Origin: Coemansia sp. RSA 487
Lineage: Eukaryota; Kickxellomycota; Kickxellomycetes; Kickxellales; Kickxellaceae
Assembly: GCA_027577595.1 (NCBI GenBank)
Contig: JANBRJ010000009.1
Span: 1-64,000, forward strand
Reading direction: 5' to 3'
Length of the DNA stretch: 64,000 nt
Positions 1 through 64,000 of this stretch are shown piece by piece; positions within the stretch are counted from its first letter, which is position 1; each line of letters starts with the position of its first letter. The position numbers and the translations under genes are program-made. A model generated the notes under the pieces. That model searched no databases and was not told where the DNA came from. It saw only the letters and a list, made by a program, of their open reading frames with translations.

Positions 1-74
1 AAAGGAAATAAAAGATAAAACATCATCTGAATACTCCTTGTTATCCATCCCAGGTCCATGCTCGATTCGTCACA
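1..74 (+). mobile_element. Right end of an LTR-like sequence, cut by the window edge
   Basis: This is the terminal 74 bases of the same family as the solo LTR at 46329-46592. It aligns nearly colinearly with positions 46520-46592 and ends in the same GTCACA terminus. The left part lies outside the window, so it cannot be told whether this is a solo LTR or one end of a longer element. Resemblance to the 46-kb copy is higher than to the copy at 2257-2499, which suggests a younger insertion than the latter. Fossil LTR retrotransposon sequence; the superfamily cannot be assigned. Confidence 0.6.
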
Positions 75-252
75 CTCAGCTTGCAAGTTGCAAGCTGATT
101 ATTATCACATTAGGACTATATAAATATTTTGTAGGCAGTTTATTGATCTAGATGATATAAAGTAATTGAAGATTGAGCTAAAGTAAAGCCATATAAAAAG
201 ATTGTTTGAAAAACAGTTTGTTATCGTTGCAAATGTGTTTGATAATCTTGAG

Positions 253-1881
253 CTAGGCCCTGGGAAATATCTTTCCCAAGTATACATTCAGTCTATCCAC
301 TTCATCCTCTGTGCATTTATAAGAGTTGCGAGCTGAAATGTGTTTCAAATTGAGGCTTATAGGCTCAACAATTGATTCCTCATCTTGTATGTCTGAAATC
401 AGCTCACCACATACTTTTGATTCCAATATGCCGAAATGAATCTTCTCCAAGTTTGGCATCCTAGAAAACAATGCTTTCAAGCTGTTGACATGGATTGGGC
501 AAACTATTTCTATGTCCTGAAGATATTTCCAGTCCATTTTCATAATGTTAAGAGGCTTGCGACCAAACCCAATTAGTACTCTAGAGTACTCTGCTAAATT
601 GTGGATTTTAAGAATATCATTCATATATGCGTATTTGTCAACAGCTTGGAATTCCTCTTGGGTATCCTTTGCGTAACTAGCAAATAGCTCTCTAGCTCTA
701 TCCAGATTAAACTTAGTAAAGTGAAGATATCCCCATTCCATCCTCAACTCAACATTTCTTATAGTTGTTGATCCATGAATCGATGACAGAAACGAGAGTT
801 CGGATGGACAGAGTTGAGTAATTACAGTTTCAAGTTTTGGTGCAATCACCTTGTAGTTGAATTTGCGTACAGGGTATTTCTGATTATAGGTTACCTCACC
901 AACCCTTAGTCGAAGCCATTTCAAATTAGCAAAGTTCAAACATCCTGGACTGCCATTGCTTTCAAATGAACTCCAATCAAGTTTACTACGTATAGGGTTT
1001 AAATCCAAGTATGTCAGACTTTCTGCACATACCTGAGGCATACATTTCATATTTAAATTATGCCCATCTACTTCAACATGTCTCAGGTTATCTGAAAAGC
1101 TAGGCACATCTTCAAGCGCCATTTGTGGATAATTGAATCCTGTCAGCTGGTGTGCATAGCCTTTGATCAATGACTTGGCAAATCTCAGAATTACAGATGG
1201 TGCATTAGTAAAGTCAATCCATTCAATATATTTTACTGACGGAATAAGTTGAGACAACTCTTCACCTATCAAGCTTGTTTCTGCAATACTAGGAGGTTCA
1301 TCAGTCACTATATCATCTCCAAAACATAATTCATAAATTAGCTCTACCCTTCTTACATTCTTTAATAAGCTGACATGACAGCGTATCTTTTCTATTATCC
1401 CTTGGAGACTGTGGGCTGGATCACAGGATGTTTTGACAAAGATTTGGACAGTTCTAGGCCAGCATTTTCCACCTTTCTTGTCAATTACATCCAGGTTAGT
1501 CTTGACTGTGTATGTTTCCACCTCAAGATCATCTGATTCATTAAATCTGCTATGTGTGTCAGAGCCCTCCGAATCAGAACCTTCGGAATTTGAGTCTTCA
1601 GAACCGGAGACATCATAATCTGAGTCCTCTAAATCAGCATAATTTCGAATTGGGCCACCATCTCCATTATTGAGCTTTCTGATATGAATGCACCCAACAA
1701 AGGATATCATGTGCACATTTGGAAGGGCTAGTTCTCTCCACACCCTGCAAACGGACAGAAGCGCAAGCTTGGTTCTCCATGTTTTTAGCCTGTAGTGGCA
1801 GGAGGATGGATAGCCAGGACCACTGCAAGCCCAATATAAAATCCTTGCAAGAACCACATCGGGAAGCTCGTTGATATGCAT
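253..1881 (-). CDS. F-box-like protein, copy 1
   Basis: A single-exon gene of 542 residues starting at a true ATG. Residues 1-65 hold an F-box-like motif: a leucine- and proline-led opening (INELPDVVLARIL), then a tryptophan/arginine segment ending in LLSVCRVWRELALPNV. The rest is leucine-rich, irregular and matches no domain I can name. F-box proteins usually tether substrates to SCF ubiquitin ligases; that role is inferred here. A full-length paralogue lies at 44654-46225 in the same orientation. Copy 1 differs by an acidic serine repeat (SEGSDSEGSD type) at about residues 85-110 that copy 2 lacks. The gene lies between two same-orientation LTR sequences (1-74 and 2257-2499). Substrate and function are unknown. 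Confidence 0.7.
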   Translation of the reverse strand: MHINELPDVVLARILYWACSGPGYPSSCHYRLKTWRTKLALLSVCRVWRELALPNVHMISFVGCIHIRKLNNGDGGPIRNYADLEDSDYDVSGSEDSNSEGSDSEGSDTHSRFNESDDLEVETYTVKTNLDVIDKKGGKCWPRTVQIFVKTSCDPAHSLQGIIEKIRCHVSLLKNVRRVELIYELCFGDDIVTDEPPSIAETSLIGEELSQLIPSVKYIEWIDFTNAPSVILRFAKSLIKGYAHQLTGFNYPQMALEDVPSFSDNLRHVEVDGHNLNMKCMPQVCAESLTYLDLNPIRSKLDWSSFESNGSPGCLNFANLKWLRLRVGEVTYNQKYPVRKFNYKVIAPKLETVITQLCPSELSFLSSIHGSTTIRNVELRMEWGYLHFTKFNLDRARELFASYAKDTQEEFQAVDKYAYMNDILKIHNLAEYSRVLIGFGRKPLNIMKMDWKYLQDIEIVCPIHVNSLKALFSRMPNLEKIHFGILESKVCGELISDIQDEESIVEPISLNLKHISARNSYKCTEDEVDRLNVYLGKIFPRA

Positions 1882-2129
1882 TGCTGAAACACTCTAAAAG
1901 AGTTAAAAGTTGGATTATGCAAAAAAATAGAGCAAAGGGAAAGAAAAATGTATGTACATACGCTTTTATCCCTTCAAAATGTTACAAATAAAAGCCTTGA
2001 CGGAACTAAAGTTCCTTAACTTTATTTTCCATGAACAATCTGGCTTTTGTACCGATACAAAACACTACAGTAATTAAACCTGTGATTGTGACTCACCATG
2101 CAACTCGCATGCCGATCATTATCACACAA

Positions 2130-2256
2130 AAGATATTTCAAGGCATTATTTGCACCATATTATAAAGAGCTATTGCACAAAGGAGTTGTGTGCTAATGCT
2201 AAACGAAAAGTCCTTGTGTTTCTCCACTGTCTTTGAGCTACAGTCTCGCTGGTACA
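2130..2256 (-). repeat. Duplicated 5' flank of the F-box-like genes
   Basis: This sequence upstream of copy 1 is clearly related to 46593-46715 upstream of copy 2. Shared blocks include AAGGCATTA, TGTACTAATGCTAA-like and GCAGTCTCGCTGGT. The F-box gene was therefore duplicated with several hundred bases of 5' flank. Homology stops at GCTGGT, four bases before an LTR-like sequence starts in copy 1. In copy 2 an LTR sits between the gene and this block. Confidence 0.65.
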
Positions 2257-2499
2257 TGCCACGCTAGTGTGTTGTATGCAAGGTTGGCCCATTGTCATAG
2301 GTTTGCACAATCACTAAACGTTAGCACTGCAATAGTGCACTATACGTAACAGCCCTCTATTACATATAAGGGCAGCATTTCCCATGGTCATTGCCTTTGA
2401 GAAAAAAGGCATGTATTTTTATTTTACCTAGTTTGAAGGAAATAAGATCTATAGAAACTATGTGTTATTTTATCCTGGGTCCACGGTAAATCCGTCACA
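2257..2499 (+). mobile_element. LTR-like sequence (fossil)
   Basis: A 243-base homologue of the solo LTR at 46329-46592. Shared blocks include the left end (ACGCTAGTGTGTTGT), the central GCAATAGTGCACTATA and the ACATATAA-GGGCAGCATTTCC stretch, and both end in CCGTCACA or its equivalent. Its flanks (GTACA and AAGTC) are not a matching target-site duplication, so it is old, or one side was rearranged. It starts where homology between the two F-box upstream regions ends. LTR retrotransposon family, superfamily not assignable; a worn solo copy. Confidence 0.65.
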
Positions 2500-3006
2500 A
2501 AGTCAATGTGAACTAGTCATAGGCTTTATCGGCAATCCAAACTCCAGCCTCTCATTAAATACATTACGGGAGAGTTGTATTTATACTGCGATGTATTGAT
2601 TTGATAAAAAGAATAAAAATACGAGATGACGATTTGGTTGCTTCGCAAGCATAGTTTTTATGTCTTCGTGTATCGGGTTCATTTAGATCATGAATCACGG
2701 GAGTATTGCTCCAGATCACCACATGTTCTCCCCTGATTCACAATTCGTCAACCAAACACAGTATGTGAGGTTGTGTTTATACAAATATTTCTTTACAAAA
2801 TAACCACTGTCCGCTTTGCCGATCACTTTCACAAGACATCTTTTTATTCGCACAGCTGCGGAATCAAGAGATTTTCCAAACAGTATTCAAGCAAGCCAGG
2901 GAAAGTGACAGTTTCTGCTTTTCGCCTTTCTTCTCTATTTCTCATCGTTGATGTTTTTCTCTCCCCATACACTTTTATTGCCCCATTTCTAGCTGCTACA
3001 CAGTCA
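2500..3006. other. Gene-free stretch holding a dispersed repeat
   Basis: No reading frame here looks coding. It contains the inverted copy of a dispersed repeat (2582-2723) and presumably the promoter of the DUF4246 gene that follows. The frame upstream of that gene's ATG at 3007 stays open but reads like untranslated sequence. Confidence 0.5.
2582..2723 (-). repeat. Dispersed repeat, inverted copy of 9536-9679
   Basis: Read on the minus strand this segment closely matches 9536-9679 on the plus strand. They share GGTGATCTGGAG, ACTCCCGTGATTCATGATC, TAAATGAACCCGA and TTTTTATCAAATCAATACATC. The two copies lie 6.8 kb apart in opposite orientation. No terminal repeats or target duplications could be defined, so the element class is unknown. 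Confidence 0.65.
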
Positions 3007-4719
3007 ATGTCACTCTCTTCTTTATTCCTGAATAAATACGGGCCAAAGCCGCTGACCAGGTTGTTCAGGTCACCGTTCATATCGCTCGTTGAAAGACGTA
3101 TTATCAACTCTAGCGCCGAAATCCGCAAGAACCCAGATTGGATAGCCTTGATTGATAACGAAGAAGAGCGCAAGCGTTGGTCAGAGATGGCTGCAGAGAA
3201 ATTTGGAACGACGCCAACGGACATGGAGTATATATTTGAAGAGCTTGCTTACTACAAGACTCTTCAAGAGAATTGCCAAGGCACGATGGTTCTAGGAGGC
3301 GCCGGCATGGTGTGGGTAAATGATGTTCCAGATGATAACCAACTGTTAAGGGAGGTCAAGCATTATGCAGCTGTTCTGGAAGCCCATCCCAAACAAAAGA
3401 TTGAACTAAAGGACAATGCCACTCTGATGCTCATCGATCCACTGCTCTATCCGCTTGACTATGAGCTGTCGCATCTGCTACCAAGTCCAATTGAATCGCC
3501 AGCTGCTGCGCTCAGGGTCAGTACTTTCGGTGATAGACCTGGATCATTTGAGGCGTGGTCCAAGGTCGTGGCTGAACTAAACAAGGATATCAAAACAGAA
3601 GACAATATTTACACAGATTGTGATCAGGGTAATGGATTTTGCTGGCTGCCAACTGACATTCGAGTCAACGCAGATGGATCGGTAGGCATAAAATCATATA
3701 TCAACAATTTGCATCCTATTCATCACTCTTCCTTTTACGCAACGCTTTCCAAGGTTCTCGAAAGAACCATTCCACTTTTTGAGCAAGTATTAACAGATCT
3801 AGTACATCCTACCAATGTGCGGGTATCGGTGGATGACTACGAATGTGTTCACTTTACTGCACCACATCCAAATGATGTTGACTGGGACGAAGTCGATTTG
3901 AACGTTGAGGAAGATGATATCTGGGAGGCTTGGGAACAAGGAATTGTCTACACAGAGCCAGTACCTGGCGCATTTGTAGAACCAGATCGTCCGTTAGTTC
4001 CTTATAGTCTGCGCGGAGAAGCCCTACAGGTTGTCGTTGAAATGAAAAATATGCATTTGACGCCGGAAAATCCCGAATACAAGCCGTTTAGATCGCACGG
4101 GGTGAATAGATGGCAGAACTCGGGTATTCCTAACGACAATATCGTAGCGACATCGATATGGTACTATGATATTGATAATATGGATATTTCAGGTATTGAA
4201 TTTCGAGACCCTATTGGTGCTTACGAAGAGTTGGACTATATCAACAGCATATTAGAGAAAAAGACGTTTTCGTATGTCTATGGCGAATCGAACGATATCG
4301 GTAAAGGGTTTGGATACGAACAGGTTGCTGGAAGTACTGAAATCAAGAGCGGTCGCGTTGTATGCTTTCCAAACTCGTACCAGTATCTCAGATCATCCGT
4401 AAAGCTGGCCGATCCATCCAAGCCTGGGCATGTAAAGATGCTGCTTTTCCATTTGGTTCATCCAGGCGTACGGCTCCCATCGACATCGATTGTAGCACCG
4501 CAGCAGCAGGACTGGTGGATTAAAGATGCATTTGCTACATCTCCACTCAAAGGCCTTCCACGAGAACTTTGCCACATGATCCAGCAGAAAGTCAATATGC
4601 CAATGTCTCTAGAAAAAGCGCGCAAAAAGTACCTTGATCCAAATGGCCTTCACTTACGCTATGAGGGTGAATCTGAAATCTATAACACCTACATACACTA
4701 TGGAGATATAATTGGTTGA
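3007..4719 (+). CDS. DUF4246 family protein
   Basis: A single-exon gene of 570 residues from the first ATG. An open frame continues upstream to 2773 but has no ATG there and looks like 5' untranslated sequence. The C-terminal third carries the hallmark of fungal DUF4246 proteins: GRVVCFPNSYQ, then a basic stretch ending in PGH, then LLFHLVHPGVRLPST followed by PQQ. DUF4246 proteins have a fold resembling 2-oxoglutarate/iron oxygenases, but no substrate is known to me. The N-terminus is shorter than in many relatives. Neighbours are repeats and an F-box-like gene, a typical accessory setting. Family assignment is firm; function is not. Confidence 0.85.
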   Translation: MSLSSLFLNKYGPKPLTRLFRSPFISLVERRIINSSAEIRKNPDWIALIDNEEERKRWSEMAAEKFGTTPTDMEYIFEELAYYKTLQENCQGTMVLGGAGMVWVNDVPDDNQLLREVKHYAAVLEAHPKQKIELKDNATLMLIDPLLYPLDYELSHLLPSPIESPAAALRVSTFGDRPGSFEAWSKVVAELNKDIKTEDNIYTDCDQGNGFCWLPTDIRVNADGSVGIKSYINNLHPIHHSSFYATLSKVLERTIPLFEQVLTDLVHPTNVRVSVDDYECVHFTAPHPNDVDWDEVDLNVEEDDIWEAWEQGIVYTEPVPGAFVEPDRPLVPYSLRGEALQVVVEMKNMHLTPENPEYKPFRSHGVNRWQNSGIPNDNIVATSIWYYDIDNMDISGIEFRDPIGAYEELDYINSILEKKTFSYVYGESNDIGKGFGYEQVAGSTEIKSGRVVCFPNSYQYLRSSVKLADPSKPGHVKMLLFHLVHPGVRLPSTSIVAPQQQDWWIKDAFATSPLKGLPRELCHMIQQKVNMPMSLEKARKKYLDPNGLHLRYEGESEIYNTYIHYGDIIG

Positions 4720-5855
4720 ATCTCTTCCGGCCATCACGGCTGTTGCTAATATTCTATACGCTTTTAAAGGCTACAATCATTGTTCAATGTTGATATGTCT
4801 TGGAGATTACATTGTTTTTAGGATTGCCTTGGCAAATGCTAGTTATTAAACTATTGATTATTGCAAAAACACATTTAAAGTTATTAGTAAAAACCTTCCA
4901 ATTAATAATACCCTATTTGGGTAAATGTTAGCGTTAGGTGCTGATGCCAATCTCGTTAGCAGACGTCCTAGTTGGCCTAGATATAATGTACCTTTCGCGT
5001 ATAAGAGTATCAACGTAAACATGTTTGCCTTAATGAGCTTAATTACTCAAAAGTACGCTAATATTGTATATTGCTTACCTGTATAATTATCTGAATTCTA
5101 CATTAGTTTCCAATATCTACATAATTAGTAGTTTACCAAAATATCAGCCAACGTTGTTTCTATTTTGACTGATTTGCGCATCGTGTCGCTTGTTGCCTCT
5201 TTGTCTTTATAGCTGGACGTCAATGCACGCAAAAAGTTACCCGTGTTGCTTTAAATGTGGCTTTCCATACACATGTGAATTGTTATACTAACTGGCAAGA
5301 ACGGTCGAAAAAACAAGTATGTGTGTTCATTAGCCGGAATCTATATTGCAGACGTATTCTCAGCTATTACCAAACCTTTTATTGTTTGAAAATCCCTCTA
5401 TAAACATGACTAGGCACACCTATGATAATTTGCACTGTACACAAGGCATATTTGGGCCCACTTCCCCTGGGCAAGTATCGTGTTTGTCCACAATATCAAT
5501 CTTTCACTCTTTAATTACTTTTATTTGGTTATTTCATTGTGGTCGAATAAACCAATAAACCTGCCTGCTATTGATGATGATATACTGTTTATTAGATATC
5601 CACGCAGATGCAGCAAAATTCTTGGGAAAACACTGAGACGATGCCGGATAGTCTCTATAGACGTCCACTATGTCCGGTTAAATGGCAGCTTGTGCCAGCC
5701 TCATGGCTATATGAATTAGATCATGGCTAAATGCCTTTACGAAGCCCGTAATCCCGTCGTTCTTTGATACACCATGATGGCTGTTTTTCGCAACCCAGCC
5801 TCACAAAGCTTAGTACACGGCTAGTGGGGAGCCCCGTCAGCCACACTGCTTATCC
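4720..5855. other. Gene-free stretch with a short direct repeat
   Basis: AT-rich sequence downstream of the DUF4246 gene with no convincing coding frame. At 5574-5642 it holds a copy of a repeat also present at 9468-9537. These two direct copies bracket the decayed frame, the coiled-coil frame and the AAA-ATPase/nuclease gene. Confidence 0.5.
5574..5642 (+). repeat. Direct repeat, left copy (partner 9468-9537)
   Basis: About 70 bases aligning with 9468-9537 at roughly four bases in five, including TACTGTTTATTA, ATATCCAC and TTGGGAAAAC. Both copies have the same orientation and lie 3.9 kb apart, on either side of the AAA-ATPase/nuclease gene. Similarity ends abruptly on both sides. Confidence 0.6.
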
Positions 5856-5869
5856 TTGCTTACTTCTTC

Positions 5870-6385
5870 TTTACCAGCTGTTGTCGTCTTCCTGATTGGA
5901 TACTCGAACTCTCATTCCTTGCTAGCCATATCTCTCTCACATACGCCAGTCGTTTTTATGTACGCCAGCTGCAATACAGATCTTACAATGATGACCGCCG
6001 AGTCTCGTGCCGTTCGCTGGTATGGATGCATGTTCTGTCATAGGGCCTCGGTGGCAGCCCTCCTGTCCTTCAGCATTATACCCACCATAGGGGTCCGCTT
6101 ACGGACGTACTTGTCAGTCCACGCAGCTACTGTGCTTCCCACCTGCGGTGCTGGCAGCTCCGGGTCTCCTATCGTACACTCGCGAAAGTGTTCTCTCGTT
6201 TCCTCTGGTGCTTTGTCGGTATGACCTCTTGGGTGGTACCGCATTTCCGGCTCCGGGCATACTTGCGAGTACCAAGCTGCCTCGCGCTTGGAAATGAAGA
6301 ACACGTGCCAAGATGTGTGCAACACATATAACCACCTATCGGGATATGACAGCAGCGAGTTATGGCATGCTATCGAGAACGACAA
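5870..6385 (-). pseudogene. Decayed open frame, possibly the 3' end of a LINE-like ORF
   Basis: The minus strand is open from 6385 to 6038. In the next frame it reads on to about 5900 as sensible protein (QNMHPYQRTARDSAV, LQLAYIKTTG), suggesting one coding sequence now broken. A Cys-containing stretch with APEETREHFREC resembles the zinc-knuckle tail behind some LINE reverse transcriptases. There is no catalytic domain in the window, so this is a weak call. It could also be the remnant of an unknown host gene. Confidence 0.25.
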
Positions 6386-6630
6386 CGTCTGGCAAGCTCG
6401 TGACTGCGTTCAAGGAGTTTGAACAAGTGGAAGTTGATACACAGGCATTCAATATGCTCTATGCGTCTGAGCAAGCTGCAATCCCGGTTAGGATCGAAAA
6501 GACACAAGCCGAGCTACGCAAAGTGAAGGCTCACGAAGCACAGCTTCAGGCGGAATACCAAGAGCTGCTTGATTGCAGGAACGCATTGGCTGCGGAAATC
6601 GGTGCTAAACTGGATTTTCAGCAAAAGTAA
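6313..6630 (+). CDS. Small coiled-coil protein or last exon, uncharacterised
   Basis: An open frame of 105 residues, or about 94 from the second ATG at 6346. From residue 40 on it is helix-forming and rich in Ala, Glu, Gln and Lys (EKTQAELRKVKAHEAQLQAEY), as expected for a coiled coil. The stop is followed by a T-rich stretch compatible with a 3' end. Potential acceptor sites (ACAG and GCAG) just before the second ATG mean it could be a terminal exon, but I found no upstream partner. I do not recognise it. It lies tail to tail with the AAA-ATPase/nuclease gene, 71 bases apart. Confidence 0.4.
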   Translation: MCATHITTYRDMTAASYGMLSRTTTSGKLVTAFKEFEQVEVDTQAFNMLYASEQAAIPVRIEKTQAELRKVKAHEAQLQAEYQELLDCRNALAAEIGAKLDFQQK

Positions 6631-6701
6631 TAGCCAATGTTTATTTTTTTCTGTTTCTGAAATTTTGACATGCTCTTTATTCACAATTGCATCAATCGCT
6701 C

Positions 6702-9378
6702 TTAGTTGGCGCTCTTAGTCAAAAGTTGTACTGGTTTCCACTTCCTAGTAGCGGCGTCGAGCTTGTGTAGCTGAGTCAGAATATGTACAACGTTGCTGCC
6801 AATAGCAATCCCAATGTCGACGCGCTCGGTGCACCCGGAAAGACAGGCTGGGTACCTATTTTCTATTATCTGGTCCAGCGCTTTTTTAGCCAAGGCTTCG
6901 TGGTGCCTAATGTTATCACGTTTTTCCCGAGGAATCAGCTTAAACTCAATTAGAACGCCGAACTGGTTTGGTTTGTTGTCGGTGCTGTATAGCCGCATCA
7001 GATGGTCACATTGCCCGTCGCCTGTGTAGTTCTCGCGTGTTGTAACAGCATGTGATACATGAGAGTATGCCTGATCTGGGTGCAAGAGTGCTCCAAGACA
7101 CGATGCTGCTGTCAATACCGTTGCCACAATGTTCGCATAATGCTTCTCCTTGTATTTTGCGTGGTTTGTGAGTGTGCCGAATGCCTCCATGATAAAGCTG
7201 GAAAGGATAGCGGTCTTGCCTTCCCAAAGCTCAACAAGCAACGACCCACGCGCATTGACGTCAGTTCTTTCCACAAACCCTGTTCCCAACAGTGTACGTG
7301 TGAAAAGAGTGCACCACACATTATATACCTCGTGGTTCGGGATGCACACCGAGTCTGGATGCTTGTGTGTCAGATAGCCAGCGAAAAGACAGAGCGTGAG
7401 CATTCCCTCTGTCGAATACTTACCGGAACCAATAATGTTCATATTTGGCTTTGGAAGCTGCAGTGAAACCGCCTGGCTGTTACTGAGAGCGAGATCGTGA
7501 TCAAGCCCACCAAGCCTTGTCTCCCTGTATTCGCGAATCAAGCTTTCCATTAAACAAATGGCTTGATCACAATGGTTGGTAAATTGCTCTTCGATAAGAT
7601 CGGTTGTACCTGTAGCTACCCAGTGCGCTCTGGCTGCAGGTCTAATGGCATCAGGTACGCTCCGAATCTCCCCATGCTCAGACGACTCTAGTTGGTTGCA
7701 GAGGCACTCTACAAATGCGCATACCGACCATGGGTTGTACTTGCCACGGAACCGCCCAAAATGATATCCGTTGTACCAATCCTTTATCACTGCCATAACC
7801 TCGTCCCTGTGTTCGGCTATCTGCGGAAAGCGAATGGCACTCTTTTCTAGCAGCCCCTCAACTTCCTTTGTGTTAAACCAGAATGAGTCTGTCAATGCGT
7901 CCAAGCCCTTGCCAGAGTGTTTGTAGGTGGCGCTGACGATACTGCCATCCCCTGTTACATTCTTGAATGGCACCATCGGAAAATCCACAATATTGTTCGC
8001 GCCGGATCCGAGCTCCGCCAGTGGTACTTCGAATACGCCAACCAAGAGTCCTTTACGAAGGTAGCGGTTATCCTATAGCACAAGAACAAACGGCAACTTT
8101 AACAAAAACGTGTATGTGTCAAACGCTTTACATAGATGGGAGGTTTGGGAGAGTTGCTTGCGGCTTACCTTGAACATTAGCTGAATCAAAACCTTGAGCG
8201 AGCTTTGCACCTCTTTCTTCTCTTTCTCGTCGCTCCATGATTCCAAATGGGAATGGATAAAAGGGACATCGTATTCGTCGATGAGTAGGATATATTTACC
8301 AATGCATTCGCCCACAAACTCCGATAAGCTTATAAAAAGCTGCATGGGCAGACTGGCATACTTGCTGGCAAACTCTTTGGCGTCATACCTAGCACCCTTG
8401 TAAACGGCGAGGGTTTCCTGAAGCGTTTGTAGGTATATGTTGGTGTTTTCAACTTTAACACCTTCGATAAGAGGGTATTCTTTCAGCCAATTATTGGCAG
8501 CAGTTGCAATCGCATCACAAAGACTGGCGAGGAACACTCCAGCTGGCGTCCTCTTACACACACTAAACGAGATGTGTATTACTGGGTGCTTCATGAAATG
8601 CTCGTCGAAAAACGCACGGTGCTTCTCCTTGAGCAATGAATCCTTGAACAGCAGTGTGCGCTTTAGCCGGCACTTTGTAGCAACGTCCATCTGTCGTATC
8701 TGCTCTGCCGATCGACCAAGCTCTTCAATCGCGCTGTCTGGAGCATCTAGGTGCGACTCTTCTGACGCCTTGCTAAAGAACAGAAGCAGCTGAATTAGGT
8801 TGTATGTTTTTCCGGAACGACGTGGCAAGCATATGCGACCAGATGACTTGACCATCTCCCAAAAGCCAATACAAAAAAGTGACTTGTCGACCGTGCAAAC
8901 TATCGCACTACCAGCATCGGTAAATGAGGCATTGACCCCCACACGAGTTCCAGAGACTCTGACTGGCGAACTGCTTAGTTTAAACAAACGCAATGCCTCT
9001 TCAGGAGCCCGCGGTTCTGGCGTATGTTGTTCCGGTGTTCGTATTTCGGGTGGTGGTGGACTGATGCTTAACGCTTCAGAAGACTGTGGTTCTGGTATAT
9101 GCTGCTCCAGTGTACGCAGTTCAGGTGGTGGACTGCTGCTTAGCACTTCAGGAAGGACAGTGGTGGTTTGTGGTTGCTGGTGTGACTTGTTTGCTCTGTG
9201 GGCGTTTCGCTTTCGGCGCATAAGCTCGTTTGTAATAGGCCCAATCTCGTCTTCATCATCAGGCTCGTTCTTCCTAGTGATTCAGAACTTTTGAAAACAA
9301 AAGCATGTTTAGTACGCATTGTTGGACATTGTCGACTGTCAAAATGAGCTCTAGAACTAAACGTTTGTACCTTTTCAT
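6702..9378 (-). CDS. AAA-ATPase-like and PD-(D/E)XK nuclease domain protein
   Basis: Exons 9371-9378 (tentative), 8169-9273 and 6702-8072 join in frame to 827 residues. Without the 8-base first exon, translation starts at 9221. The 8073-8168 intron has a clear donor (AAG/GTAAGC) and acceptor (CTATAG). Domains in order: a low-complexity N-terminus with two copies of an S-P-P-P-E-x-RT-x-EQH unit; a P-loop ATPase with Walker A PRRSGKT and Walker B YILLIDEYD, then the family's K-G-L-x-x-G-V-F signature across the splice; and a C-terminal restriction-like fold with D (CDHLMRLYS), ExK (IEFKL) and a QIIENRY helix. This pairing matches the AAA-ATPase_like plus PD-(D/E)XK (DUF1703) proteins of bacteria and some fungi, whose role is unknown. 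All key residues are present, so it looks intact. Direct repeats flank it. Confidence 0.8.
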
Positions 9379-9858
9379 TGATTTAAACGATGAAATTCGC
9401 GTAAGGGGCTATATGTAAAAAATCCAGAACTGCGTGTTCAATAAAAGGGGAAATTATAAACAAGTGAATAATGATGTACTGTTTATTAAATATCCACATG
9501 GATGCAGTAAAATTTTTGGGAAAACTCCAAGACGATTGTGGTGATCTGGAGAGATACTCCCGTGATTCATGATCTAAATGAACCCGACACACATGGACAT
9601 AAAAGCCATGCCTGCCAAGCGACCAAATCGTTTCCCCTAGTTTTATTATTTTTATCAAATCAATACATCACAATACAAATATCCATTAATGGTATATATT
9701 GGACCTTGCCACTTCAAAGTATTGCAAATAGTGCTGATATTTTAGGTCTTTTGCCAGTTTGGAATTTTATCATCGAAATACGGAATGAACAATACCATAG
9801 GTATTTTACACAAATGTCTTTATTCGCGTTTATCGCAAAATAGGTTTGAAAAAGAAGC
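9379..9858. other. Gene-free stretch made largely of repeat sequence
   Basis: Upstream region of the AAA-ATPase/nuclease gene and downstream region of the PPR gene. About 210 of its 480 bases (9468-9679) are repeats shared with 5574-5642 and 2582-2723. No coding frame is supportable. Confidence 0.5.
9468..9679 (+). repeat. Composite dispersed repeat
   Basis: The left third (9468-9537) matches 5574-5642 in direct orientation. The right two thirds (9536-9679) match 2582-2723 in inverted orientation. The two halves adjoin here, so this is the most complete copy of the family in the window. No TG...CA ends or inverted termini could be placed. Confidence 0.6.
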
Positions 9859-11217
9859 CTATCTAGTGGGATTTGTATTCTCGAGGCCGGTGTTCCGAGA
9901 CATTCGGGCACGGAACTCTTCGATCCGGTCCGTAAAGTTGGACTTTAGCGGCTCAAGATCCCCAGCAAAGTGATTTTCGAGGGACTTCCAGAAGCGGACA
10001 GCCTTTGTCGGCTCCTTGTCGCGCTTGCACAGCTCCAGAACCAAGTCGATCGTATCTATGTTTATGATGTCATGTTTTGACATTCCCTTTACACTCTTCC
10101 GGCGTTCTGGCGAACGGATCCTGGCGGCAATCGGTAACTGTTGTGCTTTCTGCGTAGGCGGCGATACTGCATTCTTTCGATTACCGACATCCAGTGTCTT
10201 ATCCAAGCCATACACTTGCTCCGCGATCTTCAGACCCTTTCTGCCTAATGCGCGGTTGATGCTATACACGGCATGGCAGGTCTTTAGCACAACATTGACT
10301 ATGTGCGCGTCGATATGCAAAGGAGGGGTGTCGCTAGCATCGGGGCTAGCGATGCGCCTGGCTGCATCATCGGTGTACGAGTGCCACGCAAGCATCATGG
10401 TGTCAAAGGTATCGCGGATATTTTGTTTGATATGGGCGGTCCGTCTATCGAGACGCATCTTCTTTTCCTTTTTCTCGACACTCTTCTCCATGGGCTCATT
10501 CTTCAGCTCATCGATACGCAAATTCAGCTCTCTGCGCAACGTAGACAATACGAGCGTGTATGTGGTGAGTGTAGGCGCCATGGGTCCATCAGCAGGAAGC
10601 TTGTTGTAGATGTTGAGGATCGGCTGGACTTTGTGCTTGTGCTGGTAGACGCTGAGCAACGCATTAACGTGGATAATCGAAGGCTCCACTTGACTATCGG
10701 CCATTGATCTGTATATATTTTCGGCCATCGGAAGGCTCTTCTCACCATCACTGAGTGCGCACGCCTTGAGCAGCGCAGTGAATGTGGTTTGCGTAGGGCT
10801 AAACCCGCGTCGCCGCATCTCGGTGGACGCCCTCAATGCCTTACTCAGGCGTCCCTTTTTCGCATATACGTCGATAACTAGGTTCCACAGAACATCGGAC
10901 TGGTACTTTGTCTTCGCTTGCATCACGATGGCCACGGCGTCGTCAGTTTTCCCCTCATGCACCATCTTTTGGAACTTGGACGCAAGGAGGTATGGATCCG
11001 TCGGGATCGTGTACTTGATCGATGTGATTGTCGGTAGCGGCCGCCGCTTGATCCATACTTCCTCGCTTGTGCTGAGCAGTTCGCTTATGTCGGGCAGGTT
11101 AGCGGGATGGATGGTGGGCTGAGATACTCTGGCAGCTGTTGTGTACATTTGCAGAGGCTGGGCAGCTGGTCGCAGAGCTGGCAACGGCCGAACAAGTCTT
11201 ACTCGTTGTAGCAACAT
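9859..11217 (-). CDS. Mitochondrial pentatricopeptide repeat (PPR) protein
   Basis: A 452-residue protein from the ATG at 11217. An open frame extends to 11370 but its extra residues are AT-rich untranslated sequence. The N-terminus (MLLQRVRLVRPLPALRP) is basic, hydroxylated and free of acidic residues, a typical mitochondrial presequence. Residues 100-260 hold several 35-residue helical pairs of PPR type (LWNLVIDVYAKKGRLSKAL, TFTALLKAC, HVNALLSVYQ). PPR proteins bind organellar RNA for processing or translation; the target here cannot be read from sequence. The C-terminal 180 residues are charged and less repetitive. It is divergent from COX16 across a 298-base promoter, so both mitochondrial genes may be co-expressed. 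Confidence 0.75.
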   Translation of the reverse strand: MLLQRVRLVRPLPALRPAAQPLQMYTTAARVSQPTIHPANLPDISELLSTSEEVWIKRRPLPTITSIKYTIPTDPYLLASKFQKMVHEGKTDDAVAIVMQAKTKYQSDVLWNLVIDVYAKKGRLSKALRASTEMRRRGFSPTQTTFTALLKACALSDGEKSLPMAENIYRSMADSQVEPSIIHVNALLSVYQHKHKVQPILNIYNKLPADGPMAPTLTTYTLVLSTLRRELNLRIDELKNEPMEKSVEKKEKKMRLDRRTAHIKQNIRDTFDTMMLAWHSYTDDAARRIASPDASDTPPLHIDAHIVNVVLKTCHAVYSINRALGRKGLKIAEQVYGLDKTLDVGNRKNAVSPPTQKAQQLPIAARIRSPERRKSVKGMSKHDIINIDTIDLVLELCKRDKEPTKAVRFWKSLENHFAGDLEPLKSNFTDRIEEFRARMSRNTGLENTNPTR

Positions 11218-11515
11218 ATTCCCTATGTATTCCGTAAAAAAAAAAGTGTATAATAATTTTAAATGTAAAATGCAGAACAAAGAAAAAATAGACAAACTTT
11301 TTTTTCTTGTTTGATCTGGCAGTGACAAAAAAAAGGTAATTGATGATTTGATAACACTTGTGTTGAGCATCGTTTTTTAAAAGTGTGCAAAGTGTGTTTA
11401 ATCAATATCTCTGCTCTTGTCTTTTTTTTCTACTGAATCCCCGACCACTCTAAATTAACCCGCCTAATCAATTCTACCTTTATCAACAAAGACATTAAAG
11501 CACATTCCGGACACA
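11218..11515. promoter_or_regulatory. Divergent promoter of the PPR gene and COX16
   Basis: A 298-base AT-rich interval between two divergent start codons, both of genes for mitochondrial proteins. It has long T and A runs near each start. Co-regulation is inferred from position only. Confidence 0.4.
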
Positions 11516-11869
11516 ATGACAGGCGGTCCACAGTTCCGGTCGGGAAGCTGGCGACCGCACAGCCGAAGGCAGTCCAAACTGCAGCGGCTTGCGCAAAAGC
11601 ACCCGTTCCTTTGCGTTGGGCTCCCCTTCCTCACAGCAGTCGTCGGCGGCAGCTTTGTTCTGCTACCAACACAGCAAACAAAGTACGAGGTGCGCGACAA
11701 GCATATCAAGACGGCACCAATTGCGGAGCTCCAGCCCAAGAAACGTGAGTTTGATTTGCAAAAGGAGTATTTTCGGATGCAGAAGAAGGGCGAGTGGGGC
11801 GAGTGGGAGCCTAAGCGTGTGGAGCGTCCGCCAGAAGACGAACCGGTGTTTGACAGGTATGACAAATAG
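11516..11869 (+). CDS. COX16: Cytochrome c oxidase assembly protein COX16
   Basis: A 117-residue single-exon protein. A basic N-terminus is followed by one membrane segment at about residues 30-52 in the typical COX16 context (HPFLCVGLPFLTAVVGGSF). Then come the conserved Q-T-K-Y-E-V, the K-REFDLQKEYFRMQ block and WGEWEPKRVERP. COX16 is an inner-membrane protein needed for assembly of complex IV, acting with COX1/COX2 maturation factors. The length is close to that of other fungal orthologues. It is convergent with SmD1, 140 bases apart. Confidence 0.93.
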   Translation: MTGGPQFRSGSWRPHSRRQSKLQRLAQKHPFLCVGLPFLTAVVGGSFVLLPTQQTKYEVRDKHIKTAPIAELQPKKREFDLQKEYFRMQKKGEWGEWEPKRVERPPEDEPVFDRYDK

Positions 11870-12009
11870 TTATCAAACACACATTATTTTCGTACACTTG
11901 TAGTATTTCTTTTTGTTAAAAATGGGTATCCAACGAAAAACACATGGGAGAGACTTGTAAAAAGAACAACAGGCAAGTGTGGATCCGCTCAAAGACAAAT
12001 GTCAGATTA

Positions 12010-12390
12010 CTAGCGTCCACGACCGCGCCCACGGCCACGGCCTCCTCCTCCAGCTCCTCCCCGGCCACGCCCGCCACCTCCCCGGCCACGCGTAGGCTGC
12101 GCACCAGCGGTCTCCCGCTTCCGGGTCTTGGGCCTCGGAGTGTCGTCGATCAACAGCGTATCGAGCGGCAAGCTATCGGGCAGAATGTAGAAGCGGATGG
12201 TGTTTCCGCGCAAGCTCAGAGTGTCAAGGCTGGTGGGGTCGCGGCTCTTGACAGTCATCTTGACCTTTTTCAGATGCGTGTTCATGCTCATATCGACCCC
12301 CGTTAGCGTGCCTTGCACTTGCGTGCCGTTCTTCAGCTCGATCGTCACCGTCTCGTTCTTGAGCTTCATCAAAAACCGTACCAGCTTCAT
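12010..12390 (-). CDS. SMD1: Small nuclear ribonucleoprotein Sm D1
   Basis: A 126-residue core spliceosomal Sm protein. The start chosen is the ATG at 12390, which gives the universal SmD1 opening [10 protein letters not shown]. Sm1 ([19 protein letters not shown]) and Sm2 ([20 protein letters not shown]) motifs are both complete, and the tail is the expected glycine-arginine repeat. SmD1 pairs with SmD2 in the heptameric ring on U1, U2, U4 and U5 snRNAs; the GR tail is the usual site of arginine methylation. Intron-rich neighbours show that splicing is active in this genome. Confidence 0.96.
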
Positions 12391-12778
12391 TCTCTTTTTG
12401 GTTTCTTCCTCTGTGTGATTAGTATTGACTTTTTTCGTGCCTGCTGTTTTCTTTTTTGGGTTGAAGCAAGGACAAAATCTAAATATAAGAACAATAAATG
12501 AAAAGTGGAGTTTGCTTAAGGAGTGAAGCAAAAATCGCACTTGGGCCAGTTTTCCACAATAGCCCCCTCAGGGGCAAAGGTTTCTGAGTGCAAAACACGT
12601 TTATGGTTGCGTGCTGTGCCCTTGATATGATTTCTTGGGATCAAATTTAGCCCCGAAAATAATTGTAAACAAGAGCGTTTTGAAAACAGCATTCCCCCTT
12701 CCCTTGCTTACTTCCTTAATATTGCTTTTTTTCTTTGTTTATTCTACCACTTGTATTTCAGACGCATTTACTAATCCA
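12391..12778. promoter_or_regulatory. Divergent promoter of SmD1 and the Spc19-like gene
   Basis: A 388-base interval between divergent start codons. A TATTTCAG just before the Spc19-like start suggests an intron in that gene's 5' untranslated region. Nothing else is recognised. Confidence 0.35.
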
Positions 12779-13906
12779 ATGGCATACTTAAATTCGCTGG
12801 AGGAGTGCGTGTTTACGCTGGAACAGTGCAACGACAGTCTGCAGGGTGCCACGTCGTCACTCTCGTCGCTGACAAAGACGTTTCCGCGGGTAGGCACGGT
12901 TATCCGGTGCGAGAGAAAGTACGAGCTAACTACAGCCAGCGACATCAGCAAAGCGCAGAACCTGATATCGAAGGAAGCGGTGCCGTTTCTGTTCCGGCAA
13001 GTAGACCAGCTGGAATCTGCGATCGAGGCCATCCGGGCGGCGCACGAGGCGCTGGGCCAGCGAGTGGAGGACCAGACGACCGAGCACAAGCAGCTGATGG
13101 ACGACGAGCAAGCAATGGCCGAAGTGCAGCGGGCGGTCAAGAAGGAACACGTGGCGATGACGGATGTGCAGGCCAACTTGCTCAACGCCAAAAGCCTAGT
13201 GGTGGCCAAGGAGCGCGATCTGGCAGAGTTGCAGCGTGTGCGGACTGGCGGCAAGACGCATAGCGCGATTCTCGAGGAGGCCGGGAAAATCGATGCCGAG
13301 ATCATCAGGGTCCGCCGCATGGTTGCCGATATCGACCACGAGACCGCCGCCATTCCCTTGGACGACCAGATCCAGACAACCGGCGACGAGTCCGACAAGT
13401 ACATGGTGCTCAATGGGCTGCGCCAGCAACTATCTCTATGTACCACGGAGCTTCCCATCGACCAAGCCGTTGGCGACTTCATTGATGCCAGCATCCAGAC
13501 GCTAGGGTTGCTGGAGACCAAGCTGTTTGTCCCTTGGTGGGACGCAAACACCGAGCTGCAGACCACACGGATGCGCTACATCACGCGGCTGCTGCGCTTC
13601 TTCTTCAAGGACCACGGGTCTACGATGCATGCAATCATTGAGATCCTCTTGGACCACCAGTCGCTGACAATCGACGAGCTCCGGCGCGAGCTCTCGGCCA
13701 CCGGCCACGCCACTACAGATCTGACCATGCTGGTCAACCATCTAAAGAAGATCCACGCCATCTCGACTGACACAAGAACGGTCGCTGGCAAGCAGGTGAT
13801 GTCCGTACAGCTTGACTTTGGCGGCCTCGAGGACACCGAAGAGGACACCGGGGAGGACACCGCTGAGGATGGTGCAACGGATGACGTCGAACCAATGGAG
13901 CTCTAG
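12779..13906 (+). CDS. SPC19: DASH complex Spc19-like protein with C-terminal winged-helix extension
   Basis: A 375-residue protein from the ATG at 12779, where the protein opens MAYLNSLEECV like Spc19. Residues 1-130 fit Spc19: a short N-terminal helix, the S-L-T-K-T-F-P-R-V segment, then RKYELTTASDI and long coiled coils. The DASH ring couples kinetochores to microtubule ends. Known yeast Spc19 proteins end near residue 130-170, but here coiled coil continues to about residue 200. Residues 280-345 then form a probable winged helix (HAIIEILLDHQSLTIDELRREL, then MLVNHLKKIHAIS and a beta wing), before an acidic EDT-repeat tail. No splice signal separates the parts. The DASH assignment is probable; the extension's role is unknown. 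Confidence 0.7.
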   Translation: MAYLNSLEECVFTLEQCNDSLQGATSSLSSLTKTFPRVGTVIRCERKYELTTASDISKAQNLISKEAVPFLFRQVDQLESAIEAIRAAHEALGQRVEDQTTEHKQLMDDEQAMAEVQRAVKKEHVAMTDVQANLLNAKSLVVAKERDLAELQRVRTGGKTHSAILEEAGKIDAEIIRVRRMVADIDHETAAIPLDDQIQTTGDESDKYMVLNGLRQQLSLCTTELPIDQAVGDFIDASIQTLGLLETKLFVPWWDANTELQTTRMRYITRLLRFFFKDHGSTMHAIIEILLDHQSLTIDELRRELSATGHATTDLTMLVNHLKKIHAISTDTRTVAGKQVMSVQLDFGGLEDTEEDTGEDTAEDGATDDVEPMEL

Positions 13907-14001
13907 TTCACTTGGTTCCATCTGCATATCAGTGTTCGCAAAAGTTAATAAAAGTCGTGGTCAGTTTTCCTGTGTATTTACTCAAGCAATGTGAGGGCTG
14001 C

Positions 14002-14640
14002 CTAGTGCTCGGGCAATGGCTTGCCGTCCCAGAGCAGCTGTATTGTAAACTCTGCAGGGTCATCCAGGTCATACATGTGCACGTCGTAGTGTTTCTTGGT
14101 AACGACAAGGCGGCCGATAAACGGATCGGCGGCCTTGTTCCAGATAAAGCCACGGATCCCCTGCTTGCCGACCTTCCGCCCCTCGGCCAGCGGAAGGAGA
14201 ATCGGCGCATCGTCGGCAATCTTCAAGTCGTCGGCAACCAGCGTAATAAGGGCCATCGGATACACCGAGCTCAGCGCAACCTGCACACCCTCCGCCGTAA
14301 ACCCGCTTGATGCAACAACAGTGCCCACCGTGTCGTAGTCCTGGCGCGACATCACGCCTTCCCATTCGCGGATGATCGAGGGGCCGATCCGCTTGCGCTC
14401 ATAGTACTTGCACTGCCCAACCATGTAGAACCGCTCGTGGTTTGGCAGCGACCACGGCCCGCGGAAGTCCACCCCCTGGTCGCCCGCACCGCCTACCCGC
14501 TCGACCTGCGCGCCCAGTCTGTTGAAGACGGCGACTGTGAGGTTCTCATACGCTGTGCCCACCTCCACCGTCGAAAGACGCCGCCGGATGAAGGCTGCGG
14601 CGGTGGCGGCCAGTAAAGGCACACGCCGTCCAAGTATCAT
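14002..14640 (-). CDS. RRG7: RRG7-like mitochondrial protein with a restriction-endonuclease fold
   Basis: A 212-residue protein from the ATG at 14640; the longer open frame has no earlier ATG. A short basic presequence (RRVPLLAATAAAFIRRRLS) precedes the domain. The domain shows the fold's hallmark residues: E in GTAYENL, D in GVDFRG and the Q-x-K site in VGQCKYY, followed by PSIIREWEG. This matches fungal RRG7 (required for respiratory growth 7). RRG7 is mitochondrial, needed for mtDNA maintenance or respiration in yeast; its biochemical activity is not settled. Length is slightly below the yeast protein. It is the third of four mitochondrial genes between 9.8 and 16.5 kb. Confidence 0.85.
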   Translation of the reverse strand: MILGRRVPLLAATAAAFIRRRLSTVEVGTAYENLTVAVFNRLGAQVERVGGAGDQGVDFRGPWSLPNHERFYMVGQCKYYERKRIGPSIIREWEGVMSRQDYDTVGTVVASSGFTAEGVQVALSSVYPMALITLVADDLKIADDAPILLPLAEGRKVGKQGIRGFIWNKAADPFIGRLVVTKKHYDVHMYDLDDPAEFTIQLLWDGKPLPEH

Positions 14641-14876
14641 TTCTCTATTACTGTGCTCCAAAGGTGCTAACAAGCAAAATACAAGCAGTAAGCTTTTGAA
14701 TTTTTGAATAAATGTCGTTTGAGTAAAGAAAAATTGGTTGGGTGTAAATGAGTGAGAAAAAATACTTGGTCAGACGTTTCCTTTTTTTTCGTTTCAATTT
14801 GATTTCTCTTATTGACCTTTTTTTGCATTATTTAATACCTCGTTTCATCAACAACAAAAAAAAAACCATTCTAGAA

Positions 14877-15457
14877 ATGCTTGCAAGCAACACAGAGGTA
14901 CAGGTTCAATGTTAAGAACAGATAGTCCAGAAGCAGACACGGGTTTTTTACGTCCATTTTGAAATGACACTCAGCTAAACATGTGAATCAAGTGAATGGG
15001 AAGCATCCCTCCCCTGTAGTTCCTAAAGGCACTGCCCAGCCTGTTCACCGAGACAAAGGAAAGCGGCAGCGTGAGCGTGACGATCAAGCGGTACGACTAC
15101 CAAGGGACAAAGCAGCAGCGGGAGGAAAGGAAGAAGAAGCGCTTGGCGCAGAGCAAGAACGATGAGGCGATGCATCTCCTGGTCGACAGTCTCTCGCTAG
15201 ACGATAAAGAATATGCGACGCTAGTGCGTGCGGTGACGCCAAAGAAGAAGCTCAGCACCCTTGTTGCGCCTGCCGATCTGGATGCTTTCCTTGCGCGCTA
15301 CCATGGGCTGCTGCTGGTTAGTGTCGACACGATCAAGAAGAACGAGCGGCTGCGGAAGAAGAAGGCAGCTACTAAGCGACTGGCTGCGCGGAAAGCACGG
15401 GCAGCAACGGAAAAGACAAAGCAAAAGAAGCTGAAGAGCGATCAAAAGACCGCTTAG
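14877..15457 (+). CDS. SRP14: Signal recognition particle subunit SRP14
   Basis: Two exons: 14877-14897 and 15020-15457, joined in phase 0 at GAG/GTACAG...CTGTAG/TTC. They give 152 residues opening MLASNTEFLKALPSLF. This matches the SRP14 N-terminus, and the reading works only with this acceptor. Then follow SGSVSVTIKRYDY, the LVRAVTPKKKLSTLV block and the L-L-V-S-V-D-T-I-K-K helix, with a lysine-rich tail. SRP14 is part of the Alu domain that slows elongation while the ribosome is targeted to the ER. The first exon is only 21 bases. It is convergent with COQ4. Confidence 0.92.
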
Positions 15458-15563
15458 CTGGCAAGTTTCACACCTTCCTTTCTTTAGAGTTTTTGAGCCG
15501 ATCCGTTTAACTTTTATCTCGCGATATCGTTGTAATTTGCATGAAAATGGTTAAGGAATGAAC

Positions 15564-16424
15564 TTAGCAAACGGCAGTCGAGTTCTCGGCGTGCGTGACG
15601 CTGTTGCGCTCGGGAAGAAGCCAGACGCCCATCTCCTTGCGGACGTCGTCAATGCTACGATGCATCATCTCCTCCCAGTACACGCTGATCAGGGGCTTTG
15701 ACTGGCCGCCGCACTGCAGCGCCCATGGCAAGTAATGCTTGAAGAAGCGGGTGCGCTCGTTCGCAGGCAGCCGCAATGGCCCAAAGGCGCTGGCAATCAG
15801 GCCGACAGGCAGCCCGGTCTGGCGCCACTCGACGACCTTGATGGCCAGCTCCTCGACAACCGAAATGTCCATGTCCAGGATAGTGTGGTAGAAGTCGTGG
15901 CACTGGCGGTACCGCAGCAGCATGTACGCGTCCTCCTCGTTGTCGACAAACCGCACGGCCGGCCGCGTCATCCACGAGATGCCGTTGCGCTTCATCTGGT
16001 GGTAGTAGGCATGTCCGAACGACCCCTCTGGCAATCGCGCCAGCGCCTCCCACTGCTCCTCCGTGAACGATACTTGCGGCCGCTCCTTGAGGATCCGTCG
16101 CCCCATGGCGTCGCCAAGCATTTGCTGCCGCAGTTTGTCAAAGAACCCATTGGAGGTTGTATCGCCCAGTGTTGCTATGTGCGACCCGTCCGTCGGGTCC
16201 CCAAACGCAAGCAGCGCCGCGCCGGAGGCCACAAACAGCTTTTGCAACGGCGTTGTTGGCGTGTGTGTCGCGTAGAGGGGCGTCATGCTTCGTGATGTGC
16301 CTGCCCGTGCGTCGGGGCTGGTGAACGATGCTAGCGACTTTGCTGCGGCAAACGCGGCTCCCGCAAGGGCTGCCGCTGGGACGACGCGGCGAGCAATTCC
16401 GGTGGCTAGTCCAGTGAGCGACAT
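15564..16424 (-). CDS. COQ4: Ubiquinone biosynthesis protein COQ4
   Basis: A 286-residue single-exon gene. The N-terminal 45 residues are alanine- and arginine-rich (IARRVVPAAALAGAAFAAA), a mitochondrial presequence. The body carries the COQ4 zinc motif HDxxH-x11-E (CHDFYHTILDMDISVVEE), the preceding RPAVRFVDNEEDAYMLLRYRQ, and the later EWRQTGLPVGLIASAFGP. COQ4 scaffolds the CoQ synthome on the matrix face of the inner membrane and has been linked to C1 decarboxylation/hydroxylation of the ring. All motif residues are intact. It is tail to tail with SRP14, 106 bases apart. Confidence 0.96.
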   Translation of the reverse strand: MSLTGLATGIARRVVPAAALAGAAFAAAKSLASFTSPDARAGTSRSMTPLYATHTPTTPLQKLFVASGAALLAFGDPTDGSHIATLGDTTSNGFFDKLRQQMLGDAMGRRILKERPQVSFTEEQWEALARLPEGSFGHAYYHQMKRNGISWMTRPAVRFVDNEEDAYMLLRYRQCHDFYHTILDMDISVVEELAIKVVEWRQTGLPVGLIASAFGPLRLPANERTRFFKHYLPWALQCGGQSKPLISVYWEEMMHRSIDDVRKEMGVWLLPERNSVTHAENSTAVC

Positions 16425-17326
16425 TGGCTAATCTCACAAGCTTGTTGAAAAATGCGATTTATAAAGGTGGGTGGAGAAAAAAGATAAAGAAAGGGGTCCC
16501 CCGCCCCCAATGTTTTGCCAGGCAGGCAGATCAAGGCTGGGCTGGAAAATGATCGAATCTCCGCCCAAAGATCGAACCATCTTTTTTTCACTGACAAATC
16601 ATACATATTTGAGAAAGCGGTGAATGGAGGTGACGAAATAGCTATTGACATGCATACAAAGAGAAAGACGTGTGTGAGGGTATGAGGTAATATGGCAGCA
16701 TGCTTTTGCACACATTCTAAAGGCTTTTACTCAGCACTGACACTCGGAGAGTTTGATATTTAGAGCAAACCCCTCCCCCTCCTCAGGTGCATTTGGGCAA
16801 AACCATGTTATCATTTTTGCAGGATTAGATTGACTGGGTTGCACATATATTTGTGATGTACCAAATACGCTGTGAAAAAGAAGCATCACATGAGCTGACA
16901 TGCAAAACCGACAGAGAGGCGAACACCACCCTTCTTTCGAGTGTCTTTGTTCGCGTATGTCCACGAGATCAAAAGTAATTTCTTGAATCCGCAATATTTT
17001 CAAGTGTGTGAATGGCTCCACTCTGCTTCGTTTGCTTTGCATTGGTCAAAGAACTGATCAAATGGCGCCGCCAAAACGCAAGTATTTGGCAGTACAGTAA
17101 GCGTTTTTGTCGCGTATTCGAAAAAGATGATGTATAAAACAGCAAACATTCCGCACAAACTGCCTCATTCTTTTCCTTCGCTGTGCTTGGCAATGTGGGA
17201 TGTTTGTTTTTCCAAGCACTTGTACAGAAAGCATTATATCTCTCTTTTTCTATTGTACAGAAAGCCTATTCAGCCCAGTCATTACAGAATCAGAAAAGTA
17301 CGCTCTATCGTATCACCATTATTGCC
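16425..17326. other. Gene-free stretch between COQ4 and the TLDc gene
   Basis: Nine hundred bases between two divergent start codons. Short open frames on both strands show no domain or splice logic. It presumably holds both promoters. Confidence 0.45.
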
Positions 17327-19232
17327 ATGCTCGCAAGCAGACACAAACACACCAGCAGCCCCGCAATAGTGCCGCTGCAGCCGCAGACCAAGCAGGCACG
17401 AAGCGCAGACAGGCGTCGACAGAGCATTGCATCGGCAGCAGCAGCAGCAGCAACAAATATGTCTACAGCCTCGACTCCATGGAGCTGCGAGCCGCTTGTT
17501 TCTCTTTCGAAAACCACCGTCGAGTGCCGACCAGAGTCTAGCTCACCCTCGTTCATCGACAAAAGCCCTTTTGGTGATCGCTCGGCCGAGCCATCATCTT
17601 CTTTTTCGCTTTCATCTACACCACTTCTTTATTGTAAGCCCACCTCTTCTACGTTCTTTGACGTCCAGTCTTTTCCCTCAAGCTTGCTTCCTCTCATTTC
17701 TCGTCCTCGCAATAGCTTTGAAAAGCTCTTTGACATCATTCCCGACTCCTGCGAATCCGAGTTCGCTCTTCACTCTACGCAATTTACTTTTGACCAGGAC
17801 GCCGAGCTTTGCTCTACACGCGTAGGCAGTAGTATACCCACCGCCGACGCGCCTGCCTCTGCTGGCTACGTAAATTCGAAATTCGCCAATCAGGAAGAAG
17901 TGGAGGAGGAAGGTCACTTGCGTATAGCGCACTCGCCGACAGCCCCAGCCTCTACTTTATCGGCGCCCAATGCAAACTCTCCCGCTCTCTCGCTAATGAT
18001 GAATTTGCGCAAGTTTGCAACATACACAGGAGTCAGCGGCAATCAAAGCACCTCACTGGATTCCTCTTCTTCGCAACGCGCTGCCAGTCTCGGCTCCCAA
18101 AAATCTAGCAGTAGCAGAAGCAACAGTAGCAGCAGAAGCAGTGCAACTGCCACTGCCAGCAACACCAGCAGCCACGAGAGTCTGCTTACATCCCAGCACT
18201 CTGAACTCTCCACCAGCCACCACAGCATAAGCGAGGACAACGCCACTGCATGTTCTCTTGCAGATAGCCAAACCGCAAAGGCAACACACGAGGCGATGAA
18301 CACGCCGCTGGCCATCACACACAGCAGCACCGTCAGTGCTACTAGCAATGCCAAGGATACACCAACACCCCGTTCAACGCGACCACCCGTTCAGCTCCTG
18401 AACAGAAAAGGTGATACGCCCAAGGTTCTTACTCCAACCATCGCCAACAAGGTAAGTCAGTTCTGCGTGCTCTCATCAGTATTTGCTTTTTTTTTGCCAC
18501 GCACTTCTTTTTTTGCTCAACAGCCGCTGTTTGCAATGCGCTTTCTGTGTTCCACAAATATAGCTACGCCCGCTACTGCCTGTCCAGCAGCGCCTGGCAA
18601 AGTCATGGCGTCTTGTCTACAGCATCGACCAACACGGGATCAGCATTCACACAATGCTGGATCTCTGTGCAAACGAAAAGTCCATTCTGCTGGCAATAAA
18701 GGACACAAGGGGAAAGGTGAGTTTTCTCACTGTGCTATGTGCTACTGAAATAGAAACGTGTGTGTGACGTCGTTTATCTTGCTTGTATTCTGAATCATAA
18801 GCCACAGCTAATTCAGTGAAGCTGCCTAAAGATCCTTCTTGGGTGTATTTGCTTTTGTAGGTGTTTGGAGCATTCTTGAACGAGCCCATTCGACTGTCGC
18901 CGTCGTTCTACGGCCAAGGAACGTGCTTTTTGTGGAAAGCATTCAGATCCAGCCCAGAGTCCCGCCGCAAGGACGCTGTCAAAAGCTTCAAGTACACTGG
19001 CGGAAACGAGTACTTTATTCTCTGCGATCCTGACTTTGTAGCTATCGGAGGCGGGCGTGGAAAGTTTGGTCTGTGGTTCAAGAGCGATTTTCTGCATGGC
19101 TATTCGGCGCGCTGCCCGACATTCAACAATGAGCCGCTTTGCTTGGACCCGACCAGCCCGAAAAACGCAGACGTCGATGCACAGCAAGAATTTGTTGTTG
19201 GGCATTTGGAGATCTGGGCCTTCAACTCCTAA
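17327..19232 (+). CDS. OXR1: TLDc domain protein, OXR1 type
   Basis: Exons 17327-18451, 18564-18716 and 18861-19232 are joined in phase 0 at both junctions (AAG/GTAAGT...ATATAG; AAG/GTGAGT...TTGTAG), giving 549 residues. The first 370 residues are serine- and alanine-rich and probably disordered. From VLTPTIANK the sequence enters the TLDc domain: LRPLLPVQQRLAKSWRLVYS, DQHGISIHTM, then VFGAFLNEPIRLSPSFYGQG, FLWKAF, the G-G-N-E-Y-F-I strand and the closing HLEIWAF. TLDc proteins of the OXR1 group protect against oxidative stress and can bind and disassemble V-ATPase. The disordered half is longer than in yeast Oxr1. The start could lie downstream, at 17459. Confidence 0.9.
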
Positions 19233-19415
19233 GTCTGTCTGGTACGAAAAAAAGCAACTGAGTCTCTGCTCTTTCAAAGCTAGCTGTGTTTATATTTTCA
19301 CTTTTTTTTAGTCATTATTCATCTGTCAATATTATGTCAACACACGTCCACGTACGTCTGTATTTTTCTTTGATTACTGCTTGCTATTTAAGCTTATTTC
19401 TTGAGCAACAGAGTT

Positions 19416-20825
19416 TCAAATGGTATTTGCTGGTTCTGTGCTTGAGGCTTCCTGAATCCACTGTGCAAAAACGCCGGGTCTCGACCGGTGAAGCCGATCG
19501 ATACATGTCCGTGTTTCCTCTGGGCAGATCTTCACAAGCTTGCGCACGACACAAACGATGCCTTGCTGAAGCTCATCGACGCTCGCAATGCTTTCCATCT
19601 TGTGTTTGGTGCTCGCCCACGAGTACGCCAGCGCAGCAACAATTTCTGCCCCATACACATGCATCCTCTGTGGACACGCATCGATCAGCACCAGTAGCTG
19701 GTGGACAATGGTCAGGTGCAAGTCACAGATATCCTGGGAGAGGTAGACCGGGGACCGCAAGCCCTGTGCAAGTATCCCAACTAGGGGGCGCAAGTATCGT
19801 GCGATCGCGCACCCCAGTGGACCGCAGAGCACGCCGATCTGTGTGTACAGAACAGCGGAAGCCGCAACATTGTCGCTCACGTATATTTCGTTGGCAACAA
19901 CCTTATCGACCAACTGCCACCATCCTTGCGCATACGTGCTCTTCTGCGGGATATCGTGTAAAATGTGCGCACACGCAACGGCCGCTTCGAATGCACTTGC
20001 CAGAAGATCCGCCGCAATGTCCTTGCTGTCCGAGCGGTACAGCAGACACGCATATACGCTTTTGTCGATCGCGCCGACGATGCCAGATTTGCGCAGAAAG
20101 TTGGTCCATCCCTTGCGACTAAGCAGCTTGGTGACTATCCGCAAGCCCCACAGCTTTGCATGGCACTCGTAGTCTTCGACAAGCGCAAGCATTACGGGGA
20201 GAATGCTGGATATCGTCTCGGCTATTGCGTCGTCGCAAAGATGATCGAGCGCCCAAGAGAACGTCGCGATGCATTGCGGGTTCTTTCTCCACCGCGCGTC
20301 GTCGCTCTGACTGCTGTCCTTGTATGCAGAACCACTGTTCCCAGATCCGCTGGCTCCTGCATCCATTAGCACGTAGTCATGCTGCTGCTGCTGCTGCTGC
20401 TTTTGGTGTTGCGTGGACTGCTGTCCAATCGTGCTGCTTCGACTTTTTGACACAAAATAAGGACGCACGAACGACATGTATATACTGCGGAATGTAGTAC
20501 CATCTATTGGAAGAGTGACTGGATCAATGTCCATGTGCGCTGCGATCGCGGTTATACACTCATTAGCTTGCTCTCGCATATCGACTGTTGTCCAGCTAAA
20601 CCCAGGGTCCGCAAAGCTCGAGGCAACTGCAAGCGATTCCGTCCATTGTTGTCGTGTTACCGACAATTTACTATTCTCGTCGGCTGCGTCTTTGGATATG
20701 GCTTCTTTGTACTGGAGTATACTGTCTGTAATCCGCCCGGCACTTGGCGGTGTCTCGTCAATCGGCCATTTCACAATATCCCAAAGCGAATTGCAAAAAT
20801 GCTCATAACTGTCCCTATACGCCAT
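19416..20825 (-). CDS. TTI2: TELO2-interacting protein 2 (TTI2) homologue
   Basis: A 469-residue single-exon gene from the ATG at 20825. The middle and C-terminal parts are helical repeats with the TTI2 pattern: ILPVMLALVEDYECHAKLWGLRIVTKLL, then the G-I-V-G-A-I-D-K-S-V helix and YACLLYRSD. With TEL2 and TTI1 it forms the TTT complex, an Hsp90/R2TP co-chaperone that stabilises PIKK kinases such as TOR, ATM and ATR. A Q-rich insertion (six glutamines, CTG repeat at about 20383-20403) and a serine-glycine loop near residues 150-185 are not part of the fold. Family call is probable, made on the repeat signature. Confidence 0.72.
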   Translation of the reverse strand: MAYRDSYEHFCNSLWDIVKWPIDETPPSAGRITDSILQYKEAISKDAADENSKLSVTRQQWTESLAVASSFADPGFSWTTVDMREQANECITAIAAHMDIDPVTLPIDGTTFRSIYMSFVRPYFVSKSRSSTIGQQSTQHQKQQQQQQHDYVLMDAGASGSGNSGSAYKDSSQSDDARWRKNPQCIATFSWALDHLCDDAIAETISSILPVMLALVEDYECHAKLWGLRIVTKLLSRKGWTNFLRKSGIVGAIDKSVYACLLYRSDSKDIAADLLASAFEAAVACAHILHDIPQKSTYAQGWWQLVDKVVANEIYVSDNVAASAVLYTQIGVLCGPLGCAIARYLRPLVGILAQGLRSPVYLSQDICDLHLTIVHQLLVLIDACPQRMHVYGAEIVAALAYSWASTKHKMESIASVDELQQGIVCVVRKLVKICPEETRTCIDRLHRSRPGVFAQWIQEASSTEPANTI

Positions 20826-21393
20826 TGTGACCTTTCTGCGCAATATCCTATATTTAATTTTGTTCGCATACGTCTAAAATAACTATTATCCTAGTAAAAA
20901 TGAAATGGGAAATATACAAAACAATACGCTTTGCGGTCGGATCAGATGAAATTCATAAAAACAATAAAATACCGCTTTTTAAATAATGGCAATTGTGGGC
21001 AACTATATACGATCAAATTTTTACAAAAGATAATACCATTGCAACATGAAAACTGAAACTGAAAATAAGAGAAAGTAAAAAATCTTACCAATTTTGAAAA
21101 AAAAAGATAATCAAACATAAGAATATAAAAAAGTACACTTTGAAGTCACATATCGTGTGCCAGATACTACAAGCATACTAAAACAGCATACTTTGCTTGC
21201 GTTGTTTTTTTGTCTGTGTGCAATTGCAGAAGCGACGCAGTTGCTCTTTTATATGCTTGGGATAAATGTGGCCCAAGCAACTCTGCCATCGCTTTGTTTT
21301 TAACAGCAGGCCTTTTAGATGACATCTTGCAAGTGTCAAGAAAAAGAGTCCATGTGGGAGGCATTTCCAGCCTGGGCACATCGACCTTACGCT
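20826..21393. other. AT-rich gap between TTI2 and the CCCH gene
   Basis: It contains the TTI2 promoter and the CCCH gene's 3' end. Very AT-rich, with A runs at 21096-21110. No coding frame is supported. Confidence 0.45.
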
Positions 21394-24300
21394 CTAAACT
21401 GATGGTCTAGATAACGCAGACGCGCCAGTGATAGGCATATTGATGCCCTTGGGCTTTACAGCATTAATTGAGCTGCCTTCGGCGTGGCCAAACGTCGTCA
21501 GGCTGGAAAACCTTTGTGCAAACCCTTCCATAGAAATAAACTGAGGATTGGGCGTCATCGGGTTATTCGTTCCGTTGTTCACACGGCTGCGGGCAGGAGC
21601 GTCCTGCTCAAGCTCAAACAGGTCGTCGTAGTTATCCGATGTTGTCGAAGACCCATTCATGCTCCCTCCAGCAGCAACAGCAGCAGCAGCAGCAGCAGTG
21701 TAGCTGTGGCCAAATCTTCCGCTGTTGGCATTCGAGTTGGCTTGGATAGAGTTTGCCGCTGGCAGGCTTAAACCAGCGCTACCAAATATGCTGCTGAGTT
21801 GGGAACCGCCTGAAAAGCTGCCGGATAGACCCGAAGGCAGCGTCCCTGCAGCTGCGTCGTTTTGTGTTCTTAGCCTTTGCCCAATCGCACCTGGTCGCGT
21901 GCCGTCGATCTGGGAGCCCATCATCATGCTATTGCTGTGATCGTTGTAGCTGTTGCTAATCGCAGAAGCAAAAGGCGACGAGTGGTGGTGGCTGTTGTTG
22001 TTGCTGGCAGATTGTCTTTGAACATTTACCGACTGTGCCCAGTTCTGAAGCTGCTGTTGGTATGGCATTTTCTGGCCATGAATCTGGCGCTGCTCCTGTT
22101 CCAGCGAGGCGTCTGCACCCGAGTACGAGCCGTAAGTATCCCAGATACCGCCCATTCCGGCTCTGCTGTTGTTGCCATTGGACATGAGCGACGTATCAAA
22201 GGGAAGGGAGTGAATATCGGTTAGCAAATACCCCCCTCCCTGGTTATCTCTAGCCAAGAATGGGCTGTTTTGCGAGCTGACTTGGAACGGCCTAGCGGCG
22301 TCGCGGTACTCTCCATTATTTCCGATGCCCATTAGATCCGTTCCAGTGGACAACCCAGAAAGAGTTGGTGACAAAATGTGGCTGTTTGAGCGGAGACGAC
22401 CAGTAGCTGCCTGTCTGTTAGCACCTGCCACAGGACTTCCCAGAGATCCGTCCGGATAAGGCCTTGAAGAACTGCCGCTGTTTTCATTAAAGTCTGCACC
22501 TGCGGCAAGCGAGGCCAGGGGGCTAAACGGCTCGTTGTCGTTGGCAAGACTCGACGAACGGAAAGAGCGTCCAAATAGCTCGGTATTGCGCGGGACCGAC
22601 CGAGCACCTCCAATAGCATCCATCGCCGGTGACATGTCCAGATGCCCAAGCTTGGGTCCGTCGATACCGTTACGCATGGGCCTGTGGATTGAATTGGCAA
22701 GCTGCTGTGGCTGAAGAGATCCATGGTAGCCCGTGTGATGTGAGCTGCCAACAGCTTCGAATGCAGACGAGTCCTGCAGTGATGTACTCCCGTTAACAGC
22801 AGTAAAAGCATGGCGGTTCATCAGATGGTTCGAGCTGTCACCATGGGGACTGCGAGCAAACGACTGTGCCATTGGCGATCCGCTAGCGCTTGGTAGAGCG
22901 TCTGTCGGACGTGCAATGTCCTTGAACTGGTCCAACAATGGGATAGAGCTCGACAGGAACGGCGAGCTAGCAAAGGGCTGATGTGCTGCACCGTGCGACA
23001 GCGCCAAGTTGTCGATGCGCATGCTGTCCTGCATGCTGAGGCCGCCGTGTGAGGGAGCATCATCATTTCCACCGCGGAATGGACGGCTAAATCCAGAAGC
23101 ACCGGGCTTTGGGATCGGCTGCGACTGCGTATTAGTGCCATGGCCGCCAGAAATGTCAAACTCCGAGCGGAGCGGCGAGTCCGAGTTGCTGCCATGCTGT
23201 TCTCCAAAGGTGATGCTGTCGCTGTCCTGGCTGGCGAGCCCGTACGTTGGCGACTGGCCGAATTCAAACACGCCAGAGTCGTTTTGGAGGTTGCGGTTTC
23301 TGGCATTAACTCTGTTTTTCTGGTTGGCCTGATAACGATCGTCGCGAAGTGCCGAACCAATTGATCCAGACGTCCATGCTCCAGTATTTGAGACATCGTT
23401 GTCATTGGACCCAACGCTACCAGAGGATTCGTTTGGAGGGCTTGCGCTGGATGTGGTTCTGCTGCCAGTGGCGCCTTGGCTAAACGCAGCGTTTCTTGAC
23501 GACGACGACGACGACAAAGATTTGTTTTCGGCGCCCGAATAGCCCAGACGACCGCCACCCGCCATGCGGCCAGCAGCAGCGTCGCTGTATGCGGTCTCTG
23601 CAGCGGCGACACGATCCCTCTTCATGAGGCTACCAGCGCCAGATCCACTGCGCATACTTCCTTTTGGTACGGATTCGCTAGCCCCGTTGCCGCCAGAACC
23701 AGCACGAATGTTCTGCGCATTGCGTGCATTGTTGATACTGATTCCAGGCTTTGCGGAGCGAGATATGGAGCCGTTGTCGTTTTGGCCGATATGGAGTAAC
23801 GCGCATTTGTTTCCGTATCTGCAGTTCCCCTTCGAAAAGTACTTGCACACCGACTTTTCGACAAGGAGGGTCATGTCGTGCGAGAAAAAGCAGTTGGAGC
23901 CGGCGGTGCAGTTTCCGTGCCTGTAAAATTTGCACGGTATGTGCCTTGTCGATCCGCCTATAAGCGTTGAAACCATAAAGCAAAACAAATCCAGCATGCG
24001 GGAGAAAAAACGGACGAATCAGGTCAGACACAATAGAGATACGGTTTAGTTGAACGTTTCACCATTCTACGACAACAACATTGGCCAAGACCACAAAATG
24101 CAAAACATGCAAAGCGGCAGCAATCTCTGAGGCTTTGTCAAAATTAAAAAGGAAGCATTGAACATAGCCAAGATGGAACAGCAGCAGTAGCCATGTATTT
24201 TTCGCCCCTGCCCTTTGAACAAAGGTGCATTGTATTATGTTTACTCACCATTGCGGCCGCCTCCAGGCTTTGTGCGCTGGTCCGAGGAATCCTGCTCTCC

Positions 24301-24888
24301 CGAGGCTGCCGACGAGTCTCGTCTCTGGCGCTGGCGAGACTTTGCACTGGTCATGCCTACAGTAATGCGGACAAAAACGAAATGAAAAGAAAGGAAAAGA
24401 AAAGCCCGTCATTTGCAAAAAGCCAGGTGCCAAACCAGAACATGCACGTGCACGGCATCAGGCAATGTTAATAAGATGCTAGAAAAGATGTCGTGGTGAA
24501 AGAAAAAGGGCTTGCTCGCCCCTCCCCAAATGTGTGTTAAACAACGTGTGTATGCCTTGCGCCCCCCACAACCTTGTTGTGTGCCAGAGCAGGGCAGGTT
24601 TGTACGATGCTAGCAGAATCCCACACCAAACAAAAGCACAGAAACAATGCAAGCAAAACTGTGATTTGAAAGATACATACCAGCATGGTTGTCGTCAAGG
24701 TCATCGTCTGGGCTTTCTTCAAAGCCGTCCTCGTTCTCCGAGCTTTCAATCGAATCACGCAGCTCGGGGGTCGGCCCAGACGATTGCTCGCGAGTCTGGG
24801 GCCGCTGGCGAGACCTGGTGGCAGCAGGCGCTGCAAGCGCTGCTGTTTCTTTCGCTTGTTGACGTTGCGATGGCTGTGGGCGTGACAT
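21394..24888 (-). CDS. CCCH zinc-finger protein with long disordered tail
   Basis: Exons 24681-24888, 24249-24356 and 21394-23957 join in matching phase (phase 1 twice) to 959 residues. Introns are 324 and 291 bases, with GTATGT...GTAG and GTGAGT...TATAG ends. Exons 1-2 encode a disordered acidic-then-basic head. Exon 3 opens with two adjacent CCCH fingers (C-x7-C-x5-C-x3-H each: CKFYRHGNCTAGSNCFFSH and CKYFSKGNCRYGNKCALLH, about residues 113-160). The remaining 800 residues are Ser/Asn/Gly/Gln-rich with an alanine run. Paired CCCH fingers bind RNA, and such tails promote RNP granule assembly. The layout resembles fungal Cps3-like proteins, but orthology is not proven. A 3.8-kb gene-free region lies upstream. 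Confidence 0.82.
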
Positions 24889-27800
24889 GTTTATGTCGAT
24901 TCTGTTTTATTCGCCTTTTTGGTTGCTATCAGCAAGTATTAAAGATAGGAAGACACACAAGTCTTGTAATAAACTGCTTTTTTAGCTATATGGCACTGGT
25001 GTCGAAGGAGTCGCAAACCTGTAGTAGTACACACTCGAAAAGCTGTTTGGATGGAGCAGTGGGCTACTGGCAGCAAACCAAGCACGATAGAACAGTGGTT
25101 TTTGTTTTATGCGCGCCTCTCCGAGTTTTTGCTTTGTTTTTAGGGTTTTGTGTGTGCTTTTTTTTTTACAAGAGGATAGAGCCAAAAGTTGGATAGAAAA
25201 ATAAAAGACGTGCACAGGAATGGAAAGGGAAAGAGAGAGAAGGGGGATGTTCAACACACAAGAAGGCTCGGGGGAAGGGGTTTTTCTTTGTACAGGCTGT
25301 GTGCAGTCAAGTCCAACTATCGATGCGCGTGTGGCTAGAAACGAACCAAGGGTGAGCAGGAAATAATACCAGAGGGGGTGACTGCTTCCAAGAGTAAAAC
25401 GGGGAGAGGGTAAAAAGAAAAGAAAAGCGGAGACGAAGAACCCACGCTCTTGTCGATAAGGGAAAGGAGGGAGAGAAACAAGAAAGAGGCAATGTGCGAT
25501 AGGATTCTAGATATTAAAAAGGTAAAGAAAACAGAGTCCGGAAAGTAAGATAAGCAGGACTTCGAGAAAATAGAGACACGCAAAGAGCATAGTAAAGAGG
25601 GCAAGGCTGGAAGGAGCTGGGATTGCTCGTTCTATGGATAAAGCCAAAAAGCCAAAAGAGAACAGAACGACCATGAATGATATACAAGGTCTGCACACAG
25701 TAGCCTCCCGCTTTGTTTACTCTGTGCGTGTTGCAATTACACTCGTGCAAGCGGTGAGCGAAAACCACTGAAGAGCAGCGCACTTATGAGCAGCAGGGGA
25801 GTGATGCAGAAGCAAGCTGTGTGGTATTTTTGGTTTTGTGCGGGATTGCGATTGCAACATGTGTGTGCATTTTTAGACTATTCTTTTGCTTTTGGATATG
25901 CCATACTCGGAAAGCTTTATTTAGCCTTTCCGCTTTGTCTCCATTCATCGTGTGGCCCAAGGTCTCTCTGCCGCCGCTGTTTCCGATATGCCAAGGAGGC
26001 GAGCCCTAGCATATCCCTGATATGTTGTGATATAATGAATTACATATTCGCAACACGGAAATAACAATGAAAGCTCAAAGAGGTGCCCGTGCTGAAAAAT
26101 AGATAAAACAAGGAAGAGGGGAATTCCTCATGTGGCGGTTTCCCTTCTCTCAGCTTCAATGTGGCATGCAATGCAAAATGGGGTAGTCACAGATAGAACA
26201 AGCGCGGATACTTACCCCTTTTCAGGATTTTTTGTTTCTCGTCGGATGCAGTATGCAAATATGTGTATGTGGAGAGGACAGGTGCTGTTGTGAGAATGTC
26301 GGCTCTACTTTTTGATATACCAAATATCGCAAATCGCGGAACGGAAAACAAATAAATGAAGAAGAAAAAAGTAGTTTGTGCAAGCAAGCAGGTTGGTAAA
26401 GGCGAGATGAATGCGCGCGTGTGCAATCGAAATTGCAGTTGCTCTTATTCGCAAGTGCCACTACAGAGAGGCTTTGTAGTTGCTGTACTTTTGTGTGCTG
26501 CTTTGCAGGATAACGCTCTAACAAGCAAGCACTATTCTTTATACGTAGTTGGCTAAACGTTAAAAGACAAAACTATTCGACGAAATAAGAGGAGAAGGAA
26601 GCCAAGCCTTGCAGATTGCGTGGTAGAGGAAGGCAAATATGAATATTTTTGAAGCGTCAGGAGGGATAGCGACAAATGCTGAGAAAGAAAAAATATTATG
26701 AAGGGGATATTTTTAGTGTTTAGTTTTTGTTTAAATATAGCTTTTTTGTGTGTCAGAGTATCCAGCTAATTTTGAGATGTAGAATAAGGATTGGGTACAG
26801 ACAGAGGTTGTGGCAAATGCGAAGGACCAAAAGCTCGCTCGTTGGGTAATGAAATAAAATGAACAGAAAAAACAAATAATAAACGAAACAAAAAGAGGAC
26901 CAAAGTATGGACTGTGGCAGAGTTTTGTAATAAATAGAAAAATGAGAAATATGTTTTATAATGTTGTTTTTGCAAACAGCTATCGTATATTGTCACTGTT
27001 GCCGTCACTGCTTGTTGCTAATGCCTCATGGCTACGTTCACTGGGGCTAGATAAAGGGTTCTTTTGGGATGTGAGTGAAACGCGCAATTGCACAACAGAA
27101 AGAAAAGAAGCAATACAAGAGTGTTCAGGGGTAAACGAATAGCTATTGCCAAACGCAAAAGGATGGAGAGGAGATATGTGAATGCAGTGCTGTTTATTGT
27201 CAACCGATACCAAGGTGACTTTTAATTATTCAGCGGCTTTGGAAAGGGGTTTAAAGAATAAATGTAAAAAATAGATTAAAAATAATATATATAGAGCAAT
27301 AGTCCGAAAACATGGAAATCGAGCAGCAAAAAGGAAGAAAGGGGAGAATAGGAACGGGCAGCGCCAGGGCCAAATGGTTTGTGATAACACGTATGTTTGC
27401 CAACTCTGCTTGGCACAAATTAATGCACGGGGTGGGGGAGGGGTGTTGGCAAGTGTACGATCGCATATGCCTTCTTCCCAGGACATCATTCTGCATCTGC
27501 GGGCTATTGTCAAATGTGCTTGTTTGACGAGACACACAAAAGACATCCTCCTCGCTCTTCGTTTCTGCTTCGTGCCCTACGCTTTGTTGTGCTATGTGTG
27601 CGTATGTCCAAATAGCTGGACGGTATCGCTCTTTTTAGCAAAGGATACCTTCCTCGCTCTGCCCTGAAATTGCGTCGAAATTTTACGTGCATTCGAAGGT
27701 GGGAGCGGGAAATGAGGGAGGGGTGTTGCCTGCTGCCAGGTGCACACTGTTGCAGATGCGATCGCCACAGCTGAACAAAGAAAAAAAAAGAACACAACCA

Positions 27801-28682
27801 CGACTTGCAAAAACCCGCCATTAGAAAACCAGCATGCTGGCGAGAGTTGTGGTGTGTTGTGTGCACCCGCTATAGCGTTTTCCTCCTTCACACGCTTTCG
27901 TTGTGTGCTGAGTTCAAAAATAGTCTGTTAGAAATGAGTTCTGAGCAATCGAGGGTCTGAGGGGCTGGGTCTGAGGGGCTGGGTCTGTGCCACCCCCTTT
28001 CTTCTTTGCTGCCTTCAATCCGTTACACCATCCAATTGTTCTCTTGAATTTCGTTTTTTACCGCCCCGCGCTCCCTGTGCTCCTGGATCCTGCTTTCAAT
28101 TTCATTTTTACAATCGCCATATCCCCTGGACTGGTTTGCGCAGTAGCACTTTTAATCTGCTACTGCGCGCAACAAGAAGGGGAGGACCCATCATCATTGT
28201 TCGACGTGCGAAATGCCCTAGCGCATTTGTGATTGCTAGGTGGGGAGGCGGGCGCGCCTTTCTCCCTTATGTTTTTCTCATTTCGCCTGTTTGAGTGTTT
28301 GCATTGTTCTGCTTACACCCACATCGCCATTGGAACTGAATGAATCCCGTGCAGCACAACCGCTTTCATGAACACATATTGTTGCTGTGCCATTCAAATC
28401 ACAATCAATACATTTTATTGAGCGCTTCCTTCACCTCACTCCCTTCGAAACAAGTGAAATGAGGACTAATCTACAACGACAAGATGTGAATGTGCAAATC
28501 TTGGGTTGTGTTCTGCTCATGTGGCTCCAGAAGAGAACAAGGAACAAGACATGCCGCCTCATAAAAGCATGGCTTTTGTGGATTACGTCAATACTCAGAC
28601 AAACAACCAATGGCGCAAACGTCCAAACTCCGTTGATTCACACAAAAAACAGCGGGTGTCACGAATTCATTTCCTGCTGGAT
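24889..28682. other. Long stretch with no supportable gene
   Basis: Nearly 3.8 kb between the CCCH gene start and the 3' end of HAUS5, in a window where gaps are usually under 1 kb. The plus strand is strongly purine-rich at about 25190-25640. A 14-base unit is repeated twice in tandem at 27957-27984. Open frames are short, cysteine- and hydrophobic-rich, and unconnected by splice sites. It could be a long promoter or 5' leader of the CCCH gene, or contain a non-coding RNA; I see no rRNA, tRNA or snRNA signature. Confidence 0.45.
27957..27984 (+). repeat. Two tandem copies of a 14-base unit
   Basis: CTGAGGGGCTGGGT occurs twice in a row with no mismatch, flanked by partial units (GAGGGT before, CTG after). 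Small and probably a replication-slippage product. Confidence 0.8.
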
Positions 28683-31600
28683 TCATCGACTATCGCTTGC
28701 TCGTGCGATTTTGAGCTGCTTCAGATATTCCGCGTAGCTCACGCCATCGCGCTTGTGCCATGGTGCAAAGGAGTCGGTGAATAGCCTTCCACTACAACTG
28801 TGCCATCAACAAGACATAATCAAACCAACAAGAGTCAGTATAGATATCTACATAAAAACGTATGACAAGCCCTATGAAAATGTGCACACTATACACACTG
28901 AAATCACAACGGATCTGGTGATAATAACAATCCATGAAACGGGGGGGTGTGTGGGTGGATAGACAGTGCAATCGAGGGATTTTGCATTGTGCAGCTGAGG
29001 TCACGACTTCTGTCGGCTAAGCAAGCACACATTTTCCTTTATTCGTTTTTTTGCCCTCAGCATTTCCCACCAAAAATTAATGAATCGTTCGCACATGAGC
29101 ATGGCTTGCCATTTATACGTACCTTGTATCCGAAAGATGCGCAATTCTTTCTTCCGTGGCCTCTGACTCTGCAACCAGCCGAAGGATGCCTTCAGCTTTA
29201 CTTCTGTCCACCCAGTCTTTTATTGCTGTTCCAGCGGACGACCTTCGGTGTCTTGATTCAGCACAGAGTCTGTCGATCGTGTCTTCCAATGTAATGCTGT
29301 CGTGATTGGCAAGTGATCCCTCTACAAAGAAAATAGCCGTAGTTTATGTGTGTGATACATTCACGGAAAAGCCAGCTGTGGGCATTAGCCAAATGTAAAT
29401 ATCCAAGACATGTGTACCTTTGTCCAAGCAATACAAATCCTTTTTGATTCGTGTGTAACTTACCCGACAGCAACAACAGCCGTGCCATACGCGCCTTGCT
29501 CTCAGCCAAGCTGGCTCTTACATTCTCCATCACATGGACTTGGCGCAGTCCTACAAAAAAACAAGGAAAAGCATAGTTAATTACTGCATTAATTTTTGCA
29601 TTGTTCTGCTTGCCCAGAGTCACGCACACATACACATAAATAGCACACATTATCGAAACTCCATAAAAAGAAAAACAAGCCCTGCCTGCGGATGGATATA
29701 ATAGCAAGGAGCAAAGGTCGCCTCTTCCGGGAAAAGCTCCGCAGCAGCATCGAAGGGGGCTGCATTCTTGTCCACAAAAATAGTCAATATATGCATGATG
29801 TAATGTCAGCTAACACAAGAATAATCTTGCTTGATGGTGGGCACATTTGTCAATAAAAGGCGACCACCAAAAACTCCATAACACTATCCAACTTTGGAAA
29901 ATTGGAAAACGTAAAAGAATATTGCTTACCTTGTACTAAATTCTCGCCAATACTTGCAACAGCGAGTTCGTGTGCTTGTCCTGATATGCCTGGCGTTTGG
30001 GAAAATATGCCGCCGATTTTCTGGAGCCGCTCAACCTCGACAAGATTGCTGCTTGTCACGAGCTTGTCCGCTGGTTTGGTTATCCTTTTGGTTTGGTCGC
30101 TATGTAAATTCAAAGATATATTTAGCATCTCATATTTACATGTATACTTATTTTTGACAAGTTTCAAAAAAGGTACAAATAGCCGTAGATTTGTAAAAAT
30201 AAAGTGTCAAATATCAAATCACATCATTCATTGCTCTTACCTAGAGTCTATAGTCAAATGCTGAAGACGCCAAATGTCAACAGCATTCCACGCCTCCCGA
30301 GGATCTGCATAGACAAGTGCATGTACAAACCGTTTGTTTTCAGTGAAAACTTTAGACGAAACAAACCCTTCCACATCTGCCACACATTGCTTGATATCAG
30401 AAAGGAGTGTCTGAATTCGGCCTACGGTTTGTGTTATCTGGTCCGTCTTCTCACCACTGTCGCTGTGTGACCACATGCTCCTACTTTGTGATACTAGATC
30501 AGGCACAAGCGAGCCAAGCCTTTCATTGATATGCGATGCTGCCTCATGAATGACGCTCTGGAATATTGCGTTTCTAAGCTCGGCAGTATCTGGCGAATGC
30601 CTCGAGACATTCGCTGCTTCAGTGTTCATGCTAATCTGTCCAGCAATGCGCTCTACCTTTTCGACTAGCTCGTCTTTCTTCGAGTTCGCTCGTTCTTGAG
30701 TTGTCTGTATCTCTCTCCACATTTGCACACATCGGTCCTCCAGCTCCTAGACACGTACAAGTAATCAAACAGACATTCAGGATAACACTGGTTGTTAATT
30801 TTGAGCATGCTCTGCAGGAGGAATAGATATTGGACGACAACCCAGCGCCAAATGTTTTATAATTTACCTTTAAGCAGGCGATGATTCCTGCTACCATCAA
30901 CTGTCGTTCTTTGTACAGATCGTCTGACTCCCTTGCCCTGTCCCTACAAATACATAGCCGCATTAAAAGATATTTAGCAGCAATTAGATACAACAGCATA
31001 TAAATATGGCTGCCGAATAGTTGACTGCTGAGCTTACCTTGCCAAATGGCTATCCGAATTCTCTAAACCTGTTTCTTTCACTTTGGTTGTCAGCATGGTT
31101 AGAAACTCTACTGGGGCGTGTCTTACGTCCTTGTCTATAGCAGACGCAGACAATACGGAGCGAACGACATCTTGAGAGATATCCGACGGCTGTACAAGTG
31201 AAGAGCCTGGCATCATTTCCCTTGTGAGTCCTTTGACACGGGTGCTCATCTGACGCAGGTTTTCCGCCATCGCTTGCTTCATAAGGATCTGCAACCGTAG
31301 CTCACGGATTCTGTGTTCAGCGGAGGTCTTTTTAGCCTCAAGGTCGTTTATCTGCTGAATCACATTGTAGTTTTGACGATGCGTGCCGTCGATTTCGCTC
31401 AGAAAATGCTTCTCTTTTGCGCGCATACTCTTCACACCAGTAAAAAGCGATATATACGCAAGATCTGGGGCATCTTCTCTGTTGGTGGGTCCAAGCTGGT
31501 CGCAGTACTCTGCTAGTCTGCGTCTGGCGAAGCTGGCGTTCTGGGATGACACGATGTGGGCTGATGCAAGTTCTAGGATATGTGCTAGCCTGCCTTGGAG

Positions 31601-31753
31601 CAGTGGCTCAAGCTCCACCGGCTGGATCGTCTCCTCGCCCTTTGCAGTTACCAGTGTTGACTTTTTCCGAAATCCAAGCTCCTCAGTTGCCCAGTCCGCA
31701 ATGAGCTTGGCCGCTTGCTCCTTATCTGCGCCCTTGGCTTTTGTCGTGGACAT
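28683..31753 (-). CDS. HAUS5: HAUS augmin-like complex subunit 5 homologue (multi-exon)
   Basis: Exons read by eye: 31038-31753, 30868-30943, 30241-30746, 29930-30099, about 29686-29759, 29464-29550, 29123-29321 and 28683-28797. All junctions keep phase with good GT/AG sites except between exons 5 and 6, which I could not resolve. The sum is near 645 residues, close to human HAUS5 (633). The N-terminus has the family's head: DWATEELGFRKK, then LLQGRLAHILELASAHIVSS. Long coiled coils follow. The C-terminus (DSFAPWHKRDGVSYAEYLKQL) matches the conserved terminal W/LxxYL motif. Augmin recruits gamma-tubulin to spindle microtubules for branching nucleation. Head, coiled coils, tail and length agree; the identification is probable, not certain. 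It is divergent from centrin. Confidence 0.65.
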
Positions 31754-32233
31754 TTATACAACAAAGAAAAGCAAAATACAAATGACGATGAATAAGAATT
31801 TATTTTAAAACAACAGAGGTGCAAAAGTCTCGCTTTAAACAAAATGCTTTTTGGCAGAGCATAAAATAGGCGTTTGTTTATTATTGTGCGGCTGTGGCCA
31901 ATGGACGTGTTTCATCATTTTTTTGTCAAAATTGCTGGTGCGCCAGTTTGTTCTTTTTTGGGTTTCATTCCATGTTTCCATTTTAACTTTATATTTTGAA
32001 TTGGCCATACAATAAAGGCTTCGTATTTTTTTGCGTCTTGTCAGATACTCTTTTTCTTTTCAACCAGCACACCCTACGCGATTTTCTCCAATTTGCCAGT
32101 ATAGAAAGCTCGTTTAATATTATAGTGGGAAAACACACGGACATTTCGAGAAGTCCCAGAAAGCAGATAACAAGCAGCAATCCACATAGCATTGCAACCA
32201 AACGCACCTTCTACACATAATAAAACGCAGACC
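31754..32233. promoter_or_regulatory. Divergent promoter of HAUS5 and centrin
   Basis: A 480-base AT-rich interval between the start codons of two genes whose products act at spindles and spindle poles. Cell-cycle co-expression is an inference from arrangement. I recognise no specific binding site. Confidence 0.4.
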
Positions 32234-32740
32234 ATGAACGGCTATAGCCATTTTGCCTCCTCGCAGCGCGCCAGCAGCTCACGGCAAGCAGTGCCAAAGG
32301 TTAGCGACGAAAGGCTAGAAGAGATTAAGGAGGCATTTGATTTGTTTGACACAAACAAAGATGGGTTCATTGACTACTTTGAGCTGAAGGTTGCGATGCG
32401 TGCGCTTGGCTTTGACCAAAAGAAGAGCGAGGTTGTCAGTGTGCTTGAGCGGTATGGGAAGCCCGACGGCGACCAGATTGGGCTAGAGGGCTTTACTGTA
32501 GCCATGTCGGAGAAGATTAGTGCGCGCGACCCAGTCGACGAGTACAGGAAGGCGTTCAAGCTCATCGACGAGAACAACAGCGGAAGAATCACGGTTGCTC
32601 ATCTGCGCCGCATTGCGAGAGAGCTTGGCGAAGATATTAAAGATGACGAGCTGCAGGCGATGATTGAGGAGTTTGACGTGGACAACAACGGCGGCATCAG
32701 CGAGCAAGAGTTTATAAAGATTATGACCAGTGGTCACTGA
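32234..32740 (+). CDS. CDC31: Centrin / Cdc31
   Basis: A 168-residue EF-hand protein from the ATG at 32234, the length of centrins. Hand 1 ([12 protein letters not shown]) and hand 4 ([12 protein letters not shown]) have complete calcium loops. Hand 2 ([13 protein letters not shown]) and hand 3 ([13 protein letters not shown]) are degenerate or low-affinity, the usual centrin pattern. Between them sits the centrin linker with [16 protein letters not shown]. Centrin binds Sfi1 at the spindle pole body or centrosome and also TREX-2 and Rad4/XPC. The short serine-rich N-terminus is typical. It is divergent from the HAUS5 homologue. Confidence 0.93.
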
Positions 32741-32877
32741 ATGCACAGATACCATTTCCTTTACTTGACCGTTTTTTTGTTTCTTTAATGCCGGTATTAA
32801 AATCACTCTCAAAGTGGGCAACGCATCTAACTGAAAGATAATATTAAAGTATACACACGTTTCGAACAACGCATCTT

Positions 32878-34113
32878 CTAAGCAAACGCTGAACACAGGG
32901 CCGATAGCACATGGTTGAGAACGTAGCGTGCTGGCAACAGAATCGCCAGCACCTGTCCCCACATAAATACATACTCCAGCGGGAGGTTGTGTGCCCCAGC
33001 GCGCCTTGACGCTTGCAAAACGGGCTGGTTCTGCGGAATTGTGCTGTCCTCGCTAGAGTCGTGTGGGAAGTGGCCAAGCTCGTAGAACTTTGCCATGCGC
33101 TCGTCCTTTTCCTCATAAACGCGGTACATCCACTGGGTGAAGCCCTCCTCGTCTTCTGGGATGTCGCTTACAGCGTACCGCTTGACATGGATGTGGACTT
33201 CCCGTGGATACACGCGCTTGCCATACATGCTCACAAGCCCGTACTCGTCCTCGGGAATGTCGCCCTTCTTCAGGCCCTCGTAGCCGATGGTCAGGTCGTA
33301 CAGGTAGGGGATCTTTGCGCGCAGCCTGGTCAGGGACACGCGGGTGCCATTCACGCGTGGCAACAATGTGTGCTCTGGGCGTCTAAGCCCCATTTTCTCG
33401 GCGTATCTGTCCGAAATGGCTGTGCGCTTGTTGCAAATGACTGTGCCCTCAGGGAAAATAAGCAGCCATGTAGGGTCGTCGTGGTCAACAATTCGCTGTG
33501 TGTGGTCCGCAAATGTCTTTTCATCGTCCGACCACTTGCGCTTGAGGAATATAAAGTCAAAGAACCGCATCCCCCAGCCAAAGATGGGCACACGCTTAAG
33601 TTCGGCCTTGAGTATGATTTTCAAGAACCCGTCGCACTCCTGGAAATAGCTCAGAATCCAGATAACGATCCAGTCAAAGTACGTCTGATGGTTACTGATC
33701 ACCATGCAGCCGTGCTCCACTGCTGGCTGAAACCAGAGCTTTTCGCTGGCTACCTCCTTATTGCCTGTTGCTGTCTTGCTACTACTTTTTTCATAATCGC
33801 CGTTGGAGGGCTCGTCGACAAGATTCTTGTCCCCTGTGAGAACCAGCTTTGTCGGCGCCCAGACCTGCGTTGCAGAAAGGAGCAGCAAGCAGAACCAGTG
33901 CTCCACTTGCTGGTTGAACTTGCGGTTCGCACGCGGCGACAGCAGCATCAGCCAGGGACTCACAGCAAGCTGGCACAGGTTGAGTGCAAGCGAGTGGCCC
34001 ACAAAAAAGATCAGGAGTGCTGCGAAGCGGAGTGAGTCCAACGGTCTCATCTGCGAACTGTTTGTGCGCCTTTGGTTAGGCTGATGCGCTGGCATCGTGT
34101 CTTGCAGCGACAT
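32878..34113 (-). CDS. Lysophospholipid acyltransferase (LCLAT1/CST26 family)
   Basis: A 411-residue membrane protein from the ATG at 34113. A hydrophobic segment near residues 28-65 anchors it. The PlsC catalytic motif NHQTYFDW (NHx4D) lies near residue 140, the LKAELKRVPIFGWGMRFFDFIFL block follows, and FPEGT sits near residue 220. A second hydrophobic region closes the C-terminus (EYVFMWGQVLAILLPARYV). This is the AGPAT3-5/LCLAT1 arrangement, as in yeast Cst26, which remodels acyl chains of phosphatidylinositol or makes phosphatidic acid in the ER. An acidic-basic insertion (about residues 105-125) separates anchor and catalytic domain. The exact substrate is not readable. Confidence 0.88.
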   Translation of the reverse strand: MSLQDTMPAHQPNQRRTNSSQMRPLDSLRFAALLIFFVGHSLALNLCQLAVSPWLMLLSPRANRKFNQQVEHWFCLLLLSATQVWAPTKLVLTGDKNLVDEPSNGDYEKSSSKTATGNKEVASEKLWFQPAVEHGCMVISNHQTYFDWIVIWILSYFQECDGFLKIILKAELKRVPIFGWGMRFFDFIFLKRKWSDDEKTFADHTQRIVDHDDPTWLLIFPEGTVICNKRTAISDRYAEKMGLRRPEHTLLPRVNGTRVSLTRLRAKIPYLYDLTIGYEGLKKGDIPEDEYGLVSMYGKRVYPREVHIHVKRYAVSDIPEDEEGFTQWMYRVYEEKDERMAKFYELGHFPHDSSEDSTIPQNQPVLQASRRAGAHNLPLEYVFMWGQVLAILLPARYVLNHVLSALCSAFA

Positions 34114-35006
34114 TCGAGGTTTTGGAACGTTTGGGAATTCGCTTGAACTGCAAATGAGCTTTAATATGCACAAGAATAGCAAACAAATAAAAATGGGCGG
34201 ACAAAAAATAAAGAGGAGGAATCGGATAACAGGAGAAAAGTCAAGCCTCGAAAAAGATTAATGCCTAGACAAGCTTAATTGTACAGCCATAAAGGATACT
34301 GCGGAGGCGATAAAGACGTAGAAAGTAAAAATATATATATATATGCCAGAAGGGTTCTTAAAAGAAGGAACACTCGCTATTAAACAGTAAAGTAAATAGC
34401 AGGGGAAAAGCAAGCGGAAATGAGAAAGTAAGCATGCCATTTTCTCCGTGTCTGTGGAGTCTGACGTTTTCTAAATGCGACGTCGGGCGGAAAATGAAGC
34501 ATGCACCACACACGATCTGCAATTGCTATGTCCAGCACGACCTGAACAAGCGTTCTTTGATGTATGGTGGATGCGTGTGTGTTGCCAGGTCATTTGAGGC
34601 TTTCAGGATGTCACTCGCATCTTTTGTTTGATTTCTGTCACTTTTCAGTATACATGTGCGTGATGCACAAACAGCAGTGCACGTCTTTTGCACAACCCAG
34701 GAAATTATTCCTGGATGGGAATTTCACAGCTATTTGTCCAAAGGAAGAGGGAGGGAGCTACGCTCAACATCGAGCTATACATGCTTCAAGCCTGGTGGCC
34801 ACTTTCCGCTTCAAGCATCCCTAGTTTCTCACGTGCAGCCGATCCATACCATCTGACAGCTGCAACAATCGAGTCTAGCAAATGCGCTTTTTCGGCGCAG
34901 TTTTGTCAGCTGCATTTCCCTCTTCTATATTTGTAAGCAGCAGTCTTTGGGATTTGTGCATTTCTCTTTCTATTTCATTTTATTTTGTTTTTCTTCTGTA
35001 ATAAAA
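34114..35006. other. Gene-free stretch between LPLAT and TFB3
   Basis: Nearly 900 bases between divergent start codons, with an (AT)7 tract at about 34330-34344. No coding frame is supported. Both promoters must lie here. Confidence 0.45.
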
Positions 35007-36050
35007 ATGAGCGTTCTGCAATCGGCACACAAGCAAGAGATTCCTGCATTCCAGAGCGACAAGGACTCGTGCCCGCAATGCAAAAGCGAGCGCTACCTGA
35101 ACAAAAGCATGAAGCTTCTCGCCGGCCCGTGCAAGCACAGGATCTGCGAGTCCTGCGTGCAGCAGATATTCGATGCTGGACCGGCGCCGTGTCCTGAGTG
35201 CCGCCGCATTCTGCGCAAAGCCGAGTTTTATCTGCCAATCTTTGAGGACCTGACCGTCGAAAACGAAGTGCGAATCCGCCAACGTATGGCGATGACGTAC
35301 AACAAGCGTGAGGAGGACTTTAAGAGTCTCAATGACTACAACATGTATCTTGAGATGGTAGAGGACCTTACCTTTAGGCTTCTCTACGACGTAGACACCG
35401 ACGAAGCAGAGTACATAATTGAAAAATATAGACGCGACAACACCGCTAGCATCGAGAAGAACCAGACAAAGTCGCGTCGTGAGGACCACTTGCAGAGACT
35501 CATCTCAGAGCAAGAGCACATGAAGCGCCAGCAGCAGCGCGAGGATCTTACGAAGCAGATCGAGGAGGAGAGGCGCGAGAAAAAGGAGGCCAAGGACAAG
35601 CTGATCAACGCGTTGGCAACCTCCGATAAGGACGCTAAAGATATTGTCAGGGAAAACATGATCCAGCTGAAAAAGTCGTCGATGAGCAGCCGTAAAGCCG
35701 TACACAAGTCGCGGCTTGATATTGAGGCGCTTCTTGGGAATGCCGATGACGACTTTGATGACGACGTCGAGGAGGAGGAGGACTACGGCCAGTTTGACCC
35801 AGCAGAATCGCCTTACAGGCCTATGGATATTGACCTCAAGTCCAGGTACGACGATCCAAACCCTGCCTTTAGGCAGGGCAGCCTTACTGCGGCTGGAATG
35901 ACTCGCGAGATACACCAAAGATACGTGCTCGAGGGCGCCATGGCTGGACTGTTTGTTCCATATCTGCAAGACGAAACAATGGAAGATGAGCTTGCCTTAG
36001 AAACCCAAGACACAAATATCATGATGTCTGTAGACAGCCAAGCAAGCTAG
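35007..36050 (+). CDS. TFB3: TFIIH subunit TFB3 / MAT1
   Basis: A 347-residue protein from the ATG at 35007. Residues 20-70 are a C3HC4 RING: CPQCKSE, GPCKHRICESC and CPECRRILRK. A MAT1 core helical region follows (FEDLTVENEVRIRQR, then YNKREEDFKSLNDYNMYLE), then a coiled coil. The C-terminus (about residues 265-325) is the CDK-activating part, with GGMTREIHQRYVLE-like sequence here AAGMTREIHQRYVLEGAM. TFB3/MAT1 assembles the Cdk7-cyclin H kinase and tethers it to TFIIH at promoters and repair sites. Length matches yeast (321) and human (309), with an acidic insertion near residue 250. Confidence 0.95.
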   Translation: MSVLQSAHKQEIPAFQSDKDSCPQCKSERYLNKSMKLLAGPCKHRICESCVQQIFDAGPAPCPECRRILRKAEFYLPIFEDLTVENEVRIRQRMAMTYNKREEDFKSLNDYNMYLEMVEDLTFRLLYDVDTDEAEYIIEKYRRDNTASIEKNQTKSRREDHLQRLISEQEHMKRQQQREDLTKQIEEERREKKEAKDKLINALATSDKDAKDIVRENMIQLKKSSMSSRKAVHKSRLDIEALLGNADDDFDDDVEEEEDYGQFDPAESPYRPMDIDLKSRYDDPNPAFRQGSLTAAGMTREIHQRYVLEGAMAGLFVPYLQDETMEDELALETQDTNIMMSVDSQAS

Positions 36051-36202
36051 TTTAGCTTGTATATTTCTTGCTCAAAAAGCCTCCAAAACATGTAATAAAT
36101 ATATCCATTAGCATTAAAAGGTTGGCAGTTTACCAAACGCAACAATGAATGAATCTACCGTATTTCTTGAGATGGGGTGACGAGCAAGCAGCATTGTATA
36201 TA

Positions 36203-37478
36203 CTACTCTACAGAGCTGTCCTCGGTTGCGCTGTCGTCGGGCTTTTCCCATTCAGCAAGCGTCTCGTCGTCGACATAATCGTACCGCCATACGAATCCGC
36301 CCTCGCCTGTGTAAATTATGCTACGGCAGTCTCTGGTAAACACGCAGCATGTGACAGGACGGACTGATCGCTTGTGTCTCAATGTTCGTACAGTCTTGCC
36401 GCTCTCGATGCAGTAAATGCAGACCTCGCCACGGCTGTTTCCGACACAGACAAACTTGTCGTCAAAGCTGACATCGAACCTCGAGATGTTGACACCATGG
36501 CTGCGGATACTAAAGGCACGAACCAGTGTTTGTGTCTGAAGATCCCAGTACTCGATCCGCCCAGACATGTTCTTGACTAGAAGGTTTGCATTCGCAAAGC
36601 GGATGCAGTCGACAGATGATCCAATGTTGCGCTTACCAGAGATGATAACCTCACAGTCATCGTGCACAAACTGGAGCGTGGTGCTATCAGGCTCATCCGT
36701 GTAATCTGGTACGGGCCATCGAGACACCTCGCCTGACGGAGAGCCAATGAATAGGAATTTGCCTTCCGGATGGAATCGTGCCGAAGTGGCGCTCTGGTTG
36801 TACACGCACAGGCAGGCGCCAGTCTGCACAGACCAGAGGCGAACTGTTTGGTCGCTTCCAACTGACACCAGAAGCCGGTCATCTGCTGGATGGGGCTGTA
36901 AATCAACAATAGGCTCAGTGTGACCACTCAAAACGCGAATTTCGCGCGTCCACGCCAGACTGATTATATGCACAAGCTTGTCCTCCCCAGCAACAACAAA
37001 CAGTGCGTCTCCAGGACACCGGATCCAACAGCATGTGCGAAAAGCTGCTGCATTCTTGGAAGGCAGCTGGAAATGCGACATGATATCCAAGTGGTCGCCA
37101 CAGTTCTCGTTGTCATAAACGTTTGCTTGGGTGTGGCCTGTCGTGCATAGCAGGTTGCTGTTGTCCTCTGGATCGCGTATTGCTGCACCACGCTTGTCAA
37201 AGGTGCGCTCATATGTGGCCATGCCACCCATACCATGGCCGTTTTTTCCCTTGTCCTCTGGATGGTAGAACATCAGCGCAAGCTGCGCAACAGTGCCGTT
37301 GTGGTTTTCGCGCACAATCCTTCGCAGGCGTAGGTTCTGGAATATGTGCTCTGGCGTCAATGGTTTTGTTTCGCTAGGCAACTCTGGCTTTGGTTCTTTA
37401 GCCTCTGCTTCGGGACTGGTAAGACGTGCACGCTTTGCTGGCGTCTCGCTATCCCCATGCTCGCCTATGCTGTTTTGG

Positions 37479-37514
<36 letters not shown>

Positions 37515-37534
37515 GCAATAGCCTCTACCGTCAT
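36203..37534 (-). CDS. WD40 protein, EED/ESC-like
   Basis: A 443-residue single-exon protein, the size of human EED (441). A polyglutamine run (11 residues, CTG repeat near 37484-37512) and a basic PAKRARL stretch precede the beta propeller. Features in EED's order: LFVVAGEDKLVHIISL, VLSGHTEPIVDLQPHPADDRLLVSVGSDQTVRLW, then SSVDCIRFANANLLVKNMSGRIEYWDL, which parallels EED's YVDCVRW...SKS...W strand. The propeller closes with CCVFTRDCRSIIYTGEGGFVWRYDYV. EED reads H3K27me3 inside PRC2. LRWD1-type WD40 proteins are the main alternative. No EZH2 or SUZ12 gene is visible in the window. Probable, not certain. Confidence 0.55.
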
Positions 37535-37989
37535 GTCTATAGTGGCGATATTCCCAGAGAGCTAGAGGAACTGTAAAAGTTACGAAATGCAATAGCCAAA
37601 AGGAAACGAAAAAGAAAAAAAGAGTATCACTACAAAATCGAATTATCGTTGGCGCGAAAGCAACACCACCACTCCATGCCTCAAAGGCGTTTCGCGTCTG
37701 TAGAATGATCAAGACCAAATCACTCGGATCAGCAAGGCACGTGAAGACAGTAACAAGGCTGCAATTGGCCACAATTGAGATTTTGGTACCATTTGTGATT
37801 CAGCAAAATGGTGTGATAACAGCTGTAAGAGCTCAAACGTTTTTGGGAGAATTGAGAGAGAAAAAAAAAGATCATCAAGCCTCGTTCTTCTTTTCTCATT
37901 CAATTTCTTTGGTAAAAAAAAAACTTTTTTCTATTTGTTATACCTTTTTCGAATAAACACGCAAATCTAGCTTGCAGCACAAATAAATA
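37535..37989. promoter_or_regulatory. Divergent promoter of the EED-like gene and metH
   Basis: 455 bases between divergent starts with A-runs near 37860 and 37915. No recognisable regulatory RNA or cobalamin-responsive structure was found by eye. Confidence 0.35.
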
Positions 37990-40601
37990 ATGGTCCCTAT
38001 TTCAATGGTCCCGACCGGTTTTGAGAGCCGTCGTGCAGCAACCGAGTACATTGAGAACGAGCTGAAAAAGCGTATCATGTTTTTGGATGGTAAGTCTATC
38101 GATTTAAAGTGGGGTAGTATTGCGTGTTGCCATTCTAGCTGTAACAACGATAGAAAAACTTATATCACGGATCCGTCTTTATATTTATAACGACAATAGG
38201 TGCTATGGGCACACAGATCCAAGACCTGCGTCTTTCCGAGGAGGACTTTCGCGGCGATAGATTTACGGAGCACACACACGATCTTAAGGGGAACAACGAT
38301 CTGCTAGTGCTGACGCAGCCAAAGGCAATCTACCAGATCCACCGCAACTACCTTCTTGCGGGTGCCGACTTTATCGAGACCAACACGTTTTCGGGGACCA
38401 CAATTGCGCAGGCCGACTACGGAATGGAGTCTGTCGTGTACGAACTGAATAAGGTTGCAACAGAGATTGCCCGCGAGGCGTGCGCGGACATGCTGAAGGA
38501 GACACCCGACAGACCGCGCTTTGTGTGCGGCGCCATCGGCCCCACGAACCGCACGTGCTCGATCTCTCCGTCGGTGGAGAACCCAAGCTTCCGCAACGTC
38601 ACCTTCGACGAGCTTGTTACGGCCTACACAGAGCAGATTCGCGGTTTGCTGGACGGCGGCGCAGATGTGATTTTGGTCGAGACCATCTTTGATACTCTCA
38701 ATGCAAAGGCAGCCTTGTTTGCCATCGACACGCTATTCGACGATGGCGTGTATGAGCGCGTTCCGGTGTTTGTTTCCGGCACTATCGTCGACCAGTCTGG
38801 GCGCACGCTCTCTGGCCAGACGGGGGAGGCCTTTATCACCAGCGTCTCTCATGCAGAGCCCCTAGCCATCGGCCTGAACTGTGCGCTGGGCGCCAACCAG
38901 ATGCGTCCGTTTGTCCAGAGCATCTCCAGCTTCACCGCAAAGCATGTAATCTGCTATCCCAACGCTGGTCTTCCAAACACGTTTGGCGAGTACGATGAGT
39001 CGCCCGAGACGATGGCAGCCAACGTCAGCGTTTTTGCCCGTGAAGGACTGGTCAATATCCTTGGTGGCTGCTGTGGCACAACGCCCAAGCACATCAACGC
39101 AATCTATGAAGCGTGCAAGGACTTCAAGCCTCGTGTGGCTGGCCCCGACATCCGCAACGAGAAGATGATTCTCAGCGGGCTTGAGCCTCTCATGTACGAC
39201 GGGACCAGCAACTTTTTGAACATTGGCGAGCGCTGCAATGTTGCTGGGTCGCGCAAGTTTGCACGTCACATAATCAACGACGAGTACGAGGAGGCGCTTG
39301 CAATCGCACGCGCTCAGGTCGAGAACGGCGGCCAAGTCATTGACATCAACATGGACGAAGGCATGCTTGACGGCATTGCGGCTATGACAAAGTTCCTGAA
39401 TCTCATTTCAACCGAGCCTGATGTGGCCAAGGTGCCGCTTATGGTCGACTCTTCCAACTTTGCCGTTGTCGAGGCGGGTCTCAAGTGCGCGCAAGGAAAG
39501 TGCATTGTCAACAGCATCAGCTTGAAGGAAGGCGAGGCGGACTTTTTGCGAAAGGCACGGCTCATCAAGCGCTATGGTGCTGCTGTGGTGGTCATGGCGT
39601 TCGATGAGATTGGCCAGGCTGCCGAGCGCGAGTACAAGTTCAGGGTTTGCGAGCGCTCCTACCGCCTGCTTGTCGACAAGGTCGGGTTTAACCCCAACGA
39701 CATCATCTTTGATCCCAACATCCTGACGATCTGCACGGGTATGGAGGAGCACAACAACTACGGTGTCGAGTTCATCGAGGCTACTGCTGATATCAAGAGC
39801 AAGCTGCCCGGCGCAAAGATCTCTGGCGGCGTGTCCAACCTCTCCTTTTCGTTCCGTGGCAAGGAGACCATCCGCCAGGCCATGCACTCGGTGTTTCTGT
39901 ACCACGCAATCAAGGCCGGCATGGACATGGGCATCGTCAACCCTGGATTCCTGACAATCTACGATGAGATCCCCAAGGATCTCTTGGAAATATGCGAGAA
40001 TGCGCTGTGGAACCGCGACCCCGAGTCTACGGAAAAGCTCCTCGAGTACGCGCAAACGCATGGCAAGGATTCGGTGGCCAAGGGCGAAGAGGAGGAGTGG
40101 CGCTCGCATTCCGTCACCGAGCGTCTGAAGCATGCACTGGTCAAGGGGATCACAAAGTACGTTGTTGAAGACACCGAGGAGGCTCGCCTGGACAAGGAGA
40201 AGTACCCCCGCCCGCTCAACGTTATCGAGGGTCCGCTGATGGACGGCATGAGCGTTGTTGGCGACTTGTTTGGCGCAGGAAAGATGTTTTTGCCGCAGGT
40301 CATCAAGTCGGCCCGCGTGATGAAAAAGGCTGTTGCTCACCTCATTCCGTTCATGGACCAGGAGCGTCTTGAGAACCTCGAAAAGCTGGGCCACTCCGAG
40401 GAGGCCGACGATTCAGATATTTACAACGGCACTGTTGTTATTGCCACTGTCAAGGGCGATGTGCACGATATTGGCAAGAACATTGTCGGTGTTGTGCTTG
40501 GATGCAACAACTACAAGGTCGTGGACCTCGGTGTTATGACTCCTTGCGAAAAGATCATTGAGGCTGCTATCCGCGAAAAGGCTGATATTGTTGGGCTGTC
40601 T

Positions 40602-40636
<35 letters not shown>

Positions 40637-41903
40637 TGTCGCCAAAGAGATGGAGCGCGCCGGCCTCAAGACGCCTCTTCTCATTGGCGGTGCCACGACG
40701 TCCAAGACGCACACTGCAGTGAAAATTGCCCCTCGGTACGCGCAGCCCGTCGTCCACTGCCTTGATGCCTCGCGCTCGGTGGTTGTCGTCTCAAATCTGC
40801 TTGACAAGGGGCTGCGAGCCGATTTTATTGAGGAGGTTGATGAGGAATATGACGAGATCAGAGAGGACCATTACGACTCCCTCAAAGACCGCCGCTACCT
40901 GAGTCTGGAGGATGCGCGTAGCAAGAGCCACAAGATCGAGTGGAATCTTCCGGAGAATCTGCCACCAAAGCCAAACATGGTTGGCCACAAGGTCTACGAG
41001 GACATTGATCTCAACGATGTCTTGCCGTATATCGACTGGAATCCGTTCTTCCAGGTCTGGCAGCTCCGCGGAAAGTACCCCAACCGCGGCTACCCCAAGC
41101 TCTTTAACGATGCGACGGTTGGCGAAGAGGCTCGCCGTATCTTTGACGAAGCTCAGGTCATGCTACACGACCTGATCAAGAAGCGTCACATCCGTGCCTC
41201 CGCTATTGTCAGCATCCTACCAGCCAACGCCAAGGGTGACGATATTGTCGTTTACAGGGACGAGTCGCGCACCGAGGTCGCTGGAGTGTACCACGGGCTT
41301 AGACAGCAGGCAGAAAAGGAGAAGGAAAGCAACGACGCTTACATGTGTCTGTCGGACTTTATTGCCCCCGAATCCACCGGCATCCCCGATTATATTGGCA
41401 GCATAGCGGCGTCTGCTGGCTTTGGCGTAGACGAACTTGCGCGCAAGTACGAGGCCGACAACGACGACTATTCCGCCATCATGGTCAAGGCGCTTGCCGA
41501 CCGCTTTGCTGAGGCTCTAACTGAGAAGCTCCATCAAGACATGCGTCGTGAGCTGTGGGGCTTTGCGCCCGACGAGTCCTTGGAGACGCAGGACCTGCTG
41601 AGCATCAAGTACCAGGGCATTCGTCCGGCACCGGGATACCCGAGCCAGCCCGATCACACGGAAAAGGCAACCATGTGGGAGATTGGCAACATCCACGATG
41701 CCACCGGAATCGAGCTCACCGAGAGTTTGATGATGCACCCAGGTGCGTCGGTCTGCGCGCTTGTCTTTGCACACCCGAAATCGTCATATTTTGCGGTCGG
41801 CAAGATCACCAAGGGACAGATCGAGGACTATGCCAGCCGCAAGAACACTACGGTTGATGATGTTGAGACGTGGCTGCGTCCTATTCTTTCCTACGATGTC
41901 TAA
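37990..41903 (+). CDS. metH: Cobalamin-dependent methionine synthase (MetH)
   Basis: Exons 37990-38089 and 38200-41903 join in phase 1 (GATG/GTAAGT...AATAG/GTGCT) to 1267 residues; E. coli MetH has 1227. All four modules are present. The homocysteine domain has the zinc cysteines (LNCALG, Cys261; GGCCGTTP, Cys324-325). The methyltetrahydrofolate domain follows ([30 protein letters not shown]). The B12 modules hold a helical cap ([14 protein letters not shown]) and DxHDxxG ([11 protein letters not shown]) with the cobalt-ligand His789. The C-terminal activation domain binds S-adenosylmethionine ([12 protein letters not shown]). It makes methionine from homocysteine and 5-methyltetrahydrofolate in the cytosol. 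Dikarya use B12-independent Met6 instead, while B12-dependent enzymes are reported from early-diverging fungi. GC-rich, host-like codons and an intron argue against contamination. Confidence 0.97.
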
Positions 41904-42034
41904 GAACGGCTAGTTTGCCTTTTTAATTTCACCAACCTTCCTAGCAATGCAGCTATAATAACAGTAGCAAAAAGTGTATTTGTAAAGATAAGACTAAATT
42001 TTAAACATATTTTGGCCGCGAAAAAAGCAATGCC

Positions 42035-42478
42035 TTAAAGAACAACCTTGATGCCGACGGATTTGGCCGTTGCAATAATGCTCTTGCATATGTTCTGGAG
42101 TTCGATATGGCTCATTACCGGATCTTTGGCCTTGATCTGGCCGATCGCATAGATGTGCTTCAGCGAAACAGTGCCGATCGTCTCTTTCCCGGGTTGCGCC
42201 GCACCCCTTGTGACGCCAGCTGCTCGCTTCAACAGCCACGATGTCGGCGGCGACTTTACCGAAAACGTGAACGTCCGGTCAGGGTTGATGTGGATAGCCA
42301 CGGGTGTCGGCGTCTCAAGAATCAAGTCCTTTGTCCTGTCGTTAAACTGTTTGCAAAAGTCCATCGATTTGACGCCTCGCTGACCAAGAGCTGGACCGAC
42401 CGGAGGTGAGGGCGTTGCCTTGCCTGCTGGTACCATGAGCTTCAAAATACTTGCTACACCGCCGCCCTTTTTCGACAT
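42035..42478 (-). CDS. MRPL19: Mitochondrial large-subunit ribosomal protein uL11m
   Basis: A 147-residue protein. The bacterial-type uL11 opening is intact (ILKLMVPAGKATPSPPVGPALGQRGV, then MDFCKQFNDRT), as is the C-terminal rRNA-binding domain (SLKHIYAIGQIKAKDP and the terminal ATAKSVGIKV). The single-domain bacterial style and P-P-V-G-P-A-L-G-Q motif mark the organellar form, not the cytosolic eukaryotic one. It forms the stalk base at the GTPase centre of the mitoribosome. No classic presequence is obvious, as in some yeast MRPs. It is tail to tail with metH, 131 bases apart. Confidence 0.94.
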   Translation of the reverse strand: MSKKGGGVASILKLMVPAGKATPSPPVGPALGQRGVKSMDFCKQFNDRTKDLILETPTPVAIHINPDRTFTFSVKSPPTSWLLKRAAGVTRGAAQPGKETIGTVSLKHIYAIGQIKAKDPVMSHIELQNICKSIIATAKSVGIKVVL

Positions 42479-42839
42479 TTCTCTACGTACAAATATAAAG
42501 TAGAACTAGAAAATAATAGGTGATAAAAAAAAAAGTAAAATTGAAAAAAAAGTTGGTGAATCGAGAAAGGAAAGAAACACATTCGATATTTTCTTGAGCT
42601 GATGGAAAAGTTGCTGAACCAATCAGTTCGTTCGCCCTCATTGGCTTTCTTAAAGCCAAAATGCACGTGATTCGAAGAAGTTAAAAAGCACTGACACGCT
42701 TTGCACAATTCATTCATTTCTTGCCTTTCGGCTACTCGTCATTATTTTATAATTTCCAATATTGTTGTGACGAACAGTTTGTACATTTGACAAAATCAGC
42801 CTCATTTTCTTTTTTTGCTACACTACAGACACGGGAAAG
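42479..42839. promoter_or_regulatory. Divergent promoter of uL11m and VPS45
   Basis: 361 bases between divergent starts, with A and T runs near 42525-42550 and 42810. No specific element is recognised. Confidence 0.35.
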
Positions 42840-44555
42840 ATGACGATGGACGCAGTAAAGGCAATTCAATATTACATAAACCGTGTATTGTCGGACACCA
42901 GCGGAATGAAAGTACTTTTGCTGGACAAAGAGACGACACCCATGATATCGCTGGTAGCAACACAATCCTATCTTTTATCAAAAGAGACGTTCCTGGTGGA
43001 CAAGGTTGAGAATGGACAGCGAGACACGATGCGCCATCTCAAATGCATTTGCTTTGTGCGGCCAACTGAAGCATCTGTTCGCGCATTGGTCGACGAGCTG
43101 CGTAGCCCCAAATACGGAGACTATTACATATATGTGTCAAATATCCTGAAAAAGAGTATGATTGAACTTCTTGCCGAGAACGACGAGAACGAGGTGGTGC
43201 GGGAGGTACAAGAGTTTTATGCCGATTACTACGCCGCAACCCCGTGTTTGTTCCACGTGGGCCTAACGCCAGCCATGCACCCGCTGTTTGCCGAGGGACA
43301 CTCGTGGAATCCAGGCGCCCTTTCAAGAACCATTCAAGGGTTGAGCTCGCTGCTTTTGTCCATGAAGAAAAGACCCAACATTCGTTACGAGCGAAACAGC
43401 GCAATGGCCCAGAAGCTGGGACAGGAGCTGCAGTATCTTATGGACCACGAATCCAACTTGTTTGGGTCGAATTCACGTGACAACCAGACACAGCTACTTA
43501 TTCTTGACCGTAAGAATGACCCGGTAACGCCTCTGTTGACTCAGTGGACATACCACGCTATGATCCATGAACTTATTGGAATCAACAATGGACGCATCGA
43601 TCTTTCATATGTTCCAGATATCCGGCCAGAGGTTAAAGAAGTCATGCTCTCGCAGGACCAAGATACATTTTTCAAACAGTCCCAGTATCTCAATTTTGGC
43701 GATCTAGGCGTGTCAGTCAGAGAATATGTGGACACATACCAGTCAAAAACCGAGTCGCATCACCAGATTCAGTCGATATCGGACATGAAGCGGTTTGTTG
43801 AGGCGTATCCAGAGTTTCGTAAGCTGTCGGGAAACGTCACAAAGCATGTTACGCTAATTGGCGAGCTGTCTCGTATTGTTGCCAATCGGCAGCTGCTTTC
43901 GGTGTCAGAGCTCGAGCAGAGCTTGGCATGCAACGAGCAGCACAATAGCGACCTAAAGTCGCTAAGGGCACTGATTCCCAACCCAAAGATTGCGCCAGAG
44001 AACAAATTAAGATGCGTAATACTCTATGCGCTTCGTTACGAACGGGCTCAGAGCAATTCCATTGCAGAGCTAAAGCAACTGCTAATAACAAACGGCGTGG
44101 ATGCAGATCAGGTCTCAGCGATTGATGTCATAATTCGCTATAGCGGCACCAGCGAGAGACAGACAGATCTTTTCCAAAACGAAAATCTATTTTCGCGAGG
44201 GAAGAATATATTCAAAGGCTTACAAGGAATTGAGAACGTTTACACTCAGCACAACCCAGCATTGGCGGAAATGCTGGAACAGACGATTCGCGGAAGACAA
44301 GGGCTGCATTGGCAAGAGCGGCTTCCCAACCTCGATCCAAAGGCTCGTCCCCCGCTAATCGGTAACGAGAACGGTCTGTTCAACCAGGATATAATCGTAT
44401 TTGTTGTTGGAGGTGTTACGTTGGAAGAGGAGATGGCTGTTGCCAAGCTGAACGCAAAATTTAGCACACAGAATGTGCGAATCTTGCTGGGCAGCACATC
44501 GGTTCACAGCAGCACATCGTTTTTAAGCGAACTCTCAACTACGTTCTTTCCTTGA
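42840..44555 (+). CDS. VPS45: Sec1/Munc18 family protein VPS45
   Basis: A 571-residue single-exon SM protein, equal in length to yeast Vps45 (577). Hallmarks in order: the VKAIQYYINRVL opening, MKVLLLDKETTPMISLVATQS, then LLSKETFLVDK (Vps45-specific), FHVGLTPAMHPLFAEG, the central LILDRKNDPVTPLLTQWTYHAMIHELIGI, and the closing IVFVVGGVTLEEEMAVAKLN...LLGSTSVHSSTSFL. It chaperones the Tlg2/syntaxin-16 SNARE complex for Golgi/endosome traffic. No missing block is seen. Its stop lies 98 bases from the tail of the second F-box-like gene. Confidence 0.96.
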   Translation: MTMDAVKAIQYYINRVLSDTSGMKVLLLDKETTPMISLVATQSYLLSKETFLVDKVENGQRDTMRHLKCICFVRPTEASVRALVDELRSPKYGDYYIYVSNILKKSMIELLAENDENEVVREVQEFYADYYAATPCLFHVGLTPAMHPLFAEGHSWNPGALSRTIQGLSSLLLSMKKRPNIRYERNSAMAQKLGQELQYLMDHESNLFGSNSRDNQTQLLILDRKNDPVTPLLTQWTYHAMIHELIGINNGRIDLSYVPDIRPEVKEVMLSQDQDTFFKQSQYLNFGDLGVSVREYVDTYQSKTESHHQIQSISDMKRFVEAYPEFRKLSGNVTKHVTLIGELSRIVANRQLLSVSELEQSLACNEQHNSDLKSLRALIPNPKIAPENKLRCVILYALRYERAQSNSIAELKQLLITNGVDADQVSAIDVIIRYSGTSERQTDLFQNENLFSRGKNIFKGLQGIENVYTQHNPALAEMLEQTIRGRQGLHWQERLPNLDPKARPPLIGNENGLFNQDIIVFVVGGVTLEEEMAVAKLNAKFSTQNVRILLGSTSVHSSTSFLSELSTTFFP

Positions 44556-44653
44556 TAATGTACCTTCTTTGCCTTTCGTATAATGCAAACACACTGAACT
44601 AAAATAGGGAAACGTAGTTATTTTAACCTTGGCTGATTGTTTCACAAATTTAT

Positions 44654-46225
44654 CTAATTTAATAGCACTTGGCTGTCTGGAAACAACTTTTCCAAATACA
44701 TGTTCAACTTATCCATTTCATTCTTTTTGCAGCCAGGAATGTCGCCAACTGAAATATGTTTCAGGCTAAGGCTTATAGGCTTCACAATCGATTCCTCGTC
44801 TTGTATTTCTGAAATCAATTTGCCATATACTTTTAATTTCAATATGTGGATATGAATCTTCTCTAAGTTTGGCATCCTAGAAATTAAAGCTTTCAAGTTG
44901 TTGACATGGACTGGGCAAACCATTTCTATGTCCTGAAGATATCTCCAGTCCACTTGCACAATATTAAGAGGTATGCCATCAAACCCAACTCTTGCTTTAG
45001 TGTACTCTGCTAAATTGTGGATTTCAAGAACATCATTCATGTGTGCATACTTGCCAACAGTTTGGTATTCCTCTTGGCTACTCTTTGCATATCTAGCAAA
45101 TAACTCTCTGGCTTTATCTAGATTGAACCCAGTAAAGTTAAGAAGTGCCCATTCCGTTTCCAACTCAACATCTCTTATAGTTGTTGATCCATGAATCGAT
45201 GACAGAAATGAGAGTGTAAATGGGCAGAGTCGAATATGTATAGTTTCAAGTTTTGGTGCAATCACCTTGTAGTTGAATTTGCTTGCAGAATATTCCCAAT
45301 TGTTGGTTACCTCATTAACCATGTCATAAGTAACTTCAACTTTTAGTTGAAGCCATTTCAAATTAGCAAAGTTCAAACATCTTGGACTGTCATTGCTTTC
45401 AAAGGAGCTCCAATCAAATTCACTGCTTATAAAACTTAAATCCAAGTATATCAGATTTTCTGCACATATCTGAGGCATATAGTCCATAATACAATAATAT
45501 CCATTTACCTCAACAAGCCTTAGATTATTTGAAAAGCTAGGCACATCTTCAAGCGCTAATTGTGGATAATTGAATCCTGTCAGTTGGTGTGCATAGCCTT
45601 TGATCAATGATTTGGCAAATCCCATCATTACAGGTGGTGCACTAGTAAAGTTAATCCATTCAATAAACTTCGCTGACGGAATAAGCTGAGACAGCTCTTC
45701 ACCTATCAAGCTTGCTTCTGCAATACTAGTAGGTTTGTCAGTCCATGCATCACCTCTGAAACGTAGGTCACAAATTGGCTCTACCCTTCTCACATTCTTT
45801 AGTAAACCGGCATGGCAGCGTATCTTTTCTATTACCCCTTGGAGGCTGTGGACTGGGTCACAGGATGTTTTGACAAAGATTTGGACAGTTTTGGGCCAAT
45901 ATTTTCCATCTTTCTTCTCGATTATATCCAGGTTAGTCTTGACTATATATGTTTCCACTTCAGAAGCCATGTCTTCATAATCAGCATAACTTGGAATTGA
46001 GCTACCATGTCTATTATTGAACTTTATATGGATGCACCCAACAAATGATGTCATGTGCACATTTGGAAGTGCTAGTTCTCTCCATACCCTGCAAACGGAC
46101 AGAAGCGCAAGCTTGGTTCTCCATGTTTTTAGCTTATAGGCTTTGGAGGATAGACAGTCAGGATCATCGCAAGCCCAATATAAAACCCTTGCAAGAACCA
46201 CATCGGTAAGCTCGTTAATATGCAT
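44654..46225 (-). CDS. F-box-like protein, copy 2
   Basis: A 523-residue single-exon paralogue of the gene at 253-1881. They are collinear throughout and identical in long stretches (LKTWRTKLALLSVCRVWREL). The N-terminal F-box-like motif is intact (MHINELTDVVLARVLYWA). It lacks copy 1's acidic serine repeat and has its own short insert (YDMVNEVTNNWEYS). Synonymous and conservative differences suggest both copies stayed under selection. It sits between conserved housekeeping genes (VPS45, PHO84) with a solo LTR 103 bases upstream of its ATG. Ubiquitin-ligase adaptor role is inferred; targets unknown. Confidence 0.7.
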   Translation of the reverse strand: MHINELTDVVLARVLYWACDDPDCLSSKAYKLKTWRTKLALLSVCRVWRELALPNVHMTSFVGCIHIKFNNRHGSSIPSYADYEDMASEVETYIVKTNLDIIEKKDGKYWPKTVQIFVKTSCDPVHSLQGVIEKIRCHAGLLKNVRRVEPICDLRFRGDAWTDKPTSIAEASLIGEELSQLIPSAKFIEWINFTSAPPVMMGFAKSLIKGYAHQLTGFNYPQLALEDVPSFSNNLRLVEVNGYYCIMDYMPQICAENLIYLDLSFISSEFDWSSFESNDSPRCLNFANLKWLQLKVEVTYDMVNEVTNNWEYSASKFNYKVIAPKLETIHIRLCPFTLSFLSSIHGSTTIRDVELETEWALLNFTGFNLDKARELFARYAKSSQEEYQTVGKYAHMNDVLEIHNLAEYTKARVGFDGIPLNIVQVDWRYLQDIEMVCPVHVNNLKALISRMPNLEKIHIHILKLKVYGKLISEIQDEESIVKPISLSLKHISVGDIPGCKKNEMDKLNMYLEKLFPDSQVLLN

Positions 46226-46328
46226 TGCTGAAATACCAAGAGAGTTAAAGAAATAAAATAATTCAAAAGTAGAGAAAAGAGAAACAAAACTGTATAAGCA
46301 TAGAATTCTATTCCTTTAAAACATGGTG

Positions 46329-46592
46329 TGTCACGCTAGTGTGTTGTCATATGCAGGGCTGACTTCCATACAGATGGGTTGGGGCAACCACTAGTTGTGG
46401 ACATTGCAATAGTGCACTATATGTAACGGAGAGCCGTTACATATAAAGGGCAGCATTTCCTTGGACATTGTCTTTGAGGAAATGGCATGGATTTATTTTT
46501 ATTTCATTGATTTTTATGGAAGGGAAATAAAGATAAAACATCATCTAAATACTCCTTGTTATCCATCCCAGATCCATGCTCGATTCGTCACA
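46329..46592 (+). mobile_element. Solo LTR with target-site duplication (fossil)
   Basis: A 264-base sequence with TG...CA ends (TGTCACGC...TCGTCACA). It is bracketed by a perfect 5-base duplication TGGTG at 46324-46328 and 46593-46597. Removing it restores a sequence collinear with the duplicated F-box flank. It holds a 10-base inverted repeat (TATATGTAAC/GTTACATATA, 46420-46447) and a TATATAAA-like block. This is the form left by recombination between the two LTRs of an LTR retrotransposon. It looks whole and is young enough to keep its duplication. Ty1/copia versus Ty3/gypsy cannot be decided. Relatives lie at 1-74 and 2257-2499. Confidence 0.82.
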
Positions 46593-46715
46593 TGGTGCAA
46601 GGCATTACTTCGGCCATATTACAAAGAACGCTTGTATAAAGGGGTTTTGTACTAATGCTAAGCAGATAGTCTTGATGTGTTTCTTCGTTGTTTCTGACTT
46701 GCAGTCTCGCTGGTG
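46593..46715 (-). repeat. Duplicated 5' flank of F-box copy 2
   Basis: Homologous to 2130-2256 upstream of F-box copy 1, ending at GCAGTCTCGCTGGT. The solo LTR separates it from the gene. Confidence 0.65.
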
Positions 46716-46796
46716 TGGATGCTGCTTAGCGCAGGTAAACCCACAGGATGCCACAATTATACAATTTATTCATAAAATTGAAAGCAGATTAGCGAA

Positions 46797-48437
46797 CTAC
46801 TCGTGTATTTGTTCTTCCTCGTCGTTCAGCTCCTCCAGGGACTTTCCGCGGGTCTCAGGAACCCACCAGGTAACAAGTAGGCCAAGGAGCATGAACAGGG
46901 CAAAAATTTCAATCAAATGAGGGATGAATGCGTTCTTACCGCCCTTATCTTTAAGGTGGAAGAAACCAAGAGCCGAGACAACAGCACCAACCTTTCCGCT
47001 AGCAGCGCTGATGCCATGGCAAGTGGAGCGGAAGCGAGTTGGGAATGCTTCGGCAGGGATGATAAAGGTGGTTGCGTTGGGACCAAAGTTCTGGAAGAAC
47101 TGGGCCAATGTAAAGAGCACGATAAAACCAGCGACTGACTTGTCGAGGATCTTGTGGTAGCCAAAGCCGAGGATGCAGAAGAGAACGAGAAGGAAGGCGA
47201 AGCCGATAAACTGGATGGTGCGGCGGCCCAGGCGGTCGATAGTGAAGACAGTCACCCAGTATCCAGGGATCGTGCCCAAGAGGTTGAGAATGATGTTGCC
47301 GGATGCGTTCTTCATCAGTTGGTTGTAAGGCGAGCCGCTACCGGCAAAGCCAATGGCGCTGAGGATGATCGAGGAGTTGAGGTTGATACCGTAGAACGCA
47401 ACGTCCAGAGCAAACCAGCTGATGGATGTGCCGAGAAGAACCTTGAGGTGCCTCCACTGCTTGAAGTGGTGATAGAACTCGGTCCACGTGGGCTTGGTGT
47501 CCTTGGGAGGCTGCTGGGTGCCCTGGTACAGAGAAACGTCAGTCCCATCGACCTTCTTGTTTCCTACTGTGGCCTTCACATCTTGAGCGGCGCGGTAAAC
47601 GTCTTTTTCAACATCCAGGGTGTACCTCGGAGTTTCGGGAATGGTCATGCGGAAGTACAGCGCAATGAGGCCAGGGACAGCGCCGAGACCCATGATGATG
47701 CGCCAGACATAGTCGAGCACCAGTTGATCGTTGTCGATGCCAGACTTAAAGCAGGCCAACACGACAATCGCAACAATGGCAGCGGCAACAATTCCAAAAC
47801 CCTGCATGGCAAAGACGGCGGCAACCATAGCGCCGCGTCTCTTGGTGGTGGCAAACTCAGAGGTGATAATTGCACTGACGGGGTAGTCGCCACCAATGCC
47901 AATACCGAGCACAAGGCGCCAGATGAAAAGGATCCAGTAGACCGACAGGCCACGAACAGTGCCTCCAGCAAACGCGCCGCCAATGGTGCAGACGATGATG
48001 ATGATTAGCTCAACTCCATAGATGCGCTTGCGGCCAAGACGGTCGGACAGATAGCCAAACAAAAGCTGGCCGACGATGCAGCCCAGCTGGGTGGAGCCCT
48101 TGATCCACACGTCGATGTTGGTCGGCGTAGTGTTCTTGGCGCTGCCCTCCGCATCCGCATAGTATACGTATCCCATGATAAGCGAGCACAGATTGATGGC
48201 GAAAATGTCGTAGCTGTCAGTGAAGAATCCGACGCCGGCCACCATGCATGCCTTGACGTGGAACCAGCCGAATTTTGCGTTGTCAATGTCGGCAAGCGCC
48301 TGGTGACGGATGGCATGGGCGTCGTCGCTGGCCATCTGGTGTGCATATGCCTTGCTATGGTTCTCGTCGGTGCTGACAATGTATTCGGCTGGGTGGGCGG
48401 CCAATCGCTGGTCAGTCAATGAGTGATCAGACGACAT
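46797..48437 (-). CDS. PHO84: High-affinity phosphate transporter, PHO84 type (MFS)
   Basis: A 546-residue major facilitator with twelve predicted membrane segments and a long central loop. Family marks: KACMVAGVGFFTDSYDIFAINL in helix 1, GQLLFGYLSDRLGRKRIYG, RLVLGIGIGGDYPVSAIITSEFA, FAMQGFGIV, and the PxTW-like loop before LLGTSISWFALDVAFYGINLNSS. The end shows PAEAFPTRFRSTCHGISAASGKVGA and PETRGKSLEEL. The transport-site aspartate (FTDSYD) is present. PHO84 carriers import H2PO4- with protons across the plasma membrane. It is usually induced by phosphate starvation through bHLH Pho4; no convincing Pho4 site was found close upstream. Function is well supported. Confidence 0.95.
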   Translation of the reverse strand: MSSDHSLTDQRLAAHPAEYIVSTDENHSKAYAHQMASDDAHAIRHQALADIDNAKFGWFHVKACMVAGVGFFTDSYDIFAINLCSLIMGYVYYADAEGSAKNTTPTNIDVWIKGSTQLGCIVGQLLFGYLSDRLGRKRIYGVELIIIIVCTIGGAFAGGTVRGLSVYWILFIWRLVLGIGIGGDYPVSAIITSEFATTKRRGAMVAAVFAMQGFGIVAAAIVAIVVLACFKSGIDNDQLVLDYVWRIIMGLGAVPGLIALYFRMTIPETPRYTLDVEKDVYRAAQDVKATVGNKKVDGTDVSLYQGTQQPPKDTKPTWTEFYHHFKQWRHLKVLLGTSISWFALDVAFYGINLNSSIILSAIGFAGSGSPYNQLMKNASGNIILNLLGTIPGYWVTVFTIDRLGRRTIQFIGFAFLLVLFCILGFGYHKILDKSVAGFIVLFTLAQFFQNFGPNATTFIIPAEAFPTRFRSTCHGISAASGKVGAVVSALGFFHLKDKGGKNAFIPHLIEIFALFMLLGLLVTWWVPETRGKSLEELNDEEEQIHE

Positions 48438-50080
48438 TTCTGGTTATTAGAAATATTAGATATTAAAATTAAAAAAGCCTCTCCGCGCAAGGATAAAGAA
48501 GAGGTTTTAGCTTTCCCAAGCAATTAGACTTTGCAGGCCGTAAATGACGTGAATATTATATAAAGAACTATGAACAAGAAAGCCAAATTGAAGGGGAGAG
48601 AGGCTATTAAGTAGCGTTTACAATTTGGAATGAGAACTGTAGTGAGGGTTCCCGACGCACCATGGCGAGCTTTATATAGCACGAACGAAAAATTGTGCTC
48701 CAAGAAACATTTTGTCAATGATAAATCATACAGTGGGTGCAAAGGTATCAAAAGAAAGTATGCACGCAACAGGCATAGCAATTAGCTTTGTTCTTTTTTG
48801 GTGGTGCATATGTCTGCGGTAAAGATAAGTGTCGTTGTATGCTTTGAATTCCGTACAAGATAGCAGCTGTTTTTCGCTGGGCTGTGCAGAAAATGGAAAA
48901 TAGCTCAGAGAACATCAACACTGTCCATCGATCCAAAAAAGCACCGTCCTGAGCGGGTAATTCCATCTATTTGTAAACATCACAAACGAACCGGGGTGAC
49001 CAGGTGCAACAATGGTTGAGTGTGATAGGGTACATATCAAAACGCACACCTTTCCTAACACAGCTGACGGCCAAGATAACATGGCCAAGGATGGCAGGAG
49101 AAGATGGACAATCGTGCCGTATGTTTCCGGCCAGACATTTCAATAGCAAACAATAAGAATTTGACAACCCAGCGTAAAGCCTCTCCACCACACATGCCTC
49201 TTCCATCGTTCTCCATTGGAAACCCATGGAAAGTCCAAATCGAACAAGCGAAGCTGCTCAATCATGTCCATCTATTCTGCACACCATATCGCTCATGCTG
49301 ATGGAAAGTTGCTGAGAAAATTCCAAGGATTTGCAAGATCTTTTGGTAGTATGCTTGTAATATGTCCAGAAAATAATGAACAATGCACGCTTTTTGTGCT
49401 TGAGGGGAACGTGTCCTGTCCACAGAATGGGCCCACATGTGCACATGGCAGATAGCCAGCCATTTTTGCAAATGCCAATCTATGAATGTATGGAGTTTAA
49501 AGAGATCTTTACGATATTCTAGCATCCAAACGACCAAACAACGTGGTCACTGTGATTTGCAGAGAAAGCCTTCTTTCTTGAAGCATACGGCACTGAAAGG
49601 GGATATGTGATTGCCCTCCCCCACATGGATAATCGCTATTCTGGTTTCGGAAATACCCAAGACACCTATAAAAAGCGATGCTCCCCTTCTGAAGTAAACA
49701 TCGTCCGTATGCTCAATTTCGGAATTGAAAGCAATGCTGGGCGTTTACATTTGTACAAAAACAAATGTGACTGTGTAGCTTGACTTTTTTGGCGTTCTTA
49801 ATCCACATCTGGATATGCGACCATTAATCAACAGCAATGTATCAAGGCAAATCCAAGAACCCGGTATTTGCGCCATATTTACCATGGGGTGGGGATAATT
49901 TACAAGCGACACAGGATTACAAACCCATTAATTACATTTCGACGGCTGAAAATGGATCAGATATACTTATATAGTGTAGCGAGAAATAGAAGCAAGAGGG
50001 GCGGAAGAAAGGGAAAGGCAAGGGACACGAGAGTGTATTTTGTGTAAAAAAAATAGAAAGGAAACATGTGCCGTTCCATT
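48438..50080. other. Long gene-free gap between PHO84 and the MAPK gene
   Basis: 1.6 kb holding the PHO84 promoter and the MAPK 3' end. Short cysteine-rich frames here show no domain or codon pattern. No RNA gene is recognised. Confidence 0.5.
48671..48678 (-). promoter_or_regulatory. Possible TATA box of PHO84
   Basis: TATATAAA on the minus strand, 234 bases before the PHO84 ATG. A second weaker TATA-like run (TTATATAATA) lies nearer, at about 48555. TATA boxes fit strongly induced genes. Assignment by position only. Confidence 0.35.
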
Positions 50081-51743
<1,663 letters not shown>

Positions 51744-52619
51744 TTTCTAGTCAATTTTTAAATAACCAGACCTATTCAGCAAGTATAGCGAGACAAAGAA
51801 AGTAATGCAAGTAGAGGAGGAAAAGTAAAGCGTCGAATTTAAAAATAGCAGATGTGAAAGAGGAAAAAATAGTGGTTAAAAATAAGCGAGACGTGGCAGA
51901 AGAAAGGTTTACCAAAGCAGAAAAGAGAAAGAAAACCCGCAAGGCGCCCAGAGCTGAGGCAAAACACGCAAATAAACAAGATATTTCGCAGCACATGGGA
52001 TTCACATCCTTTTTCTTCTTTGATGTCGTTCATGAATGGAGAGGCCATCCCTTTCTTTATAGCAGATTGCAGGAGCATATACCTCAAAAAGACTAGGACT
52101 GAGTTGCAACTGATACATGACTATTCTGGTTTCTTTGCCAAGAGGGCTGATGTCTTATCCGTATGTGGACTGCTGGTCTTTTTCTTTCTAATCCCTGAGC
52201 TCTATCTTTTTGCCTCTTTACTTTTCGCTTGGCTATGTGCCTGGTCTTTATTGCGCGAAAGGCTTTTGCGCTGTCAATTTATCCAGAGTTTTTGTGCTGT
52301 TTGCTTTTTTATTTTGTAACCCAAAAATAGTCGCCACTCTGCGCCTTGCCGATCGCTTCTTTGTAACAGCGAAAAAGGGCAGAAAAATGCAGACCATTGT
52401 TCTCCAAGACGACTTTTGTGGTCTTTTCTCTCCCCCACATGACTGTTTCTCCAGCTGAAATAGATTTACTCTTGCAAAGAAAAATGGTAAACAAAGAGAA
52501 AGAGATAGCGTTCTGGAAGCAAATAAACACAGTAAAACCGAGTTGCAAACAAAATCAGAAGGTCTAATGGTGTATTTAGAGTGCCCAAAAATGATAAACA
52601 AACGTACAAATATTGGAGA
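51744..52619. other. Gene-free stretch between the MAPK and UTP15
   Basis: 876 bases with the MAPK promoter and UTP15 3' region. No coding frame with family signature is seen. Confidence 0.45.
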
Positions 52620-54185
52620 TTACTTTGCCAGGACAGCAGCGTCCTTCTCGTCGTCGGCGACTGCGGCGGTCCTTTCGGCGGCCCGTGCATGACTGACGTG
52701 GCACGCAGCCATCAGCATGTCCATGGAGCCCATCAGCATCTCCATTTCTTGTTGTACGCGGAGCTCGACGCGCACCTTGGTGCGGAGACGGATAAACAGG
52801 TCGGCGATCCGGGTTGACTGAAGCAGTAGGTCGTCGTAGATGTCAAGCAGCGTCTCGGTGACCTTGGTCAGCACCGCTGTGTACCGCGGCTGGTCAATGA
52901 ACTTGACGATGAAGCGCACGATCGGGTCCAGCGAGAGCTCGTCCCGCCCGGCAAGCGCACTGGCCAGTGCCCCGCGGTGCACGAGCTCCTGGAGCAGCGT
53001 CACAACCGTCATTCCGGTGCGGTTGTTGGCAAGCACTGCATCCAGCGCCCGTGAGTGCTGGAACTTACGCAGGAACTGGTCGTAGTCGGCCAGCCCCTTC
53101 CTGCGCCGGTGCTCGATACGCAGGTCGTCATCGGCGCCCTTGTGCGTGCCGCCGCGCGCAAAGTATTCGCGCGTCCCGTACGCCGGCCCATCCTTGGCCA
53201 ATTGCACGCCTGCTTGTTCCTTTGCTGATACGTGCCGCTTGCGTAGCGAGAAGACGCCCGACGTCATGCCCACCGCCAGCTTTGTGTCGTCCGGCGACAG
53301 CGCCACGCTGAGTACAGGCGCAGGGTAGTTCATGCTGTAGACCATCTTGAAGTTCTGCACGTCGTAGATCTTGACGTGGTGGTCCAGCGATCCGGCAAGC
53401 AGCCGCCCACCGCCGCTGTCCAAGCACAGCGACGTCACCGTCTTCTCGTGGTTGCCCATCGTCGTCAGGTGTCTGCCGCCCATAAGCGTATCGTACAGGT
53501 GCACATTTGGTCCGCCGGCCACAGCGACGACGCCGCCGCCCGGGAATGCAAGCACGCTTTCCACTGGGTCGTCTATCTCGATGGTTGTCGTGCACGCGTT
53601 GGCCCGCAGGTCCCATAGCTTGACCGTATGGTCGTACGACCCCGTGGCCACCAGATTCGGGTTGTCGCCAAACACGCACCCGGTTCGCACATAATCCGTG
53701 TGCTCGTCAAACTGGTTCACCGCCGCTTGGCTCGGGATATCCCAAATACGGACGGTCTTGTCATCGGACCCCGACATCACACGCACCTTATCTGGAAGAA
53801 ACCGCGTGATGTGCACCGGATCCCTGTGGCCCTTGAATGTGCGCAAGATGGTCCGACTTCCAGCATCAAGAACTTGCACCACGTTGGTGTCGTCGCCTGC
53901 CACCAGCAGCTTCCCGTCCGAGCGGAACGATCCGCTGTGCGCAGGCCCTGTGAACCGCGCAAAAGTTCGCTTCAGCTGCCCTGTCCGCCCGTTGTACAAC
54001 TGCAGCCGCATCGACGCTGTTGCAACGAGATCATGTGGCTTCACTGGACTGAATTCGAGGGATGTCACCATTCCATGCTCCTTCACGAGCACCGGCGACT
54101 GAAACCTTTTCCAGTACCCGGACTCTGGAAGCCCCCGCTTCACAGTACGCGCTGTTTTTGTTGCTCCAAGTGCCTTGAATTCCAT
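52620..54185 (-). CDS. UTP15: U3 snoRNP protein UTP15
   Basis: A 521-residue protein, near yeast Utp15 (513). It has the UTP15 opening with FKALGATKTARTVKRG, ESGYWKRFQSPVLVKEHG and TSLEFSP. A seven-blade WD40 propeller follows to about residue 320 (SGSDDKTVRIWD, TGSYDHTVKLWDLR, AGSLDHHVKIYD). The C-terminal UTP15 helical domain begins near RRRKGLADYDQFLRKFQHSRALDAVL and includes RTGMTVVTLLQELVHRGAL. UTP15 belongs to the t-UTP/UtpA complex that binds nascent pre-rRNA in the nucleolus to start small-subunit assembly. GC-rich coding sequence on a single exon. It is divergent from uL23m. Confidence 0.96.
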   Translation of the reverse strand: MEFKALGATKTARTVKRGLPESGYWKRFQSPVLVKEHGMVTSLEFSPVKPHDLVATASMRLQLYNGRTGQLKRTFARFTGPAHSGSFRSDGKLLVAGDDTNVVQVLDAGSRTILRTFKGHRDPVHITRFLPDKVRVMSGSDDKTVRIWDIPSQAAVNQFDEHTDYVRTGCVFGDNPNLVATGSYDHTVKLWDLRANACTTTIEIDDPVESVLAFPGGGVVAVAGGPNVHLYDTLMGGRHLTTMGNHEKTVTSLCLDSGGGRLLAGSLDHHVKIYDVQNFKMVYSMNYPAPVLSVALSPDDTKLAVGMTSGVFSLRKRHVSAKEQAGVQLAKDGPAYGTREYFARGGTHKGADDDLRIEHRRRKGLADYDQFLRKFQHSRALDAVLANNRTGMTVVTLLQELVHRGALASALAGRDELSLDPIVRFIVKFIDQPRYTAVLTKVTETLLDIYDDLLLQSTRIADLFIRLRTKVRVELRVQQEMEMLMGSMDMLMAACHVSHARAAERTAAVADDEKDAAVLAK

Positions 54186-54537
54186 GTGCGTATTTTGTTT
54201 TTAAGAATGCATTAAAGTATATAGAAACAACTCGAGAGGAGGCAAAAAAGGAAAGGAAGGACGAGTAAATTCAAAAAAGAAGTTTGAAAAAAGCTACAGA
54301 GCAAACGTTTGTTTTAGCATTAGCATGGATCAAAAAAAAAAGTTTCATATTTTTATGGTGATCGAATATGATCAGTAGATCATAATTTTTTATCTGGAGA
54401 AACAGCAGGCAGGACTGGTAAAAACTAAATTGCTCTTCATTTCCTTCCTTTATCATTCTTGTTTTCAGCTTTTGAATTATACGCACATCTTTGAGCCTAT
54501 TTGAATCTCTATAAGAAATAGAGGAGCGTACAAAGAA
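54186..54537. promoter_or_regulatory. Divergent promoter of UTP15 and uL23m
   Basis: 352 bases between divergent starts of a cytosolic ribosome-assembly gene and a mitoribosomal gene. AT-rich; no specific element named. Confidence 0.35.
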
Positions 54538-55023
54538 ATGGCACAGCGGTTTGGTAACTTTAAGGTATACTTTCCAAACCTTGTCTTTAAGATTATTCCC
54601 GATTCGCGTCTCGGCAGAAACCAAGCAGCATTCCGCGTGCCACTCCAGGTAAACAAGCTGGATATAAAGGACTATCTGACGCACATTTACAACGTTACGG
54701 TCACCGATGTACGCACAACCGTGTTTCCCGGAAAGCTGTCGCTCAACCGGTTCACTGGCCAACAGGAACGCTCGCCAAGAATCAAAAAGGCTATTGTCAC
54801 CATAAAGGAAGATTTCGAGTACCCCAAGGAGGTTGACGTGGATAAGGACTTTAAGGGTGCGCAAGTCGAGTACCAGAGGAAGCGGAGAGATAACAAGCTC
54901 AAGGGCTGGCGCCTTCGTCCGACGCCAGCGTTGAAAGAGCTTGGTCAGAAGGTCAGGGAGAGCGAGAAAGCCAAGGCAGGTTCAAAAGAATCGGATACAA
55001 AAAAGAACACTCAGACCAGCTAA
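54538..55023 (+). CDS. MRP20: Mitochondrial large-subunit ribosomal protein uL23m
   Basis: A 161-residue protein starting at the ATG at 54538. It shows the mitochondrial uL23 core: FPNLVFKIIPD, then ARNQAAFRVPLQVNKLDIKDYL-type sequence (here GRNQAAFRVPLQVNKLDIKDYL within residues 25-50), TVTDVRTTVFPG and a lysine-rich tail. uL23m lies at the exit tunnel of the mitoribosome, near the membrane-anchoring face. The N-terminus lacks a classic presequence. It precedes RPB9 by 296 bases in the same direction. Confidence 0.9.
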   Translation: MAQRFGNFKVYFPNLVFKIIPDSRLGRNQAAFRVPLQVNKLDIKDYLTHIYNVTVTDVRTTVFPGKLSLNRFTGQQERSPRIKKAIVTIKEDFEYPKEVDVDKDFKGAQVEYQRKRRDNKLKGWRLRPTPALKELGQKVRESEKAKAGSKESDTKKNTQTS

Positions 55024-55319
55024 TAATTTTGTTTATAGAGTCCGTGGTTTGCTAGACCTGAAGGAAACATCCAATATAAAACAGGACATGATCAGCACGT
55101 GATACATCCCAAATAAAACCGGAGTCAGTGCGAATGATGTGCTGACGATTGGTACAGCGTATTCCCCTGGTTTAACGAAATGCCTTAAAGTAATAGACAC
55201 TATCACAGTACTTTCATTTCGTTCCCTAAGTGGTCATTTCTTTTGTTTTGGCATCATTTTCTTGTGTATTCACAAACAAACAAGAATAAAGACGAATAAG
55301 CAAGAAAAGAGAGAACAGG

Positions 55320-55805
55320 ATGGCTAGCCTCAAGTTCTGCATAAACTGCAACAACATGCTGTATCCGCGGGAAGATAGGGAACGGCGAGTGCTAATGTTT
55401 GCCTGCCGTAACTGCGATTTCCAGGAGGACGCAGATAACGGCTGTATCTACCGCCACGAAGTCATGCATATCCCAAGGTAAACAAATAAACATTGCTTTC
55501 TCTGGCTGTCCAAATAAGAGCTATGCGAATGTTGAGCCGACTTTTATGTTCTAGCACGCAATACGCTAACTGTTGTAAATTATATTTCTCATTTTTTACT
55601 CGGTGTCCATTATAGTGAACAGACGATGGTTATCACAGATCTGAGCTCGGACCCCACGTTGCCGCGCACCAAGGAGGTGCCGTGTCCCAAGTGTGGCAGA
55701 GCCGAAGCAGTGTACTTCCAGTCGCAGTCTCGCCACGCAGACACACGTATGACGTTGTACTACGTTTGTAGCAACAAAACCTGCCAACACCGTTGGCAGT
55801 CGTAA
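55320..55805 (+). CDS. RPB9: RNA polymerase II subunit RPB9
   Basis: Two exons, 55320-55477 and 55616-55805, joined in phase 2 (CCCAAG/GTAAAC...TATAG/TGAA), give 115 residues (yeast 122). The N-terminal zinc ribbon has CINC...CRNC, followed by DNGCIYRHEV. The C-terminal ribbon has CPKC...CSNKTC with the closing HRWQS, as in TFIIS-like ribbons. All eight zinc cysteines are present. RPB9 affects start-site choice, elongation and transcription-coupled repair. Both exons are short. A Tc1/mariner element begins four bases after the TAA stop, so the 3' untranslated region was replaced by transposon sequence. Confidence 0.95.
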
Positions 55806-55809
55806 GCTA

Positions 55810-56989
55810 CAGTGGTGAGCAAAATGTTTTTTTTCGCGTATAATATACGAATCGTGTTTAAACCCGCAACACAGTTGCTGAAGCAATTGATTAGCGTGTA
55901 AGTGTTGCAAATGTTGTTTTTGATCGTGGCTCAGCGAAAACACAGCAAGCAGCGTAGTTGCAAATGATGGGAAACAGCGCAAACGATATTACATAAAACC
56001 AAAAACCAAGAAAAAGCGATAAAAAGCCCAAAGCAACGTCTACAGAACACAGCCACTGAGCTGGCATTTGGTGGTGGATGGTGTGCTGGCTAGAAATATT
56101 GGTGGGCTTCCATATGAGCTATAATAGTACAGCGGGTAGCCCATGTTTTTTTTCTGTTCAGCCTTTCTTTTCAATGGCCATATTCATGTGCTTAGGCATG
56201 TCTTGAATTAGTTTGTTGATATCACTTATATCGATGTGATTCTAGAGTCTGTGAAAAAGTGCTTCCTTGGCACTGTGTGTCGAGTAGCTTATTAATTCTC
56301 TGGAAAGTATGTGCTTCAAAGCTCCTCACACATTTTCAATCGGGCTGAGGTCGGGAGAATTCGCTGGCCATGCTGGTTTTTTAATACTTTGCAATTTGTG
56401 CTATTCACAGGAGGCATTAATGTGTGTATACGGGTATTATCTTCAAGTGTTTCGAGGTAGTGAACTTTCACTGAAGACAACAGCTGGGACATATGATTAT
56501 TCCTTGCTACCCCAGAAACGATGCCTTTTTCAAAAAATTTCCAACGTACTGGTGACAAATATCGAGATTTAAATATATTATGATATGTATGTTTGTTATT
56601 CTCGGATCCTTCTTCGCTATATTCATAATGTACTGTCTTGTATATTTATCGATCCTAGATTTACTGCTGATATTTGGTTTAGGCTCTATTGTCTCACATT
56701 CGTCGGAATGTTTGATCAAGGCTCGCACAGCCCGCACGAGCAAGCCTAAATGTTCGGCTATTGTTTGAAGATGAAAACCTTGATCTCTCTTCTCAATAAC
56801 CTGTTTTCCAATAGATAATGGATAGGTCATGGTTTATATAGTTTGTAGTAATCTGGACAAACGCCAAGGGAAGAAAGCTGCAAAAGTCGTTTTAAAAGAA
56901 TTCCTCAAAAATATTAACCAAAGTTACGTGGTAAAAAACATTTGCTCCACATTGTCTAAATAGAGAAAAAAAACACCGGCTCACTACTG
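55810..56989 (-). mobile_element. Decayed Tc1/mariner transposon
   Basis: An 1180-base element with inverted ends CAGTGGTGAGC...(GCTCACTACTG), flanked by the TA duplication at 55808-55809 and 56990-56991. Tc1 ends typically start CAGT. The transposase runs on the minus strand. Its N-terminus (56507-56830, 107 residues) has the two helix-turn-helix halves (IGKQVIEKRDQGFHLQTIAEHLGL). The distal DDE region survives in another frame near 56150-56380, with WPANSPDLSPIENV and a stop where tryptophan is expected. The spacing shows that the middle of the catalytic domain is deleted. At least two frame breaks and a deletion make it non-autonomous. It is inserted directly after the RPB9 stop codon. Confidence 0.88.
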
Positions 56990-57221
56990 TATATTTACAG
57001 TATTTGTTTACATTTGAAACCCCTCCTGTATATCAGAACCATGCCATTGTGGATTAATTGAAAAATAAAAAAGGAGGCTGAAAAGACTTGCTTTCAAAGC
57101 AACCTTGTCTCCTCTACGAAGCAAAAAAGGGGGATAGAAACCAAAAGATGAAATGGTGGTTTAATAGATGCGAGACAGAAGAGACAGAAAGAGCACCCCC
57201 TCTATATTCCCAATAAAGCTT

Positions 57222-57491
57222 TTATCCCGACTTGAAAAGCAAGACGGCAAGCTGGTCTACGTAGAAGTAGATGAAGCTATGCGTCTCATGGGTAACAAAG
57301 GAGCCAAAGCTGCGACCAACGACTGCATGCCAAGTGGTGCCGTACTTTTTGTCGCATTCGCGCTTGATGTAGGCCGCAATATCCTTCTCTTGGTTGTGTT
57401 TTTCAAAGGCGGCGAGGGCAAGTTCGGTGACTTCCTTTTGCCTCGTCTCCTCCATGTCGGTGCTCTTGATGACAAGTTTGAATTCGCTCAT
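57222..57491 (-). CDS. DYN2: Dynein light chain LC8 (DYNLL/Dyn2)
   Basis: An 89-residue protein, exactly the length of LC8. Motifs: [53 protein letters not shown], and the closing [10 protein letters not shown] beta strand. LC8 dimers bind the dynein intermediate chain and many other partners. No introns seen, although LC8 genes often have them in other fungi. Confidence 0.97.
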
Positions 57492-58031
57492 TTTGAAATT
57501 GAAGGGAAAACAACTAGTGATGAGATGCGATTGCTCGAGTTCAAAAAAAAGGAAAAAGAAATGGTTTGTGTATTATTAAGAGACAGAAAGAAATTGCAGA
57601 CTGAAAAGATGGAAAGAAAAAACATCAACAAAGAAAAACACGAGGCGTAAACCAATCTTGTTTGGCTCGGCAATTTTTATAAACAATTATTTTGTTTGCA
57701 ATTTTTCTCCCTCTTTTCCTACATGTGGTTCGCCGAGCCGTGATAGAGTGAGTTGGAATCTATTGCATGCAAACGAACACAATCACAGATGCATCAATTG
57801 CCCTCATAAGTTCAGAACATTGCAGCGATGATTACCAAGATACGCTTCCCCCTCTACTTCTTTAGATCCATGTGTTTGATCGCGAATCGTACTTTTTTTT
57901 AAAAAAAAATGAAGACAACAAACATTGGAAGATGAGAAATGTAAAACAGAAGCAGCCCATGGCCATAATGTCCTTTTTATATCCCTGCTGCTTGCGTAGG
58001 AATAGGAGAATAGGATATAGGCCAGTAAAAA
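57492..58031. other. Gap between LC8 and the perilipin-like gene
   Basis: 540 bases holding the LC8 promoter and the 3' end of the perilipin-like gene. T/A runs only; nothing else is recognised. Confidence 0.4.
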
Positions 58032-59234
58032 TCACTCCTTGCTGTCAGCAACTGCATCACAATCAGTAACATCTGACGTTGCAGCACAGCCTGGTGGTGG
58101 CGATGATGTGGCCGACGATGCCGCTGATGCGCCGTTAGATCCGGTCGCCTTGCCAAAAATCCGCATGGTGATTCCCTCAAGTACCGGGACCTGCTCTCCG
58201 CTGATAAGAATCAGGTTGAGTACCTTGCTGCGTGTGTCCTCGTCCGTACGCGAGTACTCTGCATGAAGCTTTGCAACCTTTGTAACCAGAAGCTCCTTGC
58301 TGTGTTCGTAGTAAGGCTGTGCAAACTGCGGGAGGTAGCTTGGGATCGTGCTGTTGACCGTGGTTTTGACCCGCTCTTGTACAGACTCCAAGAGCCTGTA
58401 CGAACGGTCGCTTACTTCGCTCTCGTACACGTTGACCGTGTCTTTGACGGATTGTCTGAGGCCGCCAATCGTTGCCTTGCTGTTCTGCAGTTGTTGGTAG
58501 TAGCGCTGGCCAAGCCGCTGTGGCAGTTTGTGAACCAGAATCGTCACCTTTCCCAGCGGTGAATCGGCTGTCGAAGTGACGGTCTGCTGCTCTTGGTCGC
58601 CAGAGCGTGCTATATCATCCTTTTCAGCCTTCGAAGAAGCCCCGCCCTTGGCACTGCCGTCGTCGTTGCCAGACGATGGGTCAGAGTCTGTGGATGTGGC
58701 TGTTGGCGGCAACACATAGTCAACCAAGTAGTCGACGCGATCCAGCGCCGAGTTTGCAGTGGACTTTGCTATAGCAAAGGTGCGGGCAACAACGGGGTAC
58801 CTCGACTCAACTGCTTTTGCCTGTGTCTGCACCGACTGGATAACCTCGCTGGTGGGCTTGCCGACAATCGGGTACTTTGATTCGATGATTTCCAGGGAGC
58901 GTGTGGCGTAGCTGTCCAGCACAACAATAGGCTTCTCGACTGGTTTTAGCAGCGGCCGCGACTTTTCGGCAAATCCACCCACCTTCTCTGCATATCCGAT
59001 GATTGCCGATGTGTACCTGTTGCTCTCGGCTATTCTGTAGATGCTCGACACTGCGTCGCTGATCACCGGAATCTCGTAGAGCCTGGTGAAGAATGTCAGG
59101 CTGGTCAAATCGGATCTTTCCTCGGTGTCTACCGTCGATGTTTCGCTTCGCGAGTCTTCACAAAGCGCTGCTGCTTCTTTGGCTGCAGGAGACGCGGTGC
59201 TGGTGCTCTCCTTTGGAGGAAATACAGTTTCCAT
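58032..59234 (-). CDS. Perilipin-family lipid droplet protein
   Basis: A 400-residue single-exon protein from the ATG at 59234. After a disordered head, residues 45-200 follow the perilipin plan: FFTRLYEIPVISDAVSSIYRIAES, GYAEKVGGFAEKSRPLLKPV, an 11-residue amphipathic repeat region, and SALDRVDYLVDYVLPPT before an acidic serine loop. The second half has further amphipathic helices (GQRYYQQLQNSKATIGGLRQSVKDTVNVYES) and a Y-x-H-S-KELL stretch. Perilipins coat lipid droplets and control lipolysis; fungal members include MPL1 and CAP20. Assignment is by pattern; exact orthologue not determined. Confidence 0.75.
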   Translation of the reverse strand: METVFPPKESTSTASPAAKEAAALCEDSRSETSTVDTEERSDLTSLTFFTRLYEIPVISDAVSSIYRIAESNRYTSAIIGYAEKVGGFAEKSRPLLKPVEKPIVVLDSYATRSLEIIESKYPIVGKPTSEVIQSVQTQAKAVESRYPVVARTFAIAKSTANSALDRVDYLVDYVLPPTATSTDSDPSSGNDDGSAKGGASSKAEKDDIARSGDQEQQTVTSTADSPLGKVTILVHKLPQRLGQRYYQQLQNSKATIGGLRQSVKDTVNVYESEVSDRSYRLLESVQERVKTTVNSTIPSYLPQFAQPYYEHSKELLVTKVAKLHAEYSRTDEDTRSKVLNLILISGEQVPVLEGITMRIFGKATGSNGASAASSATSSPPPGCAATSDVTDCDAVADSKE

Positions 59235-60655
59235 AGCTTTAATTACAGTTTTCGAATAAAGTAAAGAGGAGGGAAAATGTGTTGTAAATGGGAAATAGAG
59301 AACCAAAAGAGCTTTTCACACTTTCGCTAGTAAAGCAGCTGATGACGACAATGGCAAGTGGAGTTGGACAAAAATAAAACAGGGGCGGCAAATACAAGGC
59401 AAGATTCTGGACTGGCACAAAGGCAAATAGGAAACTGTTTTCTTGACAGTCAGAAGGTGTGGGATGTGGATGACGTTGCAACAATGCAAATAAACAAAAA
59501 GAGAAAAGAATGAGCTTGGTAAATAGGAGAAAACTTAGAGACTCCACAGGAAAAACAGAACAACGACGACAGCCGCTAGTGATTTATATAGTTGTTTGTT
59601 GTCGGGGTTTCTTCAGCCAAAGGCTGTTTTTTTTTTTGCAACCAAAGTAGCAATCGCATTCACATATTTTGCATCACCTTTTTTCATGTGTGAAAGTGAT
59701 AATTGCCCGCAAGATGAAGCAATGTTAAAAACGCATCATTTGGCAGTATAAAATCTTATGCTCGTCATATCGTCAACCAAAGACGCCTGGGTGCAGGCAC
59801 ACGTGAAAGCCTGTGTCAAAAGCACAGTTGATCCACCTTATCAAGGGTCCTCCCAATTTACCCCCTTTACCTGTCTGTTTATGTGCAGTGCATATCATAT
59901 GTCACTGGTGTTCAATTCAAGGATCTGGACGAATGGCTGCATTGTGGTGGATGGCGTGCATGTTTCTGAGGTTTCTGACCTGCTTTTGCTAAAAAAATTT
60001 TGCTTTTTGTTTACTCTGTTTTGAAGGGACTATACAATAGTCACTTCAGGGTGGCAAGCATTGAATTGTTTGAATGTACAAAAAGACAAGGAGAAAAAAC
60101 AAGCATGCGATGCGCAGCTAGTGTTGTTGTTGCTGTCGCCTAAACAACCATTGTGGCAGATACAGGAAATTTGCAGAGAAGGCTACTTCCAGAGCGCTGC
60201 TGATTCATACTTCAAATGGCGGCGGCGGTGGGGGAAGTTAAAGAGTGTTGTTTCGATTCGGTAAGCGTAAACAAACGAACAACGATGGCGGACTGATACG
60301 GTCGGTCTCTCTCAGTTGAAAAGCACCCCTCTGTCTCTGTCCCTGTTTCTCCCGCCACACATTCTGGCACATGCTTGCAGATCCAAAAGGAGGGAAAGAA
60401 AACAGTCGCGCAATCTTTCCTAATCTCCCGTCATGAGAGACGCGTGTCTGTTTGACTCGACACGTAGTGATCATATGAGTACTGCCGCTATCAACTCGCA
60501 TGAGATGGTTTTGGAATTCGTATGTCAGCAGCGGTGATAAATACGAAATCGGATGGCGCCATCATCTATATCCGCTGCAATACAGGGCTTAAGCCCATGC
60601 TCATATTGCACAAAAAACCTGCCCCCAACGCTACGATTGTTACACGCAAAGCTGG
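59235..60655. other. Gene-free gap before DNAJC17
   Basis: 1.4 kb upstream of the perilipin-like gene. T-run at 59630-59638; short open frames only. No RNA gene or repeat family is recognised. Confidence 0.45.
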
Positions 60656-61663
60656 CTACCTCGGAGCCAGCCTTTGTTGCTGATGCTTCCGCATGCGCAT
60701 CAGCGTCAGTGCCTCAAAGTCAGCAAAGTCCATTTCTATTCCTGGAATCTTGTCCAGATCAAGCTCTGAAATATCCGGCCTGGCTCTCTGTCTCCGTGCT
60801 TCGGAAGTACTGCTGCTGCCAGTAACAGTGGGTCTAGATGTCTTTTTTGGAGCCATGCTCGTGATGCCATGCACAGCATCCGGCTCTTTTCCTGCCGCCC
60901 AGAAGCGCGAGAACCGCTGGATCTGTGGAGCTTCATGCTGTACAGACATCAAGGCATGCGCAGCGGCGATCGACTTGAATACAAGCAGTGCCGACTGCTG
61001 CTTACCGCGCTTGCGTCCATTCTCCGACATCGGCGCCACCACGATCTCCTCGATCTCTCCGAACGGCGCAAAGGCGGGTGCAAGCAGCTCCTGGCCGACA
61101 TGACCCTCGCTGGGGTCCCACCGGATACGGATCGACCGATCCAGCTCGTCTACGTCCTCCATGGCCGCGTTCGCTTGTCTCCTGCGCTCCTCTCTCTCGC
61201 GCTCGTCATCAGCCTCCATCTGCTGCATCCGCTGGACGTGCTCCCTCATTTTCTTGTCCCGACGCATATCCTCACGCAGCGACTCCTCGCGGAACCGAGC
61301 CGCATCGTCATGCATACTTCGCGCACGCATTGCTTCGGCCTCCCGCGATTGGCGCGCCCTGAGCTCATCGGCCTCCAGCTGCGTCTTCATCTTCTTGCGG
61401 TGGCCGCTCAGCGCATCCCGCCGCTGCCGCTTTGCAAGCTGTGCCCGCCGCTGCTCATCGTATTCTGCCCTTTTCTTTGCGTCGCTTAGCGTGTCATACG
61501 CGGCCTTGATGTCGTGGAATATCTGAGTTATCTCCGGACTGTCCCGGTTCTTGTCTGGATGGTATTTTAGCGCCTTGATGCGGTATGCTTTAGTCAGCTC
61601 CTTTTCTCCAGCCTCGGATGCGACCTCAAGGAGCTCGTAAAGATCAACAAACCCCTTGCTCAT
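60656..61663 (-). CDS. DnaJ-domain splicing factor, DNAJC17/Cwf23 type
   Basis: A 335-residue protein starting at the ATG at 61663. Residues 7-75 are a J domain (LYELLEVASEAGEKELTKAYRIKALKYHPDKN, with the HPD motif). A long charged coiled coil follows (MRARSMHDDAARFREESLR). Residues 180-265 are an RRM-like domain (SIRIRWDPSEGHV, then AFAPFGEIEEIVVAP and SALLVFKS). The order J-coil-RRM is that of DNAJC17 and yeast Cwc23, which work with the spliceosome at disassembly. It ends in a basic tail. Confidence 0.86.
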   Translation of the reverse strand: MSKGFVDLYELLEVASEAGEKELTKAYRIKALKYHPDKNRDSPEITQIFHDIKAAYDTLSDAKKRAEYDEQRRAQLAKRQRRDALSGHRKKMKTQLEADELRARQSREAEAMRARSMHDDAARFREESLREDMRRDKKMREHVQRMQQMEADDEREREERRRQANAAMEDVDELDRSIRIRWDPSEGHVGQELLAPAFAPFGEIEEIVVAPMSENGRKRGKQQSALLVFKSIAAAHALMSVQHEAPQIQRFSRFWAAGKEPDAVHGITSMAPKKTSRPTVTGSSSTSEARRQRARPDISELDLDKIPGIEMDFADFEALTLMRMRKHQQQRLAPR

Positions 61664-62038
61664 CTTCCTTTGGATTCTTTGATTTCCTTTGCCCAAGATA
61701 AATAAAAGTCGTGCAGAAACAAACAAGAAAAATATACAGAATCCAATTTACGCTCGCTTTGCGCTTTTTTCAATTTATACTATTTTCATTGTAAAGCAGT
61801 TTCTGGCAATTGTGGTAAATCAAGTGCGTGTTTTGCACGTGATATCTTTTCAGCTCTGAACCACGATTTTTTGGTGATCCAAAAGCGAGCAGCTTTCGCG
61901 TCTACGAAAACACATTTGCCTCATTTTCTTTCCTTTATTGCAAGGGCAGCTATAACACGCATACTTTTTTCTTCATATTTCGTTCTGTTTGTACCTGCTT
62001 ACTTGTAGACTACCGGCATTAATTCCTTTGCTAAGCAA
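61664..62038. other. Divergent promoter of DNAJC17 and POLE2
   Basis: 375 bases between divergent starts. The frame at 62009 upstream of the POLE2 ATG stays open after a CTTGTAG acceptor-like site, so an upstream exon is possible, but no ATG is found there. Confidence 0.4.
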
Positions 62039-63790
62039 ATGCAAAGTCTCATTTACAAAATATTTACACGCAAATATGCGCTTTCGCTTCAAGCCGATGC
62101 GCTTACATATCTGGGCGGAATAATCGAACAGAACAAACTTTCGGCCGTAGAGGCTGCGAAATGGCTTGAACTTGTAGCAGACACATGGACAAAGCGCGAA
62201 GGCACGTATATGACAATTGATTGATACCGTTTACAAAACAAAACAAAACAAACTGTTTCCAATGTTTTAGGCAGGGGTTTTTTATTTAGCTAACTGGTTT
62301 GATTTTTTATTCATGGCATTTTAGCAGAACGACCACTGGTCCAGCTGGATCCACTGAAGGAATTGGTTGCTGCAGTGGCGGCAGGGACAGACAACAGCCC
62401 CACAGAAGGTGCATCCGCTGGTAATGGCACTACCTCATCGACGGCGCAGGCAGCAGCCAGCTCCGATCTGTTTTCTGTCATCAGTGCCTACGATATTCCA
62501 CCATGGTGGTACGATCCAGGCAAAAAGATGTTTATTCACCCATTTGACAAAGCCGAGATACTCTCGTCGGCCGAAGCCAAGGCGGCCCTGTTCCGGCAGC
62601 GCTACGATCTGATCAAGCAGCGGGTGATGCGCAACGAAAACTTTATGCCCATCTCTTTCAGCGACCAAGAAAAGGACCGGTTCTACAAGCTCAGCTCGAT
62701 CGACTCGCTACAGGGCCGTGACGGCGAGCACTTCTTGCTGTTCGGCATGCTTTCGCAGCTCGAGGAAGGAAAGCTGTTTCTAGAGGACAAGGCAGGCTCC
62801 ATCGAGCTTGACTTTAGCGAAATGAAAAGCAAGCACGCTTCGGTAAATGGCCTGTTTACAGAAAGCTGCTTTGTGCTTGTCGACGGATATGTTGAGGACG
62901 CAGTGTTCATGGTAGAAGAAATTGGGCTTCCACCACCCGAAACAAAGGGCAGGACACGCTCGGCGTTCCCTAACGTCAACTTCTTTGGCGGAAACCCGTC
63001 GCTGCGCACAGAGTCTCAACTCAGGGCGATTGAGGTTTCAAACGACAACGGAATGATAGTGCTCTCGGACGTGTGGCTGGACCAGCAAGACACAATGGAT
63101 GCGCTGCGCACGCTGTTCGAAGGCTTTTCCCACTCGACTCCGCCAATTGCCTTTATCTTCATCGGCGACTTTTCGTCCAAGCCCTTTGTTGCCGGATCAG
63201 GAGATACCGCAAAGTACCGCGACAATATGACCGCGCTGGGCCAGCTAATAGGTTCGTTTCCGGACATTGCGCGCAAGAGCCACTTTATCTTTGTTCCAGG
63301 AATCAACGACCCGTGGGGCCAAGGCGCGCTTCCCAAGCCGCCGCTTGCAGAGTTCTTTACAAAACGACTGGCCAGCCGTTTGTCCAAAGTAACATTTGCT
63401 ACGAATCCATGCCACATCAAATACTGTACCCACGAGATTGTCGTCTTCCGTGAGGATCTCCTTAAGCGTATCCGCCGCAACAGCGTGCTGCCGCCCACCG
63501 AGAGCACCGAGATTGCAAAGCACCTTGTGCGGACCGTTATTGATCAGGGCCACCTGTGCCCGCTGCCTCAGAGGATCCGTCCGATATACTGGGCATACGA
63601 CCACTCGATGCGCGTCTACCCTATACCCGATGTTCTTATCCTTGCTGACCGCTTCGACTCGTACTCCATAAACTACGAGGGCGCGCAGTGCATCAACCCT
63701 GGCTCCTTTTCTGCAGGCGACTTTTCCTTCTTCATGTACTACCCAGTCTCCCGCACCGCTCAGTACAGCAAGATCCCTAGAAGGCAGTAA
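62039..63790 (+). CDS. DPB2: DNA polymerase epsilon subunit B (Dpb2/POLE2)
   Basis: Exons 62039-62201 and 62325-63790 give 542 residues (human POLE2 527). The only joining that holds frame uses a GC donor (GAAG/GCACGT) and the acceptor TTTTAG/CA. A CTAAC branch-like site is at about 62290. Exon 1 has the Dpb2 N-terminal helical domain (LQADALTYLGGIIEQNKLS). Exon 2 has the OB fold (GMLSQLEEGKLFLEDKAGSIELDFSE, LVDGYVEDAVFMVEEIGLPP) and the inactive phosphoesterase domain (GGNPSLRTES, FIFIGDFSSKPF, HFIFVPGINDPWG, NPCHIKYCTHEIVVFREDLL). It holds Pol epsilon to the CMG helicase. The N-terminal exon could have an additional upstream partner. Confidence 0.93.
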
Positions 63791-64000
63791 ATATAGCATG
63801 AACATGTTTCAATTACGATTTTTTTTTTGGTTTAGTTGAGTGTTGCATGTTGATTCCAAAGAAGTTAAAGATACAACAGTCCTTCGTGTACCATTCAACA
63901 CATAAAGAGCTAGACAAAAGGAACTAGCTTCTAAGCGTAGTAGCACGGCGAGACAAGCATATCGGTCAAAATCTCCAACTGGTTTGAGGTAAACTTTTTG
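63791..64000. other. Terminal stretch downstream of DPB2
   Basis: 210 bases of 3' flank with a T run at 63820-63828. Nothing coding is seen before the window ends. Confidence 0.4.

Follow-up and report, generated by a model that had tools for sequence, protein, structure and literature searches.

A probable, highly diverged HAUS5 augmin subunit predicted from seven exons in the fungus Coemansia sp. RSA 487

Augmin is a protein complex that promotes the formation of new microtubules along the flanks of existing ones, and HAUS5 is a fast-evolving subunit of it. The augmin subunits HAUS3 and HAUS5 lie side by side over nearly their full length in the solved augmins and have an N-terminal bundle in common, as described in the text of PMC9512787. 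A fungal HAUS5 has been reported from Rhizophagus irregularis (ESA01078.1); it is plant-like and was called a transfer from plants, and the basis given in the 2018 text for this claim was that no other fungus had a HAUS5 at E 1e-3 (PMC5982333). The augmin purified from Aspergillus nidulans contained Aug1-4, Aug6 and AN0286, and HAUS5 was not recognised in it (PMC4086812). The words Aug5 and HAUS5 are absent from the main text of that paper. A structure paper of 2025 describes augmin and NEDD1 in its text as not conserved across fungi and protozoa, leaving open whether this reflects divergence or absence (PMC12748588). Among the open-access titles and abstract openings listed, there was no report of HAUS5 in a fungus other than Rhizophagus.

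The window analysed here is the whole stretch of 64,000 nucleotides from contig JANBRJ010000009.1 of Coemansia sp. RSA 487. On its minus strand, splice reconstruction gave a candidate HAUS5 gene that starts with an ATG at 31753 and ends with a stop codon at 28685-28683. It consists of seven exons and six introns of 94-379 nt, all six introns having GT-AG ends. The spliced coding sequence of 1,869 nt encodes 622 residues and a stop, with no earlier in-frame stop. The features of the gene and of its predicted protein are as follows, exons 2 to 7 being placed by the splice model and the codon model.

31038..31753, minus strand: exon 1, with the start codon (31753-31751), the HAUS5-like head and the first predicted coiled coil; 716 nt, without stops
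30944..31037, minus strand: intron 1, GT-AG, 94 nt
30868..30943, minus strand: exon 2, 76 nt
30747..30867, minus strand: intron 2, GT-AG, 121 nt
30241..30746, minus strand: exon 3, the middle of the protein
30100..30240, minus strand: intron 3, GT-AG, 141 nt
29930..30099, minus strand: exon 4
29551..29929, minus strand: intron 4, GT-AG, 379 nt, with no convincing extra exon inside
29464..29550, minus strand: exon 5
29322..29463, minus strand: intron 5, GT-AG, 142 nt
29123..29321, minus strand: exon 6, containing DWVDRS, the segment aligned with HAUS5 by MAFFT
28798..29122, minus strand: intron 6, GT-AG, 325 nt
28683..28797, minus strand: exon 7, with the stop codon
31505..31702, minus strand: HAUS5-like head, residues 18-83, by the hhalign head profile
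31217..31471, minus strand: predicted long helix, residues 95-179, by AlphaFold2 without an alignment on exon 1
28701..28769, minus strand: HAUS5-like tail, residues 595-617, by the hhalign tail profile, aligned with Arabidopsis AUG5

A sequence-only reading of this locus had put the start at 31753 and the stop at 28683, had quoted peptides from the head and the tail, and had joined exons in phase at GT-AG sites; all of these features are present. The same reading had assembled the gene from eight small exons. The count is corrected here to seven, as the search of intron 4 for an eighth exon returned in-phase candidates with GC donors only and none with a GT donor, and the length of exon 1 means that not all the exons are small.

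The coding evidence comes from a codon model built from the 50,137 codons of 79 long ORFs other than the candidate; the model penalises stops and thereby favours open frames. With this model, the proposed frame scored above the other two same-strand frames in all seven exons and above the best antisense frame in six, the exception being exon 2 (0.013 vs 0.017). In absolute terms, the codon scores are clearly above zero only in exons 1 and 5 (0.142 and 0.249) and range from -0.073 to 0.018 in the other five, against -0.778 to -0.194 for the introns in all frames. The G+C content is 0.47-0.57 in the exons and 0.26-0.42 in the introns. A decayed or wrongly joined gene would agree with the near-zero codon scores of five exons and with the very strong divergence from HAUS5. 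However, a stop stands in frame only at the last codon, GT-AG is found at every intron, and each of the seven exons combines the best frame with a higher G+C than the introns, so that decay or misjoining is extremely improbable. The candidate gene looks real, as predicted from its sequence.

The divergent neighbour of the candidate, at window positions 32234-32740 (plus strand), is a centrin gene; in the PDB it matches Cdc31 best (E 8.5e-44), and Cdc31 belongs to the spindle pole body. The start codons of the two genes are 480 bases apart, and a common promoter region may serve both. Further along, window positions 38205-41903 (plus strand) encode a methionine synthase of the B12-dependent type, in which five Pfam domains score over their cut-offs; this enzyme is a trait of early-diverging fungi. 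A chitin synthase with a Chitin_synth_1N domain is present in the genome and marks the organism as a fungus, and the genome size of 17.8 Mb suggests a fungus outside the Glomeromycotina. At window positions 6702-9221 (minus strand) there are two adjacent ORFs, one with an AAA-ATPase-like domain (E 2.9e-7) and the other with a weak PD-(D/E)XK nuclease match (E 0.00093, below cut-off); the two may derive from a single gene that is spliced or broken. Two similar ORFs about 43 kb apart, at 253-1881 and 44654-46225 (both minus strand), both start MHINEL(P/T)DVVLAR(I/V)LYWAC and are apparent paralogues judging by this likeness; the ORF at 253-1881 had no Pfam match at E <= 0.001. Relatives of exon 1 were also sought in viral contigs, where a pattern occurred in seven stretches and tblastn confirmed none.

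The predicted protein was compared with HAUS5 reference sequences taken from PDB chains of human (7sqk_E), Xenopus (8at2_E) and Arabidopsis (9na8_E). With the whole three-species profile, the sole hhalign match paired HAUS5 2-66 with residues 12-85 at 31% identity (P 0.013; P 0.017 with a separately made alignment). A head profile compared with the first 110 residues scored 30.1 over 66 of 68 columns, with a P of 3.2e-5 that, like the P values of the tail profile, is optimistic because the profile boundaries were picked after earlier alignments. Under the whole HAUS5 profile, the exon 1 ORF came first among 397 ORFs (27.8 vs 25.1 for the best of the other 396), all of which begin with ATG, have 100 residues or more and were collected in six frames from the window and from 31 further stretches of this genome. 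As these control ORFs are mechanical, many of them non-genes, and cover about 0.3 Mb of the 17.8-Mb genome, a better HAUS5 elsewhere is possible. When the sequence was shuffled within blocks of 20 residues, none of 500 shuffles reached the score of 27.6, the best giving 25.7.

The tail gave a fainter signal. Within the last 140 residues, PWHKRDGVSYAEYLKQL aligned near the C-terminus with the Arabidopsis tail segment (score 16.1, P 0.048, hhalign program probability 1.1%); six of the 397 ORF tails scored as high, and none of 400 block shuffles (best 15.8). The same score on the last 60 residues had a P of 0.018 and was reached by two of 222 ORFs, so the tail is weak alone. Scored jointly at their proper ends, the head and the tail reached 46.2, a value that none of the 222 ORFs attained (best 26.8), and none had as high a head score either; these controls were ORFs of this genome with 150 or more residues, exon 1's own ORF being excluded.

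The distance of the candidate from known HAUS5 proteins can be read from a calibration in which a human and Xenopus profile matched Arabidopsis HAUS5 at P 6.8e-11 and the candidate protein, over its full length and via the head, at 0.098; by these values the candidate is much farther from the animal and plant proteins than those are from each other. The single human sequence matched the head (P 0.094), the single Arabidopsis sequence the tail (P 0.23), and the single Xenopus sequence gave its best match, at P 0.11, to a coiled coil in the middle of the protein, with the register shifted. In exon 6, MAFFT placed DWVDRS opposite the DWWEQP and EWWEQP of animal and plant HAUS5. Of the earlier proposal that head, coils and tail all match HAUS5 in order and in total length, the head and the tail agree in order and place and the length is similar (622 vs 633 in human); the HAUS5 signal does not lie in the coils. 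Profile comparison with HAUS5, suggested in the same reading, singled out the head and the tail at the right places, the hhalign probability of the head match being low (3.4%).

Direct searches with the predicted protein returned no HAUS5. The Pfam HAUS5 family (PF14817, cut-off 25.6 bits) was matched at E <= 10 neither by the whole protein nor by exons 1 and 3 taken singly, and four head and tail pieces matched no Pfam family, HAUS5 included, at E <= 10; the filters of HMMER discard weak matches. When Pfam HAUS5 was searched against the whole genome in six frames there was no match, and 14 controls were likewise silent, so this result does not imply absence. By phmmer there was no match to PDB chains at E <= 10, and when the three HAUS5 sequences were made into a HMMER profile, 711 of 2,001 controls (the reversed sequence and 2,000 shuffles) ranked ahead of the protein. 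Because it is proposed from the head, the tail and the context, the protein is classed as a 'probable HAUS5' and not as a Pfam member. These failed searches speak against the HAUS5 reading; if the reading is right, they would explain how such a gene escapes annotation.

The Pfam scores also bear on a different explanation, namely that the protein belongs to another coiled-coil family, such as the Golgi tether COG6, and is HAUS5-like by its helices only. Its best scores, though weak, do fall on helical and coiled-coil families, with COG6_N at 0.042 for the whole protein, Angiomotin_C at 0.022 for exon 1 and DUF3584 at 0.0083 for exon 3. However, none of the 13 Pfam listings for the protein and its pieces reaches its own cut-off, COG6_N, the top family for the whole protein, is absent from the pieces, and the HAUS5 signal sits in the head and the tail, whose pieces have no Pfam family at all, and not in the coils. 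Membership of another coiled-coil family is accordingly improbable. Only Med9, DUF948 and DUF1664 are common to the whole protein and a piece. The COG6 candidate was set aside at 14.4 bits for COG6_N against a cut-off of 27.4; another gene of the genome scores 35.6 bits (E 1.2e-7), over the cut-off.

HAUS5 proteins are mostly helical, with long coiled coils and about 600-800 residues. The AlphaFold2 model, which covers exon 1, has a pLDDT of 53.9, with block means of 79-90 at residues 121-160 and values mostly under 50-60 elsewhere. The modelled helix of residues 95-179 is probably a coiled coil. Foldseek with this low-confidence model against the PDB gave no match at E <= 0.001 and no augmin chain.

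The other augmin subunits, which the sequence-only reading had named as a further check, were searched for in the 17.8-Mb genome with Pfam profiles of HAUS1 to HAUS4 and HAUS6. Four of them were found over their Pfam cut-offs, namely HAUS6_N (E 4.1e-26), HAUS1 (E 2.2e-26), HAUS2 (E 2.4e-9) and HAUS4 (E 2.0e-9), and HAUS3 was found below its cut-off (E 6.7e-5; 25.3 bits against 29.4). In the reciprocal Pfam search each of the five subunit ORFs had its own augmin family at the top, and the HAUS3-like gene is probably HAUS3 on the strength of its sequence. Since HAUS1, HAUS4 and probably HAUS3 are present and HAUS3 is the partner of HAUS5 in solved augmins, a HAUS5 is expected in this genome.

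The candidate could instead encode a different augmin subunit, either HAUS7 or HAUS8, which lie outside the profile set used here, or a fungus-specific one. HAUS7 and HAUS8 are shorter, at about 350-410 residues, which counts against them. A fungus-specific subunit has a precedent in AN0286 of Aspergillus nidulans, which co-purifies with augmin and is described in the text as having no homology to known subunits (PMC4086812). The head and the tail of the candidate nevertheless fit HAUS5 in order and place, and its probable partner HAUS3 is there, which makes a different subunit highly improbable. AN0286, for its part, could be a diverged form of HAUS5. A separate observation concerns the HAUS2 ORF (L011 1435-2439, minus strand), whose N-terminal tail is basic and serine-rich, with 24 K/R against 5 D/E in the first 110 residues. 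This tail resembles the microtubule-binding tail of HAUS8, described in the text of PMC12748588 as positively charged and disordered, and by this resemblance HAUS2 may have taken over the role of the HAUS8 tail here.

The gene at this locus is very probably HAUS5, as far as sequence can tell; the interpretation first made from the letters is supported by the profile signal of the head and the tail, by the lack of any other family over its Pfam cut-off and by the augmin subunits of the genome. The candidate is thus a probable, highly diverged new member of the known HAUS5 family. As such, it would belong to the TIII rod of augmin, which has the four subunits HAUS1, HAUS3, HAUS4 and HAUS5, and its host would be a fungus, probably an early-diverging one, with most of augmin retained. 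By analogy with the solved augmins, its head would pack with the N-terminus of HAUS3, its middle and HAUS3 would together form a coiled coil that doubles back, and its tail would terminate in the four-subunit arm. The assembled augmin would sit on the microtubule via HAUS6 and bring the gamma-tubulin complex. This recruitment is the least certain step in the present organism, because the gamma-tubulin complex proteins (GCPs) found are GCP2 and GCP3 only.

Contigs C51 (L032) and C5 (L033): GCP genes (GCP3, GCP2), by Pfam and PDB match

The two GCP genes were found by both Pfam GCP models, with PDB matches to GCP3 (1.4e-76) and GCP2 (1.4e-52). Neither model found a GCP4, GCP5 or GCP6 in the genome, although intron-split or diverged genes could escape such a search. 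No SAS-6 was found in the genome, and its controls were silent too, so absence is not implied. Branched nucleation, which the sequence-only reading had drawn as an implication, may take place here by analogy with animals, with two grounds for caution: only GCP2 and GCP3 were found, and in the text of PMC4086812 no part in mitosis or in recruiting gamma-tubulin was detected for the Aspergillus nidulans augmin. In Dictyostelium, GCP4-6 are apparently absent and augmin is absent too, according to the text of PMC8534566, so augmin beside a complex of GCP2 and GCP3 only, if borne out, would be an unusual combination. A tentative and rather doubtful scenario is that a near-complete augmin including HAUS5 was kept while the gamma-tubulin complex was reduced, like that of budding yeast, to GCP2 and GCP3, with augmin recruiting the small complex directly or serving a non-branching role.

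Compared with the described systems, the candidate is like human and Xenopus HAUS5 (7sqk_E and 8at2_E) in its head, where WATEELG stands against WAVEEMG and is followed by an aligned ...L..G...I....H(I/V).S, in a predicted long helix after the head, in an aligned C-terminal tail segment and in its length (633 and 666 residues there, 622 here). It is unlike them in having no Pfam, phmmer or HMMER match and in reading DWVDRS where they have DWWEQP. With Arabidopsis AUG5 (9na8_E, 9pzm_E) it shares the C-terminal tail, the best single match of AUG5 being to PWHKRDGVSYAEYLKQL of the candidate, C-terminus to C-terminus. Unlike the candidate, AUG5 is about 170 residues longer (796 up to the fusion tag), and as a single sequence it reaches a P of only 0.23. 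The Rhizophagus HAUS5 is also fungal and is reported to be plant-like, a likeness taken here from its published description. The Aspergillus nidulans augmin has subunits 1, 2, 3, 4 and 6 in common with the set found here, and differs in that no HAUS5 was identified there.

A diverged HAUS5 beside HAUS1, HAUS2, HAUS4, HAUS6 and probably HAUS3 points to an ancestral fungal augmin with members that escape detection, and suggests, as we infer, that HAUS5 was inherited vertically while its sequence changed beyond recognition. A HAUS5 in this fungus would cast doubt on the plant origin claimed for the Rhizophagus HAUS5. In a fungus that has augmin, and in which GCP4-6 were not found, the need of augmin for a full ring complex would become testable.
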